From Gillisia lutea (GTDB lineage Bacteria > Bacteroidota > Bacteroidia > Flavobacteriales > Flavobacteriaceae): a stretch of 64,000 bases of DNA. Under the pieces are notes generated by a model that worked only from the letters and a program-made list of their open reading frames with translations, was not told the DNA's origin and made no database searches. The stretch is taken from the NCBI RefSeq assembly GCF_021568705.1, contig NZ_JAKGTH010000011.1:62001-126000 (forward strand), in the 5' to 3' direction. Made by a program: the position numbers and the translations under genes. Positions 1 through 64,000 of this stretch are shown in pieces (the first letter of the stretch is position 1; the number at the start of each line of letters is the position of its first letter).

Positions 1-1211
1 TTATAAAGCACTTCCACACTTCCACTAGCAATACTATTATGAATTAAGATCAAGTTTTTGATCTCTTCCTGAAAATTTTCGTTTTCATAATCGGAATAGA
101 AGATAGTTGGATAACCATCATGCGTTAAAATATATGCATACGCCTTCATTTTATTTTCAGAAGAAATATTATTATCCTCATTGCTATCCTTTTCAGTATC
201 GTGATTAGCTACAAATGTTACGGCTTTATCGGGATAGGTTTTTCGTAGCATGTCTTTTGATAGATAGTTAAGATCGTTATGGCGGTCGAATGCTTCTTCC
301 ATTTTATAGAAACATGCAAAATCGAAAGCTGCCGATCCCGATTCTTCTACCCATTTTTTCAGAACATCTCCATTTCCATCATAGTTTTCACCTACAGAAA
401 AACCGCCTACTTCATCTAACCAGGCCTTCACAACCCACGGCTCGAATCCTTTAACGTAGTCGAATCTCCAGCCATCAAATCCCATTACATTTTTGTAATA
501 CTTAGCTACAGAATTCTCATCCTTCCATAGCCACTTTTGCACACGCTCTTGATCATGACAAACGTCTTGCTCATCATAGAATAAGTTCCCTGAATCACTC
601 TCGTGGATATCGTTGGGGTGATAATCTTTGTAGCTCCTGTTAAACATTCCGGATGCATTTCCATGAGTTTCATCAAAGAGTGTATAAGTTTGTTTATCTC
701 TATATGGGTTGTATTCACTACCTCCACCTGAATTATGATTTAACACGATATCAGCTATCACTTCCAAATCTTTAGCATGTGCCGAAGCGATTAATGTTTC
801 TAGTTGTTCTCGGGTACCAAATCGGGTAGGGAGTGTTCCCTGTTGGAAATATTCTCCAAAGTCGAAATAATCAGAAGGATCATATCCCATTGAATATCCA
901 CCGGACTGTCCTTTGGTAGCTACTGGAAGCCATAAACGGTCTATACCCGCTTCTGCCCATCCATCTACTTTAGTATTTAGAATGTTCCACCATTCTCCTC
1001 GGGGCTCTACATCCCAGTAAAAAGTTTGCATCATAACTCCAGATCCATTTTTGTAGTCTGAAAGGTTTATTGCAATCGGCTCAGCTGGCGTAGGAGTCTC
1101 CCCGCTAGGAGTATCATCGGTTGTATCTACCGCAGGGTCGCTATCACTAGAACACGAATTGAGGCTGAACACAGCTAAGAATGCAGCACATAAGATTATA
1201 TTTTTTTTCAT
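1..1211 (-). CDS. GH13 alpha-amylase, secreted lipoprotein (3' end cut by window edge)
   Basis: Hydrolyses internal alpha-1,4 bonds of starch or maltodextrin, probably at the cell surface. I translated it by hand from an ATG at 1211; it stays open for 402 codons to the window edge, so the C-terminus is missing. A lipoprotein signal ends in LNSC with Cys20, followed by a Ser/Asp/Thr/Pro-rich linker. Family GH13 regions are visible: DIVLNH (154-159), GWRFD with the expected nucleophile Asp251, SVGEN with acid/base Glu275, and ANHD with Asp338. It is the last gene of the leftward susC-susD-susE arm, so its product should act on glucan bound by those proteins. A 14-bp inverted repeat separates it from susE and may tune its expression. 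The sequence type resembles the small Bacteroidota/plant-like amylases that start with MMQTFYWD. Confidence 0.93.
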   Translation of the reverse strand, partial: MKKNIILCAAFLAVFSLNSCSSDSDPAVDTTDDTPSGETPTPAEPIAINLSDYKNGSGVMMQTFYWDVEPRGEWWNILNTKVDGWAEAGIDRLWLPVATKGQSGGYSMGYDPSDYFDFGEYFQQGTLPTRFGTREQLETLIASAHAKDLEVIADIVLNHNSGGGSEYNPYRDKQTYTLFDETHGNASGMFNRSYKDYHPNDIHESDSGNLFYDEQDVCHDQERVQKWLWKDENSVAKYYKNVMGFDGWRFDYVKGFEPWVVKAWLDEVGGFSVGENYDGNGDVLKKWVEESGSAAFDFACFYKMEEAFDRHNDLNYLSKDMLRKTYPDKAVTFVANHDTEKDSNEDNNISSENKMKAYAYILTHDGYPTIFYSDYENENFQEEIKNLILIHNSIASGSVEVLY

Positions 1212-1234
1212 AATTGTTGAGGTTTTAAAAATCA

Positions 1235-1304
1235 AAAAGCTGTCTAATTTGGAACAATGACAACCAGTGATTACCGTTATCTCTGAACCTATTAGACAGC
1301 TTTT
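1235..1304 (-). terminator. Long-loop hairpin between susE-like gene and amylase
   Basis: A perfect 14-bp inverted repeat: AAAAGCTGTCTAAT at 1235-1248 and its complement at 1291-1304, with a 42-nt loop. Read on the minus strand the second arm runs into a T-rich stretch, so it could act as a partial terminator that reduces read-through from the susE-like gene into the amylase gene. The long loop makes it a weaker candidate than a canonical terminator; an mRNA-processing or stabilising hairpin is equally possible. Confidence 0.45.
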
Positions 1305-1322
1305 GAAAGGTTTAGGTTTTGA

Positions 1323-2462
1323 TTACTCTGTTACCGGTACAGGGATAAAAATATATCTACCAGTTATATCATTAAACCATACGTTGTAAACTCCTTCTTC
1401 GGTTACAATATCTCCACCAGAAACTCCTTGACCGCTAGGGAAAGGACCTGCCCATCCCATATCCCATGCAAGGTTGGCTCTAAATTTAGCATTAGCTCCA
1501 TTTAGCTCCACGTTTTGTGCATTCCAGATATGAGCATCTATAGAAGATGGAGTCATTTGAATATCCGGAGTAGGATTGTCATCTCCAGGCCATCCTACAG
1601 TTGTTCCGTCCCCAACTATACCAATCACATCATAAGTAGCTGCTCCACTGGCATCATAAGGTTCGAAAGTATAAGTTAATTCGTCAATATTTACAGTTAA
1701 ACTGTAGTAACCTGCAGTTGCTACATCAAAATTAGCTGGATCAGGGTCATCTTCAGTTTCTCTGTATTGTAAAGAGTTACCATCTTTACCATAGCTTGGT
1801 GCCCATGCTTGTCCAGCAACTAATTTGAATGAACCTACCTTGAATTTACCTGTGAAATAGTACACATTAGGATCTTCAGAATCTCTGAACATAGGTGTGT
1901 TATTATTATTCGGGTTCCATCCAGCTGCAGTAGCATCTCCAACAAGGTATAATTGTTTTGGAGCTGCTTCAACTTCTCCTTCAGGTAAAACTAAAGTAAG
2001 AGATTTAACTTCAGAAGTTTCATTTAAACCATTACCTCCATCACTACCGGCATAAGCATATACTCTAAAGTATACCATGCCAGTATTAGGAAGATCAGTT
2101 TCCGCATCAGCATCTAAGCCTGCATCCTCTGCAAGGGTCATCATCTGACTAACTTTAACTGCGAAGTTATTCTCTCCCGTTGCGCCAAGCACATCGAAAC
2201 TTGTAAAATCTGCATCAGCAGAACCTTGTAGTTCATAAGTAATGTTGGTAGGAACATCAAAATCTACAGTGTTCCATACAAATCGTTCGGCGATATTTCC
2301 TGATGTAGCAGGAGTAAGAACGTAAGAATCGTTAAAACTGTTTACAAAACTGATTCCTTCGGGGTCAGGTTGCGCTATAAATACCACATCATCGTCGCTG
2401 GTACATGAATTTAAGCTAAGCATTGCTACAAAGGCAAATAATAAAATTGATAGTTTCTTCAT
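1323..2462 (-). CDS. SusE/SusF-like outer-membrane starch-binding lipoprotein
   Basis: A 379-residue surface lipoprotein expected to bind starch or maltodextrin next to the SusCD complex. The signal peptide ends in a lipobox with Cys20 (SLNSC). The N-terminal part (about 25-165) looks like a SusE immunoglobulin-like domain, with the typical opening after the lipobox and a long Asn/Asp-rich strand pattern. Two C-terminal carbohydrate-binding modules follow, each with an aromatic-rich core: one around 170-265 starting QLYLVGDATAAGWNP, one around 278-375 with VGWPGDDN and WDMGWAGPFP. It lies 16 bp downstream of susD and upstream of the amylase in the same orientation. Assignment to SusE/F type is by architecture and position; the exact glycan is inferred from the neighbouring alpha-glucan enzymes. 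Confidence 0.87.
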   Translation of the reverse strand: MKKLSILLFAFVAMLSLNSCTSDDDVVFIAQPDPEGISFVNSFNDSYVLTPATSGNIAERFVWNTVDFDVPTNITYELQGSADADFTSFDVLGATGENNFAVKVSQMMTLAEDAGLDADAETDLPNTGMVYFRVYAYAGSDGGNGLNETSEVKSLTLVLPEGEVEAAPKQLYLVGDATAAGWNPNNNNTPMFRDSEDPNVYYFTGKFKVGSFKLVAGQAWAPSYGKDGNSLQYRETEDDPDPANFDVATAGYYSLTVNIDELTYTFEPYDASGAATYDVIGIVGDGTTVGWPGDDNPTPDIQMTPSSIDAHIWNAQNVELNGANAKFRANLAWDMGWAGPFPSGQGVSGGDIVTEEGVYNVWFNDITGRYIFIPVPVTE

Positions 2463-2478
2463 TTTATTTTTTTTAGTA

Positions 2479-4074
2479 TTAGTATCCTGTATTTTGAGTT
2501 AAATTGGTATTCACTCCTAGATCTGAAGAAGGAATAGGGAATATATTTCTATAAGACTGGGTTGTGCTTCCTTGTGGTACACCACCTTTAAAAGCCCAGA
2601 TTCCATTCTCTGTAAATTGATTAAAACGAATTAGATCTGTTCTTCTGTGAGCTTCCCAATATAATTCTCGAGCTCTTTCTTTAAGAATGAAATCTAATGT
2701 AAGTGCAGAGGAAGAAATATTTCCACTGGTACCGTCATACGCACGTTCACGTAATTCATTTACATATGTTAAGGCCTGGCTTGTGCTTCCGCCTCCACCT
2801 CTTAGAACAGCTTCAGCATACATAAGATAAGCATCGGCAAGTCTGAACATTGGGAAATCGGTATCAGGGAAATCTCCTGTTGGATCTTTTCCTGCAGTTC
2901 CGTTTACATCTACGTTCTTGTACTTTGCAACGGCATAACCATCAGTAAAGGTAGAAATGTTATTGATCACTTTATTCTGTCCGTCTGAGTGCAACAGTGC
3001 ACGTGAATCTTCAGAATCCTCAGGATTAGGGAAGTTATCTACAAATTGTTGAGTAGTTCTTAAACCAGCCCATCCACTGCTCACTCCAAAATCTTCAGGA
3101 ACCATAGTTCCACCAATTGCAGCATGAATAATAAATGTCATACCACCATAAGATTGAGTTTCTAATCCGTCGAAAGTAATAGGGAAGATCACTTCATCCT
3201 GAGCTCCATTTACATCATTATCGGCTAAAAATAGTTTTTGATAGTCTGGTGTAATAGTATATCCAGCATCAATTACTTTAGAGGTATAAGTAATTACATC
3301 GCTATAGCGAGGAGTACCGGTATAAACTTCAGCATTAATATAAAGTTTAGAAAGTAACATCCACACTGCTGCCTGATCGGCACGACCGTATTGGTTGCTT
3401 CTAGCTGCAGCTATTTCGCCTTCGATAGAAAGCAATTCACTTTCTATATAAGAGAATAGATCGCTTCTCTGAATTTGCTCTGGAAGAAAAGCTCCAATTG
3501 GATCTTCTTCAGTTACAAAAGGAGGGTTTCCGAACATATCTAATGCATGGTAGTAACTTAATGCTCTTAAGAACTTCGCTTCAGCACGGTATTCTGTAAT
3601 AGTAGCTTTTAGTTCCGAATCTACACCACGGGCATCTAAAGCAGCTTCTTCTGTTTGACGTAAAAATTCATTTGTTAAAGCTACCTCATACATAATTCTA
3701 CTGTAAATGGTTCTAATGAACTCATTTCCAGAGGTCCAGTTTTGTGAGTGAAGATCTTTTATCGTACCGTCGTTCCATCCAATTACGGCTTCATCGGTAG
3801 TTAATTCCTGCATCATGAAGTATAACCTCATATAGCTTGAAAATCCTTCATCTAAACCGGCAAGATCTGGTTGCCCGGCAGGTCCTTGCTGTCCGCTTAA
3901 GGAGAATCCTGCATACAGTTTTGCTAAAAATAATTGGTACGACTCTGGATTATCAAAAACAGAAGCAGAGGTCTGTCTACTGTCTTCCGGAGATAATTCT
4001 AGATCGTCCTGACATGACACAAATAATAGTGTACAAAAGAAGACAACTAAGAATGGTCTGAATTTATTATACAT
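2479..4074 (-). CDS. SusD/RagB family outer-membrane glycan-binding lipoprotein
   Basis: A 531-residue SusD-type lid protein that sits on the SusC channel and captures oligosaccharides at the cell surface. The signal peptide ends in FVSC with Cys21, followed by QDDLELSPED, a usual SusD start. The body is helical with the TPR-like pattern of the family (for example FLRALSYYHALDMFGNPPFV near 168-188). The C-terminal SusD/RagB region includes FRLADAYLMYAEAVLR and ERARELYWEAHRRTDLIRF, strongly conserved in the family. It lies 28 bp downstream of susC, the invariant order in these loci. Specificity for maltodextrins is inferred from context. Confidence 0.96.
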   Translation of the reverse strand: MYNKFRPFLVVFFCTLLFVSCQDDLELSPEDSRQTSASVFDNPESYQLFLAKLYAGFSLSGQQGPAGQPDLAGLDEGFSSYMRLYFMMQELTTDEAVIGWNDGTIKDLHSQNWTSGNEFIRTIYSRIMYEVALTNEFLRQTEEAALDARGVDSELKATITEYRAEAKFLRALSYYHALDMFGNPPFVTEEDPIGAFLPEQIQRSDLFSYIESELLSIEGEIAAARSNQYGRADQAAVWMLLSKLYINAEVYTGTPRYSDVITYTSKVIDAGYTITPDYQKLFLADNDVNGAQDEVIFPITFDGLETQSYGGMTFIIHAAIGGTMVPEDFGVSSGWAGLRTTQQFVDNFPNPEDSEDSRALLHSDGQNKVINNISTFTDGYAVAKYKNVDVNGTAGKDPTGDFPDTDFPMFRLADAYLMYAEAVLRGGGGSTSQALTYVNELRERAYDGTSGNISSSALTLDFILKERARELYWEAHRRTDLIRFNQFTENGIWAFKGGVPQGSTTQSYRNIFPIPSSDLGVNTNLTQNTGY

Positions 4075-4102
4075 AATTTTATTTTTTAAATTTTCTTTAT
4101 TT

Positions 4103-7018
4103 CTAAAATGCGAAGTTTAAACCTAAAACTACATTTTTGATTCTAGGGTAGAAATTGTTATCAATTCCACTGCTTATTTCCGGGTCTAATCCATCATAAT
4201 CAGTAATCGTAAATAGGTTAGTACCAGTCAAGCTAGCTCTAAAATCTACTTTTTCTCCCGGAATTAAATATCCAATAGAAACGTTATCTAATCTTACAAA
4301 ATCAGCTCTTTGCACATAATAGTCTGAGAACAACTGGTTTTCCTGAAAATTCGTTTCTAATACATTAGCATTCAGATTTGAGTAGTAATCTTGAGGAGTA
4401 ACTGTTCCTGCTCCTACAAACCCGTTACCAGATTGAGTGTTGTTATAAACGTAATTTCCAAAGTTTCCTCTGAAGGTAAAACTTAGATCTAAGTTCTTGT
4501 AATTAAGCGTGTTTGTAAGTCCCATATAGAAATCAGGAGTTCCTTTTTTGTAAGCCTGCTTGTCAGCTTCAGTAATTTGGTTATCTCCATTCACATCAAC
4601 ATAAGCACCTTCTATAGGTTGTCCTGCTTCGTTATAAACCTGACGGTATACAAAGAAAGTTGAAGGGTCAAATCCTTTTTTCCAAAGTTGAATGTTATTA
4701 CCTACACCTCCAGAAATCCCTCCTTGTGGAATAAAGTAGTTAGGATCATTTCCTAAAGAAAGCTTAGTTACTTCTAAATCTTGAAAAGTAATGTTGTAAT
4801 TCACATTCCAGTTAAAATCTTCTTTTTCAATAATAGCAGCATCTAATCCAACTTCAATACCACGGCTTACAGTTTCTCCTACGTTCGTAGTAAGTAAATC
4901 TGAAAGGTTTGCTCCTGCTGGAACAGGTACTGTAGCCAAAAGATCTTGAGTTTGACGGTAATAAGCATCTACGCTACCAGTAAGTCTATTTTGAAAGAAT
5001 CCAAAATCTAAACCTGCGTTGTAAGTTTGAAGTTCTTCCCATTTCAGGTTTTCATCAAATTCTTCAGGTCTAAGAGTTCCAATAAAGTTGTTTCCAAATT
5101 GAACGTTGGCTCCATTTAAACTAGGTGAGTAAACACCTAAATAGCCATAATTGCTCGCTATTTCCTGGTTTCCGGTTACCCCGTAGCCTGCACGTAGTTT
5201 TAAGTTAGAAAAAACTCCGGAATTTTCCATGAAAGATTCATTCATTATTTTCCAACCAATGGAAACTGAAGGAAATCCACTCCATCTATTATCTTTATTG
5301 AATCTTGAAGAACCATCATAACGGTAACTTGCTGAGATCAAATATTTATCGGCAATATCAAAGCTTGCTCTGGCAAAATACGATTCCAAAGAGTTCCTAT
5401 CCTTCACGGGAAAAGGGAATACCAGTTCATTACTTTGTGTGTAATTACTGTTGCTAGAAATAAAGTATTCCTGAAAAGAGTGCCCAGCTGTTAAATCTAC
5501 ATTTGTATTTATAGCCTCTACATCTTTCTTGTAATTAAAGAAGAAATCCAACAACGTGTTACGGTTCAATCCGTAATAGTTATTTTCGAAATCAACATCC
5601 TGATTGTTAGCTGCAGAAGTTACCGGTCTAGTTTCATGACCTTCCAATTCAGCATAATCGATACCTGCATTTAAGTTGAATTTTAATTCAGGTAAGAAAG
5701 AAAATCGGTAGTCGAAATTAATGTTGCTGATATTTCTTTTGCTTGTTGAATTATTTTTGCGTTGAAGCAATAAAGCTACAGGGTTTCTGGTAGCTTGTTG
5801 TTGTTGCTGAGTTGGAGAAGTCTTGAATTCAAAGAATCCATCGAAATAACTTCCCGGTTCATAAACGTTTTGAGTTGGATCGAAGGCTACAGCAGCTCCA
5901 ATTGCACCTTGATCGGCATAATGATTTTTATCTAAAATCCCTTTAGAGTTTAAAGTGATCTTTAAATTATTGTCGAAAAGGTTTTGAGTTAAGGTAAGAT
6001 TTAACGCATTACGCTCATAAAGGTCAGTTTTTAAAACTCCTTGCTGATCGGTATGGTTTAAGTTTACTCTATATGTAAAATTTTCAAATCCTTGTTGTGC
6101 AGTTATATTGTGAATTGCACCTACTGCAGTCTGGTAAATTTTATCCTGCCAGTCGGTATCTGCATCTCCTAATAAAGAAGGATCAGTTCCAGGTGTGTTT
6201 TCTACAATATTTCTAAATTCGGCAGCATTTAACACATCTACCTTTCCTGCCACTTCACCTACTGAAGCTTTAAGATCATAGGTCATAGCGAAGTCCGATC
6301 CTAAATTACCTTTTTTGGTGGTAATAAGAATAACTCCATTAGATGCTCTTGAACCGTAAATAGATGTTGCAGCTGCATCCTTAAGAATTACAAAATCTTC
6401 AATTTCGTTAGGGTTAATAGCATTTAACTGACTTCTCACCCCTTGAACACCACGTTGATCTAATGGAATTCCATCTACCACAATAAGAGGAGAGTTATTA
6501 GCAGATAAAGACGATCCTCCACGAATACGTATTTCAGATCCTCCACCTGGTTCGCTACCGGCAGTAATTCTAACTCCTGCAGATTTACCAGATATAAGTT
6601 GTTCAGGAGAAATTACTGCTCCCTGATTAAATTTTTCCTGATCGATTTTTTCCACCGCTCCTGTTGCGTCTTGCTTCGAGGTAGAACCATATCCTATAAG
6701 AACGACTTCTTCAAGAGCTGCTTGGCTCTCATCCATTTGAATATTCAAAGTATTCTGACCTTGATATGCGATCTCTTTAGTAGTGAACCCTAAGAAAGAA
6801 AAAACCAGTACATCAGAATTAGAAACGTTGTTAAGCGTATAGTTACCATCAAAATCGGTAGTAGTTCCGTTCGTAGTTCCCTTGATAATGATATTTACCC
6901 CGGGAATTGGTAGACCGGTCGCACTTTCGGTGACACTACCGCTGACACTTTGTTGGGCAAAAAAGCTCATTGGCAGCATAAAGAGCAAGATCAACGAACT
7001 TTTAAATAATGTTTTCAT
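4103..7018 (-). CDS. SusC/RagA family TonB-dependent outer-membrane transporter
   Basis: A 971-residue TonB-dependent channel importing maltooligosaccharides into the periplasm. A signal peptide ends near FFAQQ. A carboxypeptidase-regulatory-like domain follows (about 24-100, with GLPIPGVNIIIKGT and TDFDGNYTL), then the plug domain (about 115-240, with GYGSTSKQDATGAV, IRIRGGSSL and NSPLIVVDGIPL) and a beta-barrel that ends in an aromatic residue (GLNFAF), the usual outer-membrane insertion signal. It is the first gene of the leftward operon. The LacI-type operator at 7127-7142 lies about 110 bp upstream, so the divergent regulator probably controls it. Confidence 0.97.
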   Translation of the reverse strand: MKTLFKSSLILLFMLPMSFFAQQSVSGSVTESATGLPIPGVNIIIKGTTNGTTTDFDGNYTLNNVSNSDVLVFSFLGFTTKEIAYQGQNTLNIQMDESQAALEEVVLIGYGSTSKQDATGAVEKIDQEKFNQGAVISPEQLISGKSAGVRITAGSEPGGGSEIRIRGGSSLSANNSPLIVVDGIPLDQRGVQGVRSQLNAINPNEIEDFVILKDAAATSIYGSRASNGVILITTKKGNLGSDFAMTYDLKASVGEVAGKVDVLNAAEFRNIVENTPGTDPSLLGDADTDWQDKIYQTAVGAIHNITAQQGFENFTYRVNLNHTDQQGVLKTDLYERNALNLTLTQNLFDNNLKITLNSKGILDKNHYADQGAIGAAVAFDPTQNVYEPGSYFDGFFEFKTSPTQQQQQATRNPVALLLQRKNNSTSKRNISNINFDYRFSFLPELKFNLNAGIDYAELEGHETRPVTSAANNQDVDFENNYYGLNRNTLLDFFFNYKKDVEAINTNVDLTAGHSFQEYFISSNSNYTQSNELVFPFPVKDRNSLESYFARASFDIADKYLISASYRYDGSSRFNKDNRWSGFPSVSIGWKIMNESFMENSGVFSNLKLRAGYGVTGNQEIASNYGYLGVYSPSLNGANVQFGNNFIGTLRPEEFDENLKWEELQTYNAGLDFGFFQNRLTGSVDAYYRQTQDLLATVPVPAGANLSDLLTTNVGETVSRGIEVGLDAAIIEKEDFNWNVNYNITFQDLEVTKLSLGNDPNYFIPQGGISGGVGNNIQLWKKGFDPSTFFVYRQVYNEAGQPIEGAYVDVNGDNQITEADKQAYKKGTPDFYMGLTNTLNYKNLDLSFTFRGNFGNYVYNNTQSGNGFVGAGTVTPQDYYSNLNANVLETNFQENQLFSDYYVQRADFVRLDNVSIGYLIPGEKVDFRASLTGTNLFTITDYDGLDPEISSGIDNNFYPRIKNVVLGLNFAF

Positions 7019-7126
7019 AAATTTTTCAATTAGTTAGACTAAATTTTAACTTTATATTCTCACTTCCAGTTGTTAAAAGTATGTAAAATCTTAGTTAACT
7101 TTTTGGGAGATTGCATGAATACTGGT

Positions 7127-7142
7127 ACGAAAACGTTTTCGT
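7127..7142. promoter_or_regulatory. LacI-family operator palindrome
   Basis: A perfect 16-bp palindrome, ACGAAAACGTTTTCGT, with the central CG typical of LacI/GalR-family operators. It lies in the 216-bp divergent spacer between susC and the lacI-type gene, about 93 bp before the regulator start and 109 bp before the susC start. The position predicts control of susCD-amylase and probably autoregulation. Confidence 0.8.
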
Positions 7143-7175
7143 GTTGAAAACTTTTTTAAAATGCCATGTGTGCAG

Positions 7176-7183
7176 TAATTTTG
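7176..7183 (+). promoter_or_regulatory. Candidate -7 element for the lacI-type gene
   Basis: TAATTTTG matches the Bacteroidota -7 consensus TAnnTTTG and lies 51 bp before the regulator ATG. I see no clear TTTG -33 element at the expected spacing, so the promoter call is tentative. Confidence 0.4.
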
Positions 7184-7234
7184 TGATATTTTTACCAAAT
7201 ACTTAAAAATTGCCTTCGAATTTGAATTATATCC

Positions 7235-8257
7235 ATGAAGAAAAAATTAACATTAAAACAAATAGCCCGAGAATTAGACGTTTCTGTATCGACCGTTTCA
7301 AAGGCTTTACGTGATAGTGCAGAGATAAGTGAAGATACAAGGCAGAAGATAAAGGCTTTTGCTAAACTTTATAATTATAAGCCTAATAATATAGCTTTAA
7401 GCCTTAAAAATAGGAAGACTAAAACTATTGGAGTTATCATACCTGAAATCGTACATCACTTTTTTACTACTGTAATTAGTGGAATAGAGCAGGTAGCTAA
7501 CGAGCGTGGTTACCATGTAATTATATGTATGTCAAACAATTCATTTGACAAGGAAGTTATTAATATGGAGTTGTTGGCAAATGGTAGTACCGATGGATTT
7601 ATTATCTCGGTAGCTAAGGAAACGCAGCAAAAACAGGATTATCACCATTTAAATGAAGTCGTAAATCAAGGGATGCCATTAGTGATGTTCGACAGGGTTA
7701 TAGATGAAATAAATTGCGATAAGGTAATAATAGACGATACTATTGGTGCTAAAAAAGCGGTGCAGAAACTTATAGATCTGGGTAGTAAGAATATTGGAAT
7801 TATTACCACGGTAGATTACGTTAGTGTAGGTAAATTGCGTACCGAAGGATACTATAAAGCCTTGAGAGAAAATAATATAGAAGTAAACGAAGACCTTATT
7901 TTAAGAGTAGAAGATTTTGATAGGAGTGAAGAGGAAATTAAAGCATTTCTATCTCAAAGAAAAGTAGATGGTTTATTTGCTGTAAATGAACATTTTGCCA
8001 TTTATGCTATAAAAGCAGTTCAGGAACAGGGATTAAAAGTACCTGAGGATGTTTCCGTGATAGGTTTTACTGATGGAGAACTCTCTAAACAGTTTATGCC
8101 AAGTCTAACAACGGTTAGTCAGCATGGAGCGGAAATGGGTGCCCAGGCTGCCAGACTTCTTATCAGAAAATTGGAGAATACAGAAATGGAGGAGGGGCCT
8201 CACCAAACTATAATAATTGAAACCGGATTGGTAGAACGAAATTCTACAAAACATTAA
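7235..8257 (+). CDS. LacI-family transcriptional regulator of the alpha-glucan locus
   Basis: A 340-residue LacI/GalR-type repressor or activator, expected to sense maltose or a related sugar and bind the palindrome at 7127-7142. The N-terminal helix-turn-helix is clear (LTLKQIARELDVSVSTVSKALRD split over residues 5-27), followed by the hinge helix (YNYKPNNIALSLKNRKT) and a periplasmic-binding-protein-like effector domain from TIGVIIPEI (about 67) to the end, with ADGLFAVNE-type and DVSVIGFTDGELS segments. It is divergent from susC and upstream of the transporter and phosphorylase genes, the position of MalR-type regulators in flavobacterial maltose loci. Sugar ligand is inferred from context only. 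Confidence 0.93.
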   Translation: MKKKLTLKQIARELDVSVSTVSKALRDSAEISEDTRQKIKAFAKLYNYKPNNIALSLKNRKTKTIGVIIPEIVHHFFTTVISGIEQVANERGYHVIICMSNNSFDKEVINMELLANGSTDGFIISVAKETQQKQDYHHLNEVVNQGMPLVMFDRVIDEINCDKVIIDDTIGAKKAVQKLIDLGSKNIGIITTVDYVSVGKLRTEGYYKALRENNIEVNEDLILRVEDFDRSEEEIKAFLSQRKVDGLFAVNEHFAIYAIKAVQEQGLKVPEDVSVIGFTDGELSKQFMPSLTTVSQHGAEMGAQAARLLIRKLENTEMEEGPHQTIIIETGLVERNSTKH

Positions 8258-8259
8258 TT

Positions 8260-8366
8260 TAACTTTGCGCTTTTAAAAAAATACATATCTTTACCGCCTT
8301 ATAATACCTGTCAAAACTGATATTTTCACTTCCGTTAATACGTTTTGACAAGACATCGTGCTTGTC
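8260..8366 (+). promoter_or_regulatory. Candidate promoter and structured leader of the transporter operon
   Basis: TAACTTTG at 8260-8267 fits the TAnnTTTG -7 consensus, giving a leader of about 115 nt. In that leader TGTCAAAAC (8309-8317) pairs perfectly with GTTTTGACA (8342-8350), and GACAAG (8347-8352) pairs with CTTGTC (8361-8366). The two stems share bases 8347-8350, so they exclude each other. The pairing is seen directly; any switching role is inference. Confidence 0.35.
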
Positions 8367-8390
8367 GTAGTAGTAAAAAAATTATACGAT

Positions 8391-9908
8391 ATGCAAAAAC
8401 GCACCCTTAGTTTTTGGGAGATTTGGAACATGAGTTTCGGTTTCCTGGGTATTCAATTTGGGTTTGCTTTACAAAATGCAAATACTTCCCGAATTTTTGA
8501 AACATTAGGCGCCAGTGTAGAGGACATTCCAATTTTATGGATTGCTGCTCCGGTTACCGGGTTAGTGGTTCAGCCAATTATTGGATATTTTAGCGATAGA
8601 ACCTGGACAAGGCTAGGTAGAAGAAGGCCTTATTTTCTTATAGGTGCCATCTTATCTTCTTTAGCGCTATTTGTGATGCCTAACTCACCCAGTTTATGGG
8701 TGGCAGCTGGAACCCTTTGGATCATGGATGCCTCTATAAATATTTCTATGGAACCTTTTCGTGCCTTTGTAGGAGATAATCTTCCAGAGCGCCAACGCAC
8801 ATTAGGGTTTTCCATGCAAAGTTTTTTTATAGGAATTGGAGCTGTAGTGGGTTCATTACTACCTTACATGTTTACAAATTGGTTTGGGGTGAGTAACACT
8901 GCTCCTGAAGGTATTATACCAGATTCTGTAAAATGGTCATTTTATGTTGGAGGAGTAGTTTTCCTATTAGCTGTATTATGGACCGTCATTAAATCTAGAG
9001 AATATTCCCCAGCAGAACTTGCTGCCTTCGATAAGGCCGATAAAGATCTGCAAACAGCACGTGTAGAAATAGTTGATAAGACAAAAAATATAAAGCTCCA
9101 GTTCACTGTGGGGCTTTCCATGGCAATTATAGGGGCATTGGTTTCAGCCTATATTTATCTAAATAATTACACCAAAGAACTTTATATCTTATTTGTAGGC
9201 CTTATTGTAGCAGGAATCCTGTTCGTGATAGTGTCCCAACTAAGAAAACGTGAAATCAGAAATGGCTTTACTATTATAGTTACAGATATGCTTAACATGC
9301 CAAGAGCTATGAAACAACTGGCCTGGGTTCAATTCTTCTCCTGGTTTGCCTTATTTTCTATGTGGATTTATACTACGCAAGCTGTTACTGGACACGTATT
9401 TGGAACGCATGATACAACCAGCGAGGTGTATAATGATGCGGCCGATTGGGTAACAGTGATGTTTACCGTTTATAATGGAGTGGCTGCTGCAGTTGCCTTT
9501 TTATTACCAGTTCTCGCTAGAAGAACCAGTAATAAGTTCACTCATATGCTGGCACTTACTGCCGGTGGACTGGGACTGATCTCTATTTATTTCCTATCTG
9601 ATAAAATAGGACTGCTTATGGCAATGGTAGGAGTGGGTATTGCCTGGGCAAGCATTCTATCAATCCCATATGCTATGTTATCTGGTTCGTTGCCTTCTTC
9701 TAAAATGGGATATTATATGGGAGTTTTCAACTTCTTTATTGTGATTCCTCAAATAGTAGCGGCAACAATATTAGGTTTTCTGGTAAAAGAATTTTTTAAT
9801 AATGAACCTGTGTATGCACTAATAATAGGCGGATGTGCCATGATACTGTCTGGCATTCTTACTCTTAGAGTACAAACACAACGTAAAATTAATATAAGTG
9901 AACAATAG
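8391..9908 (+). CDS. MFS/GPH-type maltose (maltooligosaccharide) transporter
   Basis: Inner-membrane symporter bringing maltose or short maltodextrins into the cytoplasm, where the phosphorylase acts. About 12 membrane segments are seen; the N-terminal part carries family-typical motifs RTLSFWEIWNMSFGFLGIQ, APVTGLVVQPIIGYFSDRTW, LGRRRPYFLIGA and ASINISMEPFRAFVGD, as in the SLC45/sucrose-maltose porter group. I chose the ATG at 8391 (MQKRTLSFW); an in-frame GTG at 8358 would add 11 residues unlike the family and would lie inside the second leader stem. The gene overlaps the beta-phosphoglucomutase gene by 11 bp, indicating one transcript with the phosphorolysis enzymes. Confidence 0.92.
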   Translation: MQKRTLSFWEIWNMSFGFLGIQFGFALQNANTSRIFETLGASVEDIPILWIAAPVTGLVVQPIIGYFSDRTWTRLGRRRPYFLIGAILSSLALFVMPNSPSLWVAAGTLWIMDASINISMEPFRAFVGDNLPERQRTLGFSMQSFFIGIGAVVGSLLPYMFTNWFGVSNTAPEGIIPDSVKWSFYVGGVVFLLAVLWTVIKSREYSPAELAAFDKADKDLQTARVEIVDKTKNIKLQFTVGLSMAIIGALVSAYIYLNNYTKELYILFVGLIVAGILFVIVSQLRKREIRNGFTIIVTDMLNMPRAMKQLAWVQFFSWFALFSMWIYTTQAVTGHVFGTHDTTSEVYNDAADWVTVMFTVYNGVAAAVAFLLPVLARRTSNKFTHMLALTAGGLGLISIYFLSDKIGLLMAMVGVGIAWASILSIPYAMLSGSLPSSKMGYYMGVFNFFIVIPQIVAATILGFLVKEFFNNEPVYALIIGGCAMILSGILTLRVQTQRKINISEQ

Positions 9909-10557
9909 TAAAGGAGTAATATTCGATTTAGATGGAGTAATTGTAGATACTGCAAGGTACCACTATCTGGCCTGGCGAAAGCTGGCAAACGATCTAGGTT
10001 TCGATATTACAGAGACCCAAAATGAAGAATTGAAGGGCGTTAGTAGAGTCGCATCGTTGGAGAAGATCCTGGGATGGGGAAATGTAAGCCTTTCTCAAGA
10101 CGAATTTATGGAGCAGATGGCGATCAAAAATGACAATTATCTCTCTTATATATCGACAATGACAGCGAAAGATATTCTTCCTGGAGTATCTAAGGTCTTA
10201 GATTTTTTAACTGAAAATGAGATTCCATTCGCATTGGGTTCTGCCAGTAAAAATGCGCGAGGTATTTTAGAAAAGATCAACTTGTATCATAGGTTTTCGG
10301 CTATTGTAGATGGAAATAATGTGAGCAAGGCAAAACCAAATCCGGAGGTATTCCTGATAGCTGCGAAGGAATTAGAGATGGCGCCCTCAAATTGCATTGT
10401 GTTTGAAGATTCTGTAGCAGGAGTTCAGGCCGCGAATGCTGCCAATATGGTAAGTATAGGGATTGGAGAAAAATCTGTATTAAATGAAGCAGATCATGTT
10501 TTTTCCGATTTTACGAAAATTGAAATAGAGTTTATTAAAAATTTAGTGACACGTTAG
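9898..10557 (+). CDS. pgmB: Beta-phosphoglucomutase
   Basis: Converts beta-D-glucose-1-phosphate, released by the adjacent maltose phosphorylase, to glucose-6-phosphate. A 219-residue HAD-superfamily enzyme with motif I FDLDGVIVD (nucleophile Asp10, general acid Asp12), cap-domain residues, GSASKN (motif II), a motif III lysine in KAKPNPEVF and motif IV FEDSVAGVQAA. All these match the beta-PGM group rather than general HAD phosphatases. The start is a GTG at 9898 that overlaps the transporter by 11 bp; no ATG precedes the catalytic motif. Only 2 bp separate it from the phosphorylase gene, which fixes its role. Confidence 0.95.
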   Translation: MNNSKGVIFDLDGVIVDTARYHYLAWRKLANDLGFDITETQNEELKGVSRVASLEKILGWGNVSLSQDEFMEQMAIKNDNYLSYISTMTAKDILPGVSKVLDFLTENEIPFALGSASKNARGILEKINLYHRFSAIVDGNNVSKAKPNPEVFLIAAKELEMAPSNCIVFEDSVAGVQAANAANMVSIGIGEKSVLNEADHVFSDFTKIEIEFIKNLVTR

Positions 10558-10559
10558 AA

Positions 10560-12866
10560 ATGAATCAAGATTATATAAAACCGGATAATTGGTCCATCAT
10601 TGAAGAAGGTTTTGAAAAAGGCCGAGTAGAATCTTCCGAAAGCTTATTTAGTATAGGAAATGGTACAATGGGGCAGCGAGCAAATTTTGAAGAAAATTAC
10701 ACCGGGGAGACCTTTCAGGGGAGTTATATTGCCGGTGTATATTATCCCGATAAAACCAAAGTAGGATGGTGGAAGAACGGTTATCCTGAGTATTTTGCCA
10801 AAGTTCTTAATGCGCCAAACTGGATAGGAATAAATGTCTACGTAAATGGCGAGCCATTAGATTTAAACACCTGTAAAGCGATTGAGGATTTTTCTCGCGA
10901 ACTTAATATGAAGGAAGGTTGGTATAAGAGAAGTTTTCTTGCAACTCTTCCAAACGATATTCAGGTAAATGTGATAGCTACTCGTTTCTTATCTATGGAA
11001 TTAGATGAACTTGGAGCTATTAATTATGAGATAAGCCCGGTAAATTCTGATGCCACTATCATTTTTAAACCATATCTGGATAGTGCTATTACCAATACCG
11101 ATGCGAACTGGGAAGAGCGCTTCTGGAAAACCCTGGAAGTTACCACAGATAATGAGCAAGGTTTTATAGTTTCTAAAACTTTAAAGACCGAATTTCATGC
11201 TTGTACGTTCATGCAGTCTCAGGTTTTAAAAAATGGCAAAAAAATCACCTCTTCTTTTCAGGAAGAAGTGCTGGAAGATCAAATCAATTTTAGCTACACA
11301 GTCGATGCTGCAAAAGGTGATAAGGTGAGTTTGCAGAAGTTTGCCGGATATGTAACCGATATGAACCATGACAGAAATGGACTTATTGCTGCATCAAAAG
11401 AAGTACTGATAAAAGGTTTGGAACTTGGTTTTGAACAGTTACTAAAAATGCAGAAGGATTCTTGGGCAAGGATATGGGAGATGGCAGATATCTCAATAGA
11501 AGGGGATGTAAAAGCTCAACAAGGAATACGCTTTAATATCTTTCAATTGAATCAAACATATTCAGGGAAAGACGAACGTTTAAATATCGGTCCTAAAGGT
11601 TTCACAGGAGAGAAATATGGAGGAAGCACATATTGGGATACCGAGGCGTATTGTATTCCATTCTATATGGCTACAAAAGACCAGCAGGTAGCACGTAATT
11701 TACTTTCATATAGATACAATCATTTAGAGAAAGCTATTGAAAATGCCGAAAAATTAGGTTTTTCTAATGGTGCAGCGCTTTATCCTATGGTTACTATGAA
11801 TGGGGAAGAAAGCCATAACGAATGGGAGATCACTTTTGAGGAGATCCACCGTAACGGGGCTATGGTCTTCGCTATTTATAATTATGTGAGATATACTGGA
11901 GATTTCGATTATATCCCTGAAAAAGGACTGGAAGTGATGATCGCAATAGCTAGATTCTGGCACCAGCGCGCTAACTTCAGTAATGATAAAAACAAATATG
12001 TGATCTTAGGAGTTACAGGCCCTAATGAATACGAGAATAACGTACATAACAACTGGTACACCAATTATTTAGCAAAATGGTGTATTGAGTATTGTATGGA
12101 AATGATCGAGAAAGTGAAAGATGGTCACAACGAAGATTATGATAGAGTAATGGGACTGACTAATCTTACCGAGGCCGAATTGTTGAAATGGAAGGAAGTG
12201 GCTGAAGAGATGTATTTTCCATATTCTGAAGAGCATGAAGTTTTCCTTCAGCAGGATGGCTTCTTAGATAAGGAATTGATTCCGGTATCTAAATTAGATA
12301 AAATACACAGACCAATCAATCAAAAATGGAGCTGGGACAGGATCTTAAGGTCATGTTACATTAAGCAGGCTGATGTATTGCAAGGATTCTACTTTTTCGA
12401 AGATCAATTCAGCAAAGAAAGTTTGGAAAAGCATTTCGATTTTTACGAGCCGCTTACCGTACATGAATCTTCACTTTCACCTTGTGTGCATAGTATTCAG
12501 GCTGCAAAATTAGACAGAATGGAGCAGGCGTATGAGTTTTATGTGCGTACCTCAAGGTTGGATCTTGATGATTATAATCATGAAGTGAAAGAAGGTTGTC
12601 ATATAACCAGTATGGCCGGTACATGGATGAGTATTGTTGAAGGTTTTGGAGGAATGCGTATTGCAGAGGATACTTTGTCGTTCTACCCAAGAATTCCTGA
12701 GCAGTGGGATGCTTATTCATTTAAAGTGAATTTTAGAAACCAGATCCTTAAAGTAGATGTTACTAAAGATAAGAGTAGCTTCTCGTTAGAAGGAACCGAG
12801 CCCATTTGTATTTTGGTAAAGGGGAAAAAGTTAGAGGTTAGTCCTAACGCGGCGGTAAGCATATAA
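10560..12866 (+). CDS. GH65 maltose phosphorylase
   Basis: A 768-residue cytoplasmic glycoside phosphorylase (no signal peptide) that cleaves maltose with phosphate to glucose and beta-glucose-1-phosphate. The N-terminal beta-sandwich domain begins with the family pattern SIGNGTMGQRANFEE (31-45). The (alpha/alpha)6 catalytic domain contains GGSTYWDTEAY (354-364), ESHNEWEITFEEIHRNG (417-433) and GVTGPNEYENN with the expected general acid Glu490, equivalent to the acid of Lactobacillus maltose phosphorylase. Trehalose or kojibiose phosphorylases share the fold, but the maltose-type transporter, PGM and amylases around it favour maltose. It directly follows pgmB. Confidence 0.93.
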   Translation: MNQDYIKPDNWSIIEEGFEKGRVESSESLFSIGNGTMGQRANFEENYTGETFQGSYIAGVYYPDKTKVGWWKNGYPEYFAKVLNAPNWIGINVYVNGEPLDLNTCKAIEDFSRELNMKEGWYKRSFLATLPNDIQVNVIATRFLSMELDELGAINYEISPVNSDATIIFKPYLDSAITNTDANWEERFWKTLEVTTDNEQGFIVSKTLKTEFHACTFMQSQVLKNGKKITSSFQEEVLEDQINFSYTVDAAKGDKVSLQKFAGYVTDMNHDRNGLIAASKEVLIKGLELGFEQLLKMQKDSWARIWEMADISIEGDVKAQQGIRFNIFQLNQTYSGKDERLNIGPKGFTGEKYGGSTYWDTEAYCIPFYMATKDQQVARNLLSYRYNHLEKAIENAEKLGFSNGAALYPMVTMNGEESHNEWEITFEEIHRNGAMVFAIYNYVRYTGDFDYIPEKGLEVMIAIARFWHQRANFSNDKNKYVILGVTGPNEYENNVHNNWYTNYLAKWCIEYCMEMIEKVKDGHNEDYDRVMGLTNLTEAELLKWKEVAEEMYFPYSEEHEVFLQQDGFLDKELIPVSKLDKIHRPINQKWSWDRILRSCYIKQADVLQGFYFFEDQFSKESLEKHFDFYEPLTVHESSLSPCVHSIQAAKLDRMEQAYEFYVRTSRLDLDDYNHEVKEGCHITSMAGTWMSIVEGFGGMRIAEDTLSFYPRIPEQWDAYSFKVNFRNQILKVDVTKDKSSFSLEGTEPICILVKGKKLEVSPNAAVSI

Positions 12867-12926
12867 TAATTAATTCAATCTACACTTAGATGTTTTCGCT
12901 AATGAACTATTTAGGTGAAATAACCC

Positions 12927-12959
12927 AGCAGAGTTTATAAAGGCTTTATAAACTCTGCT
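12927..12959. repeat. 33-nt near-perfect palindrome before the susA-like gene
   Basis: Arms AGCAGAGTTTATAAAG (12927-12942) and its exact complement (12944-12959) around a single G. In RNA it would form a very stable 14-16 bp hairpin ending 14 nt before the amylase start codon. It lacks a following T-run, so it is not a canonical terminator; it could block 3' exonucleases and so set different mRNA levels for the phosphorylase and the amylase. Confidence 0.75.
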
Positions 12960-12973
12960 TCATATCTTAATTT

Positions 12974-14815
12974 ATGAAAAAGATCATCGTTTTTTTAGTC
13001 TTATTTATTTCATTTTCAGCATTTTCACAAGTTGAAAAAGTGGAACCTCCATTTTGGTGGAAAGACATGCAGCAATCAAGTCTTCAAATTATGCTTTATG
13101 GAAAAGATATTGCAAAATATGATGTTTCTGTTAGTGATAATATTGTAATAGAGGGAATTACTAAAACCGAGAACCCTAACTACATATTTTTGAATGTAGA
13201 TCTTACAGGAGTTCACACTTCTAACTTTAAGATCAATTTCTCTAACAAAGGTAAAGTAGCTTTCAGCCAGAATTATGAATTGAAGAGCCGCAGAGCAAAT
13301 TCGGCGCTTCGTAAAGGTTTTGATTCCAGCGATGTAATGTACCTTATTATGCCCGACAGGTTTGCGAATGGAAATTCTGAAAATGATTCCAATTCAACCT
13401 TACAGGAAAAGGCCGATAGAAGTATTGCTGGAGGAAGACATGGAGGGGATATTCAAGGGATTATCGATCATTTAGATTATATAGAAGATCTTGGAGCCAC
13501 AGCTTTATGGAGTACACCTTTATTAGAGGATAACGACAAGACCTACTCATATCACACCTATGCGCAAAGTGATGTGTATAAAATTGACCCTAGATACGGT
13601 TCTAATGAAGATTATAAGCGACTTGCCGCCGAGATGCATAAAAAAGATATGAAGCTTATAATGGATTATGTAACCAATCACTGGGGTGCAGAACACTGGA
13701 TGATCAAAGATCTGCCTACTTACGATTGGATTCATCAATTTCCGGGTTATGCTAACTCTAACTACCGAATGACCACGCAGTATGATACCAATAAATCGGA
13801 TATCGATTGGAAATATTGTGTAGATGGCTGGTTTGTTAGCTCAATGCCAGATCTTAATCAGAGCAATCCTTTGGTGTTAAAATACCTGACACAAAATGCT
13901 ATCTGGTGGATAGAATACGCCGACCTGGATGGGTTTAGAGTAGATACCTATTCGTATAATGATAAAGATGGGATCTCAAAATGGACAAAAGCCATCATGG
14001 ACGAGTATCCTAATTTCAATATTGTAGGAGAGGTCTGGATGCACGATCAGGCTCAAATTTCTTACTGGCAAAAGGATAGTCCTATTGGTGCAATTCAGAG
14101 TTACAACTCCTATTTGCCTTCTGTAATGGATTTTACATTGCATGATGCTATAACAGCTATGTTTAATGAGGAAGATGCTTCTTGGGATAGAGGTATGATT
14201 AAAGCTTATGAGAATTTCGTGAACGATTTTCTATATGCCGATATTGATAATATTCTCGTCTTTGCAGGGAACCATGATACTAATAGAATTAACGAAATTT
14301 ACGATGGTGATGTCAATAAATACAAACTGGCCACTACTTTGGTAGCTACTACTCGTGGAATTCCTCAGTTGTATTATGGAGATGAAATTGGAATGCGTGG
14401 AAATAAAGATAAGTTTGGCGATGGTGCTATTCGTCAGGATTTTCCTGGAGGTTGGAACAATGATGAACAATCGGCTTTCACTGAAGAGGGTAGAACCGAT
14501 TTTCAAAATGAATACCATTCCTTCACTAAAAAAATATTAAACTATCGTAAGGAAAATGAAGTTTTACATAAGGGGAAATTGCTCCAGTATTTGCCGGAAG
14601 ATAACATCTATGTTTATTTCAGAAGAAATGAGTCTAGCACTGTGATGGTGATATTAAACAATAATCCTGAAGAAAAGGATTTGGAATTAACTCGTTTTTC
14701 TCAGGGAATTGGCTCTTTTAAAGCAGCTAAAAATATTATAACCGGCTCTGAAATCAATTTGGACGGAAAACTGAAACTTGAAGCCAAGTCACCTTTGATT
14801 TTAGAACTGAACTAA
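12974..14815 (+). CDS. SusA-like GH13 neopullulanase/cyclomaltodextrinase
   Basis: Exported enzyme, probably periplasmic, that cuts imported maltodextrins or cyclodextrins to maltose-size products. A signal peptide (1-18, ending AFSQ) precedes an N-terminal immunoglobulin-like cyclomaltodextrinase domain (about 20-105) and the GH13 barrel. Catalytic positions are visible: GFRVD with Asp324, VGEVW with Glu353, and AGNHD with Asp435; the last barrel strand GIPQLYYGDEIGM is typical. A short C-terminal beta domain ends at residue 613. It starts 108 bp after the phosphorylase, with a strong palindrome between, and is followed after 15 bp by the alpha-glucosidase. Confidence 0.95.
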   Translation: MKKIIVFLVLFISFSAFSQVEKVEPPFWWKDMQQSSLQIMLYGKDIAKYDVSVSDNIVIEGITKTENPNYIFLNVDLTGVHTSNFKINFSNKGKVAFSQNYELKSRRANSALRKGFDSSDVMYLIMPDRFANGNSENDSNSTLQEKADRSIAGGRHGGDIQGIIDHLDYIEDLGATALWSTPLLEDNDKTYSYHTYAQSDVYKIDPRYGSNEDYKRLAAEMHKKDMKLIMDYVTNHWGAEHWMIKDLPTYDWIHQFPGYANSNYRMTTQYDTNKSDIDWKYCVDGWFVSSMPDLNQSNPLVLKYLTQNAIWWIEYADLDGFRVDTYSYNDKDGISKWTKAIMDEYPNFNIVGEVWMHDQAQISYWQKDSPIGAIQSYNSYLPSVMDFTLHDAITAMFNEEDASWDRGMIKAYENFVNDFLYADIDNILVFAGNHDTNRINEIYDGDVNKYKLATTLVATTRGIPQLYYGDEIGMRGNKDKFGDGAIRQDFPGGWNNDEQSAFTEEGRTDFQNEYHSFTKKILNYRKENEVLHKGKLLQYLPEDNIYVYFRRNESSTVMVILNNNPEEKDLELTRFSQGIGSFKAAKNIITGSEINLDGKLKLEAKSPLILELN

Positions 14816-14829
14816 AAGCAATCGCTTAA

Positions 14830-17244
14830 ATGATAGAAACTTTATTCAATATAACAACTAGGCAGTTTATCACCTTGATTTTAGGTTTAGTGATCTTTCA
14901 GACTGCCCATTCCCAAAATCTTGATAGAACTTTTAAGAGTGCTGAAATAGAGGGGGAGTTTGTTGTGGTTAATACCAATGATGGTCAATATCGTTTCAAG
15001 GCGTACACACCAGAGATTATTGAAACTTCCTTTCTTCCTACAGGAGAAACTTTCAATGCCGAATCTCATGCGGTGGTTCTTAAATCTGAATCAGCCTTGG
15101 AGCTTATAGAGAATGAAGCTTCGGTGATTATAGATTCTAAAGGGATCGATGTCATAATTACCAAGAACCCTTTTCAAGTAAATTACTTCTTTCATGATGA
15201 AAAGATCATAGCTGAAGATTTGGGATATTCTAAAGGAGAAGAGCATGAAAAGATCAGTTTAAAAATAAAAGAATACGAGCTTTTATTTGGGGGTGGTGCC
15301 CGTGCACTGGGAATGAATAGAAGAGGACATAAGCTTGAACTTTACAATCGTGCAGATTATGGGTATACTACCAATTCGAAGCTTCTAAACTATACCTTGC
15401 CAATTGTTCTTTCTTCTGAAAAGTACATGTTGCATTTTGATAATGCTCCAATTGGAAGTCTGGATCTGGATAGTGAACATTCTAATACACTCACTTATGA
15501 AACTATAAGTGGTAGAAAGACCTATCAGCTAATTGTAGGAGATACGTGGGAAGAAATGATGAGCAATTATACACTTCTTACTGGAAGGCAACCTTTACCA
15601 CCGCGATGGACTTTAGGGAATTTTTCTAGCAGGTTTGGATATCACTCTCAACAAGAAGTATTAGAAACTATTAATAAGTTCAAGGAAGACAGTATTCCTG
15701 TTGATGCGGTTATTTTAGATTTGTATTGGTTTGGGCACGAGCTAAAAGGCACTATGGGAAATCTTGAATTTGTGAAAGATTCTTTTCCTACACCAAAAAA
15801 AATGATCTCGAGTCTTGAAAAACAAGGAGTGAAAACGGTACTTATTACAGAACCTTTTATTTTAACCACTTCAAAAAAATGGCAGGAAGCGGTATCTAAG
15901 AATGTGTTGGCTACAGATTCTTTAGGCAATCCTTTTAAATATGATTTCTATTTTGGAAACACCGGCTTGGTAGATGTTTTTAAAGAAGCTTCAAAACAAT
16001 GGTTTTGGAATATTTATAAAGAATTTATTGATATGGGTGTTGCCGGATGGTGGGGAGATCTGGGCGAGCCTGAAGTTCATCCTGAAGCACTTCAACATGT
16101 AACAGGAACCGCCAATGAAACGCATAATATTTATGGGCATACTTGGGCTAAGATAATATCAGAGGGCTATAAAAGAGATTTCGCTGAGGTTCGTCCGTTT
16201 ATTTTAATGCGTGCCGGAGCTGCCGGATCACAAAGATTTGGACTCATCCCTTGGTCGGGCGATGTAAGTAGAAGTTGGGGTGGTTTAAAATCACAATCGG
16301 CTATCTCTCTTCAAATGGGAATGCAGGGTTTGGCTTATATGCATTCAGACCTGGGAGGTTTTGCGGGAGACTTGGAAGATGATGAATTGTATGTGCGTTG
16401 GCTACAATATGGTGTATTTCAACCGGTATTCCGTCCGCATGCCCAGGAAGCTGTGGCATCTGAACCAGTTTTTAAGAAAGCTGAAACCAAAGCATTGGCA
16501 AAGAAAGCAGTAGAATTACGCTATGCCTTGCTACCTTATAATTACACCCTGAGTTTTAAAAATCATACTACTGGAATTCCATTAATGCGTCCGTTGTTTT
16601 TTGAAGAAAATCAAAATTACAAGTTGTATAATATTTCCGATACTTATTTATGGGGGAGAGATATCTTGGTTTCTACAGTTACCGATTCGGGTCTTGAAGA
16701 GAAAGAAGTGTACTTTCCTATCACTTCAAATTGGTATGATTTCTATACCGGAAAAAAATATGCAAAGGGACAAACCAGGACCATTCAGCTAGAAAAAGAT
16801 CATATACCTACCTTTATTAGGGGTGGGGCATTTATTCCTCTGGCGAAAGCTATGCAAAATACGGAGGAATATAAGGTATCAGCTTTAAATGTGCATTTCT
16901 ATTTTGATGAAGAGGTAAATGCTAGTAAAGGCGAAATCTACAATGATGATGGCGCAAGTCCTAAAGCGTTTGAAAAGGGGGAATATGAACTTTTACATAT
17001 GACTTCTAAATACAACAAAGAACAACTAAGTTTCAGTTTTGAGAAAGAAGAGGGAGCTAATTTCAAATCGGAAATCAAGAAGTTAGATGTAATAATACAT
17101 AATATAGAAGATGAGCCTAAAGTAATAAATGTTGATGGTAAGGATATAAAATTCACTTATAATCAGGTGAAAAAAACCATTCAATATCAAATAGAATTAA
17201 AGAAAGATTTAACCACAGTAACAATTAAATTAGATAAAAAATAA
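14830..17244 (+). CDS. GH31 alpha-glucosidase
   Basis: Removes terminal alpha-linked glucose from maltodextrins, probably in the periplasm. An N-terminal hydrophobic stretch (about 12-28) ends in AHSQ, fitting a cleaved signal peptide. A galactose-mutarotase-like N-terminal domain is followed by the GH31 barrel (about 255-600): WTLGNFSSRFGY, the nucleophile Asp410 in GWWGDLGEPE and the acid/base Asp478 in WSGDVSRSW. C-terminal beta domains include GGAFIPLA and a DUF5110-like tail. Length of 804 residues is normal for the family. It is between two GH13 genes in the same operon. Some GH31 enzymes of this type are SusB-like in role but differ from SusB, which is GH97. Confidence 0.94.
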   Translation: MIETLFNITTRQFITLILGLVIFQTAHSQNLDRTFKSAEIEGEFVVVNTNDGQYRFKAYTPEIIETSFLPTGETFNAESHAVVLKSESALELIENEASVIIDSKGIDVIITKNPFQVNYFFHDEKIIAEDLGYSKGEEHEKISLKIKEYELLFGGGARALGMNRRGHKLELYNRADYGYTTNSKLLNYTLPIVLSSEKYMLHFDNAPIGSLDLDSEHSNTLTYETISGRKTYQLIVGDTWEEMMSNYTLLTGRQPLPPRWTLGNFSSRFGYHSQQEVLETINKFKEDSIPVDAVILDLYWFGHELKGTMGNLEFVKDSFPTPKKMISSLEKQGVKTVLITEPFILTTSKKWQEAVSKNVLATDSLGNPFKYDFYFGNTGLVDVFKEASKQWFWNIYKEFIDMGVAGWWGDLGEPEVHPEALQHVTGTANETHNIYGHTWAKIISEGYKRDFAEVRPFILMRAGAAGSQRFGLIPWSGDVSRSWGGLKSQSAISLQMGMQGLAYMHSDLGGFAGDLEDDELYVRWLQYGVFQPVFRPHAQEAVASEPVFKKAETKALAKKAVELRYALLPYNYTLSFKNHTTGIPLMRPLFFEENQNYKLYNISDTYLWGRDILVSTVTDSGLEEKEVYFPITSNWYDFYTGKKYAKGQTRTIQLEKDHIPTFIRGGAFIPLAKAMQNTEEYKVSALNVHFYFDEEVNASKGEIYNDDGASPKAFEKGEYELLHMTSKYNKEQLSFSFEKEEGANFKSEIKKLDVIIHNIEDEPKVINVDGKDIKFTYNQVKKTIQYQIELKKDLTTVTIKLDKK

Positions 17245-17254
17245 ACTGAATATT

Positions 17255-18694
17255 ATGAATAAAATAGCATTAACCTTTGCAGCAGTAGCCCTTATGGCGT
17301 CCTGTAAAGAAAATAAGCAGGAAGAAAAGACAGAAGAAGTCCAGGAAGTGGAAGTTCTGGGACCGATGTCGGAAGATAATATGGAGAATGCCGTGATCTA
17401 CGAAGCCAATATCCGTCAGTATTCTCCAGAAGGAACCTTTAATGCCTTTACCAAAGATATACCGCAATTGAAGGATCTTGGTGTAAAGGTGATCTGGCTA
17501 ATGCCTGTGTATCCAATTTCTGTAAAGAATAGGAAAGCTACCGGGGGTGGTTTTGTTTCTGATATTAAAGATGAAAAGGAACGGGAAAAGTATTTAGGAA
17601 GCTACTACGCAATTTCCGATTATACCGATGTGAATCCTAATTTTGGGACGAAAGAGGATTTCCAAAATCTAGTAGACACTGCACATGAGAATGGAATGTT
17701 CGTAATCTTGGATTGGGTAGCAAACCATACGGGTTGGGATCATAACTGGATAAAGGAACATCCTGAGTATTACACTCAAAATGAAAAGGGTGAAATAATC
17801 GATCCTATAGATCCTACTACAGGGAAATCTTGGGGTTGGACAGATACTGCCGATCTAAATTATGACAATAAAGAACTTTGGGAAGCTATGACTGCCGATA
17901 TGAAATATTGGGTAGAGAATCATAATATCGACGGGTTTAGAAGTGATGTAGCCGGGGAAGTACCTACAGAATTCTGGGAACAAGCAGTTACCAAAATCGA
18001 AGAAGTAAAACCAATATTTATGCTTGCTGAATCAGAAAAGAAAGATCTATTTCATAAAGCCTTCGACATGGGATATAACTGGGAAGGTCACCACATTATG
18101 AACAAGATCGCGCAGGGTGAAGAAACAGCAGAAGACTGGAATAAATATATGACTAAGATCGATTCTGTTTACCAAGAGGACGATATGTTAATGAATTTTA
18201 TTACCAATCACGATGAAAATTCATGGAGTGGAACTGTACAAGAACGCATGGGAGATGCTTCTGAGGCAATGCTTGCACTTAGCTTCACAGTACCGGGAAT
18301 GCCACTTATCTATAGTGGTCAGGAATATGATATGGATCATAGGTTGTTATTTTTTGAAAAGGACAGTATTCCAAAGACCAAAGGAAAAGTTTGGCCTGTA
18401 TTGGTTAAATTAGGAAAACTGAAAAATGAGAATCCTGCATTGAATGGCGGGAAAGAAGCTGCAGCTTATAAACCTTTGGAGACTTCAGCGAGTAAAAAGG
18501 TTTTGGCTTTTGAAAGAGAAAAGGCTGGAAATAAAGTGGTTTATATTGCGAATATGAGCAAGGAGCCAGTAAAATTCAGTGTTAATGCCGAAGGATCTTT
18601 TGAGGATTATATGAGTGCTGAAAAAGTAGAATTACAGGCAGGAAAAGAAATGGAATTAAATGCCTGGGAATATAAAATATTGATTAATAGATAA
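17255..18694 (+). CDS. GH13 alpha-amylase family lipoprotein
   Basis: A 479-residue lipoprotein amylase: signal peptide with lipobox MASC (Cys17), then a Glu/Lys-rich linker and a GH13 barrel. Region I is DWVANHTG (153-160); the nucleophile Asp231 lies in GFRSD, acid/base Glu259 in LAES, and Asp320 in TNHDENSW. The short barrel B domain and a small C-terminal beta domain are present. It is the last gene of the rightward operon, 10 bp after the GH31 gene, and is followed by a strong terminator. Substrate may be maltodextrins in the periplasm or at the surface; the membrane face of the lipid anchor cannot be told from sequence. Confidence 0.93.
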   Translation: MNKIALTFAAVALMASCKENKQEEKTEEVQEVEVLGPMSEDNMENAVIYEANIRQYSPEGTFNAFTKDIPQLKDLGVKVIWLMPVYPISVKNRKATGGGFVSDIKDEKEREKYLGSYYAISDYTDVNPNFGTKEDFQNLVDTAHENGMFVILDWVANHTGWDHNWIKEHPEYYTQNEKGEIIDPIDPTTGKSWGWTDTADLNYDNKELWEAMTADMKYWVENHNIDGFRSDVAGEVPTEFWEQAVTKIEEVKPIFMLAESEKKDLFHKAFDMGYNWEGHHIMNKIAQGEETAEDWNKYMTKIDSVYQEDDMLMNFITNHDENSWSGTVQERMGDASEAMLALSFTVPGMPLIYSGQEYDMDHRLLFFEKDSIPKTKGKVWPVLVKLGKLKNENPALNGGKEAAAYKPLETSASKKVLAFEREKAGNKVVYIANMSKEPVKFSVNAEGSFEDYMSAEKVELQAGKEMELNAWEYKILINR

Positions 18695-18712
18695 TAGTTT
18701 TCATAATTAGTT

Positions 18713-18742
18713 AAAAAAAGCCTCAGAAATGGGGCTTTTTTT
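18713..18742 (+). terminator. Intrinsic terminator of the maltose operon
   Basis: A 12-bp stem with a 6-nt loop (A7-GCCTC ... GGGGC-T7), ending in seven T residues, 19 bp after the amylase stop codon. A-run on one side and T-run on the other make it effective in the plus direction. Confidence 0.93.
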
Positions 18743-18818
18743 ATGAGTTATCAACCGAAAACGATTGAGTATTCGTTTCGATTAGGTTTTAATCCACAAA
18801 TCAAATAGCTTTACGTTA

Positions 18819-19805
18819 ATGCAAGCAAAAATTAATAAAATAGGAGTACTTACCTCAGGGGGAGATGCTCCGGGAATGAATGCCGCAATTAGAGCGGTAG
18901 TAAGAAGTTGTGCTTTTCATGGAGTAGAATGCGCAGGGATTTTTAGAGGATATCAAGGTCTTATAGAAGGAGATATCGAAGAGCTGAATGCGCGTTCTGT
19001 GAAAAATGTTATAAGCAGAGGTGGAACTTTCTTGAAATCTGCACGTTCTAAGGAGTTCATGACTAAAGAAGGACGACAAAAAGCCTACGACCATATTAAG
19101 AAATCGGGATTAGACGCTCTGGTTGTTATTGGTGGAGACGGAACCTTTACCGGTGGACTCATATTTAATTCAGAATTCAACTTTCCTATTATTGGAATAC
19201 CCGCTACTATAGATAACGATATTAAAGGTACCGATTATACAATTGGGTACGATACCGCCTTGAATACAGTAGTAGAAGCGATCGATAAAATTAGGGATAC
19301 GGCCAGTTCTCATAACCGACTGTTTTTAGTAGAAGTAATGGGAAGAGATGCTGGGGATATTGCTCTTAACAGTGGAATTGGTGCCGGGGCTGAAGAAATT
19401 TTAATTCCGGAGGAAAATACAGGAGTAGATCGTTTAATAGATTCACTTAAGAAAAGTAAGAAATCGGGAAAAACTTCAAGTATCATAGTGGTAGCTGAGG
19501 GAGATAAAAGTGGAAAGAATATCTTTGAACTTGCCGAATTTATTGAAGAGAATTTAGACGATTACGAAATAAGAGTTTCCGTTTTAGGTCATATCCAAAG
19601 AGGAGGTTCTCCAAGTTGTTACGACCGAGTATTGGCTAGTAAGCTTGGTGTAGGGGCTGTAGATGCGCTTCTAAACGGAGAAAGTAATATAATGGTTGGT
19701 ATTCACCATCAACAAGTAGTATCAGTGCCTTTGAAAACTGCTATACAAGGAGGCGCGAAATTTGATAAAAATTTGAGAAGGGTGGCAGACATCACTTCTA
19801 TTTAA
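18819..19805 (+). CDS. pfkA: ATP-dependent 6-phosphofructokinase
   Basis: Phosphorylates fructose-6-phosphate to the 1,6-bisphosphate in glycolysis. A 328-residue bacterial-type enzyme with the ATP-site loop SGGDAPGMN (13-21), GGDGTFTGG, the catalytic region PATIDNDIKGTDYTIG and VEVMGRDAGDIA, and HIQRGGSPSCYDR, all conserved in the PfkA family. Glycine after the GGDG motif favours ATP rather than pyrophosphate. It lies 19 bp before gapA and downstream of the maltose operon, so glucose-6-phosphate from maltose breakdown can pass straight into glycolysis. The terminator at 18713 separates the two transcripts. Confidence 0.98.
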   Translation: MQAKINKIGVLTSGGDAPGMNAAIRAVVRSCAFHGVECAGIFRGYQGLIEGDIEELNARSVKNVISRGGTFLKSARSKEFMTKEGRQKAYDHIKKSGLDALVVIGGDGTFTGGLIFNSEFNFPIIGIPATIDNDIKGTDYTIGYDTALNTVVEAIDKIRDTASSHNRLFLVEVMGRDAGDIALNSGIGAGAEEILIPEENTGVDRLIDSLKKSKKSGKTSSIIVVAEGDKSGKNIFELAEFIEENLDDYEIRVSVLGHIQRGGSPSCYDRVLASKLGVGAVDALLNGESNIMVGIHHQQVVSVPLKTAIQGGAKFDKNLRRVADITSI

Positions 19806-19821
19806 GAACATTAATTATTAA

Positions 19822-20823
<1,002 letters not shown>

Positions 20824-20852
20824 TGTATATTTGAAATAAATTTAGTTGAAAG

Positions 20853-20898
20853 ACCGGTTTAGTAACATGTCTAACTTTGTGATTAAACCGGTTTTTTA
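20853..20898 (+). terminator. Intrinsic terminator after gapA
   Basis: Inverted repeat ACCGGTTTA (20853-20861) and TAAACCGGT (20884-20892), followed by a T-run. The loop is 22 nt long and contains a TAnnTTTG match that might belong to a promoter for the next gene. Confidence 0.82.
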
Positions 20899-20918
20899 TA
20901 TTCTTTAAAGAAATAACA

Positions 20919-21779
20919 ATGATATTAATTGCTGATGGTGGTTCCACCAAATGTGACTGGATACTACTGGATAAGAGTGGAGAACAAATATTTAAAACTC
21001 GAACAAATGGTCTTAATCCCGCTGTCTTTCCTGAATTAATGCTGGAACAGCGAATTGAAGAAAATTCAGATTTACAAGACGTAAAGGATAAAGTAGAAAA
21101 AGTTCATTTCTACGGTGCAGGATGTGGTACCGAAACCCCAAGAGCATTGCTTGAAGGGATTATTGCTAATTTTTTCACCAATGCTTCAGAGGTTATGGTG
21201 AAGGAAGATATGGTAGCTGCAGTATATGCCGCTACTACAGAGCCGGGAATTGTATGTATTTTAGGAACAGGTTCTAATAGTTGCTATTTTGATGGCAAAG
21301 AAATTCACATGGCAGTAGAGTCTTTAGGATATATCTTAATGGATGAAGCGAGTGGGAACTATTTTGGCAAGCGATTAATTAGAGATTACTACTACAAAAG
21401 AATGCCACCAGATATCGCTAAGAAATTTGAAACAGATTTCAACTTGAATAGCGATGAGATCAAAAAGAATCTTTACAAAAAGGAGAATCCCAATACCTAT
21501 TTAGCATCGTTTGCAGAATTTATTTTCAGTAATGAAAGAAATGGATATTTCTATAAGTTGGTTCATGAAGGCTTGAAAGAATTTATGCATAGTAGAGTGC
21601 TGTCTTTTAAACAAGCGCAAAACGTTCCAATTCATTTTATTGGTACTATAGCTTTCTTTAGTGAAGATATCATTAGAGCTGTAGCTCAACCTTATAACCT
21701 TGAAATTGGTAATATAATAAGACGACCAATAGATGCATTATTGGAGCACTACAGAAAAAATGTGCTAAACGTTAAATAA
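20919..21779 (+). CDS. BadF/BadG-type sugar kinase (N-acetylglucosamine kinase-like)
   Basis: A 286-residue ASKHA-fold kinase. The phosphate-1 loop ADGGSTKCDWILLD (5-18) and the second phosphate loop ILGTGSNSC are clear, as in eukaryote-like N-acetylglucosamine kinases and related glucosamine kinases. The C-terminal VPIHFIGTIAFFSEDIIRAV segment matches the adenosine-binding part. It follows pfkA-gapA but beyond a terminator. Substrate is not certain: amino sugar is the family default, but glucose from maltose phosphorolysis is a reasonable alternative. Confidence 0.8.
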   Translation: MILIADGGSTKCDWILLDKSGEQIFKTRTNGLNPAVFPELMLEQRIEENSDLQDVKDKVEKVHFYGAGCGTETPRALLEGIIANFFTNASEVMVKEDMVAAVYAATTEPGIVCILGTGSNSCYFDGKEIHMAVESLGYILMDEASGNYFGKRLIRDYYYKRMPPDIAKKFETDFNLNSDEIKKNLYKKENPNTYLASFAEFIFSNERNGYFYKLVHEGLKEFMHSRVLSFKQAQNVPIHFIGTIAFFSEDIIRAVAQPYNLEIGNIIRRPIDALLEHYRKNVLNVK

Positions 21780-21826
21780 ATAATTAGCTCTTTAAAATTT
21801 TGCTACATTTAATAAAATCAAATTAA

Positions 21827-23365
21827 ATGCTGGTAAAAGTTTACGGGAGTGCCGTATTTGGGGTGGAAGCCACCACTATTACGGTAGAGGTAAATGTGGC
21901 ATCCGGTATTGGCTATCATCTTGTTGGTCTGCCGGATAACGCAATTAAAGAAAGCAGTTTTAGGATAGTTGCTGCACTACAAAATAATTCTTATAAATTT
22001 CCGGGGAAGAAGATCACGGTAAATATGGCGCCGGCAGATCTCAGAAAAGAAGGATCGGCCTACGATCTTACTTTAGCTTTGGGAATTCTTGCAGCTTCTC
22101 AGCAAATAAAATCTTCAAAAATTTCTGACTATATAATTATGGGCGAGCTATCCTTGGATGGAGGTTTACAGCCTATAAAAGGAGCACTTCCAATTGCTAT
22201 AAAAGCCAAAGAAGAGGGGTTTAAAGGGATTATACTGCCAATTCAAAATGTTAAAGAAGCTGCTATTGTTACTGGTTTGGAAGTATATGGGGTTAGTAGT
22301 ATTCAACAGGTTATCCGGTTCTTCGACAAGGATATTCCTTTAGAACGAACAGAAATCAATACCAGAGAGGAGTTTTATAATAACTTAGAGCATCTGGAGC
22401 ATGACTTTTCAGATGTAAAGGGGCAGGAGTCTATCAAGAGATGTATGGAAATTGCAGCAGCAGGTGGACATAATATAATTCTTATAGGTCCCCCCGGTGC
22501 AGGGAAGACAATGCTGGCTAAGCGACTGCCCAGTATTCTGCCTCCCATGACATTAAGAGAGGCTCTGGAAACAACTAAAATTCATAGTGTAGTTGGAAAA
22601 ATTAAGGAGAATGTTGGATTAATGTCTCAGCGCCCGTTCAGAAGTCCACATCACACTATTTCGGATGTTGCTCTTGTTGGTGGTGGTGCATACCCGCAAC
22701 CGGGAGAGATTTCCCTATCCCACAATGGAGTGCTTTTTCTGGATGAATTGCCAGAATTTAAAAGAGGAGTGCTGGAAGTAATGAGGCAACCTTTGGAAGA
22801 TAGGGAGGTGACTATTTCCCGAGCAAAATTTACAGTTACATATCCTTCGAGTTTTATGCTAGTGGCAAGTATGAACCCTAGTCCGAGTGGGTTTTTTAAT
22901 GATCCGGATTCTCCGCACTCATCTACTCCAGTAGAAATGCAACGCTATTTGAGTAAAATTAGCGGACCATTATTGGATAGAATAGATATTCATATTGAAG
23001 TTACACCTGTTCCCTTTGATAAACTAAGTGAGGAAAGAAAAGGCGAAAGTAGCGTAGATATAAGAACGCGTGTAACCGCTGCTCGGCATCTCCAAACCTC
23101 TCGATTTCAAAATAACGAGAAAGTGCATTATAATGCACAGATGAATGTGAAACAGATTAGGGAGTTTTGTAAGCTAGACGAAGCATCAAAAAACCTATTA
23201 AAAATAGCTATGGAGCGTTTGAATCTCTCAGCTAGAGCTTATGATAGAATTTTGAAAGTCGCAAGAACTATAGCCGATCTGGAAGCTAGTGAACACATCC
23301 AAGGTGCTCATATTAGTGAAGCAATTCAATATAGAAGTTTGGATCGTGAAGGTTGGTTAGGTTAA
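21827..23365 (+). CDS. YifB/ComM-family Mg-chelatase-like AAA ATPase
   Basis: A 512-residue protein of the ComM/YifB group, which acts as a helicase promoting branch migration during uptake and integration of DNA in naturally competent bacteria. The N-terminal Lon-protease-like domain (1-170, starting MLVKVYGSAVFGVEA) is followed by a Mg-chelatase AAA module with Walker A GPPGAGKTMLAKRLP, Walker B GVLFLDELPEF and the sensor region SFMLVASMNPSP, and a C-terminal Mg-chelatase C domain ending with LDREGWLG. The family is nearly universal, so the gene alone does not prove competence. No operon partner is evident. Confidence 0.95.
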   Translation: MLVKVYGSAVFGVEATTITVEVNVASGIGYHLVGLPDNAIKESSFRIVAALQNNSYKFPGKKITVNMAPADLRKEGSAYDLTLALGILAASQQIKSSKISDYIIMGELSLDGGLQPIKGALPIAIKAKEEGFKGIILPIQNVKEAAIVTGLEVYGVSSIQQVIRFFDKDIPLERTEINTREEFYNNLEHLEHDFSDVKGQESIKRCMEIAAAGGHNIILIGPPGAGKTMLAKRLPSILPPMTLREALETTKIHSVVGKIKENVGLMSQRPFRSPHHTISDVALVGGGAYPQPGEISLSHNGVLFLDELPEFKRGVLEVMRQPLEDREVTISRAKFTVTYPSSFMLVASMNPSPSGFFNDPDSPHSSTPVEMQRYLSKISGPLLDRIDIHIEVTPVPFDKLSEERKGESSVDIRTRVTAARHLQTSRFQNNEKVHYNAQMNVKQIREFCKLDEASKNLLKIAMERLNLSARAYDRILKVARTIADLEASEHIQGAHISEAIQYRSLDREGWLG

Positions 23366-23448
23366 AAATTGGGAAGTTTGGAAATGCTTACATAAGATTT
23401 TAATACATTTGAGTAAATAACAATGAATATAGATTCAATACAGTTAAC

Positions 23449-24609
23449 ATGAAAAAACCCATAATTGGAATTCTGATTTTACTAATAATTGGTTGTAAAG
23501 GTGAGAACCGGACTGATATTGAAAACAAGGCTTCAAACGATTCAGATAGCATCATGGGGAAGGAAATTTCTCTTGATGAATTGCTAGATGCAGAAACTGT
23601 AGAGCTTAATTTACAGGAAGCTAATAAACTGGCTAAATTGCCTCTTGCGTGTATAAACGTAGAATATCCTAATAAATTAGGGCAAACCCTAGGGAGTGAA
23701 AAGGATTTAAAATCACCTCAGGCGCTTCATCCGGCTTTTTATGGTTGTTTTGACTGGCATTCATCAGTTCATGCTCATTGGTCTCTTGTGAAACTTTTAA
23801 AACAATTTCCTAAGCTGGAGAATGCACAGGAAATAAAAGATAAGTTGGAGGCTTCATTATCTAAAGAAAATATACAAGCAGAAATTGCATACTTCAATAC
23901 CGAACATAATGAAGATTATGAGCGAACCTATGGCTGGGCATGGTTGCTTAAATTAGCTGAAGAATTAGAAACTTGGGATACCGATATGGGTTCCGAGCTT
24001 TCTGAAAATATTAAACCTCTTACCAATCTTATTGTGGCTAGATTTACCGAATTTCTGCCTAAGCTGAATTATCCAATACGGGTTGGAGAGCATACCAATA
24101 CTGCATTTGCTTTGAGCTTTGCATATGACTATGCGATAGTAAGTAAGAATGATGATTTTAGAGTATTAATAGAGAAAAGAGCTAAAGATTTTTACTTAAA
24201 GGATGATAATTGCCCTTTAACGTGGGAGCCTAGTGGTTTCGATTTTCTTTCTCCATGTCTGGAAGAAGTAGATCTTATGAGCAAAACTTTACCTAAAGCA
24301 GCTTTTGCTCTTTGGATGGAGGATTTCATGCCAGAATTAAAAAATATAAATTTCGATTTATCACCCGGTGTTGTGTCCGATAGAAAAGATGGAAAATTAG
24401 TACATCTTGATGGATTAAATTTTAGTAGAGGATGGGTTTTCTATGGACTAGCAACCAGATATCCTGAAAAGTATGGTCATTTAAGAAAGCTTGCAGACAA
24501 GCATGTAGCTTATTCTTTTCCCAATTTAGTAGGGGATGGATATGAAGGAGGACATTGGCTGGGAAGTTTTGCTTTGTACGCTTTAAAAGAATCAAAGATC
24601 AGGAATTGA
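23449..24609 (+). CDS. DUF2891 family lipoprotein
   Basis: A 386-residue protein of unknown function in the DUF2891 family. A lipoprotein signal ends in IIGC (Cys16), so it should sit in the periplasm or outer membrane. Conserved features are YGCFDWHSSVHAHW (about 97-110), YGWAWLLKLAEEL, LSFAYDYA and EPSGFDFLSPCLEE; the helix-rich, aromatic pattern recalls (alpha/alpha)-barrel enzymes, but this is only an impression. It overlaps the transporter gene by 4 bp (TTGA) and so starts the operon with pxpABC. A role in releasing or handling a substrate whose product is 5-oxoproline is possible but not shown. Confidence 0.85.
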   Translation: MKKPIIGILILLIIGCKGENRTDIENKASNDSDSIMGKEISLDELLDAETVELNLQEANKLAKLPLACINVEYPNKLGQTLGSEKDLKSPQALHPAFYGCFDWHSSVHAHWSLVKLLKQFPKLENAQEIKDKLEASLSKENIQAEIAYFNTEHNEDYERTYGWAWLLKLAEELETWDTDMGSELSENIKPLTNLIVARFTEFLPKLNYPIRVGEHTNTAFALSFAYDYAIVSKNDDFRVLIEKRAKDFYLKDDNCPLTWEPSGFDFLSPCLEEVDLMSKTLPKAAFALWMEDFMPELKNINFDLSPGVVSDRKDGKLVHLDGLNFSRGWVFYGLATRYPEKYGHLRKLADKHVAYSFPNLVGDGYEGGHWLGSFALYALKESKIRN

Positions 24610-25829
24610 AGTCTTGGCTTAAAAACATAGGTCCGGGATTTTTAATTTCTGCCGCTTTTATTGGTCCGGGTACCGTAACCGTTTGCACCGTGGCAGGGGT
24701 GAACTTTGGATACGGATTGCTGTGGGCGTTACTTCTTTCCATAATAGCATGTATAAGTCTTCAGGAAATGGCGGCTCGTTTGGGTATAATCTCACAAAAA
24801 GGCTTAAGCGAAAGTATTCGAGAACAAATACATCATCCTGCTTTAAGAATAATGGCTATAATGCTTATTCTCTCAGCTATTGTAATAGGTAATGCAGCTT
24901 ATGAAGCGGGGAATATCTCAGGAGCAGTCCTTGGGATAACAGCGATTACAAAGCCGCTATCAATAGATTTTCCAGGGTTTTCTTTGAATGTATGGTCAGT
25001 AATTATAGGAGGAATTGCATTCTTATTACTCTCTATAAATAGCTACAAGTTACTGGAAAGAGTTTTTATAACGCTGGTAATGTTAATGAGTATATCCTTC
25101 TTAATAACAGCAATTATAACAAAACCAGATTTTTTAGGAATACTTAAGGGAATTTTCATTCCCGCAACTACCAGCAGTGGTATTTTTACAGTAATAGGGC
25201 TTGTAGGAACTACGGTGGTGCCTTATAATCTATTTTTACACGCTGCTTTGGTGAGTGAAAAATGGAAATATGCTTCTGAACTCACATTTGCTCGAAAAGA
25301 GCTTGTCGCAGCTATAGTTCTTGGAGGCGTAGTATCTATGTCTATTGTTATTTGTGGTGCTGCTCCCCATCTTACAAATGTAAGTACAGGAGCCGATCTT
25401 GCATTAGGCTTGAAACCGTTGTATGGACAATTTGCCACATGGTTTATGGCTTTGGGATTATTCTCTGCCGGAATTACCTCGGCAGTAACAGCCCCTTTGG
25501 CTGCAGCATATGTGGTAAAAGGATGTTTCGGATGGACCTGTGGTTTAAAGTCTGCAAAATTTAGAACTGTTTGGGCAAGTATTTTATTTATAGGTGTCTT
25601 TGTGTCTACCCTCAAATTAAAACCTGTCGATATTATAAAATTCGCTCAAATAGCTAATGGTTTATTATTGCCTATAGTTGCAATTTTCCTATTTTGGATT
25701 GTAAATAGAACTTCTGTAATGGGAAAACGTAAAAATACTTTGTGGCAAAATATATGGGGAGTTCTTATAATTGGAATAACAATCTTTCTTGGTGCTAAAA
25801 CCATCTACAGCGTGTTTAGCGCTATTTAA
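24606..25829 (+). CDS. Divergent NRAMP-fold transporter lacking metal-site residues
   Basis: A 407-residue membrane protein with about 11 helices of the NRAMP family. I start it at the TTG of TTGA at 24606, overlapping the stop of DUF2891; the longer frame from 24555 adds a segment with no homology-like features. In normal NRAMP proteins helix 1 has DPGN and helix 6 has MPH. Here helix 1 reads GPGT (20-23) and helix 6 VVPYN (204-208), so the Asp, Asn and Met metal ligands are absent. The protein is therefore unlikely to carry Mn or Fe as usual. The pxpABC genes 12 bp downstream suggest 5-oxoproline, a related organic acid, or another ion as cargo. Confidence 0.85.
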   Translation: MKSWLKNIGPGFLISAAFIGPGTVTVCTVAGVNFGYGLLWALLLSIIACISLQEMAARLGIISQKGLSESIREQIHHPALRIMAIMLILSAIVIGNAAYEAGNISGAVLGITAITKPLSIDFPGFSLNVWSVIIGGIAFLLLSINSYKLLERVFITLVMLMSISFLITAIITKPDFLGILKGIFIPATTSSGIFTVIGLVGTTVVPYNLFLHAALVSEKWKYASELTFARKELVAAIVLGGVVSMSIVICGAAPHLTNVSTGADLALGLKPLYGQFATWFMALGLFSAGITSAVTAPLAAAYVVKGCFGWTCGLKSAKFRTVWASILFIGVFVSTLKLKPVDIIKFAQIANGLLLPIVAIFLFWIVNRTSVMGKRKNTLWQNIWGVLIIGITIFLGAKTIYSVFSAI

Positions 25830-25840
25830 AAATTAAAATT

Positions 25841-26575
25841 ATGAATATTCATATAAATTGCGACCTTGGAGAAGGTGGCGATTTTGATGCACAACTAATG
25901 CCTTTTATATCTGCATGTAATATCGCGTGTGGAGGACATGCCGGAACAAGTAAAAGTATGTACGAAACCGTATGCCTGGCAAATTTGAATAAGGTTGAAA
26001 TAGGTGCGCATCCTTCTTATCCTGACAAGGAGAATTTTGGAAGGCTATCTCTGCAAATTTCAAAAAAAGATTTGAAGGATTCTCTACAACATCAAATTTT
26101 TAATCTGCAAAATATCGTCCAATCTCAAGGAGCTAAAATAAGTCATTTTAAGGCTCATGGAGCTTTATATAACGATGCTGCAAAAGATGAAAAAATCGCC
26201 GATTTATTAATTGATTTCTTGTTGGAATTTGATGATAATTTACCACTTTTTGTGCCTCAAAATTCAGTGATTTATGAGCGTGGGAAAAACAAGATTCCAA
26301 TGATTTTTGAAGCCTTTGCAGATCGAAATTATAATGATGATTATAGCCTGGTTTCAAGGTCGGAATCTCACGCACTTATTACTCAAAAAGAGGAGGTTTT
26401 TAAACATGTTTATTCCATGATTTATCAGCATAAAATTATCTGCGAAAACGAGCGTGAAATAGATTGTTATGCAGGCACTTTTTGTATACATAGTGATACC
26501 CCAAATTCTGTGGAAATACTTCAGTATTTAACGTGTAAACTTCAGGAAAATAATCTAAAAATAAAGAAGGGGTGA
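25841..26575 (+). CDS. pxpA: 5-oxoprolinase subunit A (LamB/YcsF family)
   Basis: Part of the ATP-dependent prokaryotic 5-oxoprolinase PxpABC, which opens 5-oxoproline (pyroglutamate) to glutamate. A 244-residue cytoplasmic protein with the family start INCDLGEGGDFDAQLMP (residues 4-20), SACNIACGGHAG (28-40), EIGAHPSYPD and FKAHGALYND, all matching the YcsF group. The start context is AAATTATG. It is 12 bp after the transporter and overlaps pxpB by 4 bp. Length is normal. Confidence 0.96.
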   Translation: MNIHINCDLGEGGDFDAQLMPFISACNIACGGHAGTSKSMYETVCLANLNKVEIGAHPSYPDKENFGRLSLQISKKDLKDSLQHQIFNLQNIVQSQGAKISHFKAHGALYNDAAKDEKIADLLIDFLLEFDDNLPLFVPQNSVIYERGKNKIPMIFEAFADRNYNDDYSLVSRSESHALITQKEEVFKHVYSMIYQHKIICENEREIDCYAGTFCIHSDTPNSVEILQYLTCKLQENNLKIKKG

Positions 26576-27306
26576 AGCAGGAATTACCACATATTCGACC
26601 CTTGAGTGAGCGAGCTATTTTAATAGAATTCGAAGAAAATATTAAGGAAGATATATTGAAAATTGTTCTTTATCATAAAAATAGAATTGAAAATTTTTAT
26701 ATTAAAGAAAAAGTTGAAGTAACTAACACATATAATTCATTATTAATTATTTACATATACAATATAGAGGATGTCTATAGTGAAATATTTGCTCTTAAAG
26801 CGCTAATTAGTGAGGCTAATATAACTAATAAATTACATAATAAGCTCTTTAATATTCCTGTGTGTTATGATCCTGAATTTGGGTTAGATCTTGTGCTCAT
26901 TTCTAAGTCGAAGAACCTTTCAGTAGAGGAGATAATCTCGATTCATACCACGCCGGTTTATACAGTTTATTTTATAGGGTTTTTACCTGGGTTTCCTTAC
27001 TTGGGAGGGCTGGATGAAAGGCTATATATATCACGTAAAAATGAACCTCGCTTAGAAGTAAAAAAAGGAGCTGTTGGTATAGGTGAAAAACAAACTGGAA
27101 TTTATCCTATTTCAAGTCCTGGTGGATGGCAAATAATAGGAAATTCACCAGTAGATTTATTCGATAAAAAAGTGGTTCCACCTTGTCAAATTATGCCGGG
27201 AGATAAAGTGAAATTCTATGCTGTGTCGAAAGCGAAATATTTGGAAATATTAGAGCAGAAAAAGCGCGGAAAATTTCAACTTAAAACATTTTTTTATGGA
27301 AGCTGA
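26572..27306 (+). CDS. pxpB: 5-oxoprolinase subunit B (KipI family)
   Basis: Second subunit of the 5-oxoprolinase complex, related to the KipI domain of allophanate hydrolase. A 244-residue protein starting with GTG in a GTGA overlap, preceded by AAGAAGGGG, a good ribosome-binding site. Family motifs are LSERAILIEF near the start, VPVCYDPEFGLDL-like NIPVCYDPEFG, YTVYFIGFLPGFPYLGGLD and PGGWQIIG. The region PISSPGGWQIIG (about 183-194) is near the C-terminal domain boundary. It overlaps pxpC by 11 bp. Confidence 0.95.
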   Translation: MKQELPHIRPLSERAILIEFEENIKEDILKIVLYHKNRIENFYIKEKVEVTNTYNSLLIIYIYNIEDVYSEIFALKALISEANITNKLHNKLFNIPVCYDPEFGLDLVLISKSKNLSVEEIISIHTTPVYTVYFIGFLPGFPYLGGLDERLYISRKNEPRLEVKKGAVGIGEKQTGIYPISSPGGWQIIGNSPVDLFDKKVVPPCQIMPGDKVKFYAVSKAKYLEILEQKKRGKFQLKTFFYGS

Positions 27307-28165
27307 AATTGAGGTTATTCAAGCTGGATTATTATCCACTATTCAGGATAATGGAAGGTATGGGTTTATGAAATTTGGAGTACCAATTAGTGGGGTAATG
27401 GATACCTATGCGGCAACGATGTGTAATCTCATTTTGGGTAATTCTCCTTCTGCAGCAATTTTGGAAATTACACAAATGGGGCCAAAATTAAAATTTTCAA
27501 AGCCTTCTGTAATTGCAATTTGTGGAGGATACCTAGAACCAAAATTAAATGGTGTTAATATAGAGAACTGTAAACCTTATGATATTAATTCAGAAGATAT
27601 CGTGAGTTTTGGAAGGAGAAAAAAAGGGTGCAGGGCATATCTTTCCATCTTGGGAGGTTTTCAAACTTCAGAAATTCTGGGAAGTAAAAGTTGGTATAAA
27701 GGCCTTACCCAAAATTCTAAGCTGGAAAAGGGCATTAAACTCTTTTATAATAGTAACTCAACTAAATTTGGAAATATCAATGCCGCGCTTAAATTTTCTT
27801 CAGAATATATTCATTCAAATGAGGTAGAGGTATATCCCGGTCCAGAGTACCACCTTTTAAATACTCAAGAGAAGCAAAATATTATGAATACTGAATACGA
27901 AATATCAGAAAAAAATAACCGAATGGCCTTCCAGCTTAAAGAAACAATGTGTAACAGCTTAAAGCCAATAATAACTGGACCTGTTATGCCGGGAACTGTG
28001 CAGCTCACCTCGGGAGGCCGGTTACTGGTTTTAATGAAAGATTGCCAAACTACAGGAGGTTATCCCAGAATTTTGCAGCTAAATGAATATGGAATGAATA
28101 CAATAGCTCAAAAGGTTGCCAGGGAGAAAATACGGTTTAAGATGCTTGATTATAGATTGCCTTAA
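27296..28165 (+). CDS. pxpC: 5-oxoprolinase subunit C (KipA family)
   Basis: Third subunit of the 5-oxoprolinase complex (biotin-dependent carboxylase-like KipA family). The 289-residue protein begins IEVIQAGLLSTIQDNGRYGFMKFG, shared in parts with this family, and continues with GVPISGVMDTYAATMCN, CGGYLEP and VQLTSGGRLLVLMKDCQTTGGYPRI in pieces along the chain. Pairing with pxpB by an 11-bp overlap fits the obligate PxpB-PxpC partnership. It is the last gene of the operon; two hairpins follow. Confidence 0.95.
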   Translation: MEAEIEVIQAGLLSTIQDNGRYGFMKFGVPISGVMDTYAATMCNLILGNSPSAAILEITQMGPKLKFSKPSVIAICGGYLEPKLNGVNIENCKPYDINSEDIVSFGRRKKGCRAYLSILGGFQTSEILGSKSWYKGLTQNSKLEKGIKLFYNSNSTKFGNINAALKFSSEYIHSNEVEVYPGPEYHLLNTQEKQNIMNTEYEISEKNNRMAFQLKETMCNSLKPIITGPVMPGTVQLTSGGRLLVLMKDCQTTGGYPRILQLNEYGMNTIAQKVAREKIRFKMLDYRLP

Positions 28166-28181
28166 TATAATTATATAAATA

Positions 28182-28255
28182 AAAAAGTGCCGTTTGGTGC
28201 AAACGAAATATTAAAAGCCCTACCTAATAATATTTCACACTCAACGACACTTTTT
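28182..28255 (+). terminator. Long hairpin after pxpC
   Basis: AAAAAGTGCCGTT (28182-28194) pairs with AACGACACTTTTT (28243-28255) with one mismatch and a 48-nt loop. The A-run and T-run at the ends fit a bidirectional terminator, but the loop is long. Confidence 0.5.
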
Positions 28256-28320
28256 AGCCCCAAAACACTTTAGATAACTAAAATGACAAGTCAAATGTAG
28301 GAGATACTTCCATGCTCTAC

Positions 28321-28344
28321 AAGGGGAAAAATCCCCTTTTTTTT
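28321..28344 (+). terminator. Intrinsic terminator
   Basis: AAGGGGA (28321-28327) and TCCCCTT (28332-28338) form a 7-bp stem with a 4-nt loop, followed by T8. A canonical terminator closing the pxp operon before the next transcription unit. Confidence 0.9.
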
Positions 28345-28444
28345 ATATTTTAAAATTAAAAGTAATTAGATAATTACTTTTATATTAACAAAAAATTAAG
28401 AACTGAGTATTATGAAAATTTTGGTTCTGCAAAAGATGGTGTAA

Positions 28445-29191
28445 GTGTTAGATTATATTATAGAAAATAAGATTTATGTAGTGTATATATTTGAATTTCT
28501 GGCAGCGGTAAGTGGAGCATATTACCTTAAAGTCAGTAAATCAACAAACAAAGGAATAGTTTACTTTATTTATGGCTTATGGTTAACTATATTTATTGAA
28601 CTTATAGCATTGTATTCCCCTTGGAGCTATTTTGAAGGATACAAAACCTTTCCTTACATAGAGTATTCGGTTTTTAAGCACAATTACTGGCTGTATAATT
28701 CGTTTAAAATTATTTCATTTTCTATATTTTTTAATCTTTTTATATATCAGTTAAGCTCTCCCAAAACAAGAAGAGTACTCTATGGGCTAATGGGATTCTT
28801 TGTAATTAGTAGTTTACTGAATCTTATTCTGACGGATGCCTTTTTTAAGGCAATATCTTCTTATACAACTATTTCCGGAAGTATACTTTTATTAATATGT
28901 GTTGGTGCATATTATTACGACATCTTAAAAAGCGATAAAATTTTATTGTTCTATCGAAATATTCCCTTTTATAGTTCCATTGCCTTTCTTGTGTGGCATT
29001 TAAGTACAACTCCTATTTATATTTATAATCGTTATTTTTCTTTAAAGAATCCGCATTTTGTAGATTTTCACTTTGATTTATTCAGATATTCCAATGTATT
29101 TATGTATTCCTGCTTTATAATTGGTTTTTTAGTTTGTTCTAAATGGGAAAGGTCTCAAAGTGGAAAATCTAAATCTTCTCGAGACACGTAA
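28445..29191 (+). CDS. Seven-helix membrane protein, paralogue A
   Basis: Unrecognised 248-residue membrane protein with about seven hydrophobic helices (roughly 10-30, 38-58, 85-105, 112-130, 137-157, 172-195, 217-237) and a short charged tail. It begins with GTG at 28445; no nearer ATG precedes the first helix. It is a clear paralogue of the product at 29671: shared patterns are ELLAA/EFLAA with AGSFYL/SGAYYL, a YSVFK-type WLYN block (SVFKHNYWLYN versus SVFQRNFWLYN) and NVFMY(S/T)CFIIGFL(V/I)CS at the end. Position upstream of a kinase without its own sensor suggests signal detection in the membrane, which is inference. Confidence 0.75.
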   Translation: MLDYIIENKIYVVYIFEFLAAVSGAYYLKVSKSTNKGIVYFIYGLWLTIFIELIALYSPWSYFEGYKTFPYIEYSVFKHNYWLYNSFKIISFSIFFNLFIYQLSSPKTRRVLYGLMGFFVISSLLNLILTDAFFKAISSYTTISGSILLLICVGAYYYDILKSDKILLFYRNIPFYSSIAFLVWHLSTTPIYIYNRYFSLKNPHFVDFHFDLFRYSNVFMYSCFIIGFLVCSKWERSQSGKSKSSRDT

Positions 29192-29249
29192 TAATTTAAA
29201 ATTTTAATTTAAATTTAACATTTACTAACTAATAACTAATCAGTTAATT

Positions 29250-29654
29250 ATGAAAAAACCAAGTAAATGTATTTCTATTAAACAGGCTAAAGAACTTCAA
29301 GATGAATGGTGGAAAACTCGAAGTGAAGTTACAACTAACGGTAAAAAGCATGAAGATTCTTGTAAGATCCATTATACTTTAGATGAACTTCAGGAATATC
29401 TGGATTATGTTAGAGATAAATCTACAGAACAAAATATTAAAGATCCAGGAATAAATATTTGGTTTGGGGCATATCCCAAAGAAGATGGAAAGCCAAGTCT
29501 GGCAACGGTGTTTCTCGCCGCCTCTAAGAAGAAAAAGTTTGAAAGTTGTGATGAAGATGATGATGATCAAGGAAATGATGATAATTACGAGGACAACGAT
29601 GAAATAGATCCATTTAATGATGGCTCTGTAGGTTGGCCACCGTCCAAATATTAA
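29250..29654 (+). CDS. Small soluble protein with acidic C-terminal tail, unknown function
   Basis: A 134-residue protein with no signal peptide or helix long enough for the membrane, so probably cytoplasmic. The N-terminal half has KQAKELQDEWWKTRSE and TLDELQEYLDYVRD (helical). A folded core INIWFGAYPKEDGKPSLATVF (in parts, 69-88) precedes a basic KKKK and a strongly acidic stretch at 101-124 rich in Asp. Cysteines are at 7, 38 and 100. I do not recognise a family. It lies between the two paralogous membrane-protein genes (58 bp after A, 16 bp before B), which suggests a shared role. Confidence 0.7.
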   Translation: MKKPSKCISIKQAKELQDEWWKTRSEVTTNGKKHEDSCKIHYTLDELQEYLDYVRDKSTEQNIKDPGINIWFGAYPKEDGKPSLATVFLAASKKKKFESCDEDDDDQGNDDNYEDNDEIDPFNDGSVGWPPSKY

Positions 29655-29670
29655 TTGAAATTTATAAGTA

Positions 29671-30381
29671 TTGGAATATTTACAATACGCCACTTTTTTA
29701 CAGCTACTGGAATTATTAGCTGCAATGGCTGGAAGTTTTTATTTATTTAGGGTGAAGCCACGAAATAAGTATACTAAATATTTAGTGTATTTTTTGTGGC
29801 TTACTTTTGTAGTAGAGATAGTTGGAATATATTCTTCATATGCCTATTTTTCTGATTACAAGAAGTTAAGTTTCCTAAAAGATAGTGTTTTTCAGCGTAA
29901 TTTTTGGTTATATAATATTAAAGGTATTATAGAATTTAGTGTGTTGGCTTACTTTTTCCGCTCTTTTATTAAAACTGTGTCCTGGAAAAAAACCTTAAAA
30001 TACCTTGCCTTATTTTTTATACTCTCCACTATTCTTAATTTAATTTTTTCAGGGTCTTATTTCATGGCTTATGCTGCATACACAGCAATTGCAGGAACAA
30101 TTCTAGTTTTAATAAGTGTTGGATTCTACTTTTGTGAAATGCTTAAAAGTGAGGCGATTTTAAAATTCAAATCTTCTCTTACTTTTTATATAGCTATTGG
30201 GGTTTTATTTTTTCAAATTGTTCTTACTCCTTTAAAAATATATAGTCGGTTTTTCATTGAGAGCAGTAACCCGGAATTTGTAGCTTTATGGAAGCCGTTA
30301 TTAGTAATAGCCAATGTATTTATGTATACTTGTTTTATAATTGGATTCTTGATATGCTCGCAAAAGAAGAGATCTTATTAA
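29671..30381 (+). CDS. Seven-helix membrane protein, paralogue B
   Basis: Unrecognised 236-residue membrane protein, paralogous to the product at 28445 over its full length (helix 1 ELLAAMAGSFYLF, the SVFQRNFWLYN block, the last helix VFMYTCFIIGFLICS). It starts at a TTG at 29671. Its end overlaps the histidine kinase gene by 28 bp, which ties it to signalling: the kinase has only one membrane helix and no extracellular domain, so this protein is a candidate sensor partner. That interpretation is inference. Confidence 0.75.
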   Translation: MEYLQYATFLQLLELLAAMAGSFYLFRVKPRNKYTKYLVYFLWLTFVVEIVGIYSSYAYFSDYKKLSFLKDSVFQRNFWLYNIKGIIEFSVLAYFFRSFIKTVSWKKTLKYLALFFILSTILNLIFSGSYFMAYAAYTAIAGTILVLISVGFYFCEMLKSEAILKFKSSLTFYIAIGVLFFQIVLTPLKIYSRFFIESSNPEFVALWKPLLVIANVFMYTCFIIGFLICSQKKRSY

Positions 30382-31142
30382 TTGTATATTTTATAGTGGT
30401 CATTTTATTATTGACGGCTTTTGCAATTGTGTTTTTTGTCACTTTTCAGAAACGTAAGAATAAACTGCTCTATGAGAAAATGGAAGCAGAAAAGAGATTT
30501 CAGCGTGAATTGGTGCAATCAAAATTAGAGATCCAGGAACAAACATTAAAAAATGTAAGCTGGGAACTTCACGATAATATTGGTCAATTATTATCAGTAG
30601 CAAATATGCAGTTAAATATGCTCACTAGCTCAGTAGATGAAGCTTTACAAAGTAACATCAAAGATGTGCAAGAGGTTGTGTCTAGTTCATTACAAGAGGT
30701 TAGAGCACTTTCAAAATCTTTAAATAATGAAGTGGTTGAATATGCTGGTTTGGAAGCTTCCGTAAAAAGTGAACTCGCAAGATTTGAACGTTTAAATATT
30801 TTGAATACCTCCTTTGTTCCCTTAAAGGATAGTCTAGAAATTCCGCAGGAAGACGAAATAATACTCTTCAGGATACTTCAAGAGTTCTTTTCGAATGTTA
30901 TAAAACATTCAAAAGCAGGAAATTTAAAAGTTGAATTCAACATTACAGAGGACCGGCTTCACATTTCTGCTGCAGATGATGGGCTGGGCTTTAATCCTGA
31001 AGAAGTAGAAAAAAGCTCTGGGATGTTCAATATGTCCAGTCGGGCCAAACTTATTAATGCCGACTTTAATCTAAATTCTTCCATTGGTAAGGGAACTTCT
31101 GTATCTTTACGTTATCCAATCAAGACCCATCAAAATGAGTAA
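30354..31142 (+). CDS. HisKA_3-type (NarL-class) sensor histidine kinase
   Basis: A 262-residue kinase starting at ATG 30354; a longer frame from 30288 would add 22 residues inside the previous gene. One membrane helix (about 8-31) is followed by a coiled linker and the dimerisation/phosphoacceptor motif ELHDNIGQLL with His73. The HATPase domain shows the N box (EFFSNVIKHSKAG) and G box (DDGLGFNPEE). There is no recognisable sensor domain. It overlaps the membrane protein B by 28 bp and the response regulator by 8 bp, so the three are translated together. Confidence 0.93.
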   Translation: MLAKEEILLIVYFIVVILLLTAFAIVFFVTFQKRKNKLLYEKMEAEKRFQRELVQSKLEIQEQTLKNVSWELHDNIGQLLSVANMQLNMLTSSVDEALQSNIKDVQEVVSSSLQEVRALSKSLNNEVVEYAGLEASVKSELARFERLNILNTSFVPLKDSLEIPQEDEIILFRILQEFFSNVIKHSKAGNLKVEFNITEDRLHISAADDGLGFNPEEVEKSSGMFNMSSRAKLINADFNLNSSIGKGTSVSLRYPIKTHQNE

Positions 31143-31767
31143 AACCATCATTATAGTTGATGATCATATATTATTTGCCCAATCACTTCAAGGCCTGGTA
31201 AATTCCTTTGAAGATTTTTCAGTTTTGGCAGTGATGAAGAACGGACAAGAACTTGTAGATTACCTTCAGTCTGGTAAAACAAAACCAGACGTCATCTTGC
31301 TGGATATTAGAATGCCGGTGTTAAATGGTATGGAAACCATGGCCTGGTTAAAGGAAAGCGAGCCTGACCAACCGGTGTTAGCCCTTAGTATGGAGCACGA
31401 TGAGCATATAATTCTGAAAATGATTCGTTTGGGTTGTCGAGGCTATTTACTTAAAGATATAGATCCCAACGAATTTTCTAAGGCCTTGAATGCGGTGGTG
31501 AATAGTGGATATTATTTTAATTCTGAAGTTTCCGAAGCTTTAAATAATGAACACGAACAAAGAGAGGTGGAATCTCTTACTAAACGGGAGATGGAATTCC
31601 TGCAGCATGCCTGTTCTGAGCTTACATATAAAGAGGTTGCAAATGAAATGAATTTAAGCCCTAAAACCATAGACGGATACAGAGAAAGTATCTTCCATAA
31701 ACTGGAAGTAAAGAGTAGGGTAGGACTGGTTCTTTTTGCAATCAAAAATCAGATGGTAGATATATAG
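31135..31767 (+). CDS. NarL/FixJ-type response regulator
   Basis: A 210-residue regulator with receiver and LuxR-type HTH domains. I start it at ATG 31135 (MSKTIIIVDDH), which overlaps the kinase stop; the upstream extension does not resemble a receiver. Receiver residues are acidic pair Asp9-Asp10, phospho-acceptor Asp57 in VILLDIRMP and Lys in YLLKD. The output domain carries the HTH pattern LTKREMEFLQHACSELTYKEV, in parts, and SPKTIDGYRESIFHKL. The adjacent kinase is the expected partner. Target genes are not evident here; the gene stands last in its operon. Confidence 0.95.
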   Translation: MSKTIIIVDDHILFAQSLQGLVNSFEDFSVLAVMKNGQELVDYLQSGKTKPDVILLDIRMPVLNGMETMAWLKESEPDQPVLALSMEHDEHIILKMIRLGCRGYLLKDIDPNEFSKALNAVVNSGYYFNSEVSEALNNEHEQREVESLTKREMEFLQHACSELTYKEVANEMNLSPKTIDGYRESIFHKLEVKSRVGLVLFAIKNQMVDI

Positions 31768-31906
31768 GACTGTAGTTCTATAATACCTTGATTTTATTGA
31801 TACCGTCATTTTTATCTTCAGTTTATCGCTTCCTGCTAAATCAGTATTATTTTTTTAAAGTGATTGATTTCCTGAGTATCTTCGCATTCAATAAACTCAA
31901 AGAATT

Positions 31907-33430
31907 GTGTTAGATTCAGCTACAATAGAATTACGAAACCTACGCGTTAAAGATTATGAAGAGTTAAAGCTTTCCATGATAGAGGTGTATTCCAGCATGG
32001 AAAATGCTTACTGGAGCAAGGCCGATATAAAAACACTCGTAAATAAATTTCCTGATGGACAGTTTTGTATCATTATAGATGGAAAGATAGCGGGTTGTGC
32101 GCTTTCTATCATCGTAGATTATGATAAGATTGACGACGATCATAAGTATACCGATATCGTGGGAGGAGAAAATTTCTCCACTCACAATAAGAATGGAAAT
32201 GTTCTCTATGGAATAGATGTCTTTATTCATCCCGAATATAGGGGAATGCGATTGGGTAGAAGACTTTATGAAGCTCGTAAGGAACTCTGTGAGCAGCTAA
32301 ATTTGAAAGCCATCATCTTTGGAGGCAGGATTCCTAATTACGGACCTTACGCTCAAGAGTTGACTCCCAAAAAATATATTGAAAAAGTAAAGCTTAAAGA
32401 GATTCACGATCCTGTGCTTTCTTTTCAGCTTTCTAATGATTTTCACGTTAAAAAAGTGATCAAGGGGTATTTGCCCGGCGATCATGAAAGCAAGGAGTTT
32501 GCTACTCTTATGGAGTGGAATAATATCTATTATACCAAACCGGAAAAATTGATCGATACTAAGAAAAAGGTCGTTCGGTTAGGGTTGGTACAGTGGCAAA
32601 TGCGTCTTTTTAAGGATTACGATGCGCTTGTTTCTCAAATCGAATTCTTTGTAGATGCGGTGAGCGATTATCAAAGTGATTTTATCTTATTTCCCGAACT
32701 TTTCAACGCTCCATTAATGGCGCAGTTCAATCATTTGAACGAAGCTGAGGCAATTCGTGGCTTGTCTTCTTATACCGATAGATTATTGGAGACTTTCCGA
32801 AATTTCGCCATTACCTACAATATCAATATCATTACGGGAAGTATGCCACAGGCGGTGGGTGAACATATGTATAACGTCGGATTTTTATGCCGAAGAGACG
32901 GTAGTGTAGAGCGTTATGAAAAGCTGCACATTACTCCTGCTGAAGAATCGGCCTGGGGGATGAAAGGCGGTAACAGTTTACAAACTTTTGACACCGATTG
33001 CGGCAAGATTGGAGTATTGATTTGCTATGATGTAGAATTCCCGGAACTACCTCGACTATTGGCCGAAGAAGGAATGAATATTCTTTTTGTTCCTTTTATG
33101 ACAGACACCCAGAATGGATATTCCAGAGTGAAAATATGTGCTCAGGCGAGAGCAGTAGAAAATGAATGCTATGTTGCAGTAGCCGGATCAGTGGGAAATT
33201 TACCAAAGGTTAATAACATGGATATTCAATATTCTCAAAGTGCTGTTTTTACACCTTCAGATTTTGCTTTTCCTGTAAACGGAATTAAAGCAGAAGCAAC
33301 ACCTAATACCGAAAGCACGCTTTTAGTTGATGTAGATCTGGACTTGCTAAAGGAACTACATAACTTTGGAAGTGTTCGTAATATGAAAGATAGACGTAAA
33401 GATTTATATTCTCTTAAGCGTAAAAAATAA
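31907..33430 (+). CDS. GNAT acetyltransferase - nitrilase-superfamily fusion
   Basis: A 507-residue bifunctional protein known from Bacteroidota: an N-terminal GNAT domain (about 8-175, with GIDVFIHPEYRGMRLGRRL at 102-120) and a C-terminal carbon-nitrogen hydrolase domain (about 224-505). The nitrilase triad is visible: Glu264 in FPELF, Lys339 in YEKLHIT, and Cys373 in LICYDVEFPE. No signal peptide. Start is GTG 31907; no ATG precedes the first domain pattern. Substrate is not known; the fold covers amidases that act on omega-amides, N-carbamoyl compounds and others. It is convergent with the aldehyde dehydrogenase gene (7 bp apart at the stops). Confidence 0.9.
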   Translation: MLDSATIELRNLRVKDYEELKLSMIEVYSSMENAYWSKADIKTLVNKFPDGQFCIIIDGKIAGCALSIIVDYDKIDDDHKYTDIVGGENFSTHNKNGNVLYGIDVFIHPEYRGMRLGRRLYEARKELCEQLNLKAIIFGGRIPNYGPYAQELTPKKYIEKVKLKEIHDPVLSFQLSNDFHVKKVIKGYLPGDHESKEFATLMEWNNIYYTKPEKLIDTKKKVVRLGLVQWQMRLFKDYDALVSQIEFFVDAVSDYQSDFILFPELFNAPLMAQFNHLNEAEAIRGLSSYTDRLLETFRNFAITYNINIITGSMPQAVGEHMYNVGFLCRRDGSVERYEKLHITPAEESAWGMKGGNSLQTFDTDCGKIGVLICYDVEFPELPRLLAEEGMNILFVPFMTDTQNGYSRVKICAQARAVENECYVAVAGSVGNLPKVNNMDIQYSQSAVFTPSDFAFPVNGIKAEATPNTESTLLVDVDLDLLKELHNFGSVRNMKDRRKDLYSLKRKK

Positions 33431-33436
33431 TTACAA

Positions 33437-34810
33437 TTAGCTTAGCAACTTTTTAATAAGAGGCAACTTATTCTTATAGGGGGCGTATCTTAAAGGTACG
33501 TCCAACCAGGTTGCGCGCCGACAAATGCTTTTCTTGTGAGAAAAGATATCGAAGCTATATTTGTGATGATATGCTCCCATTCCACTGTTCCCCACGCCTC
33601 CAAAGGGTAAATTCTTATTAGCAACCTGTACGACTACATCATTTATGGCTCCTCCGCCAAAGCTGAATTTTTTCAATATTTTTTCAGTAAAAGCTTTTTT
33701 TTCACTGAATATATACAAAGCGAGGGGTTTTTCATAAGAATTAATAATGGTCTCAATCTCAGTTTCTGAAGTGTACGAGATCACAGGTAATAAAGGTCCG
33801 AATATCTCATCTTCCATGATTTTACTTTCCCGAGTTGGTTCATCAATAATCGTGGGAGCTATATAGCGATCAAGCACATCTGTTGTTCCGCCAGCGATGC
33901 AAGTCTCATTCTTAATCAAATCTTCCAAACGCTGAAAATTTTTATCATTTATAATCCGTGCGTAATCAGAGGAAGATCGTGGATCTGTTCCGTAGGCTGC
34001 TGTAATCTCTTTTTTTAGTGCTTCAATAAGAGGAGTTTTAATGGAGGCATCTACCAAAATATAATCTGGAGCAATACAGGTTTGACCTGCATTAATATAT
34101 TTTCCCCATACAATTCTCTTAGCTGCGAGTCCAATTTTAGCTGAACTATGAATTATACAAGGATTTTTTCCTCCTAATTCCAATGTAGTCGGAGTTAAAT
34201 GAGGAGCCGCTGCCTTGGCTACAATTTTACCAACTCCCACGCTCCCTGTAAAGAAAATATAGTCCCATTTCTGTGCTAACAGCTTTTCGGAAATGGAGAC
34301 TCCTCCTAGAATTACCTGTACCCATGCTGGTTCAAATACTTCCTTCAAAATTTCCGATAAAACTTGAGAAGTGTTAGAAGAAAGTTCGCTGGGTTTTAAT
34401 ATTACGGTATTTCCTGCTGCAATTGCTCCAATAATAGGGGATATAGCTAATTGAAATGGGTAATTCCAGGGAGCTATTATCAAACAGTTGCCATAAGGCT
34501 CTGAGTAAATATAATCGGAAGAGGGAAAATTAAGGAAGCTGCTTGTTACCTTTTGCGGTTTAGTCCAGGTTTTAAGACTTTTTAAAATACTTTTTAGCTC
34601 CAGAAGAATAAAAGAAGTTTCAGTGAGTACACTTTCAAATGTAGGTTTCTTGAAATCCTTGTATAGCGCATCACAAATAGCTGTTTCCCTTTTTTCTATA
34701 ACCTGTTTTAATAATTTTAATTTTTCAATTCTCTTTCCCACATCAAGGGTGTGGCCTTGGTTAAAAAAGCTTTTTTGAGATCTTAAAATTTCCGGGATAT
34801 CGTATTCCAT
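33437..34810 (-). CDS. Aldehyde dehydrogenase (class 3-like, NAD(P)-dependent)
   Basis: Oxidises an aldehyde to the acid. The 457-residue protein has the ALDH signature: IIAPWNYPFQLAISP (111-125), FTGSVGVGK (187-195), the general base Glu211 in LELGGKNPC, and the nucleophile Cys245 in NAGQTCIAPDY. Short length, the ending and the pattern match the fatty-aldehyde/class 3 group, which is often membrane-associated or handles medium to long chains. Exact substrate is not set by sequence. It is transcribed leftward, divergent from the ilv operon across a 401-bp spacer. Confidence 0.93.
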   Translation of the reverse strand: MEYDIPEILRSQKSFFNQGHTLDVGKRIEKLKLLKQVIEKRETAICDALYKDFKKPTFESVLTETSFILLELKSILKSLKTWTKPQKVTSSFLNFPSSDYIYSEPYGNCLIIAPWNYPFQLAISPIIGAIAAGNTVILKPSELSSNTSQVLSEILKEVFEPAWVQVILGGVSISEKLLAQKWDYIFFTGSVGVGKIVAKAAAPHLTPTTLELGGKNPCIIHSSAKIGLAAKRIVWGKYINAGQTCIAPDYILVDASIKTPLIEALKKEITAAYGTDPRSSSDYARIINDKNFQRLEDLIKNETCIAGGTTDVLDRYIAPTIIDEPTRESKIMEDEIFGPLLPVISYTSETEIETIINSYEKPLALYIFSEKKAFTEKILKKFSFGGGAINDVVVQVANKNLPFGGVGNSGMGAYHHKYSFDIFSHKKSICRRATWLDVPLRYAPYKNKLPLIKKLLS

Positions 34811-35037
34811 GTTTTGTTAGGTTGTCTTCTAATCTTATAAGGTTAAGATACATTATCATCTTCATTAAATCCAATTGAAACATGGATTTTTAAAAAAGCT
34901 GATTTTTACGATATTCTCAAAAAAGCTTCCCATAAAAGGGATATTAAAAATCGAACAGAATATAATTTCGGAATATCCTAAAATGGAATAATTCGGTACT
35001 TAAAAGGTGTACGAACACTGCTTTATTCGAGATATAG

Positions 35038-35094
35038 ATGTTTTACTTTTTAAAAATTTCAGCTATCGTAAAGAATTGTGTTTTATTTTATTGA
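35038..35094 (+). CDS. Candidate ilv leader peptide 1 (MFYFLKISAIVKNCVLFY)
   Basis: An 18-codon frame from ATG 35038 to TGA 35092-35094. Six of 18 residues are Leu, Ile or Val, the products of the downstream operon. Its stop codon lies in the dyad at 35090-35102. Coding is not proven; the case rests on position, composition and on the similar start of the next small frame. No strong terminator follows, so an attenuation mechanism is unclear. Confidence 0.3.
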   Translation: MFYFLKISAIVKNCVLFY

Positions 35095-35102
35095 TAATCA
35101 AT
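35090..35102. promoter_or_regulatory. Dyad ATTGATAATCAAT before ilvD
   Basis: A perfect 6+1+6 dyad 110 bp before the ilvD start. A similar dyad (core TGATAATCA) lies about 112 bp before leuA at 55752-55766. This makes a shared operator possible. A chance match in AT-rich DNA cannot be excluded. Confidence 0.35.
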
Positions 35103-35163
35103 GTTTTATATTTTAAAAACCTTTATTGAAATTAATTTTCTCTCACGGCCATTTTCTCAGTGA
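35101..35163 (+). CDS. Candidate ilv leader peptide 2 (MFYILKTFIEINFLSRPFSQ)
   Basis: A 20-codon frame from ATG 35101 to TGA 35161-35163, 48 bp before ilvD. The first 19 bases match the first small frame at 17 positions, so both start MFY(F/I)LK. Five of 20 residues are Leu or Ile. The repeat of the start suggests duplication or a conserved element rather than noise, but there is no direct evidence of translation. Confidence 0.28.
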   Translation: MFYILKTFIEINFLSRPFSQ

Positions 35164-35211
35164 TATTCTTAAGAAACTAATTTTAATCAATATTTAGACT
35201 GAAAAACAAAT

Positions 35212-36885
35212 ATGGAGAATAAATATAGTCAGATTTTAACTCAAAACGATTCAAATCCCGCAGCTCAGGCAATGCTGCATGCTATAGGATTAACCAAAGA
35301 AGATTTTAAGAAGCCATTTGTAGGAATTGCAAGCACAGGTTATGAAGGCAACCCTTGTAATATGCATTTAAATGACTTAGCTAAACTGGTCAAAGAAGGA
35401 AGTAATTCTAATGAATTAGTTGGTTTAATCTTTAATACTATTGGAGTTAGCGATGGTATTTCAATGGGAACGCCGGGAATGAGATATTCCTTACCCTCTA
35501 GAGATCTTATTGCAGATTCTATTGAAACTGTTATTCATGCTATGTCTTATGATGCGCTTATAACAGTAGTAGGGTGTGATAAAAATATGCCTGGCGCTTT
35601 AATGGCGATGTTACGAATTAATCGCCCCGCCATTTTAGTATATGGGGGTACAATTGCTTCAGGATGCCATAAGGGTGAAAAATTGGATGTAGTATCAGCT
35701 TTTGAAGCATGGGGAGCGAGGGTTGCCGGAGATATTAGCGATGAGGATTATGATCAGGTTATTGAAAAAGCCTGCCCGGGAGCAGGGGCATGTGGCGGAA
35801 TGTATACGGCCAACACCATGGCCTCCACTATCGAAGCTCTAGGAATGGCTCTACCGTATAATTCATCTAATCCGGCTATAAGTGATGCGAAGAAAGATGA
35901 AAGTATTGCTGCAGGAAAAGCAGTGCGATTATTAATAGAAAAAGATATTAAACCAAGGGATATCGTAACCAAAAAGTCGCTTGAAAATGCAATTCGCTTA
36001 CTAACGGTACTTGGAGGTTCTACCAACGCAGTACTTCATTTTCTAGCGATTGCAAAAGCTGCAGAGGTAGAATTTACTATGGCCGATTTTGAAGAGATAT
36101 GTGAGAGTACTCCATTTTTAGCCGATTTAAAGCCTAGTGGAAAATACTTAATGGAAGATGTTCATAGAATTGGAGGCATTCCTGCAGTTCTAAAATATAT
36201 GTTGAAAGAAGGGATGTTACATGGGGATTGCCTTACAGTTACCGGGAAAACCTTAGCCGAGAATCTAAAGGATGTTCCAAATCTGGAGGAAGGACAAGAT
36301 GTTATTCATCCGTTAAGTGATCCCATTAAAAAATCGGGGCATATAAGAATTCTATATGGAAATCTGGCTGAACAGGGTTCAGTAGCAAAAATTACCGGAA
36401 AGGAAGGCTTAATGTTCACAGGAAGAGCTAAGGTGTTCAATAGTGAATATGAAGCAAATGATGGTATTTCCAGTGGTAAAGTAAAAAAGGGTGACGTAGT
36501 GGTAATTAGGTTTGAAGGTCCAAAAGGAGGGCCAGGTATGCCTGAAATGCTAAAACCTACAGCGGCCATTATGGGAGCAAAGCTCGGTAAAGATGTAGCT
36601 CTTATTACCGATGGTAGATTTTCTGGGGGAACTCACGGTTTCGTAGTGGGCCATATTACTCCTGAAGCGCAGGAAGGTGGTTTGATAGCTTTTTTAAAAG
36701 ACGGAGATGAAATTACAATTAATGCAGAAACTAATACAATAAATGTAGCTCTCAGCGATCAGGAAGTTGAAGATAGAAGAAGAAATTGGAATGCCCCTGC
36801 TTTAAAGTTTGAAAAAGGGGTGCTTTATAAATATGCAAGAACGGTTTCATCGGCATCCCAGGGGTGCGTAACCGATGAATTTTAA
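35212..36885 (+). CDS. ilvD: Dihydroxyacid dehydratase
   Basis: Fe-S enzyme dehydrating dihydroxy-isovalerate and dihydroxy-methylvalerate to the keto-acid precursors of valine and isoleucine. The 557-residue protein carries the three cluster cysteines: Cys49 (EGNPCNMH), Cys122 (GCDKNMPG) and Cys194 ([12 protein letters not shown]), and the C-terminal [10 protein letters not shown]. It is the first gene of ilvDBNCA; ilvB starts 12 bp later. Expression may depend on the small frames and the dyad upstream. Confidence 0.98.
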
Positions 36886-36896
36886 TAAGGTGAATT

Positions 36897-38627
36897 ATGG
36901 AAGTAAAAACAGCTAGCTTCGAAAAAATTACCACTCATGCCACCACAGTATCGGGGGCAGAGGCAGTCATAAAATGTCTGTTGGAAGAAGGGGTAAAAAC
37001 TATTTACGGGTATCCCGGTGGGGCCATTATGCCTGTATACGACGAATTGTATAAGTACCAGGATAAAATTCACCACGTCCTTACCAGACATGAGCAAGGA
37101 GCAACTCATGCCGCGCAAGGATTTGCAAGAGTTACCGGAAAAGTAGGAGTTGCTATTGCTACTTCAGGTCCCGGAGCGACGAATTTAGTAACTGGTATTG
37201 CCGATGCTCAAATAGATTCCACTCCTATGGTGTGTATCACCGGGCAGGTAGGTTCGCATTTATTAGGAAGTGATGCCTTTCAGGAGACCGATATTGTGGG
37301 AATTTCTACCCCCATTACAAAATGGAACTATCAGGTGACAAAAGCTTCAGAAATTCCTGAAGTCTTAGCTAAAGCCTTTTATATAGCGAGGTCTGGTCGC
37401 CCTGGTCCTGTTTTAATAGATATTACTAAAGATGCGCAGTTCGATTCTTTAGAATTCAGTTACAAAAAGTGCTCAGGGATTCGCAGTTATAACCCATTTC
37501 CGGAAGTGAACCTGCTTCAGGTGGAAAGAGCTGCTGACCTGATAAATTCAGCTAAAAAACCCTTAGTGGTATTTGGACAAGGCGTTATTTTAGGTAATGC
37601 TGAAGAGTTATTAAAACAAGTTATTGAAAAAGCCGGATTACCTGCTGCCTGGACCATCTTGGGTTTATCGGCTTTAGATACAGATCACCCGTTGAATGTA
37701 GGTATGGTTGGAATGCATGGAAATTATGCACCTAATATGCTTACCAATGAATGTGATGTACTTATTGCCATAGGAATGCGCTTTGACGATAGGGTTACCG
37801 GAAATTTGAAACATTATGCTAAACAGGCAAAAGTGATTCATTTCGAAATTGATCCGGCAGAAATTGATAAAAATGTAAAAGCTGATGTTCCTGTACTGGG
37901 AGATGTGAAGGAAACCCTGAAAGCCTTATTAGAGTTATTAAAACCAAATGCTCATGCTTCGTGGCAACAAAAGTTCAAAGAACTTTATGATATTGAATTT
38001 GAAAAGATCATCAAAAATGATCTAAATGCTGAAAAAGGCATGTTAGGAATGGCTGAGGTTATAGATGAGATTAATCATTGCTCGAAAGGTGATGCGGTAA
38101 TTGTATCTGATGTAGGTCAGCACCAAATGATCGCTTGTCGCTATTCAAAATTCAATCAGTCCAGAAGCAATGTTACTTCGGGAGGATTGGGAACTATGGG
38201 ATTTGCCTTACCGGCCGCTATTGGAGCAAAGATGGGGGTTCCAAATAGAGAAGTAGTTGCAATAATTGGCGATGGGGGGTATCAAATGACCATTCAGGAA
38301 TTAGGAACCATTTTTCAAACAAAGGTGCCAGTTAAAATTGTGGTGTTGAATAATGGTTTTTTAGGAATGGTACGCCAGTGGCAGCAAATGTTTTTTGATA
38401 AACGTTACGCCAGCACCGAGATGGTAAACCCAGATTTTATAGCCATTGTTAAAGGATATCATATAAAAGCCAAACAGGTTACCGAGCGTTCTCAATTAGA
38501 GCACGCAGTTAAAGAAATGATGGAATCTAAGGAGGCTTATTTTTTGGAGGTAAAAGTTGAACAGGAAGAAAACGTATTCCCAATGATCCCAACAGGGGCT
38601 TCGGTTTCAGAAATATTATTAGAGTAA
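36897..38627 (+). CDS. ilvB: Acetolactate synthase, large subunit
   Basis: Thiamine-diphosphate enzyme joining two pyruvates, or pyruvate with 2-oxobutyrate. 576 residues with the three TPP-enzyme domains: the catalytic Glu66 in RHEQGATHAAQG, the FAD/central domain, and the diphosphate-binding GDGGYQMTIQELGT...NNGFLGM segment. Length and motifs match catalytic subunits that need a regulatory partner, which is encoded by the next gene with an overlapping TAATG. Confidence 0.98.
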   Translation: MEVKTASFEKITTHATTVSGAEAVIKCLLEEGVKTIYGYPGGAIMPVYDELYKYQDKIHHVLTRHEQGATHAAQGFARVTGKVGVAIATSGPGATNLVTGIADAQIDSTPMVCITGQVGSHLLGSDAFQETDIVGISTPITKWNYQVTKASEIPEVLAKAFYIARSGRPGPVLIDITKDAQFDSLEFSYKKCSGIRSYNPFPEVNLLQVERAADLINSAKKPLVVFGQGVILGNAEELLKQVIEKAGLPAAWTILGLSALDTDHPLNVGMVGMHGNYAPNMLTNECDVLIAIGMRFDDRVTGNLKHYAKQAKVIHFEIDPAEIDKNVKADVPVLGDVKETLKALLELLKPNAHASWQQKFKELYDIEFEKIIKNDLNAEKGMLGMAEVIDEINHCSKGDAVIVSDVGQHQMIACRYSKFNQSRSNVTSGGLGTMGFALPAAIGAKMGVPNREVVAIIGDGGYQMTIQELGTIFQTKVPVKIVVLNNGFLGMVRQWQQMFFDKRYASTEMVNPDFIAIVKGYHIKAKQVTERSQLEHAVKEMMESKEAYFLEVKVEQEENVFPMIPTGASVSEILLE

Positions 38628-39166
38628 TGGAAAAGAAGAATTATACCGTTTCAATTTACACGGAAAACAATATAGGCTTGCTAAGCAGAATTGCAGCAAT
38701 ATTTCTTAAACGGCATATCAATATAGAAAGTATTACGGCTTCTAAAAGTGAGGTTAACGAAGTGATGCGATTTATAATTGTGGTAGAAGTTGCTGAAGAG
38801 CAGATCAAGAAAATTGTTGGTCAGATAGAGAAGCAGATCGAAGTTATAAAAGCATTTTATCATACTGATGATGAAATGATCTTTCAGGAAACTGCACTTT
38901 ACAAGGTGAAATCCTCTGAATTTGTAGAGGATCTAAACATACAAGACTTTATAAAAGATACAAATGCCAGAATAGTAACCGTTACTCAAAACTTCTTTGT
39001 GATTGAGAAGACCGGAAAACGCCACGAAATAGAAAATTTATATGAAAAACTTAAACCCTACGGACTAATGCAATTTGTACGTTCCGGAACAATAGCCGTA
39101 TCCAAAAATGAAATGCCAATTTCAAGTATTCTTGAAAATTTTAATACAACAAATTCAATATCATGA
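38627..39166 (+). CDS. ilvN: Acetolactate synthase, small (regulatory) subunit
   Basis: Regulatory subunit that confers valine feedback inhibition and boosts activity of IlvB. 179 residues: an ACT domain in the first 80 ([24 protein letters not shown]) and a C-terminal ACT-like region. The intact ACT domain predicts that valine feedback is retained here. It starts within the ilvB stop (TAATG) and overlaps ilvC by 4 bp (ATGA). Confidence 0.97.
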
Positions 39167-40638
39167 CAAACTACTTTAATAGCCTATCATTAAGAGATCA
39201 ACTAGCACAACTTGGTACTTGTAGCTTTATGCAAAGTGAAGAATTTAGTGATGGAATTAATGCTTTAAAAGATAAAAAAATAGTAATTGTAGGCTGCGGT
39301 GCGCAAGGACTTAATCAGGGCTTAAACATGCGCGACAGTGGGTTGGATGTTTCCTATGCCTTACGCGAAGAAGCCATTAAGCAGGAGCGACAATCTTATA
39401 AAAATGCTTCATCAAATAACTTTAAGGTGGGCACTTATCAAGAACTTATCCCTTCAGCCGATCTGGTTATAAACCTAACGCCCGATAAGCAACATACCCC
39501 TGTAATCAACAATATATTACCACATATAAAAGAGGGAGGAGTGCTTTCTTATTCTCATGGTTTCAATATCGTAGAAGAGGGAATGAAGATACGTGAAGAT
39601 ATCACGGTTATAATGGTGGCACCTAAATGTCCGGGGACTGAGGTTAGAGAGGAGTATAAAAGAGGTTTTGGGGTGCCTACCCTTATTGCCGTGCATCCTG
39701 AAAATGATCCGCAAAATATTGGTTTTGAATGGGCAAAGGCATATGCTTTCGCAACGGGAGGACATAGAGCAGGAGTGTTGCATTCTTCATTTGTGGCTGA
39801 GGTAAAATCGGATCTTATGGGAGAACAAACCATTTTATGTGGAGTGTTACAAACCGGGTCTATTTTAAGTTTCGATAAAATGGTAGCTGAAGGTGTGGAA
39901 CCGGCATATGCAGCCAAACTTATTCAGTATGGTTGGGAAACAATTACTGAAGCTTTAAAACACGGGGGAATTACCAACATGATGGATAGACTTTCTAACC
40001 CGGCAAAAATAAAAGCGAATGAAATTTCAGAAGAATTAAAAGAACTAATGCGTCCTCTTTTTCAAAAGCATATGGATGATATTATCTCTGGAGCTTTCAG
40101 TTCTCGAATGATGCAGGATTGGGCGAACGACGATAAGGAACTACTGGAATGGCGTGCCGCTACAGAGAATACTGCTTTTGAAAAAACTGAAGCTACCTCT
40201 GAAGCTATTAGCGAACAGGAATATTTTGATAAAGGAGTGCTTTTGGTAGCTTTTGTGAAATCTGGGGTAGAACTGGCATTCGAAACTATGGTAGAGGCGG
40301 GAATAATTGAAGAATCTGCTTACTATGAATCTCTACATGAAGCACCACTAATAGCCAATACCATTGCAAGAAAGAAATTATATGAAATGAATAGAATTAT
40401 TTCTGACACTGCCGAATATGGCTGCTACCTTTTCGACCATTCTTGTAAACCCTTAATTCAGGATTACATTACCAATCTGGAATCCGGTCTTATAGGTAAA
40501 GCCTACGGCACCAAGGATACTGGGGTAGACAATAAAACTTTAATAGCGGTGAATTCTTCTATTAGAAAACATCCCGTAGAAGTTGTTGGAAAAAGGTTGC
40601 GAGAAGCAATGACAGAAATGAAAAAAATCCATGCGTAA
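39163..40638 (+). CDS. ilvC: Ketol-acid reductoisomerase, class II
   Basis: Isomerises and reduces acetolactate with NADPH. The 491-residue length marks it as the long class II form with a duplicated C-terminal knotted domain, as in E. coli, rather than the 330-residue class I form. The Rossmann motif [18 protein letters not shown] (44-62) and the catalytic [16 protein letters not shown] are clear. It overlaps ilvN and ilvA by 4 and 1 bp. Confidence 0.98.
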
Positions 40639-41909
40639 TGAGCTATCTGGTAAAGAAAGAAGTATATACACCGCAGCTACAAGCTGTAGAGCAAGCAGCA
40701 GCGAGAATTTCAAAGGTAGTTGTAAAAACACCTTTAGCACCTTCATTTACCTATAGTAAGAAGTTTGAAGCTAATGTGCTTTTAAAAAGAGAAGATCTTC
40801 AACAGGTAAGATCTTATAAAATTAGAGGTGCGTATAATAAAATATCAAGTTTATCGCAAAGTCAGCTCGATAAAGGGGTTATTTGCGCCAGTGCCGGAAA
40901 TCATGCCCAGGGAGTGGCATTTGCGTGTAATAATCTTAAGGTTAAAGGCGTGATCTATATGCCTATAACTACTCCCAAGCAAAAGGTAGAGCAAACCAAT
41001 ATGTTTGGGGGGGAGTGGGTAAAAGTTGTCCTTAAAGGAGACACTTTTGACGACTCATATAAGAATGCCATTAAATATGGTGATGAACATGGACTCGTAT
41101 TTATTCATCCTTTTGATGATGAAAAAGTAATTGAAGGACAGGCGACCATCGCTTTAGAAATATTAGAGCAAACCAATGTTCCTATAGACTATATCTTTGC
41201 TCCCCTTGGTGGTGGTGGGCTATTAGCAGGATTATCGTCTATTTTCAAAAATCTTTCACCTAACACTAAAATAATAGGAATTGAGCCGGAAGGAGCGCCC
41301 TCTATGAGTCTATCACTTAAAGAAGGTAAACTGGTAGAGCTTGCCGAAATAGACAGATTTGTAGATGGTGCTGCAGTTCAAAAGGTGGGACAGCGCAATT
41401 TTGATATTTGTATCAATTCACTGGATGAAATGATCACTGTTCCGGAAGGAAAGATATGCCAGACCATTTTAGATCTTTATAATCAAGATGCTATAGTGGT
41501 GGAACCCGCAGGTGCCATGTCTATTAGCGCTCTGGATATGTTTTCTGAAGAGATAAAAGGAAAGAATGTTGTATGCATTATTAGTGGAAGCAATAATGAT
41601 ATTACCCGTACTGCCGAGATAAAAGAAAAGGCTTTGCTCTACGCGGGGCTTAAACATTATTTTATTGTGCGTTTTCCTCAAAGAGCCGGGGCATTAAAGC
41701 AATTTGTGGCAAAAGTACTGGGACCAGACGATGATATTACCCATTTTGAATATTCTAAAAAACATCATCGGGAAAATGGCCCGGCCGTAGTAGGTATTGA
41801 ATTGAAGGATCCAAACGATTTCGAACCTTTGGTACAACGAATGAAAGATCAAAAGTTCTTTGGGCAATATTTGAATAACAGTCCAGATTTATTTCAATTT
41901 TTGATCTAA
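40638..41909 (+). CDS. ilvA: Threonine dehydratase (biosynthetic)
   Basis: PLP enzyme that deaminates threonine to 2-oxobutyrate, the entry to isoleucine. 423 residues: catalytic domain with the PLP lysine in VRSYKIRGAYNK (near 55-65) and the phosphate-binding GGGGL loop; a C-terminal ACT-like regulatory domain (about 335-420, starting YFIVRFPQRAGAL). A single ACT-like unit fits the short IlvA form. It is the last gene of the ilv operon; its stop is 131 bp before the arginine leader region's TTG/ATG options begin at 42018. Confidence 0.97.
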   Translation: MSYLVKKEVYTPQLQAVEQAAARISKVVVKTPLAPSFTYSKKFEANVLLKREDLQQVRSYKIRGAYNKISSLSQSQLDKGVICASAGNHAQGVAFACNNLKVKGVIYMPITTPKQKVEQTNMFGGEWVKVVLKGDTFDDSYKNAIKYGDEHGLVFIHPFDDEKVIEGQATIALEILEQTNVPIDYIFAPLGGGGLLAGLSSIFKNLSPNTKIIGIEPEGAPSMSLSLKEGKLVELAEIDRFVDGAAVQKVGQRNFDICINSLDEMITVPEGKICQTILDLYNQDAIVVEPAGAMSISALDMFSEEIKGKNVVCIISGSNNDITRTAEIKEKALLYAGLKHYFIVRFPQRAGALKQFVAKVLGPDDDITHFEYSKKHHRENGPAVVGIELKDPNDFEPLVQRMKDQKFFGQYLNNSPDLFQFLI

Positions 41910-41914
41910 ACTGT

Positions 41915-41944
41915 TTTGTTGGTAAAAAAAATAATGTACATTTA
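41915..41944 (+). promoter_or_regulatory. Candidate promoter of the arginine operon
   Basis: TTTG at 41915-41918 and TACATTTA at 41937-41944 (TAnnTTTG with one mismatch), spaced 18 bp, resemble the Bacteroidota TTTG/TAnnTTTG promoter. It would give a leader of about 290 nt before the GNAT gene, long enough for the small frame at 42018-42158. Confidence 0.4.
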
Positions 41945-42240
41945 TCCCGTGATTTCAATGAAAGAAATAATATTACCCATATTGCGCTTCCGGCTACGCT
42001 AGTAGTGACGGTAAGCAATGCATTTTTTTCTTTTTTTAATAGTTTTTGAATTTCACATCTTGAAAAATTTTATCCCAGTATATTTAGCGAATGATTTCAG
42101 AATAACTTCTGAACGTTTCCCCTTACGCCGTTTTCCGCGCCGCCTTGTGCGTGTATAATTTTATGGAACTTAGGTGAGTCCGGTTCTTTTCCCCAGATAA
42201 CAATACAAAATATTTTTTTTCATACTAAATTTCTTAGCAG
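41945..42240 (+). other. Long leader region before the arginine operon
   Basis: About 300 bp with no ordinary gene. It contains the arginine-rich small frame and an unusually GC-rich, C-over-G patch at about 42108-42152 in AT-rich surroundings. After the frame, GGAAC (42164-42168) can pair with GTTCT near 42183 to form a weak stem followed by a pyrimidine run. A strong terminator is not apparent. Confidence 0.5.
42018..42158 (+). CDS. Candidate arginine leader peptide
   Basis: An open frame from ATG 42018 (46 codons) or TTG 42060 (32 codons) to TAA 42156-42158. The last 14 codons read RFPLRRFPRRLVRV with six arginines, all CGT or CGC, in a genome that often uses AGA; one AGA precedes them. 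The frame ends 82 bp before the first gene of the arginine operon. Such a run of codons for the operon's product is the hallmark of a ribosome-stalling leader peptide. Translation and start codon are unproven, and a following terminator is weak, so Rho-dependent or translational control may apply. Confidence 0.5.
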   Translation: MHFFLFLIVFEFHILKNFIPVYLANDFRITSERFPLRRFPRRLVRV

Positions 42241-42870
42241 ATGAAAATACTCATTGCTAACAAGGCTCATGCAAAATATGCAGAGACCATTTGTGACACT
42301 ATAGCTGAATCGGCAAAGGTTCGGGGTACGGGAATTGCCCGCAGAACTCCTGAATATATCATCACCAAGATGGAGAATGGCAATGCCATTATCGCCTTGG
42401 ATGGAGATAATTTTGCGGGATTTTGCTATATAGAAGTTTGGGGGCACGACAAATTCGTAGCCAACTCAGGTTTAATTGTTAGCCCCGATTATAGAAATCA
42501 AGGTCTTGCAAAAGATATCAAAAAAGCCATTTTTGAACATTCCCAAAATAAATATCCCGGTGCAAAGATCTTTGGAATTACCACAGGTTTGGCGGTAATG
42601 AAAATTAACTACGAGTTAGGATATCAACCCGTTACTTTTTCAGAATTAACTGATGATGAGAGCTTTTGGAAAGGTTGTCAAACTTGCAAGAATTATGATA
42701 TTCTTACCCGTACCGAACGTAAGATGTGCTTATGCACAGGCATGCTATACGATCCGAATAAGAAGAAAGAAGAAAAGCCAAGGCACGAGAGTTTTAATGA
42801 AAAAACCTATAGAAGATTAAAAAGCATTAAACAGACCTTGTTCTACAAAAAAGATAAAGAATCAAATTGA
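42241..42870 (+). CDS. GNAT acyltransferase, probable first enzyme of arginine synthesis
   Basis: A 209-residue GNAT protein with the acyl-CoA loop RNQGLA (85-90) and the adjacent helix AKDIKKAIF. After the fold comes a cysteine cluster CxxC...CxC (Cys146, 149, 163, 165) and a basic tail. It is the first gene of the arginine operon, which otherwise lacks argA or argJ, so it is the natural candidate for acylation of glutamate. Because the transcarbamylase looks N-succinyl or N-acetyl type, the donor could be succinyl-CoA or acetyl-CoA. The cysteines suggest a metal site, unusual for GNAT enzymes. Specific function is inference from context. Confidence 0.8.
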   Translation: MKILIANKAHAKYAETICDTIAESAKVRGTGIARRTPEYIITKMENGNAIIALDGDNFAGFCYIEVWGHDKFVANSGLIVSPDYRNQGLAKDIKKAIFEHSQNKYPGAKIFGITTGLAVMKINYELGYQPVTFSELTDDESFWKGCQTCKNYDILTRTERKMCLCTGMLYDPNKKKEEKPRHESFNEKTYRRLKSIKQTLFYKKDKESN

Positions 42871-42887
42871 TCAAAAAATATACAGGA

Positions 42888-44075
42888 ATGAAAAAAATAG
42901 TAATAGCATATAGCGGAGGATTAGATACTTCTTACTGCGCAAAATATTTATCACATGAGAAAGATACTGAAGTTCATGCGGTAAGTGTAAATACAGGCGG
43001 ATTTTCAGATGAAGAAATAAAGGAAATAGGCTATAAGGCAACTAAGATGGGTGCTAAAACCTATAAGAATATTAACGCCATTTCTACATTTTATGATAAG
43101 GTGGTAAAATATCTGATTTTTGGAAATGTGCTTAAAAATAATACCTATCCCTTATCGGTAAGTGCCGAACGTATTATTCAGGCAATAGAGATTGTGAATT
43201 ATGCCAAAGAAATTGGTGCTGAATATATAGCACATGGAAGCACGGGTGCAGGGAACGACCAGGTGAGATTTGATATGATCTTTCAAACTCTGGCGCCAGG
43301 AATAAAGATTATTACTCCAATTAGAGATAAACAACTAACCAGGCAGGAAGAGATCGAATATCTTAAAAGTCATGGTGTGGATATGAACTGGGAAAAGGCC
43401 AAATATTCTGTAAATAAAGGCCTGTGGGGAACAAGTGTAGGAGGAGCCGAAACGCTAACATCGCATAAATCTCTACCGGAATCTGCTTATCCTTCTCAAT
43501 TATCAGAAAATGAACCTAAACATATAAGTCTTGGTTTTAATAAGGGAGAATTAACAGCCATTAATGGAGAGGAGAATACTCCTGAGGCTATCATTGAAAT
43601 GTTAGAACAGATCGCTTCAAAATATGCGATAGGAAGAGATATACATGTAGGGGATACTATTATCGGAATAAAAGGGAGAGTTGGTTTTGAAGCTGCTGCA
43701 GCTACCATCATCATTAAATCTCATCATTTATTAGAGAAGCATACCTTGAGCAAATGGCAACTTCAGCATAAAGATTACATCGCCAACTGGTATGGAACTC
43801 ATTTACATGAAGGCCAATATCTTGACCCCGTAATGCGTGATTTTGAAGCTTTCTTGCAAAGCTCGCAGGAGCAGGTGACAGGGGCGGTGTTTATTACATT
43901 GCACCCATATAGATTTGCTTTAGATGGAATTGAATCTGAATTCGATCTTATGAATAATGGTTTTGGAAAATATGGCGAAGAGAATACGGCTTGGACTGCA
44001 GATGATGCCAAAGGTTTTATTAAGATACTCTCTAACTCTGGGAAGATTTATCAACATGTAAAAAATAAAGGATGA
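42888..44075 (+). CDS. argG: Argininosuccinate synthase
   Basis: Joins citrulline and aspartate using ATP. I start at ATG 42888 (MKKIVIAYSGGLDTS), the usual beginning of ArgG; a TTG at 42867 would add seven residues and overlap the previous stop by 3 bp. The PP-loop YSGGLDTS is at 8-15. The synthase continues with STGAGNDQVRFD and PTVRDKQLTR-like ITPIRDKQLTRQEE. About 395 residues, normal. It overlaps argC by 4 bp. Confidence 0.96.
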   Translation: MKKIVIAYSGGLDTSYCAKYLSHEKDTEVHAVSVNTGGFSDEEIKEIGYKATKMGAKTYKNINAISTFYDKVVKYLIFGNVLKNNTYPLSVSAERIIQAIEIVNYAKEIGAEYIAHGSTGAGNDQVRFDMIFQTLAPGIKIITPIRDKQLTRQEEIEYLKSHGVDMNWEKAKYSVNKGLWGTSVGGAETLTSHKSLPESAYPSQLSENEPKHISLGFNKGELTAINGEENTPEAIIEMLEQIASKYAIGRDIHVGDTIIGIKGRVGFEAAAATIIIKSHHLLEKHTLSKWQLQHKDYIANWYGTHLHEGQYLDPVMRDFEAFLQSSQEQVTGAVFITLHPYRFALDGIESEFDLMNNGFGKYGEENTAWTADDAKGFIKILSNSGKIYQHVKNKG

Positions 44076-45037
44076 TCACAGCAGGAATTATTGGAGGAGC
44101 AGGTTACACTGCTGGAGAATTACTCAGAATCTTGTTGAGGCATCCTGAAGTAAAAATAGACTTTATATTTAGCACTTCCCAGGCAGGATCCCCAATTTCA
44201 AGCATCCATCAGGATCTATTGGGAGAAACCGATATACACTTCAGTGGAAATATCAATCGAGATGTGGAAGTGGTTTTTTTATGCTTGGGGCACGGGAATT
44301 CTATTGAATTCTTGAATAAAAATCCATTTTCAGCCACTACAAAAGTGATCGATCTCAGTACCGATTATAGAATGAATTCTGAAGATCACAGTTTTGTGTA
44401 CGGTTTGCCGGAATTCAGAAAAGAGGAAATAAAGAAAGCACAGTTTATAGCGAATCCAGGATGTTTTGCCACAGCTATTAGTTTGGCTATTTTACCTCTA
44501 GCCGGTGAAAAATTACTTCAGGATGAATTGCATATTAATGCAGTTACGGGAGCTACGGGAGCAGGAACTTCTTTATCGGCTACTACTCATTTCACTTGGC
44601 GGGATAATAATTTTTCAGCTTATAAAGAATTTGAGCATCAGCATTTAAATGAAATAGGGCAAAGTGTAAAAGTGCTTCAGCCTGAACATACATCGGAAAT
44701 CAATTTTATTCCGAATAGAGGAAATTTTTCACGAGGCATTTTTGCAACTTCTTATACCAGGTTTAGTGGAACTATAGAAGATGCCAAAAAGATCTATAAA
44801 GAATATTACAAAGATGCGGCTTTCACATTTGTGGTAGATGAGGAGATTCATTTAAAACAGGTGGTGAATACCAATAAGTGTTTGATAAATCTGAAAAAAC
44901 TAAATAACAATTTATTGATTACCAGTGCTATTGATAACTTGCTAAAAGGCGCTTCCGGTCAGGCGGTGCAAAACATGAATTTGATGTTTGGATTAGCAGA
45001 AGATACAGGTCTTCGTTTAAAAGCTAATTATTTCTAG
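44072..45037 (+). CDS. argC: N-acyl-gamma-glutamyl-phosphate reductase
   Basis: NADPH-dependent reduction of N-acylglutamyl-phosphate to the semialdehyde. 321 residues: Rossmann start AGIIGGAGYTAGELLRIL (4-21) and catalytic Cys131 in ANPGCFATA. The acyl group is acetyl or succinyl depending on the pathway. It begins in an ATGA overlap with argG and is followed by proC after 44 bp. Confidence 0.97.
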   Translation: MITAGIIGGAGYTAGELLRILLRHPEVKIDFIFSTSQAGSPISSIHQDLLGETDIHFSGNINRDVEVVFLCLGHGNSIEFLNKNPFSATTKVIDLSTDYRMNSEDHSFVYGLPEFRKEEIKKAQFIANPGCFATAISLAILPLAGEKLLQDELHINAVTGATGAGTSLSATTHFTWRDNNFSAYKEFEHQHLNEIGQSVKVLQPEHTSEINFIPNRGNFSRGIFATSYTRFSGTIEDAKKIYKEYYKDAAFTFVVDEEIHLKQVVNTNKCLINLKKLNNNLLITSAIDNLLKGASGQAVQNMNLMFGLAEDTGLRLKANYF

Positions 45038-45081
45038 GAGTTCGAAATCACTCACTTGAATAGTGATAAAAAATTAAAATT

Positions 45082-45876
45082 ATGAAAGTAGCCATTATAG
45101 GAACCGGAAACCTGGGGAAGTCGATTGCAAAAGGACTTATTGTTAAAAATGCGATCACCAGCCTGTACCTTTCTAAACGTAAGTTGGAAGATATTAATGA
45201 TTTGGAAGAGTATTCAGGAGTAAAATTAACTTCCGACAATAAAGAAGCGGTACAAAATTCAGATGTACTGATTTTTGCTGTGCAACCGTTGCAATTAGAG
45301 AATATTCTCCATGAAATTAAAGATCTTTTAACCGAAAAGCATATTATAATTTCTACTGTAACAGGTTTTAAAATTCCTAGAATTGAGCAAATAGTAGGAG
45401 AAGATCAATTCATCATTAGGGCGATGCCAAATACAGCTATTGCGGTTGGGAAATCTATGACTTGTTTATGCAGCAATACAAAAGGGGAAAAACGTATTTC
45501 TGTGGCCGAAGCTATTTTTAATAGGCTGGGTACAAGTATTATTATTCCTGAAAGTAAAATGCAGGCAGCAACAGTTATTTGCGCAAGTGGTATCGCATTT
45601 TGGATGAGGTTGATACGTGCTACTACTCAGGGAGCGGTACAACTTGGTTTCGATGCTAAAGAAGCACAGGAGCTTTCTATGCAAACCTGTCTGGGTGCAG
45701 CCAGTTTATTGATCGATTCCGGCAATCACCCTGAAGAAGAGATTGATAAGGTAACTACGCCTAGAGGATGTACTATTGAAGGCCTAAATGAAATGGAACA
45801 TGAAGGCTTAAGCTCATCATTAATTAAAGGAATACAAGCTTCTTTCAAAAAGATCAATTCAATCTCAACTACGTAA
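45082..45876 (+). CDS. proC: Pyrroline-5-carboxylate reductase
   Basis: Reduces pyrroline-5-carboxylate to proline with NAD(P)H. 264 residues: dinucleotide site AIIGTGNLGKSIAKGL (4-19) and the C-terminal signature RGCTIEGLNEMEHEGLSSSL. Its place in the arginine operon is common in Bacteroidota and links ornithine or glutamate semialdehyde with proline. It ends 2 bp before argD. Confidence 0.95.
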   Translation: MKVAIIGTGNLGKSIAKGLIVKNAITSLYLSKRKLEDINDLEEYSGVKLTSDNKEAVQNSDVLIFAVQPLQLENILHEIKDLLTEKHIIISTVTGFKIPRIEQIVGEDQFIIRAMPNTAIAVGKSMTCLCSNTKGEKRISVAEAIFNRLGTSIIIPESKMQAATVICASGIAFWMRLIRATTQGAVQLGFDAKEAQELSMQTCLGAASLLIDSGNHPEEEIDKVTTPRGCTIEGLNEMEHEGLSSSLIKGIQASFKKINSISTT

Positions 45877-45878
45877 CT

Positions 45879-47009
45879 ATGAAATTATTTGATGTATACC
45901 CTCTGTATGATATCACTCCTGTGAAAGGAAAAGGGGCATTTGTTTATGATGATAAAGGAACCGCTTATCTTGATCTTTATGGAGGTCATGCTGTAATTTC
46001 TATAGGTCATGCGCATTCACATTATGTAGAAAAACTCAGATCACAATTACAGGATCTAGGATTCTATTCCAATTCGATTAAAAATCCTTTACAAGAGGAA
46101 TTGGCGGAGAAATTAGAAAACGCAGCGGATATCAAAGATTACAGTCTTTTTTTGTGTAATTCAGGGGCTGAAGCGAATGAAAATGCTTTGAAGCTGGCTT
46201 CTTTTCATACAGGAAAAAGCGATGTTATTTACTTCGATAAAGCTTTCCACGGAAGGACTTCTGCGGCTGTAGCAGTAACAGATAATGAAGGGATAAAAGC
46301 TCCTTTAAATCAATTGCATAAGGTTACAAAACTTGCTTTTGAAGATATTGCAGGTTTGGAATCTGAACTGAAAAAAGGAGAAACCGCTGCAGTAATCCTG
46401 GAAGTGATCCAGGGTGTTGGAGGGTTGGATGAAGCCAGTACATCTTTTTATCAGAAAACGGCTGAGTTGTGTGAAAAATATGGAGCGGTGCTCATTGCCG
46501 ATGAGGTTCAGTCTGGTTACGGAAGAACAGGAGATTTCTTTGCATACCAAAAACACGGTATTCGGCCAGGAATAATTTCTATAGCCAAAGGAATGGGGAA
46601 CGGATTTCCAATTGGAGGAATCCTGATTGACAGCAGCATTCCGGCAAAGCATGGCATGTTAGGAACTACGTTTGGTGGGAATCATTTGGCCTGTGCTGCG
46701 GGAATTGCCGTATTGGAGGTACTTGAAAATGAAGAATTATTAAAGAATGCAAAACAGCTTTTTGAATTTGTACAGGAAGAGGTTAAAAGAATTCCACAAA
46801 TAAAACAATTGAAAGGAAGAGGTTTAATGCTCGGTTTGGAATTCGATTTTGAGATTGCAGCTCTTCGAAAAACACTGTTATTTGAACATCACATTTTTAC
46901 CGGAGCTTCTTCTAATAAAAAACTACTTCGAATTTTACCCCCATTAAATATAGAGAAGAAACATTTCGAAATGTTTTTCGAAGCTTTAAAAGCTGAATTA
47001 AACAAATAG
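45879..47009 (+). CDS. argD: N-acylornithine aminotransferase
   Basis: PLP class III aminotransferase making N-acylornithine from the semialdehyde. 376 residues: NSGAEANENALKLA (substrate/PLP phosphate region), IADEVQSGYGRTG, and the PLP lysine in SIAKGMGNGFPIGG; the C-terminal TTFGGNHLACAA is typical. Succinyl or acetyl specificity is not read from sequence. It sits between proC and argF'. Confidence 0.95.
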   Translation: MKLFDVYPLYDITPVKGKGAFVYDDKGTAYLDLYGGHAVISIGHAHSHYVEKLRSQLQDLGFYSNSIKNPLQEELAEKLENAADIKDYSLFLCNSGAEANENALKLASFHTGKSDVIYFDKAFHGRTSAAVAVTDNEGIKAPLNQLHKVTKLAFEDIAGLESELKKGETAAVILEVIQGVGGLDEASTSFYQKTAELCEKYGAVLIADEVQSGYGRTGDFFAYQKHGIRPGIISIAKGMGNGFPIGGILIDSSIPAKHGMLGTTFGGNHLACAAGIAVLEVLENEELLKNAKQLFEFVQEEVKRIPQIKQLKGRGLMLGLEFDFEIAALRKTLLFEHHIFTGASSNKKLLRILPPLNIEKKHFEMFFEALKAELNK

Positions 47010-47053
47010 TAACTGCCAATTTTTCTGAAAAACAGAAAGAGAAAAAAATAAGA

Positions 47054-47995
47054 ATGAAGAATTACATCAATTTATCAGATATAGAAGATCTCCCGGAATT
47101 ATTGGAAGATGCGTTGAAACTTAAAGAACATAACTCAGATCCAGAGTTAGGAAAAGGAAAGACCTTGGGAATGCTTTTTTTCAATCCAAGTCTAAGAACC
47201 CGTCTTAGTACTGAAAAGGCTGCGAAATTACTTGGAATGGAAGTTATGGTAATGAATGTGAATAGCGATGGATGGGCACTGGAATTTGAAGATGGTGTAG
47301 TGATGGATTCCAACAAAGCCGAACATATTAAAGAAGGGGCTGCGGTGCTGTCTCAGTACTGTGATATTATTGCCGTGCGTGCTTTCCCAGAATTGAAGGA
47401 TAAAGATAAGGATAACGCTGAAATGGTGATGAATGGTTTTAAGGAATATGCGTCTGTCCCAATTTTGAATTTGGAAAGTGCAACCGGGCATCCTTTACAA
47501 GCACTCACCGATGCTTTGACCATTTTAGAATTGAAGCAGGTAAAGCGTCCGAAAGTAGTGCTCACCTGGGCGCCTCATCCTCGTGCCTTACCACATGCGG
47601 TGCCAAATTCTTTCGTGGAAATGATGCAGAAAATGGATGTAGATTTTACTATTACACATCCGGTTGGATATGAGTTAAATTCTGATGTCACCAAAGATAC
47701 TCCCATTATTCACGATCAGGAAGAAGCATTAAAAGATGCCGACTTTGTATATGTGAAGAACTGGAGTAGTTATGAGCATTATGGAGATGTATTACGCGCA
47801 GATAATGCCTGGACCTTTAATTTGGAAAAATTGCAGCATACTAATAATGCGAGAGTAATGCATTGTTTACCGGTAAGAAGAAATATTGTAATTGCAGATG
47901 AGGTATTGGACAGCGACAATTCTGTAGTGATACATCAGGCAAATAACCGAACTTTTGCGGCACAAGCAGTCTTAAAAAAGTTGTTGAAAAACTAA
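47054..47995 (+). CDS. argF': N-acylornithine carbamoyltransferase (N-succinyl type likely)
   Basis: Carbamoylates an N-acylornithine rather than free ornithine. 313 residues with the carbamoyl-phosphate loop NPSLRTR (44-50) and CLPVRRN near the end (instead of the HCLP...E pattern of true ArgF). In this family one residue before the EHI motif sets specificity: Glu in the N-acetyl enzyme of Xanthomonas, Pro in the N-succinyl enzyme of Bacteroides fragilis. Here I read Ala89 before EHIKE, a small non-acidic residue that favours the succinyl type. The alignment was made by eye. It follows argD by 44 bp. Confidence 0.9.
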   Translation: MKNYINLSDIEDLPELLEDALKLKEHNSDPELGKGKTLGMLFFNPSLRTRLSTEKAAKLLGMEVMVMNVNSDGWALEFEDGVVMDSNKAEHIKEGAAVLSQYCDIIAVRAFPELKDKDKDNAEMVMNGFKEYASVPILNLESATGHPLQALTDALTILELKQVKRPKVVLTWAPHPRALPHAVPNSFVEMMQKMDVDFTITHPVGYELNSDVTKDTPIIHDQEEALKDADFVYVKNWSSYEHYGDVLRADNAWTFNLEKLQHTNNARVMHCLPVRRNIVIADEVLDSDNSVVIHQANNRTFAAQAVLKKLLKN

Positions 47996-48065
47996 GAAGT
48001 AAATCAAAAGTTACTTGACCAACACGTGAATAGAAGATTTGAATTTATTGAGTAATAAAGATAGC

Positions 48066-48845
48066 ATGAAAAAACATCAGCTTAAAGTTGTTAAAATAGG
48101 AGGGAAACTCATTGAGAATGAACATGACTTAAATTTGTTTCTTGAGGATTTTACTTCTCTGGAAGGACCAAAGATTTTAGTTCATGGCGGTGGAAAAATG
48201 GCGACGGAATTAGCAGATAAATTAGGCTATAAAACTACCATGGTGGATGGAAGAAGGATAACCGATGCCAATACCATGGATGTAATAACAATGACCTATG
48301 CAGGTTTAATCAATAAGAAGATAGTGGCGAAGTTACAAGCTTTACAAAGTAATACCGTAGGTTTATGTGGTGCAGATGGTAAAAGCATTATCTCTAAAAA
48401 ACGACCTGTTAAGGAGATCGACTTTGGCTTTGTGGGAGATGTAGAAGAAATTAATACTCATTTCATTTCTTCACTTTTAGTGCAAGACATCACCCCTGTA
48501 TTTTCGGCTATTTCATGTAGTAAGGAGGGGCAGCTTTTTAATACCAATGCAGATTCGGTAGCGGCCGAGATCGCGATTGCTTTTTCTTCGGAATATGAAA
48601 CTGAACTTTTTTTCTGTTTTGAAAAGAATGGAGTTTTACAGGATCCTTCAGATGATACTTCGGTAGTTGAAAAATTAGACACAGTCCGCTATCAAAAGCT
48701 TCTAAAAGATGGAATTATTAGTGAGGGAATGTTACCAAAACTTCATAACTGTTTTTATGCCTTAGAAGAAGGAGTTTCTAAAGTGAGTTTAGGCGGACCC
48801 AACTTACTTCAAGAAGATTCAATACACACAAAAATTTTAAAATAA
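48066..48845 (+). CDS. argB: N-acylglutamate kinase
   Basis: Phosphorylates N-acylglutamate. I start at ATG 48066 (MKKHQLKVVKIGGK); an upstream TTG at 48039 adds nine residues not typical of the family. About 259 residues, amino-acid kinase fold with KIGGK, HGGGKMATELADKLG and the C-terminal MLPKLHNCFYAL. It lacks the N-terminal helix that mediates arginine feedback in hexameric kinases, which suggests insensitivity to arginine; this is inference. Its stop overlaps the argE start (TAATG). Confidence 0.93.
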   Translation: MKKHQLKVVKIGGKLIENEHDLNLFLEDFTSLEGPKILVHGGGKMATELADKLGYKTTMVDGRRITDANTMDVITMTYAGLINKKIVAKLQALQSNTVGLCGADGKSIISKKRPVKEIDFGFVGDVEEINTHFISSLLVQDITPVFSAISCSKEGQLFNTNADSVAAEIAIAFSSEYETELFFCFEKNGVLQDPSDDTSVVEKLDTVRYQKLLKDGIISEGMLPKLHNCFYALEEGVSKVSLGGPNLLQEDSIHTKILK

Positions 48846-49912
48846 TGGATATTTCACAGCTGCAAGCGCAAGCCTTAAAATTGCTGCAACAACTTATTGA
48901 AACTCAATCTTTCTCTTCCGAAGAAGAAGGTACTGCAAGTTTATTAGAAAACTGGTTTTCTGACAGAGAGATTCCTTTTTTTAGAAGCGGGAACAATGTG
49001 TGGGCTGTAAATAAGTCCTTTAATAAAGAGAAACCTACACTGCTGTTAAACTCTCATCATGATACTGTAAAGCCAAACTCGGCTTATACCCGTAATCCTT
49101 TTAAAGCTTCTGTGGAAGATGGAAAGTTATTCGGACTTGGCAGCAATGATGCCGGAGGATGTTTAGTTTCCTTATTGGCAACCTTCACCTGGTTCTTCAA
49201 GGAAGAAGGTTTGAAATATAATTTGTTATTTGCTGGAACTGCAGAAGAGGAAACAAATGGAAAGAATGGAATTGCTAGTTTACTTCCCTTAATTCCAAAA
49301 ATTGATGTGGCTATTGTTGGCGAGCCTACGCTTATGCAAATGGCTGTGGCAGAGAAAGGTTTAGTAGTGTTTGATGCTAAGGTAAAAGGAACGGCTTCAC
49401 ACGCTGCACATCCTAATAATGATAGTGCAATTTATAAATGTATTGAGGTGTTGGACTGGTTCAAGAATTATAAATTTGATAAAGTTTCAGAGGCTTTAGG
49501 GGAAGTGAAACTTACGGTCACTCAAATAAATGCGGGGAGCCAGCATAATGTAGTACCAGCATCAGTCGACTTGGTTTTGGATGTTAGGGTAAATGACAAA
49601 TATACGAATGCCGAAGTGGCTGAAATCCTTGAAAAGGAAGCACCCGTAGATGAACTTAAACCAAGATCGTTAAGATTGAATTCCTCTTCAATTCCAAAGA
49701 ATCATCCCTTAGTTATGGCGGGCAGTGCTTTGGGAATGAAAAGTTATGGTTCTCCAACGCTTTCTGATCAGGCAATGTTATCCTGTCCTTCTTTAAAGTT
49801 GGGGCCCGGTGATTCTACCAGATCACATTCTGCTGATGAATTCATTTATGTAAAAGAGATAGAGGAAGGCATTGAAAAATATATAAATCTGCTTAACAAA
49901 GCATTGAAATAA
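48845..49912 (+). CDS. argE: M20 deacylase of the arginine pathway (ArgE-like)
   Basis: Removes the N-acyl group, most likely from N-acylcitrulline made by ArgF'. 355-residue zinc enzyme: metal ligands His72 and Asp74 (HHDTVKP), bridging Asp102 (GSNDAGG), and the catalytic Glu pair near 134-136 (AGTAEEETNG). The dimerisation insertion is present. It could also be called a succinyl-diaminopimelate desuccinylase homologue, but the operon fixes its job. It precedes argH by 38 bp. Confidence 0.93.
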   Translation: MDISQLQAQALKLLQQLIETQSFSSEEEGTASLLENWFSDREIPFFRSGNNVWAVNKSFNKEKPTLLLNSHHDTVKPNSAYTRNPFKASVEDGKLFGLGSNDAGGCLVSLLATFTWFFKEEGLKYNLLFAGTAEEETNGKNGIASLLPLIPKIDVAIVGEPTLMQMAVAEKGLVVFDAKVKGTASHAAHPNNDSAIYKCIEVLDWFKNYKFDKVSEALGEVKLTVTQINAGSQHNVVPASVDLVLDVRVNDKYTNAEVAEILEKEAPVDELKPRSLRLNSSSIPKNHPLVMAGSALGMKSYGSPTLSDQAMLSCPSLKLGPGDSTRSHSADEFIYVKEIEEGIEKYINLLNKALK

Positions 49913-49950
49913 TTATTGCCTGCTATGTAGGTAGAACTAAAAAATAAGAT

Positions 49951-51228
49951 ATGAAACTTTGGGATAAAGGTATTTCTATAGATAAAAAGATTGAAAAATT
50001 CACTGTTGGTAACGATAGGGAATTGGATCTATTTCTGGCCGAATATGATATAACCGCTTCAAAAGCTCACGCAAAAATGCTGGGGAAAATTGGAATCTTG
50101 ACTGCGGAAGAAGTAGATGCTATTTTAACTGAATTAGATAAACTTCAGGAAAAAGTTGAAGAAGGAAGCTTTATTATTGAAGAAGATTTTGAAGATGTAC
50201 ATTCTAAAATTGAATTTGAACTTACCCAAAGCCTTGGTGATACAGGAAAGAAGATTCATACGGCTCGTTCCAGGAACGATCAGGTTTTGGTGGCTATGCA
50301 ACTTTACTTTAAAGCTAATTTACAGGAAATAACTTCCAAAACAGAAGATCTTATCGATGTATTACTAGGTTTGGCAAAAGAACATCAGGAAAAATTATTG
50401 CCCGGGTACACTCATTTGCAAGTTGCTATGCCTTCTTCCTTCGGACTCTGGTTCTCGGCTTATGCCGAATTAATGATAGACGATTTATATCTCTTACAGG
50501 CAGGCTTAAAAATTGTAGATCAAAACCCGTTAGGCTCTGCCGCGGGCTATGGATCATCATTTCCTATAGATAGGGAGTTCACTACAAAAGAACTCGGTTT
50601 TGCAAGCTTAAAATATAATGTAGTGGCTGCTCAAATGAGCAGAGGGAAATGCGAACGTACCGTAACTTCCAATATAGCATCTTTGGCTAATACCCTTTCC
50701 CGATTTGCTATGGATATATGCTTGTATATGAGTCAGAATTTTGACTTTATAACCTTTCCAGATGCACTTACAACAGGCTCGAGCATTATGCCCCACAAGA
50801 AGAATCCCGATGTCTTTGAACTGATACGTGGGAAATGTAATAAGTTACAGGCCATTTCAAATGAGATGATCCTTATAACCAATAACCTTCCTAGTGGCTA
50901 CCATAGAGATTTTCAACTTATAAAGGAAAACAGCATTTATGCCGTAGAAAATATTAAAGAAATACTGGAAGTTTTTATACATTCTATTGCCCAGATAAAA
51001 GTGAAGGAAATTAACATGCAGGACGATAAGTATAAATACCTTTTCACCGTAGATAGTATTAATGATCTGGTAATGAAAGGAGCATCATTTAGAGATGCTT
51101 ATAAAGAAATAGGTGGGCAGGTTGAAAATGATACTTATAAACCCGCTCTTTCAAAAAAACATACGCATTTGGGTAGTAAGGATAATTTGGCTTTAGAGGA
51201 AATTGCCAATAAGAAGAATTTAAAATAG
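49951..51228 (+). CDS. argH: Argininosuccinate lyase
   Basis: Splits argininosuccinate to arginine and fumarate. 425 residues: SKIEFELTQSLGDTGKKIHTARSRND in pieces (85-110) and the fumarase-superfamily signature GSSIMPHKKNPD (276-287), which includes the catalytic serine loop. Last gene of the arginine operon; its transcript ends at the convergent terminator at 51253-51289. Confidence 0.98.
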   Translation: MKLWDKGISIDKKIEKFTVGNDRELDLFLAEYDITASKAHAKMLGKIGILTAEEVDAILTELDKLQEKVEEGSFIIEEDFEDVHSKIEFELTQSLGDTGKKIHTARSRNDQVLVAMQLYFKANLQEITSKTEDLIDVLLGLAKEHQEKLLPGYTHLQVAMPSSFGLWFSAYAELMIDDLYLLQAGLKIVDQNPLGSAAGYGSSFPIDREFTTKELGFASLKYNVVAAQMSRGKCERTVTSNIASLANTLSRFAMDICLYMSQNFDFITFPDALTTGSSIMPHKKNPDVFELIRGKCNKLQAISNEMILITNNLPSGYHRDFQLIKENSIYAVENIKEILEVFIHSIAQIKVKEINMQDDKYKYLFTVDSINDLVMKGASFRDAYKEIGGQVENDTYKPALSKKHTHLGSKDNLALEEIANKKNLK

Positions 51229-51252
51229 GTTTTATAAAAATTCATATAATCA

Positions 51253-51289
51253 AAAACCTCCCAAGACTCGAAAGATCAAAGGAGGTTTT
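51253..51289. terminator. Bidirectional terminator between argH and leuB
   Basis: AAAACCTCC (51253-51261) and GGAGGTTTT (51281-51289), a perfect 9-bp stem with a 19-nt loop and A/T runs on both sides, in the gap between two convergent operons. Confidence 0.9.
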
Positions 51290-51314
51290 CTTCATTCAAA
51301 CTAAATACAAATTA

Positions 51315-52430
51315 TCAAATAATGGTCATTTGGCCTAAATTGAGATTTTCATTATTAATGCTGATGTTGTCATTATCACTTATAAGTCCATCTAAAAAAT
51401 CGCCTATTTTTTCAGTTGAATAGTGATTGTCCTTATTGATATCTTGTGTGCAAACATTCAGCTCTATGCTTAAGTTAACTGCGCTTCTAATTGCATTTGC
51501 TTCTTCAGTTAAATTGAAATGATCTAACAACATCGCTGCTGAAAGTATTGCTGCTACGGGATTGGCAATACCTTTTCCTGCGGCTTCGGGATATGAACCA
51601 TGAATAGGTTCAAATAAAGCGGCTTTTAAACCAATAGAGGCCGAAGCTAATAAACCGATACTTCCGGCTATTACACTGGCTTCATCCGATAAGATATCGC
51701 CAAACATATTCTCGGTTAGTATAACATCAAATTGCTTAGGGTTTACAATCATTTGCATGGCTGCGTTATCTACAAATAAGAATTCGAGCTTTACATCTGG
51801 ATAGTCTTTTGCCAGCTCAGTAACTGTTTTACGCCATAATCTGGAAGTTTCAAGCACATTTGCCTTGTCTACTAAGGTTAGTTTTTTTCTGCGTTTCTGA
51901 GCTGCCTGAAATGCAAGATGAGCAACTCTTTCAATTTCCGAAACGGAATAGGTACAAATATCTGTGGCACTATTACCATCTTCACTAATGAATTTTTCTC
52001 CAAAATAGATACCTCCTGTAAGTTCGCGATAAATAACCATATCGGCACCATTTATACGCTCAGGGCGAAGAGGAGACTGTTCTATTAATTTTGAATAGGT
52101 AGTAATAGGACGCACGTTGGCGAATAAGCCTAACTCTTTTCTCAGTTTCAATAAACCTTGCTCCGGGCGAATCTTTGCACTTGGATCATTATCGTATTTT
52201 GGATGCCCAATGGCACCAAATAATACGGCATCTGCTTCTTTACAGAGGTCTAAAGTTGCATCCGGTAAAGGATTATTTAACTGATCTATCGCTGTTGCGC
52301 CTACTAAGGCTTCTTCAAAATGGAAATCGTGATCAAATCTATCTGCAACAGATTTCAATACTTTTACTGCCTGTTGTGTGATCTCAGGTCCAATTCCATC
52401 TCCGGGTAATACTGCTATTTTAAGTTTCAT
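51315..52430 (-). CDS. leuB: 3-isopropylmalate dehydrogenase
   Basis: Oxidative decarboxylation of 3-isopropylmalate. I start at the ATG at 52430 (MKLKIAVLPGDGIGPE); the frame from 52451 adds seven residues. About 371 residues with KIAVLPGDGIGPEI and EPIHGSYPEAAGKGIANPVA. Last gene of leuACDB, 62 bp after leuD. The arginine operon meets it tail to tail. Confidence 0.97.
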   Translation of the reverse strand: MKLKIAVLPGDGIGPEITQQAVKVLKSVADRFDHDFHFEEALVGATAIDQLNNPLPDATLDLCKEADAVLFGAIGHPKYDNDPSAKIRPEQGLLKLRKELGLFANVRPITTYSKLIEQSPLRPERINGADMVIYRELTGGIYFGEKFISEDGNSATDICTYSVSEIERVAHLAFQAAQKRRKKLTLVDKANVLETSRLWRKTVTELAKDYPDVKLEFLFVDNAAMQMIVNPKQFDVILTENMFGDILSDEASVIAGSIGLLASASIGLKAALFEPIHGSYPEAAGKGIANPVAAILSAAMLLDHFNLTEEANAIRSAVNLSIELNVCTQDINKDNHYSTEKIGDFLDGLISDNDNISINNENLNLGQMTII

Positions 52431-52492
52431 TTTGATCGAATTTTTGGGCAAATACTTTTCTTTTTTAGTTCTTTTCCAAATCCTTAGGATTT

Positions 52493-53086
52493 CTAGAACT
52501 GTAATTTTGTGTCTTCAAATTTTTGAATGGCTTCTTTTCGACTTACTAAAAAGTCGATATCATCATATCCATTTAACATGCAATTCTTTTTATAGGGGTC
52601 GATATCAAATTTTTCTGATTCTCCGGTACTGGTAATCTTTATAAGCTGATTTTCCAGATCTATATGAATTTTTTCTGAAGCATCTGAATTGATAGCAATG
52701 AATAATTTTTCAAGAAATTCAGGACTTACCTGTAAAGGAAGCAGACCATTGTTTAAGGAATTTCCTTTAAAGATATCGGCAAAGTAGCTGGAAACAATTA
52801 CCTTAAAACCATAAGCTTTTAGTGCCCATGCGGCATGTTCTCTACTTGAACCACAACCAAAATTATCTCCTGCTACTAAAATTGAACCGGCATACTTTTT
52901 ATTATTCAAATTGAAATCGGGATTAGGGTTTCCCTCTTTATTAAATCGCCAATCTCTGAATAAATTCTCACCGAATCCCGCTTTATCTGTGGCTTTTAAA
53001 AATCTTGCAGGTATTATCTGGTCGGTGTCTATGTTCTCAATTTCTAATGGAACTGCAGTGTCTGTGAGACTAATAAATTTTTCCAT
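52493..53086 (-). CDS. leuD: 3-isopropylmalate dehydratase, small subunit
   Basis: Small swivel subunit of isopropylmalate isomerase. 197 residues: [12 protein letters not shown] near the start and [17 protein letters not shown] (72-88), the substrate-recognition loop of the family. Follows leuC without a gap (stop and start adjacent). Confidence 0.98.
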
Positions 53087-54469
53087 TTAGTTTAAATTAT
53101 GAGTGAAATTTGTGATTTTTCCCGCAATTGCTGTCGCAGCTGCAGTAAGCGGACTTGCTAATAACGTTCTAGAGCCTTGTCCTTGTCTGCCTTCAAAATT
53201 TCTATTACTGGTAGAAACACAATATTCCCCTGCTGGTATTTTGTCATCGTTCATTGCTAAACAGGCGGAACATCCAGGTTGACGTAGGGAGAATCCGGCT
53301 TCCTCAAAAATACTTTGAAGTCCTTCGGCTTTAATTTGTTCGGCTACCTGCCTGGATCCTGGTACAATAAGAGCGTTTACATTGGCGGCTTTTTGTTTTC
53401 CTTTTATATAGGAAGCGGCAGTACGAAAATCTTCAATTCTCGAATTGGTACAACTGCCAATGAAGATATAATTAATGGGTTTATCTATGAGCGATTCTCC
53501 CTCGGTAAAGCCCATATATTCCAAGGCCTTTTTATCACTATTTCCCTGGTTTAGTGGGATAGCTTCAGTTAGCTTAATTCCCATTCCGGGATTAGTACCG
53601 TAAGTGATCATGGGTTCTATATCTTCAGCGCTAAAAGAATATTCTTTATCAAATTCAGCACCTTCATCGGTTTTTAGGTTTTTCCAATAAGCCTTCATTT
53701 TTTCGAATTCTACACCTTTTGGTGCGAACTCTCTCCCTTCAACATAACTGAAAGTAGTTTCATCTGGGGCTATTAAACCTCCTCTGGCTCCCATTTCAAT
53801 GCTCATGTTGCAAACGGTCATTCTACCTTCCATAGACATTTCTTCGAATACATTTCCGGCATATTCACAAAAATAGCCCGTACCTGAATTTGTGCCTAAT
53901 TTGCTGATTAGGTATAAAATTACATCTTTAGGAAGTACTCCATTTTTAAGTTTCCCGTTTACATTTACACGAAGTTTTTTAGGTTTTTCCACAAGCAAAC
54001 ACTGACTTGCAAATACCTGTGCTACCTGACTCGTTCCAATTCCAAATGCAATTGTACCAAATGCCCCATGTGTAGAGGTGTGGCTATCTCCACATACTAT
54101 GGTCATTCCTGGTTGGGTAATTCCCAGTTCGGGCGCCATAACATGTACAATTCCATTATATGGATGGCCCAAACCATAGAGTGTTATATTATTTTCCTCA
54201 CAATTCGTACTGAGTTGTTTTAATTGATTGCGAGACAAAAGATCTTTTATAGGTAGATGTTGATTTTCTGTAGGTGTATTATGATCGGCCGTAGCAACTA
54301 TTTTGTCCGGCCTTAAAATGGGGATGTTACGTTCTCTTAATTCATTGAAGGCTTGAGGACTTGTAACTTCATGTATTAGATGTTTATCAATATATAAAAT
54401 ATCAGGTCCGGCCGTAATAGTTTCTACTACATGCGCATCCCAGATTTTATCAAAAAGTGTTCTTTTCAT
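53087..54469 (-). CDS. leuC: 3-isopropylmalate dehydratase, large subunit
   Basis: Fe-S subunit of isopropylmalate isomerase. 460 residues with [27 protein letters not shown] and the CSAC cluster motif in [12 protein letters not shown]. Typical bacterial two-subunit type. Overlaps leuA by 1 bp at 54469. Confidence 0.98.
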
Positions 54470-55641
54470 TAGGCAATAGCTATATTTCGTTTTCTTGACA
54501 ATTCCATGATAACATGAATGTCGTTATCGACGACTTCTTTTCGAAGATCGGCGTAGTTTAAAAATTCTCTGTAAACAGTATCTAGTTGAAGTTTGGTTAA
54601 TTCGTACCCCATTTTTTTAGCTTTATATGCCAAAGCGGCTCTTCCACTTCTTGCGGTAAGAATTATTGCTGATTCGGTTACTCCCACATCAGCCGGGTCG
54701 ATAATCTCATAGGTTTGTTTGTTTTTAATCATTCCATCCTGATGGATACCTGAGCTATGCGCAAAGGCATTAGCTCCAACAATGGCCTTATTTGGCTGAA
54801 CGTACATTCCCATTTCTCTGGAGACCATCTGACTGGTATCAAATAATAATTTTGGGTTAATGTCTGTCATTAAATTTAAATGAGGGTGTTGTCTCAAGAT
54901 CATGACGACCTCCTCTAAGGCCGTATTTCCCGCGCGCTCTCCAATTCCGTTGATGGTGCATTCAATTTGGCGAGCACCATTAGCGACACCGGCAATAGCA
55001 TTTGCAGTAGCCATTCCCAAGTCGTTATGGCAATGACAGGATAGCCTCGCATTCTCTATGCCTTTTACATTTTCCTTTAAATATTTGATCTTTTGCCCAT
55101 ACTCTTCAGGAAGACAGTATCCTGTTGTGTCTGGAATATTCAATACCGTAGCTCCGGCTTTTACTGCTGCAGTGCAAACTCTTGCTAGGAATTCGTTATC
55201 GGTTCTTCCGGCATCTTCAGCATAGAATTCAACATCTTCTACGAAGCTTTTCGCATAAGAGACCGCCATAATAGCTCGCTCAATTATTTCCTCACGCGTG
55301 GAGTTGAATTTGTATTTTATATGGGTGTCGGAGGTACCTATTCCCGTATGAATTCTTGGGTATTTAGCATATTTTAAAGCTTCCGCAGCAACTTCGATAT
55401 CATTCTTCACAGCCCGGGTGAGTGCACAAACAGTAGCATTTTTAACGAGTTTAGAGATTTCGGTAACCGATTTAAAATCTCCGGGACTGGAAACAGGAAA
55501 ACCGGCTTCAATAACATTTACGCCAATTTCATCGAGGCGCGATGCTATCTTTAATTTTTGGGCTGTATTTAGTTTACAACCAGGTACTTGCTCTCCGTCT
55601 CTTAATGTTGTGTCAAAAATTTCTACCTTTTCTGTGCTCAT
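54469..55641 (-). CDS. leuA: 2-isopropylmalate synthase, short form
   Basis: Condenses 2-oxoisovalerate with acetyl-CoA. 390 residues: [13 protein letters not shown] (10-22), the metal ligands HCHNDLG, and [13 protein letters not shown]. The usual bacterial enzyme is about 500-520 residues and ends in a leucine-binding regulatory domain; here the protein ends after the catalytic and subdomain parts, so allosteric inhibition by leucine in the usual manner is unlikely. Adjacent leuCDB make citramalate or homocitrate synthase less likely. The small frame at 55669-55692 and a hairpin lie just before its start. Confidence 0.92.
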
Positions 55642-55654
55642 AACAGATCTATTT

Positions 55655-55676
55655 TACTTTATCTTTAACTAAAGTA
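55655..55676 (-). promoter_or_regulatory. Hairpin upstream of leuA start
   Basis: TACTTTA and TAAAGTA form a 7-bp stem with an 8-nt loop, ending 14 nt before the leuA ATG at 55641. The first arm overlaps the end of the MKMILIL frame, so ribosome position on that frame would change whether the hairpin forms. No T-run follows, so a translational rather than transcriptional effect is more likely. Confidence 0.4.
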
Positions 55677-55692
55677 TTAGAATCATCTTCAC
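55669..55692 (-). CDS. Candidate leu leader peptide (MKMILIL)
   Basis: On the minus strand: GTG AAG ATG ATT CTA ATA CTT then TAG. A seven-codon frame, or five codons from the internal ATG, with two Leu and two Ile codons placed directly before the hairpin. It is very short and could arise by chance in AT-rich DNA. Position in relation to the hairpin is the reason to record it. Confidence 0.3.
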   Translation of the reverse strand: MKMILIL

Positions 55693-55751
55693 TTGTTTTA
55701 GTATAACACACTGTAATTACGACAATTGATTAAAAATAAAACCGCTAATTA

Positions 55752-55766
55752 TACTGATTATCAGTA
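55752..55766. promoter_or_regulatory. Dyad TACTGATTATCAGTA between leuA and the next gene
   Basis: A perfect 7+1+7 dyad. On the leuA strand it contains the same core, TGATAATCA, as the dyad before ilvD. It is about 112 bp before leuA but only 23 bp before the divergent gene at 55789, so either gene may be its target. Confidence 0.4.
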
Positions 55767-55788
55767 AGTTGAAAACATAATCGTTACA

Positions 55789-57333
55789 ATGACCAACGAC
55801 TTAACCGACAACCTTTTTACGCTTATAAAGTCCCTTTCTCCCTCCGAAAAACGACAATTCTCACTTTACGTGGGTAGAATAGGGGTGAATACCGATAGTA
55901 AATTCCTTAATTTATTTAAGGTAATGGCTAAACAAGCCCGGTATAATGAAAAGCTGATTCTTGAAAATACCAACATCAGCAAGCAGCAGCTTTCTAATGT
56001 CAAGGCACACCTTTATAAACAGATACTTATAAGTTTAAGATTGAATCCTGCGCATCAAAGTGTTCCTATTCAAATTAGGGAACAATTAGATTTTGCTCTT
56101 ATTTTATATAGAAAGGGTCTCTATAAACAAAGTTTGAAATTGCTGGATAAGGTGAAGATTACAGCATTACATTATGAAGAAAAAAATGTGGCATATGAGA
56201 TCCTGGAGTGGGAGAAAATAATAGAATCACAATACATTACCCGAAGTATTCATAATCGTGCAGATACCTTGATCAAAGAATCGGAGCGGCTTAGTAAACT
56301 GAATGTTATTGCGAGTAAACTTTCCAACTTATCACTCGAAATTTATGGTATTTTTCTAAAGATGGGATATGCCAGAACCGAAGAGGAAACCATAAGTATT
56401 AGAGAGAATTTTTACAGGAATTTACCGCAGTATAACTTTAGTGAATTGGGCTTTAGGGAGAAATTATTACTATATAAGGCCTTTTTATGGTATAGTTTTC
56501 TTACTCAAGATTTCCTTTCCAGCTATAAATATTCCCTGAAATGGATAAATCTTTTTAATGAGAATCCACATATGGTATCGCTTCATCCCGTTTCCTATTT
56601 AAAAGGGAATCATTACTTATTGGAGTCGTTATTTTATTTGAATCATGTAAAACTTTTCGAAAAAGTACTTTCTGATTTGGAAGCCACGATCAAGGATTCT
56701 AAAATTCCGGATGATGACAATACTGCGGCACTGTCATTTTTATATATCTATTCGAATAAACTGAATTTGCGATTTATGAAAGGGGAGTTTAGTGGGGGAG
56801 AAATGCTGGTTGATAAGATTCAGAAGAGAATAAAAAAATATGAAGACCGATTGGATGGACATCATATCATGGTGATTTATTATAAAATAGCTAGTTTATA
56901 CTTTGGAGATGGACAAAACAAAAAATGCATTGAATTTTTAAAGAAAATAATTAATAATACCTCTTTAGAAATGAGAGAAGATTTGATGTGTTTTTCAAGA
57001 ATATTGAATCTTGTAGCTCATTATGAAGCAGGCTTAGATTATCATTTGGAAAGGTTGATCCGATCTACGTATAAATTTTTGATCCGTATGAATGATATGC
57101 ATGAGGTGCAAAAGGAGATGATCAAATTCCTAAGAAATTTACCAGATGTTTCGCCTCTAAATATTAAAGATGAATTCAAAAAATTGCACACCACGCTGAA
57201 ACAATATGAAAATCACCCTTACGAAAGAAGAGCTTTCCTATATTTGGATATTCTTTCCTGGCTGGAGAGTAAAATTGAAAACAGACCAGTAGCCGAGATC
57301 ATAAAAGATAAAATCTTGCTTGTTAGCAGATAA
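55789..57333 (+). CDS. Helical protein of unknown function (TPR-like)
   Basis: A 514-residue soluble protein, no signal peptide. The sequence is almost all alpha-helical with paired-helix periodicity and many aromatic residues, as in TPR-type solenoids (for example ALILYRKGLYKQSLKLLDKV near 104-123). The N-terminal FTLIKSLSPSEKRQFSLYVGR is a basic helix pair. I recognise no named family. It is divergent from leuA with a 147-bp spacer and followed by an EamA transporter with a 14-bp overlap. Function unknown. Confidence 0.8.
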   Translation: MTNDLTDNLFTLIKSLSPSEKRQFSLYVGRIGVNTDSKFLNLFKVMAKQARYNEKLILENTNISKQQLSNVKAHLYKQILISLRLNPAHQSVPIQIREQLDFALILYRKGLYKQSLKLLDKVKITALHYEEKNVAYEILEWEKIIESQYITRSIHNRADTLIKESERLSKLNVIASKLSNLSLEIYGIFLKMGYARTEEETISIRENFYRNLPQYNFSELGFREKLLLYKAFLWYSFLTQDFLSSYKYSLKWINLFNENPHMVSLHPVSYLKGNHYLLESLFYLNHVKLFEKVLSDLEATIKDSKIPDDDNTAALSFLYIYSNKLNLRFMKGEFSGGEMLVDKIQKRIKKYEDRLDGHHIMVIYYKIASLYFGDGQNKKCIEFLKKIINNTSLEMREDLMCFSRILNLVAHYEAGLDYHLERLIRSTYKFLIRMNDMHEVQKEMIKFLRNLPDVSPLNIKDEFKKLHTTLKQYENHPYERRAFLYLDILSWLESKIENRPVAEIIKDKILLVSR

Positions 57334-58231
57334 ATACAAAGATTTGACTGATAAAAATCAACACTTAGTAAAAATACTAGAGCTTAACTTAGCGGTTTTC
57401 CTAATTAGCACTTCCGGAGTTTTAGGAAGATACATAACTCTCAATCCAACGGTTACCATATTTTATCGCACTTTGCTGGCTGCAGTTTTATTCTATATAT
57501 TTTGTAAATGGAAGAAATTCGATCTTAGAATAGACAACAAGAAGGACGTATTAAAAGTGGTAATAAGTGGGGGTTTGATGGCTGGACACTGGGTATTCTA
57601 TTTTTTTGCACTTCAATATTCTAATGTGGCAATTGGTATTTTATCGCTATTTACTTATCCGGTTATCACCGCTTTCCTAGAACCTATAATCTTGAAACTG
57701 AAGTTTAGCAAAAGTCATCTTGCGCTGGGGTGTCTCGTGCTATTTGGGATTTATTTTTTGGTGCCGGAAATAAGCTTTGAGAATAAGTACTTCATTGCCG
57801 TTTTATTCGGAATTTTATCAGGGGTATTCTATGCCTTACGCAATATTTTAATGAAGAAAGAGATCGAAAAATATAACGGTTCGGTATTAATGATGTACCA
57901 AATAGTAGTGGTGGCAGTTGTGCTGATGCCGGTAGTATTCTTTAGCAATTTTACTGAAGTAGTAGGGCAGTGGGCCCCCATATTAACATTGGCAATAGTG
58001 ACCACTTGTATGGGGCACACACTGTTTTTAATAAGTCTACGTAACTTTTCGACCACTGCAGCCAGCATTATGAGTAGTGCTCAACCCTTATATGCTATAC
58101 TATTGGGTATGCTTTTTTTAGAAGAATACCCCTCTTTAAAAACGATTATTGGAGGCGCACTAATTATGAGTGCTGTTATAGTGGAAAGTATTAGAAGTAT
58201 TAGAAAAAAGTCTATTTCCGACATCAACTAA
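57320..58231 (+). CDS. EamA/DMT family transporter
   Basis: A 303-residue inner-membrane permease with about ten helices and two EamA repeats (about 20-140 and 160-290). Family pattern AVFLISTSGVLGRYIT begins helix 1; the second repeat starts near FALRNILMK. The start is uncertain: a TTG at 57320 gives the 14-bp overlap used here; another TTG at 57344 is possible. The substrate is probably an amino acid or metabolite for export; it is not identifiable from sequence. Confidence 0.88.
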   Translation: MLADKYKDLTDKNQHLVKILELNLAVFLISTSGVLGRYITLNPTVTIFYRTLLAAVLFYIFCKWKKFDLRIDNKKDVLKVVISGGLMAGHWVFYFFALQYSNVAIGILSLFTYPVITAFLEPIILKLKFSKSHLALGCLVLFGIYFLVPEISFENKYFIAVLFGILSGVFYALRNILMKKEIEKYNGSVLMMYQIVVVAVVLMPVVFFSNFTEVVGQWAPILTLAIVTTCMGHTLFLISLRNFSTTAASIMSSAQPLYAILLGMLFLEEYPSLKTIIGGALIMSAVIVESIRSIRKKSISDIN

Positions 58232-58250
58232 GTTATAGGTTTCCTGATTC

Positions 58251-59099
58251 TTAGTTTAATACCGCGCTAAAAGTATCTCCTTGAGAAATGTCTCCCGAGT
58301 TATAGCCTTTCATGAACCAATCCATACGTTGTTTAGAAGTTCCATGTGTAAAAGCATCTGGAACCACTCTTCCAGTAGTACGTTTTTGAATGGCATCATC
58401 TCCTACAGCTTTTGCTGCACTCATGGCTTCCTGAATGTCTCCGGCTTCCAAATACTGCTTATTATAATGTGCCCATAATCCTGCATAAAAATCGGCTTGT
58501 AATTCTAAGGCAACAGAAAGTTCGTTAGCATCTGCCTGGCTTCTTCCTTGTTGTAGTTGTCTCACTTTACCTGAAGTTCCTAAAATCGTTTGAACATGAT
58601 GGCCTACTTCATGAGCAATTACATAGGCAATTGCAAAATCTCCACCTTCAGCTCCGAAGCGTGTGCGTAATTCTTCAAAAAACACGAGATCCATATACAC
58701 TTTTTGATCTGCTGGGCAATAGAAAGGTCCGGAGGCTGCTGAAGCCCCACCACAAGCAGTTTGTACCGAGTTTGAAAACAGGACCATTCCCGGTTCTTTA
58801 TAATTCATATTATTTTCCTGAAAGATCTCATTCCAAACGTCTTCTGTATCTGCCAGAACTGTAGCTGAAAAATCTCCAAGTTGTCTTTCTTCTGATGTCA
58901 GTTCTCTTTGCTCTGTACTGGCAGGAACCGATTGATTTTCTAATTGCTGAATTATCTCAGCTGGATCACCTCCAGAAAATAATTGTATGGCAAGAAAAAT
59001 TAGACCAATTATTCCGCCACCTACGGCTACCTTACCACCTGTTGAAGAGCCTCTACGATCCTCGACATTGGAGCTTTTTCTTCTACCTTGCCATTTCAT
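58251..59099 (-). CDS. YpfJ-like neutral zinc metallopeptidase
   Basis: A 282-residue protein with one N-terminal membrane helix (about 25-42) and a peptidase domain with the HEXXH motif AHEVGHH (His163, Glu164, His167). It starts MKWQGRRKSSNVEDRR, the usual opening of the YpfJ/neutral zinc metallopeptidase family, and continues GSACGGA-type ACGGASAASGPFYCPAD and LELQADFYAGLWAH. Function in the cell is not well known; zinc-dependent proteolysis outside the membrane is expected. Confidence 0.93.
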   Translation of the reverse strand: MKWQGRRKSSNVEDRRGSSTGGKVAVGGGIIGLIFLAIQLFSGGDPAEIIQQLENQSVPASTEQRELTSEERQLGDFSATVLADTEDVWNEIFQENNMNYKEPGMVLFSNSVQTACGGASAASGPFYCPADQKVYMDLVFFEELRTRFGAEGGDFAIAYVIAHEVGHHVQTILGTSGKVRQLQQGRSQADANELSVALELQADFYAGLWAHYNKQYLEAGDIQEAMSAAKAVGDDAIQKRTTGRVVPDAFTHGTSKQRMDWFMKGYNSGDISQGDTFSAVLN

Positions 59100-59154
59100 A
59101 ATTATAGCTTTTAATTGATAATAATATTTTTAAATATACTAATTATATCGTCTG

Positions 59155-59856
59155 TTATATACAAGCATCCCAAATAGGATCTTTTGGAAGAGGGGCAATA
59201 ATACTCACATCCTCCTTCTTTACCGGATGGGTAAATGAGAGTTTTCTAGCATGTAAACTTATACTAGCATCTTTATTGCTTCTGTCGAAACCATATTTAA
59301 GATCGCCTTTAATGGGGCAGCCTATAAATGACAACTGACTTCTAATTTGGTGATGTCTACCGGTATGAAGATCAATTTCTAAAAGATAGTAATTGTCTAG
59401 TTTTTTTAGAATTCTATAATCTAAAATAGCTTTTTTACTTTCCGGGATTTCCTTGATATAGGCAAAAGACTTATTTTGTTTAGGATTTCTCTTTAAGTAA
59501 TGAATTAAAGTATCCTCCTGTTTTGGAGGAGCATTTTTTACCAGCGCCCAATAGGTTTTTTTAGCCTCCTTTTCCTTGAAGAGTTTATTCATTCTAGGCA
59601 GCGCTTTTGATGTTTTTGCAAAAAGAATAATTCCACTTGTGGGTCTGTCTAATCTATGTACCACACCTAAATAGACCTTCCCCGGTTTGTTATATTTTTC
59701 CTTGATATATTCTTTTACTACCTCACTTAGTGGTATGTCTCCGGTGATATCGCCTTGAACGATATCTCCCGGGCGCTTATTAACTACGATTAGATGATTA
59801 TCTTCGTAAAGCACCTGTAAGTTCTCCTTGGTGGATATTATTTTGTTTACACTCAA
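59155..59856 (-). CDS. RluA-family pseudouridine synthase
   Basis: Converts uridine to pseudouridine in rRNA or tRNA. 233 residues: VVHRLDRPTSGIILFAK with the catalytic Asp70, and LHTGRHHQIRSQLS with the binding arginine. No S4 domain is present, fitting the short RluA-type group. The RNA target is not clear. It is 45 bp downstream of panB in the same orientation. Confidence 0.93.
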   Translation of the reverse strand: MSVNKIISTKENLQVLYEDNHLIVVNKRPGDIVQGDITGDIPLSEVVKEYIKEKYNKPGKVYLGVVHRLDRPTSGIILFAKTSKALPRMNKLFKEKEAKKTYWALVKNAPPKQEDTLIHYLKRNPKQNKSFAYIKEIPESKKAILDYRILKKLDNYYLLEIDLHTGRHHQIRSQLSFIGCPIKGDLKYGFDRSNKDASISLHARKLSFTHPVKKEDVSIIAPLPKDPIWDACI

Positions 59857-59901
59857 AATGTTGGGTATGAAATTGTAAGTAGAGGTAGATCAAAAAAATA
59901 A

Positions 59902-60720
59902 TTAATATTGCTCTTCATCTGATGGGAAATCCAGACTTTTTACATCTTGCATGTAGCTTTTGAAAGCATTGGTCATTTCTTCATGAAGATCAAGATATCG
60001 CCTTAAAAACCTAGGATTGAATTCGTGGGTCATCCCCAGCATGTCGTGTGTTACAAGTACCTGTCCGTCTACTCCATTTCCTGCACCAATTCCAATTACC
60101 GGAATACTTACACTTTCAGAAACCTCTTTTGCCAATTTAGCAGGGACCTTTTCTAAAACCATAGCAAAACATCCCAGTTTTTCAAGAAGTAGGGCATCGC
60201 TTTTTAATTTCTCAGCTTCCTCTTCCTCTTTAGCTCTAACTGTATAAGTTCCGAATTTATATATAGACTGTGGTGTCAATCCTAAATGGCCCATCACAGG
60301 AATCCCTGCATTCAGAATACGCTTTATAGATTCTTTTATTTCTTTTCCACCTTCAAGTTTAACAGCATGGCCACCACTTTCTTTCATAATTCGAATAGCA
60401 GATCGCAAGGCCTCTTTTGGATCACTTTGGTAACTTCCGAAGGGAAGATCGACAACAACTAAAGAGCGCTCTATTCCACGCACTACACTGGCAGCATGAT
60501 AGATCATCTGGTCTAAAGTTATTGGAAGTGTAGTTTCATGACCCGCCATTACATTACTTGCAGAATCTCCTACCAGAATTACATCTATACCCGCTCCATC
60601 TACTATTTTTGCCATGGTATAATCGTATGCGGTAAGCATAGCGATCTTTTCGCCATTAGACTTCATATCTACCAAAGACTTCGTGGTGATACGTTTATAT
60701 TGTTTTTTAGCAACTGACAT
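59902..60720 (-). CDS. panB: 3-methyl-2-oxobutanoate hydroxymethyltransferase
   Basis: First enzyme of pantothenate synthesis; adds a hydroxymethyl group from methylene-tetrahydrofolate to 2-oxoisovalerate, the same keto acid made by the ilv operon. 272 residues: [29 protein letters not shown] and KLEGG (substrate/metal region) match the PanB family, and [18 protein letters not shown]-like [15 protein letters not shown] is clear. The panB gene is divergent from the NTF2-like gene. Confidence 0.97.
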
Positions 60721-60782
60721 TCGCTGTGTTTTTTGTGGAGTAAAAGTAGTAAATTAGTCCACTACATTCAAACTTAAGGATA

Positions 60783-61247
60783 ATGAAGATTTTACTATGT
60801 ATTTTGATGTTATTTATAGGAATGACAGGATTTTCTCAGGAAAAATTGGGAGATTCGGAAGTTCAGGTAACCATTCAAGAATTTTTTGAGGCTTTTCATA
60901 AGCAGGATTCTATAGGATTAAAGAAGGTGGCGCACCCAACCATAAGCATGCAATCTATAATGACCGACTCTACTGGAACTTCCACTATTAAAAACGAAAG
61001 CTACGCCGAATTTTTAAAGGCGATTGTATCTATACCTACATCTACAAAATTCGAAGAACGCTTACATGGCTTTGATATTCGAGTGAATGGAGCGCTGGCC
61101 AGCGCTATTACTCCTTATTCATTTTATGTGAACGGGAAATTGAGTCATTGCGGAGTGAATTCTTTTGAGCTGTTCAAGTCTGCTGAAGGCTGGAAGATCA
61201 TCTATATAGTAGATACGCGTGTAAAAGAAAACTGCGATAATCCGTAA
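60783..61247 (+). CDS. Secreted NTF2-like (SnoaL/DUF4440-type) protein
   Basis: A 154-residue protein with a signal peptide (1-18, ending GFSQ). The body shows the NTF2-like fold pattern: helix QVTIQEFFEAFHKQDSIGLKKVA in pieces followed by strands with YAEFLKAI and GVNSFELFKSAEGWKIIYIVDTR at the end. The family includes small-molecule binding and enzymatic members; no catalytic residues can be fixed here. No operon partner is clear. Confidence 0.85.
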   Translation: MKILLCILMLFIGMTGFSQEKLGDSEVQVTIQEFFEAFHKQDSIGLKKVAHPTISMQSIMTDSTGTSTIKNESYAEFLKAIVSIPTSTKFEERLHGFDIRVNGALASAITPYSFYVNGKLSHCGVNSFELFKSAEGWKIIYIVDTRVKENCDNP

Positions 61248-61296
61248 AAATTACTTTTACCAGATTACCGCAGTTTCAGTAGGGTTAAAAATAAGA

Positions 61297-62301
61297 TTAT
61301 GGGCGTAATACTACTCTAAATCTTGCTTTGTTATTGATCATTTTATCATAGGCCTTAGCAACATCTTTCAACGGGAATTCTTCAATCATAGGTTCAGTCC
61401 CTGAAAGAACACTAAAATTAAGAGTATCTTCCGAATCAATAGCAGTACCGCTTGGCCATCCTGCCACAGATTTTCTACCCATCAATAATTGTAAGGGAGA
61501 AACTTCAATAGGCTCTCCGGTAGCAGCAACCATAAGAAGCTTTCCGTCTATCCCTAGTCCATTTACAACTTTTGTGATAGCATCACTATGTGGTGCGGTT
61601 GCTAAAATAAGATTTGCTCCTCCCAGTTTTTGCAATTCTTCAGCAGGGTCTTGTTTAGAAATATCGATGTAATGATGAGCTCCCAGCTCTTTAGCTAATT
61701 CTTTTTTAGAATCGTTGGTTGAAATTGCGACGGTGCGCATTCCCATTTTTGATGCATATTGAACAGCTAAGTGACCAAGTCCGCCAATTCCCTGTACGGC
61801 CACTACATCTCCGGCACGTATCCCGGAATTTCTTAGTGCATTATACACGGTAATTCCGGCACATAGAAGTGGAGCCGCAGCTGCTGAAGAAAGTTCTTCA
61901 GGAATAGCAGCAATAGCTTCGTTTGGAGCACACATATATTCGGCATAACCACCATCATAAGAAATTCCACAAACTTTGGCATTTTCGCAATTCACGAAAT
62001 CGCCTTTTCTGCAAGGGGTACATTCAAAACAGTGTCCGCCATGCCAACCAACGCCTACACGTTGACCAACTTTCCATTTGGAGACATTCTTGCCTACTTC
62101 TTCAACAATTCCAACAACTTCATGGCCCGGAACTCGTGGGTATTCGATTCCTGGAAAGAGTCCTTGTTTTAAAAGATCGTCGCTATGGCAAATTCCACAA
62201 GCTTCAACTTTAATTAAAATTTCATTTTCTTTAGGAGAAGGTTTGTCCATATCTACTAGAACAAAATCTCCACCTTTTTCCTGTATTTGTGCAGCTTTCA
62301 T
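61297..62301 (-). CDS. Zinc-dependent alcohol dehydrogenase
   Basis: A 334-residue MDR-family alcohol dehydrogenase. Catalytic zinc ligands Cys38 and His60 with Glu61 (CGICHS, PGHEVVG) and the structural-zinc cysteines Cys91, 94, 97, 105 (HCFECTPCRKG and VNC) are intact. The nucleotide-binding motif GIGGLGHLAVQYASKMG is clear. Similar enzymes oxidise alcohols or reduce aldehydes with NAD(P); the exact substrate is not set. The neighbouring gene context gives no hint. Confidence 0.95.
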   Translation of the reverse strand: MKAAQIQEKGGDFVLVDMDKPSPKENEILIKVEACGICHSDDLLKQGLFPGIEYPRVPGHEVVGIVEEVGKNVSKWKVGQRVGVGWHGGHCFECTPCRKGDFVNCENAKVCGISYDGGYAEYMCAPNEAIAAIPEELSSAAAAPLLCAGITVYNALRNSGIRAGDVVAVQGIGGLGHLAVQYASKMGMRTVAISTNDSKKELAKELGAHHYIDISKQDPAEELQKLGGANLILATAPHSDAITKVVNGLGIDGKLLMVAATGEPIEVSPLQLLMGRKSVAGWPSGTAIDSEDTLNFSVLSGTEPMIEEFPLKDVAKAYDKMINNKARFRVVLRP

Positions 62302-62367
62302 AAATTATTTTTTTCAGCTTCAAATTACAAAGAATAGAAGGAACGTTTTATAAGGCTTTGTTAAAGC

Positions 62368-63030
62368 TTAAAGGAATCTTGGAATTAGAAAGATAACCAC
62401 CGCTGCGTTGTTCATAGCATGCATTCCCATAGACCAGAGAAGATTGTTGTTCTCAATTTTAATTTTTCCGAAGAAATAGCCAGCAATAATCCTTGGAATA
62501 ATAAGAAGAATGAGCATCGTGTTTATTTGAAAAGTATCTACATAATTAAATATGTGAACCAATCCAAATACTACCGAAGTGATTAACCAAACCGGCAGAT
62601 AATGTTTGGTAAGGAATTGACATGTTTTTTTCTGGAAATTATCTGGCAGGAATTCCCTGAAAAATAGAAATAGTAGGAGTGAGATAAGTATTACAACTGT
62701 GAGCTTTAATGGCCAGTAGACATCAGTTGGAATAAATTCACTTAGAAAGAAGACTATCCAACAGCATAGAAAGAAAGAAAGGTTATTTCTAGTGGGTTTA
62801 ATAATGCTTCTAAACATTCCTTCCTCTAAGATGGGGGCAAATAGCACTGCCATAAAAACGAATTTCCACGGGTGCCCTTCTAAGAGGAGATCCATTTCCA
62901 ACTGCTTATAGCGTTCAAAATCTAATTCGGGAAAGGCCGCAGATAACATTCCTAAAAGCATGAAGAAAATAAAATAAACCCCGAGCATCTTCCCATAGTT
63001 TCTAAGAAGATTTTTTATTTTATCGTTCAT
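62368..63030 (-). CDS. CPBP-family intramembrane metalloprotease
   Basis: A 220-residue membrane protein of the CPBP (Abi/Rce1-like) family. About six helices; the EExxxR motif is Glu69-Glu70...Arg74 (LEEGMFRS), a second motif FGLVHIF contributes a histidine, and HAMNNA near the C-terminus gives the third motif. Family members process prenylated proteins or peptides or have immunity roles. The cellular role here is unknown. Confidence 0.88.
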   Translation of the reverse strand: MNDKIKNLLRNYGKMLGVYFIFFMLLGMLSAAFPELDFERYKQLEMDLLLEGHPWKFVFMAVLFAPILEEGMFRSIIKPTRNNLSFFLCCWIVFFLSEFIPTDVYWPLKLTVVILISLLLFLFFREFLPDNFQKKTCQFLTKHYLPVWLITSVVFGLVHIFNYVDTFQINTMLILLIIPRIIAGYFFGKIKIENNNLLWSMGMHAMNNAAVVIFLIPRFL

Positions 63031-63080
63031 TTAATGATTTTCAATGTAAGATGAAGAAAAAGTAGACATTTAATTAAGAT

Positions 63081-64000
63081 TTAGCAATCGCTTAAGCTCA
63101 CTTTTACTGCTAATCCTCCTTCTGAGGTTTCCTTATATTTAGAATTCATATCCCGTGCTGTTTCCCACATAGTCTCAATTACTTTATCTAGTGGCACTTT
63201 TGCTTTTGTAGCATCGCTTTCTATAGCAATTTCAGCAGCATTTATGGCTTTTATAGCTCCCATAGCATTTCTTTCTATGCATGGTATTTGCACCAATCCG
63301 GCAATAGGATCACATGTTAGCCCAAGATGGTGTTCCATTGCAATCTCACTGGCCATGAGTACTTGTTCTGGGGTTCCTCCCATCACTTCTGTTAATGCTC
63401 CGGCAGCCATAGCAGAGGAGACTCCAATTTCAGCCTGACATCCCCCCATTGCAGCTGAGATAGTAGCACCTTTTTTGAAGAGACTTCCAATTTCTCCTGC
63501 CACCAGCATGAAACGTTTTACATCTTCAAAGGTAGCATCATGATTTTCTATAACCATATAATACATGAGTACAGCTGGGACAGTACCTGCGCTTCCATTG
63601 GTTGGGGCGGTAACAACTCGACCCAAAGAAGCATTCACTTCGTTTACACTAATAGCAAAGCAGCTAACCCATTTCAGAATTTGTCTGAACTTTACTTCTG
63701 TCTTTCTTATAGTTTCAAGCCATTCCTGAGGAGAATTATAGGTATTCTCACCGATTAATCGCTTATGCATGTCAAAAGCTCTTCTGTGTACATTTAAACC
63801 ACCCGGCAAGGTACCTTCAGTATGGCATCCGGTATACATAGATTCTAACATCACTTGCCAGACATGTTTTAACCCGGTATCAATTTCCTGGTCAGTTCTC
63901 AACGAGCGCTCATTTGCAAGTACGATCTCTGAGATCATTTTTCCTTCTTTATGACAATATGTAAGTAGCTCTGTAGCTTTTTCAATAGGAAAAGGAAATT
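63081..64000 (-). CDS. sdaA: L-serine ammonia-lyase (5' end cut by window edge)
   Basis: Deaminates serine to pyruvate; Fe-S enzyme of the single-chain or alpha-domain type. The frame continues past the first ATG (63938) to the window edge: 20 more codons reading [12 protein letters not shown]... are in frame and fit the family's start of the alpha domain, so the gene extends beyond the window. Cluster and active-site cysteines are visible in [28 protein letters not shown] and [12 protein letters not shown]. The C-terminus is at 63081. The N-terminal beta domain would lie outside. Confidence 0.95.

What the first reader, a model, noticed from the sequence alone, without database searches (positions are those of the whole stretch)
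42018..42158. Arginine-rich candidate leader peptide before the arginine operon
The only sizeable gap before the GNAT-argG-argH operon contains a frame whose last 14 codons read RFPLRRFPRRLVRV: six arginines, all CGT or CGC, in a GC-rich patch within AT-rich DNA. This is the pattern of a ribosome-stalling leader that senses charged tRNA-Arg. There is only a weak stem and no clear terminator after it, so the mechanism could be Rho-dependent (the patch is C-rich and G-poor) or translational. The frame, codons and position are seen; the function is inference.
Basis: partly seen in the sequence, partly recalled or inferred. Interest (0 to 1): 0.7.

Follow-up and report, generated by a model that had tools for sequence, protein, structure and literature searches.

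The report
Arginine-sensing leader before arginine genes
A short, arginine-rich leader reading frame followed by two small RNA hairpins sits in front of the arginine-making genes in this marine bacterium and its relatives, and most likely turns those genes on when the ribosome runs short of arginine.

Summary
The finding holds, with one correction. The frame 42018-42158 and its six CGT/CGC arginine codons are real, but the leader most likely starts at TTG 42060, not ATG 42018, which lies in a terminator-like hairpin. I compared 111 upstream regions of the same GNAT-argG pair (best matches of capped searches; 101 distinct leader frames, Flavobacteriaceae). The frame is found in all 111; 97 of 101 have RR in the last 8 codons. 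Changes in the last 14 codons are synonymous beyond chance, also outside the hairpin. Two hairpins follow, supported by compensatory changes: P2, over the last arginine codons, and P3, with the near-invariant loop AGGUGWGUCC. A model of P2-P3 gives 22 strong hits, all just before GNAT-argG, and 11 weak ones, none there. ArgR domains are absent from 31 of 31 genomes of the order. No Rfam family matched the leaders tested. Best reading: ribosome-stalling attenuation by charged tRNA-Arg, with P2 masked directly by the stalled ribosome. No clear antiterminator or clean U-tract was found, so the termination step is inferred. In more distant genomes the arginine run weakens (a genus taken for Flavobacterium) or no leader is seen. 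Expression was not tested.

The parts
41983..42040 (+).
   Evidence: fold -14.8 kcal/mol; sequence; termination inferred
42040..42048 (+). TAGTTTTTG, tentative -7 promoter box with a 3-nt instead of 2-nt spacer (consensus TAnnTTTG)
   Evidence: Sequence. In 27 of 101 relatives an exact TAnnTTTG lies 6-8 nt before the leader start; shuffles mean 8.2, max 15. In this window it is a guess.
42060..42158 (+). Leader ORF, start codon TTG, 32 codons, 7 Arg (6 of them CGT/CGC in the last 14 codons)
42096..42113 (+). P1 hairpin inside the leader ORF, TTCAGAA-TAAC-TTCTGAA
   Evidence: position; mean z of the P1 region -1.15 over 71 thinned loci, 34 of 71 below -1
42114..42152 (+). Arginine control codons CGT42114, CGC42126, CGT42129, CGC42138, CGC42141, CGT42150
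42136..42151 (+). P2 hairpin CGCGC-CGCCTT-GTGCG over the last Arg codons (in 81 of 101 relatives the stop codon falls at or in the P2 loop; here it lies 5 nt behind P2)
   Evidence: flagged as terminator-like; hairpin found; covariation across relatives
42165..42186 (+). P3 hairpin GGAACTTAGGTGAGTCCGGTTC with near-invariant loop AGGTGAGTCC
42241..42870 (+). First gene of the presumed operon, GNAT acetyltransferase
   Evidence: Pfam PF13508/PF00583
42888..44075 (+). argG, second gene (ATG 42888 is the likely start; the listed ORF starts at TTG 42867)

Best explanation
The gap is a ribosome-dependent arginine attenuator. Transcription starts just before the leader ORF (inferred from the -7 box in part of the relatives). 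A ribosome translates the leader and reads a run of CGC/CGT codons near its end. When charged tRNA-Arg is scarce the ribosome stalls there; its body covers the 5' arm of hairpin P2, P2 cannot form, and RNA polymerase continues into GNAT-argG-...-argH. When arginine is plentiful the ribosome reaches the stop codon in or beside P2 and leaves; P2 (with P3) forms and most transcripts end early, by weak intrinsic or Rho-aided termination. Supported here by comparison: the ORF, its frame and Arg codons, hairpins P2 and P3, and the link to the arginine operon. Inferred: stalling, the sense of the control, termination, and the role of P3.
For: Frame found in 111 of 111 loci, 101 distinct leaders. Arg 484 of 3050 codons (15.9%) in frame against 3.3% and 4.1% in the other forward frames and 2.6% in 13 neighbouring genes; 413 of 484 are CGC/CGT. 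Last 14 codons: 60 synonymous changes against 34 expected, 0 of 500 permutations; codons -14 to -6, outside P2: 47 against 24, 0 of 500. P2 and P3: on a plain alignment of 32 sequences 97.1% of cells pair, covariation score reached by 0 of 500 shuffles; on 79 structure-fitted sequences 97.4%, 5 pairs with double changes, 0 of 500. P2-P3 model: 22 of 22 strong hits before GNAT-argG, 0 of 11 weak hits; one significant hit in the own genome. ArgR families absent in 31 of 31 genomes of the order. Arg-codon pausing of this kind is reported for Salmonella orf34-speF and S. aureus rbfL (passages).
Against: The tail after P2 is U-rich (5.2 T in 10 nt, background 3.9 and 3.5), but runs are short: at most 3 T in 71 of 101, a poor intrinsic terminator. 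No consistent competing pairing was found: six duplex tests over 71 loci gave mean z -0.35 to 0.49; two of them have a small excess of strong cases (leader body with P3 3' arm, 10 below -1.5 and 2 above 1.5; with P2 3' arm, 9 and 2). Among the pair measures, 'further pair types' is not above shuffles (428 of 500 as high). In the window's own clade P2 uses a shifted register, and in the model's register two of its five pairs fail (A2 rows). A ribosome at the stop codon would also cover P2, so the off state needs release before polymerase passes. The P3 loop is unexplained. Of 19 further GNAT loci only 6 match the model (34 bits or more); in 29 more distant loci 14 have a significant Arg-rich ORF, 4 of these not the aligned leader.
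Confidence: 0.74

Rival explanations
1. Control of translation or mRNA stability instead of termination. The position of the ribosome on the leader decides whether P2/P3 form, and this exposes or hides the GNAT start or an RNase site, as reported for Salmonella orf34-speF.
For: The P3 loop lies 60-69 nt before the GNAT ATG in 95 of 101 loci, which suggests a fixed relation to the start codon. There is no clean U-tract. In orf34-speF, pausing at two Arg codons changes RNase G decay (passages).
Against: The start-codon region is predicted equally unpaired with or without a stalled ribosome (0.44 and 0.44). No pairing of the P3-ATG stretch with the P2 3' arm or the P3 loop beyond shuffles (mean z 0.31 and 0.49).
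Confidence: 0.17
2. Nascent-peptide arrest: free arginine (or ornithine) acts in the exit tunnel on the RRRP/RRT peptide and stalls the ribosome at the stop codon, as in TnaC or SpeFL (recalled).
For: 62 of 101 leaders end in RRP and 15 in RRT just before the stop.
Against: In 20 of 101 the stop lies further downstream, after other residues (stop offsets -18 to -12 instead of -30 to -26). Arg number (2-8) and spacing vary. Arg is spelled mostly CGC/CGT, which points to tRNA, though P2 also favours G and C. For a biosynthetic operon the sign would need to be reversed.
Confidence: 0.05
3. The RNA hairpins alone are the switch (a riboswitch or protein-binding element with the conserved P3 loop); the ORF is incidental.
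For: The P3 loop is nearly invariant (98 of 101 are AGGTGAGTCC or AGGTGTGTCC).
Against: Synonymous excess in codons -14 to -6, outside P2. Arg-rich ORFs persist before GNAT in other families that lack the loop (L158, L160, L166). P3 looks too small for a metabolite-binding core (judgement).
Confidence: 0.03
4. A chance ORF in a GC-rich patch.
For: Folding of the window sequence alone is unremarkable.
Against: 3 of 3000 shuffles for the window alone; coding-type conservation in 101 distinct leaders.
Confidence: 0.01

Closest known systems
Leader-peptide transcription attenuators of amino-acid operons (trp, his, leu type; recalled)
   Same: Short ORF rich in codons of the end-product amino acid, close behind the inferred promoter, with RNA hairpins in and behind it, before the biosynthetic operon.
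   Different: No clear mutually exclusive antiterminator and no clean U-tract found. The control codons lie in the arm of the downstream hairpin itself, and a second hairpin with a near-invariant loop follows.
orf34-speF of Salmonella (PMC6386406, passages read)
   Same: Consecutive Arg codons in an upstream ORF sense arginine through ribosome pausing, with a hairpin just downstream of the stop codon.
   Different: speF encodes an ornithine decarboxylase, not an arginine-synthesis enzyme; homology of the two ORFs was not tested; the outcome there is RNase G decay plus Rho and translation control.
rbfL-rbf of Staphylococcus aureus (PMC13009471, passages read)
   Same: Arg codons in a leader peptide pause ribosomes when arginine is scarce.
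   Different: Eight residues, AGA/AGG codons, blocks the ribosome-binding site of a biofilm regulator; translational repression under starvation.
Structured 5' regions with leader-peptide clues in Flavobacterium psychrophilum (PMC9723704, passages and section 19 read)
   Same: Same bacterial family; leader-peptide attenuation proposed upstream of amino-acid operons; pheA and hisG named among conserved 5' elements.
   Different: argG is not named in the parts read and had no occurrence in the search listing; its supplements could not be opened, so a listing there is possible.

Membership tests
Ribosome-mediated leader-peptide attenuator | Short translated ORF before the operon | tested here: inconclusive
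   ORF and frame conserved, coding-type substitution pattern; translation itself not measured
Ribosome-mediated leader-peptide attenuator | Enriched in codons of the amino acid made by the operon | tested here: met
   15.9% Arg against 2.6% in 13 neighbouring genes; 413 of 484 CGC/CGT; frame was chosen by Arg count, see Tried and rejected
Ribosome-mediated leader-peptide attenuator | Tied to the matching biosynthetic operon | tested here: met
   22 of 22 strong P2-P3 hits before GNAT-argG, 0 of 11 weak ones
Ribosome-mediated leader-peptide attenuator | Conserved RNA hairpins around the control codons | tested here: met
   P2, P3 covariation; P1 weaker
Ribosome-mediated leader-peptide attenuator | Mutually exclusive terminator and antiterminator (classic trp form only) | tested here: inconclusive
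   No consistent alternative pairing in six duplex tests over 71 loci, two with a small excess of strong cases
Ribosome-mediated leader-peptide attenuator | Intrinsic terminator with U-tract | tested here: inconclusive
   59 of 101 pass a loose U-tail rule; longest T-run 3 or fewer in 71 of 101
Ribosome-mediated leader-peptide attenuator | Expression responds to charged tRNA | not testable with these tools
   Needs experiments
Known Rfam RNA families, riboswitches and T-boxes included | Match at gathering score | tested here: not met
   Window 41800-42500: only one sub-threshold antisense hit, 16.9 bits against 86.7. 20 loci searched at gathering score: only Flavo-1 in L176 between argG and argC, not in a leader
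ArgR/AhrC regulon | Genome encodes ArgR | tested here: not met
   PF02863 and PF01316 in 0 of 31 genomes each; controls ring in 8 and 9 of 14, Bacteroides ihuae included

The most novel reading that the evidence does not exclude
A compact attenuator in which the control codons are one arm of the decision hairpin and the stop codon usually sits in its loop, so the ribosome masks it directly without an antiterminator, followed by a hairpin whose near-invariant loop AGGUGWGUCC is a docking site for a trans partner. One candidate partner is the 16S 3' tail: AGGUGA in 87 of 101 loops is complementary to UCACCU in GGATCACCTCCTTT, a sequence present once in this genome (that it is the 16S tail is recalled). 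It would stand in for the missing ArgR in Flavobacteriaceae.
Probability: 0.25. Interest if true: 0.78.

Novelty: new variant of a known kind. Interest (0 to 1): 0.6.

Why it matters
It gives a concrete, testable answer to how a large group of marine bacteria could control arginine synthesis without ArgR, and would extend codon-sensing attenuation to arginine biosynthesis in bacteria whose ribosomes are reported not to recognise Shine-Dalgarno sequences (PMC9976891, start of abstract in a search listing only). The near-invariant P3 loop is a conserved RNA motif with no assigned partner. The covariance model and the mapped Arg codons can be used at once to annotate leaders and to plan codon-swap tests.

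Tried and rejected
Repeat element: the gap is not a repeat in the own genome (14 other matches, best E 0.006). Loop motif as a general signal: AGGTGWGTCC has two more hits in the own genome, one inside a gene and one beside what I take from recall for an arginine decarboxylase gene on the other strand; the count (3 forward, 0 reverse) is not above the reversed-pattern control (3 and 2). Rfam: nothing in the leaders tested. GUCCY-hairpin of Weinberg 2010 was considered because of the GUCC in the loop; only its table line was seen, so no test. Leader before ilvD: a short ORF was looked at; my start-finder located the gene in 2 of 7 other loci, and the ORF was not visibly kept there. Intrinsic terminator and trp-type switch. 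No structure prediction was made; the peptide is too short for it to help.

Choices that affect counts. The loci are the best matches of capped searches: 80 kept of 544 confirmed and loci for the best 30 of 49 genomes; the other 19 were fetched later, and 6 of those 19 match the model. The leader frame was picked as the ORF with most Arg in its last 12 codons among those ending 8-40 nt before the P3 loop, which favours Arg; the check is that the stop then falls at -26 to -30 in 81 of 101 and at -16 to -18 in 19, and that substitutions are coding-like. Where several start codons were in frame I chose by hand from a list in the script. Some loci are the same genomes, and the window's own locus is in twice; the 111 include such copies, the 101 hold no identical ORFs. 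Reverse frames also show high Arg (9.7%, 16.1%, 3.6%) because CG is palindromic, so Arg content alone is weak evidence. L042 was left out of the first alignment because its loop is lost; model R1, not trained on it, still finds it at 33.4 bits. R1 was trained on 32 of 42 sequences that passed a motif filter, out of 77 aligned.

Print: searches of the open-licence PMC library listed no paper that I recognised as describing a leader peptide of arginine biosynthesis genes; most listed papers were seen as listing only, subscription journals and supplements were not searchable, so this is no proof.

Full report
Place and observation. The window belongs to a 3.18 Mb genome; the best named matches of its GNAT protein are Gillisia (Flavobacteriaceae, 92-94% identity). 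Between ilvA (ends 41909) and a GNAT acetyltransferase gene (starts 42241) lie 331 nt; GNAT is followed by argG, argC, proC, argD, argF, argB, argE and argH (proC from recall; argC, argF, argB and argH pass NCBIfam cut-offs, argG, argD and argE do not). The frame 42018-42158 reads as described, with six CGT/CGC codons among its last 14. In 3000 dinucleotide shuffles of the gap an ORF of 18-50 codons with five or more Arg in its last 12 codons arose 3 times.

Relatives. GNAT was found in 49 of 80 genomes, the own one included, and the best 80 of 544 loci of named genomes were fetched. With the best 30 genomes this gave 111 loci, all with the P3 anchor (110 with the loop motif, one with a replaced loop). 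All 111 have a leader ORF that ends just before P3; the start codons chosen are TTG in 61, ATG in 48, GTG in 2. After removing identical ORFs 101 remain, 20-47 codons long, with 2-8 Arg each, and RR in the last 8 codons in 97 of 101. The five nearest congeners L010-L014 have no in-frame ATG and share TTG 32 codons before the stop, so the leader of the window is most likely 42060-42158. The N-terminus looks alike across genera (M/L-K/N-x-x-x-H/S/N-I, by eye).

Is it coding? In frame, 484 of 3050 codons are Arg (15.9%); the other forward frames give 3.3% and 4.1%; reverse frames 9.7%, 16.1% and 3.6% (CG is palindromic, so this test alone is weak); 13 neighbouring genes 2.6%. CGC and CGT make 413 of 484 leader Arg codons but 36 of 122 in those genes, where AGA leads with 53. 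Thirty-one disjoint pairs of equal-length leaders at 71-98% identity show 60 synonymous and 47 non-synonymous codon changes in the last 14 codons, against 34 synonymous expected, 0 of 500 permutations as high. Outside hairpin P2 (codons -14 to -6) it is 47 against 24, 0 of 500; in the last five codons 13 against 9, 22 of 500. The part before the last 14 codons shows a weak signal (44 against 34, 19 of 500).

RNA anatomy. P1 is a hairpin inside the leader (42096-42113). P2 overlaps the last Arg codons (CGCCC-GUAA-GGGUG or CGCAC-GUAA-GUGCG in most relatives, with the stop codon in the loop; stop offset -26 to -30 in 81 of 101). In the window it is 42136-42151 in a shifted register and the stop lies 5 nt behind it. 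P3 (42165-42186) has a stem written GGAAC/GUUCC, GGAAAU/AUUUCC or GGAGUU/AACUCC in different genera, with loop AGGUGAGUCC (87 of 101), AGGUGUGUCC (11) or other (3). On a plain MAFFT alignment of 32 sequences 97.1% of cells pair; 0 of 500 shuffles reach the covariation score or the number of double-change cells, 9 of 500 the number of double-change pairs, and 428 of 500 the number of further pair types. On 79 sequences fitted to the model: 97.4%, five pairs with changes on both sides (1 of 500), 49 double-change cells and covariation score 0 of 500, further types 5 of 500. Thinned to 71 loci, the regions fold better than shuffles: mean z -1.15 (P1), -1.72 (P2), -1.68 (P3).

Specificity. Model R1 finds all 79 loci given to it, L042 included, which was not in its training set and has lost the loop. 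In the own genome the leader is the only significant hit; a second has E 0.83. Model R2 was run on 395 genomes of the phylum and 296 of the order (overlapping sets, stricter filters). It gives 22 different strong hits (37 bits or more, own genome included), all before GNAT-argG, and 11 weak hits (26 bits or less), none near any of 11 arg/ilv query proteins. E <= 0.01 over 395 genomes would give about four by chance; seven weak ones were seen there. Of 11 genomes without GNAT that I searched for argG, 10 have none; 10 further genomes without a model hit (nine of genus g57, one of g66) do have argG, with GNAT beside it.

Limits of the pattern. Of the 19 GNAT loci fetched later, 6 match R2 at 34 bits or more and 13 do not (11.8 bits or less). 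In 29 more distant or unmatched GNAT loci, 14 have an Arg-rich short ORF at p <= 0.05 against shuffles; in L171, L173, L174 and L183 the best-scoring ORF is not the aligned leader (the first three do have a model hit). Leaders without the conserved loop: L156, L158, L159, L160, L166. In genus g57 (unnamed; I take it for Flavobacterium) the ORF MNxxSxHITxxSR...TSPEVRM is visible in L176-L182 but with 1-2 Arg in its last 12 codons where scored (in L179 another ORF scored best), and not in L184 and L185. L162, L164 and L165 have none.

How it would work. ArgR families are absent from 31 of 31 genomes of the order, with positive controls, among them Bacteroides ihuae, so another arginine control is expected. 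An exact -7 box TAnnTTTG lies 6-8 nt before the leader start in 27 of 101 loci (shuffles mean 8.2, maximum 15). The published box spans -12 to -5 in F. psychrophilum, which would put the start of transcription a few nucleotides before the leader in those loci: a nearly leaderless leader ORF. A ribosome stalled on the last Arg codons would cover the 5' arm of P2. The T content after P2 is raised (5.2 in 10 nt) but broken up. Six duplex tests found no consistent partner that would compete with P2 or P3 (mean z -0.35 to 0.49; two with a small excess of strong cases, 10 against 2 and 9 against 2), while the first 18 nt of the ORF tend to pair with its later part (mean z -0.56, 14 of 71 below -1.5, 2 above 1.5). 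The simplest reading is direct masking of P2 rather than a trp-type switch, with the final step by Rho or a weak terminator; control of translation is the main rival. Folding shows the GNAT start equally open in both states, which speaks mildly against it.

Known relatives in function. Arg codons in upstream ORFs are reported arginine sensors in Salmonella orf34-speF (passages) and S. aureus rbfL (passages). For F. psychrophilum, leader-peptide attenuation was proposed upstream of amino-acid operons, pheA and hisG being named among conserved 5' elements (section read). Six searches of the open library listed nothing that I recognised as an arginine-synthesis leader; supplements and subscription journals were not available. 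Rfam gave no match in the leaders tested.

Verdict. I rate it a new variant of a known kind of control, with a conserved hairpin loop whose partner is unknown.

Noticed in passing
window 42241-42870: The GNAT gene lies between the leader and argG in 22 of 22 strong model hits. argF scores above cut-off as N-acetylornithine carbamoyltransferase, so this GNAT is a candidate for an N-acetylglutamate synthase; it passes no NCBIfam cut-off and matches only distantly PA4794-like acetyltransferases among solved structures.
   Followed up: partly
31 genomes of the order, own genome included: No ArgR domain (PF02863, PF01316) in any, although a Bacteroides control has it.
   Followed up: yes
L176 1365-1444: A Flavo-1 RNA (RF01705, 77.7 bits) lies between argG and argC on the other strand.
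   Followed up: no
G013:C1:4372855-4373473: GNAT appears broken in this congener: two overlapping pieces, one with a TAG, while its leader model hit is strong (L173, 66.3 bits); a sequencing error is possible.
   Followed up: no
L189, upstream of ilvD: A G+C-richer stretch, with repeats by eye, lies before ilvD in one congener and not in the window or L187.
   Followed up: no
L175 about 690-815: An Arg-containing short ORF ending in TRP, with GCCCCTAAGGGGC over the stop and a loop-less hairpin behind it, lies about 690 nt before argG; weak R2 hit 14.6 bits. What lies between was not examined.
   Followed up: no
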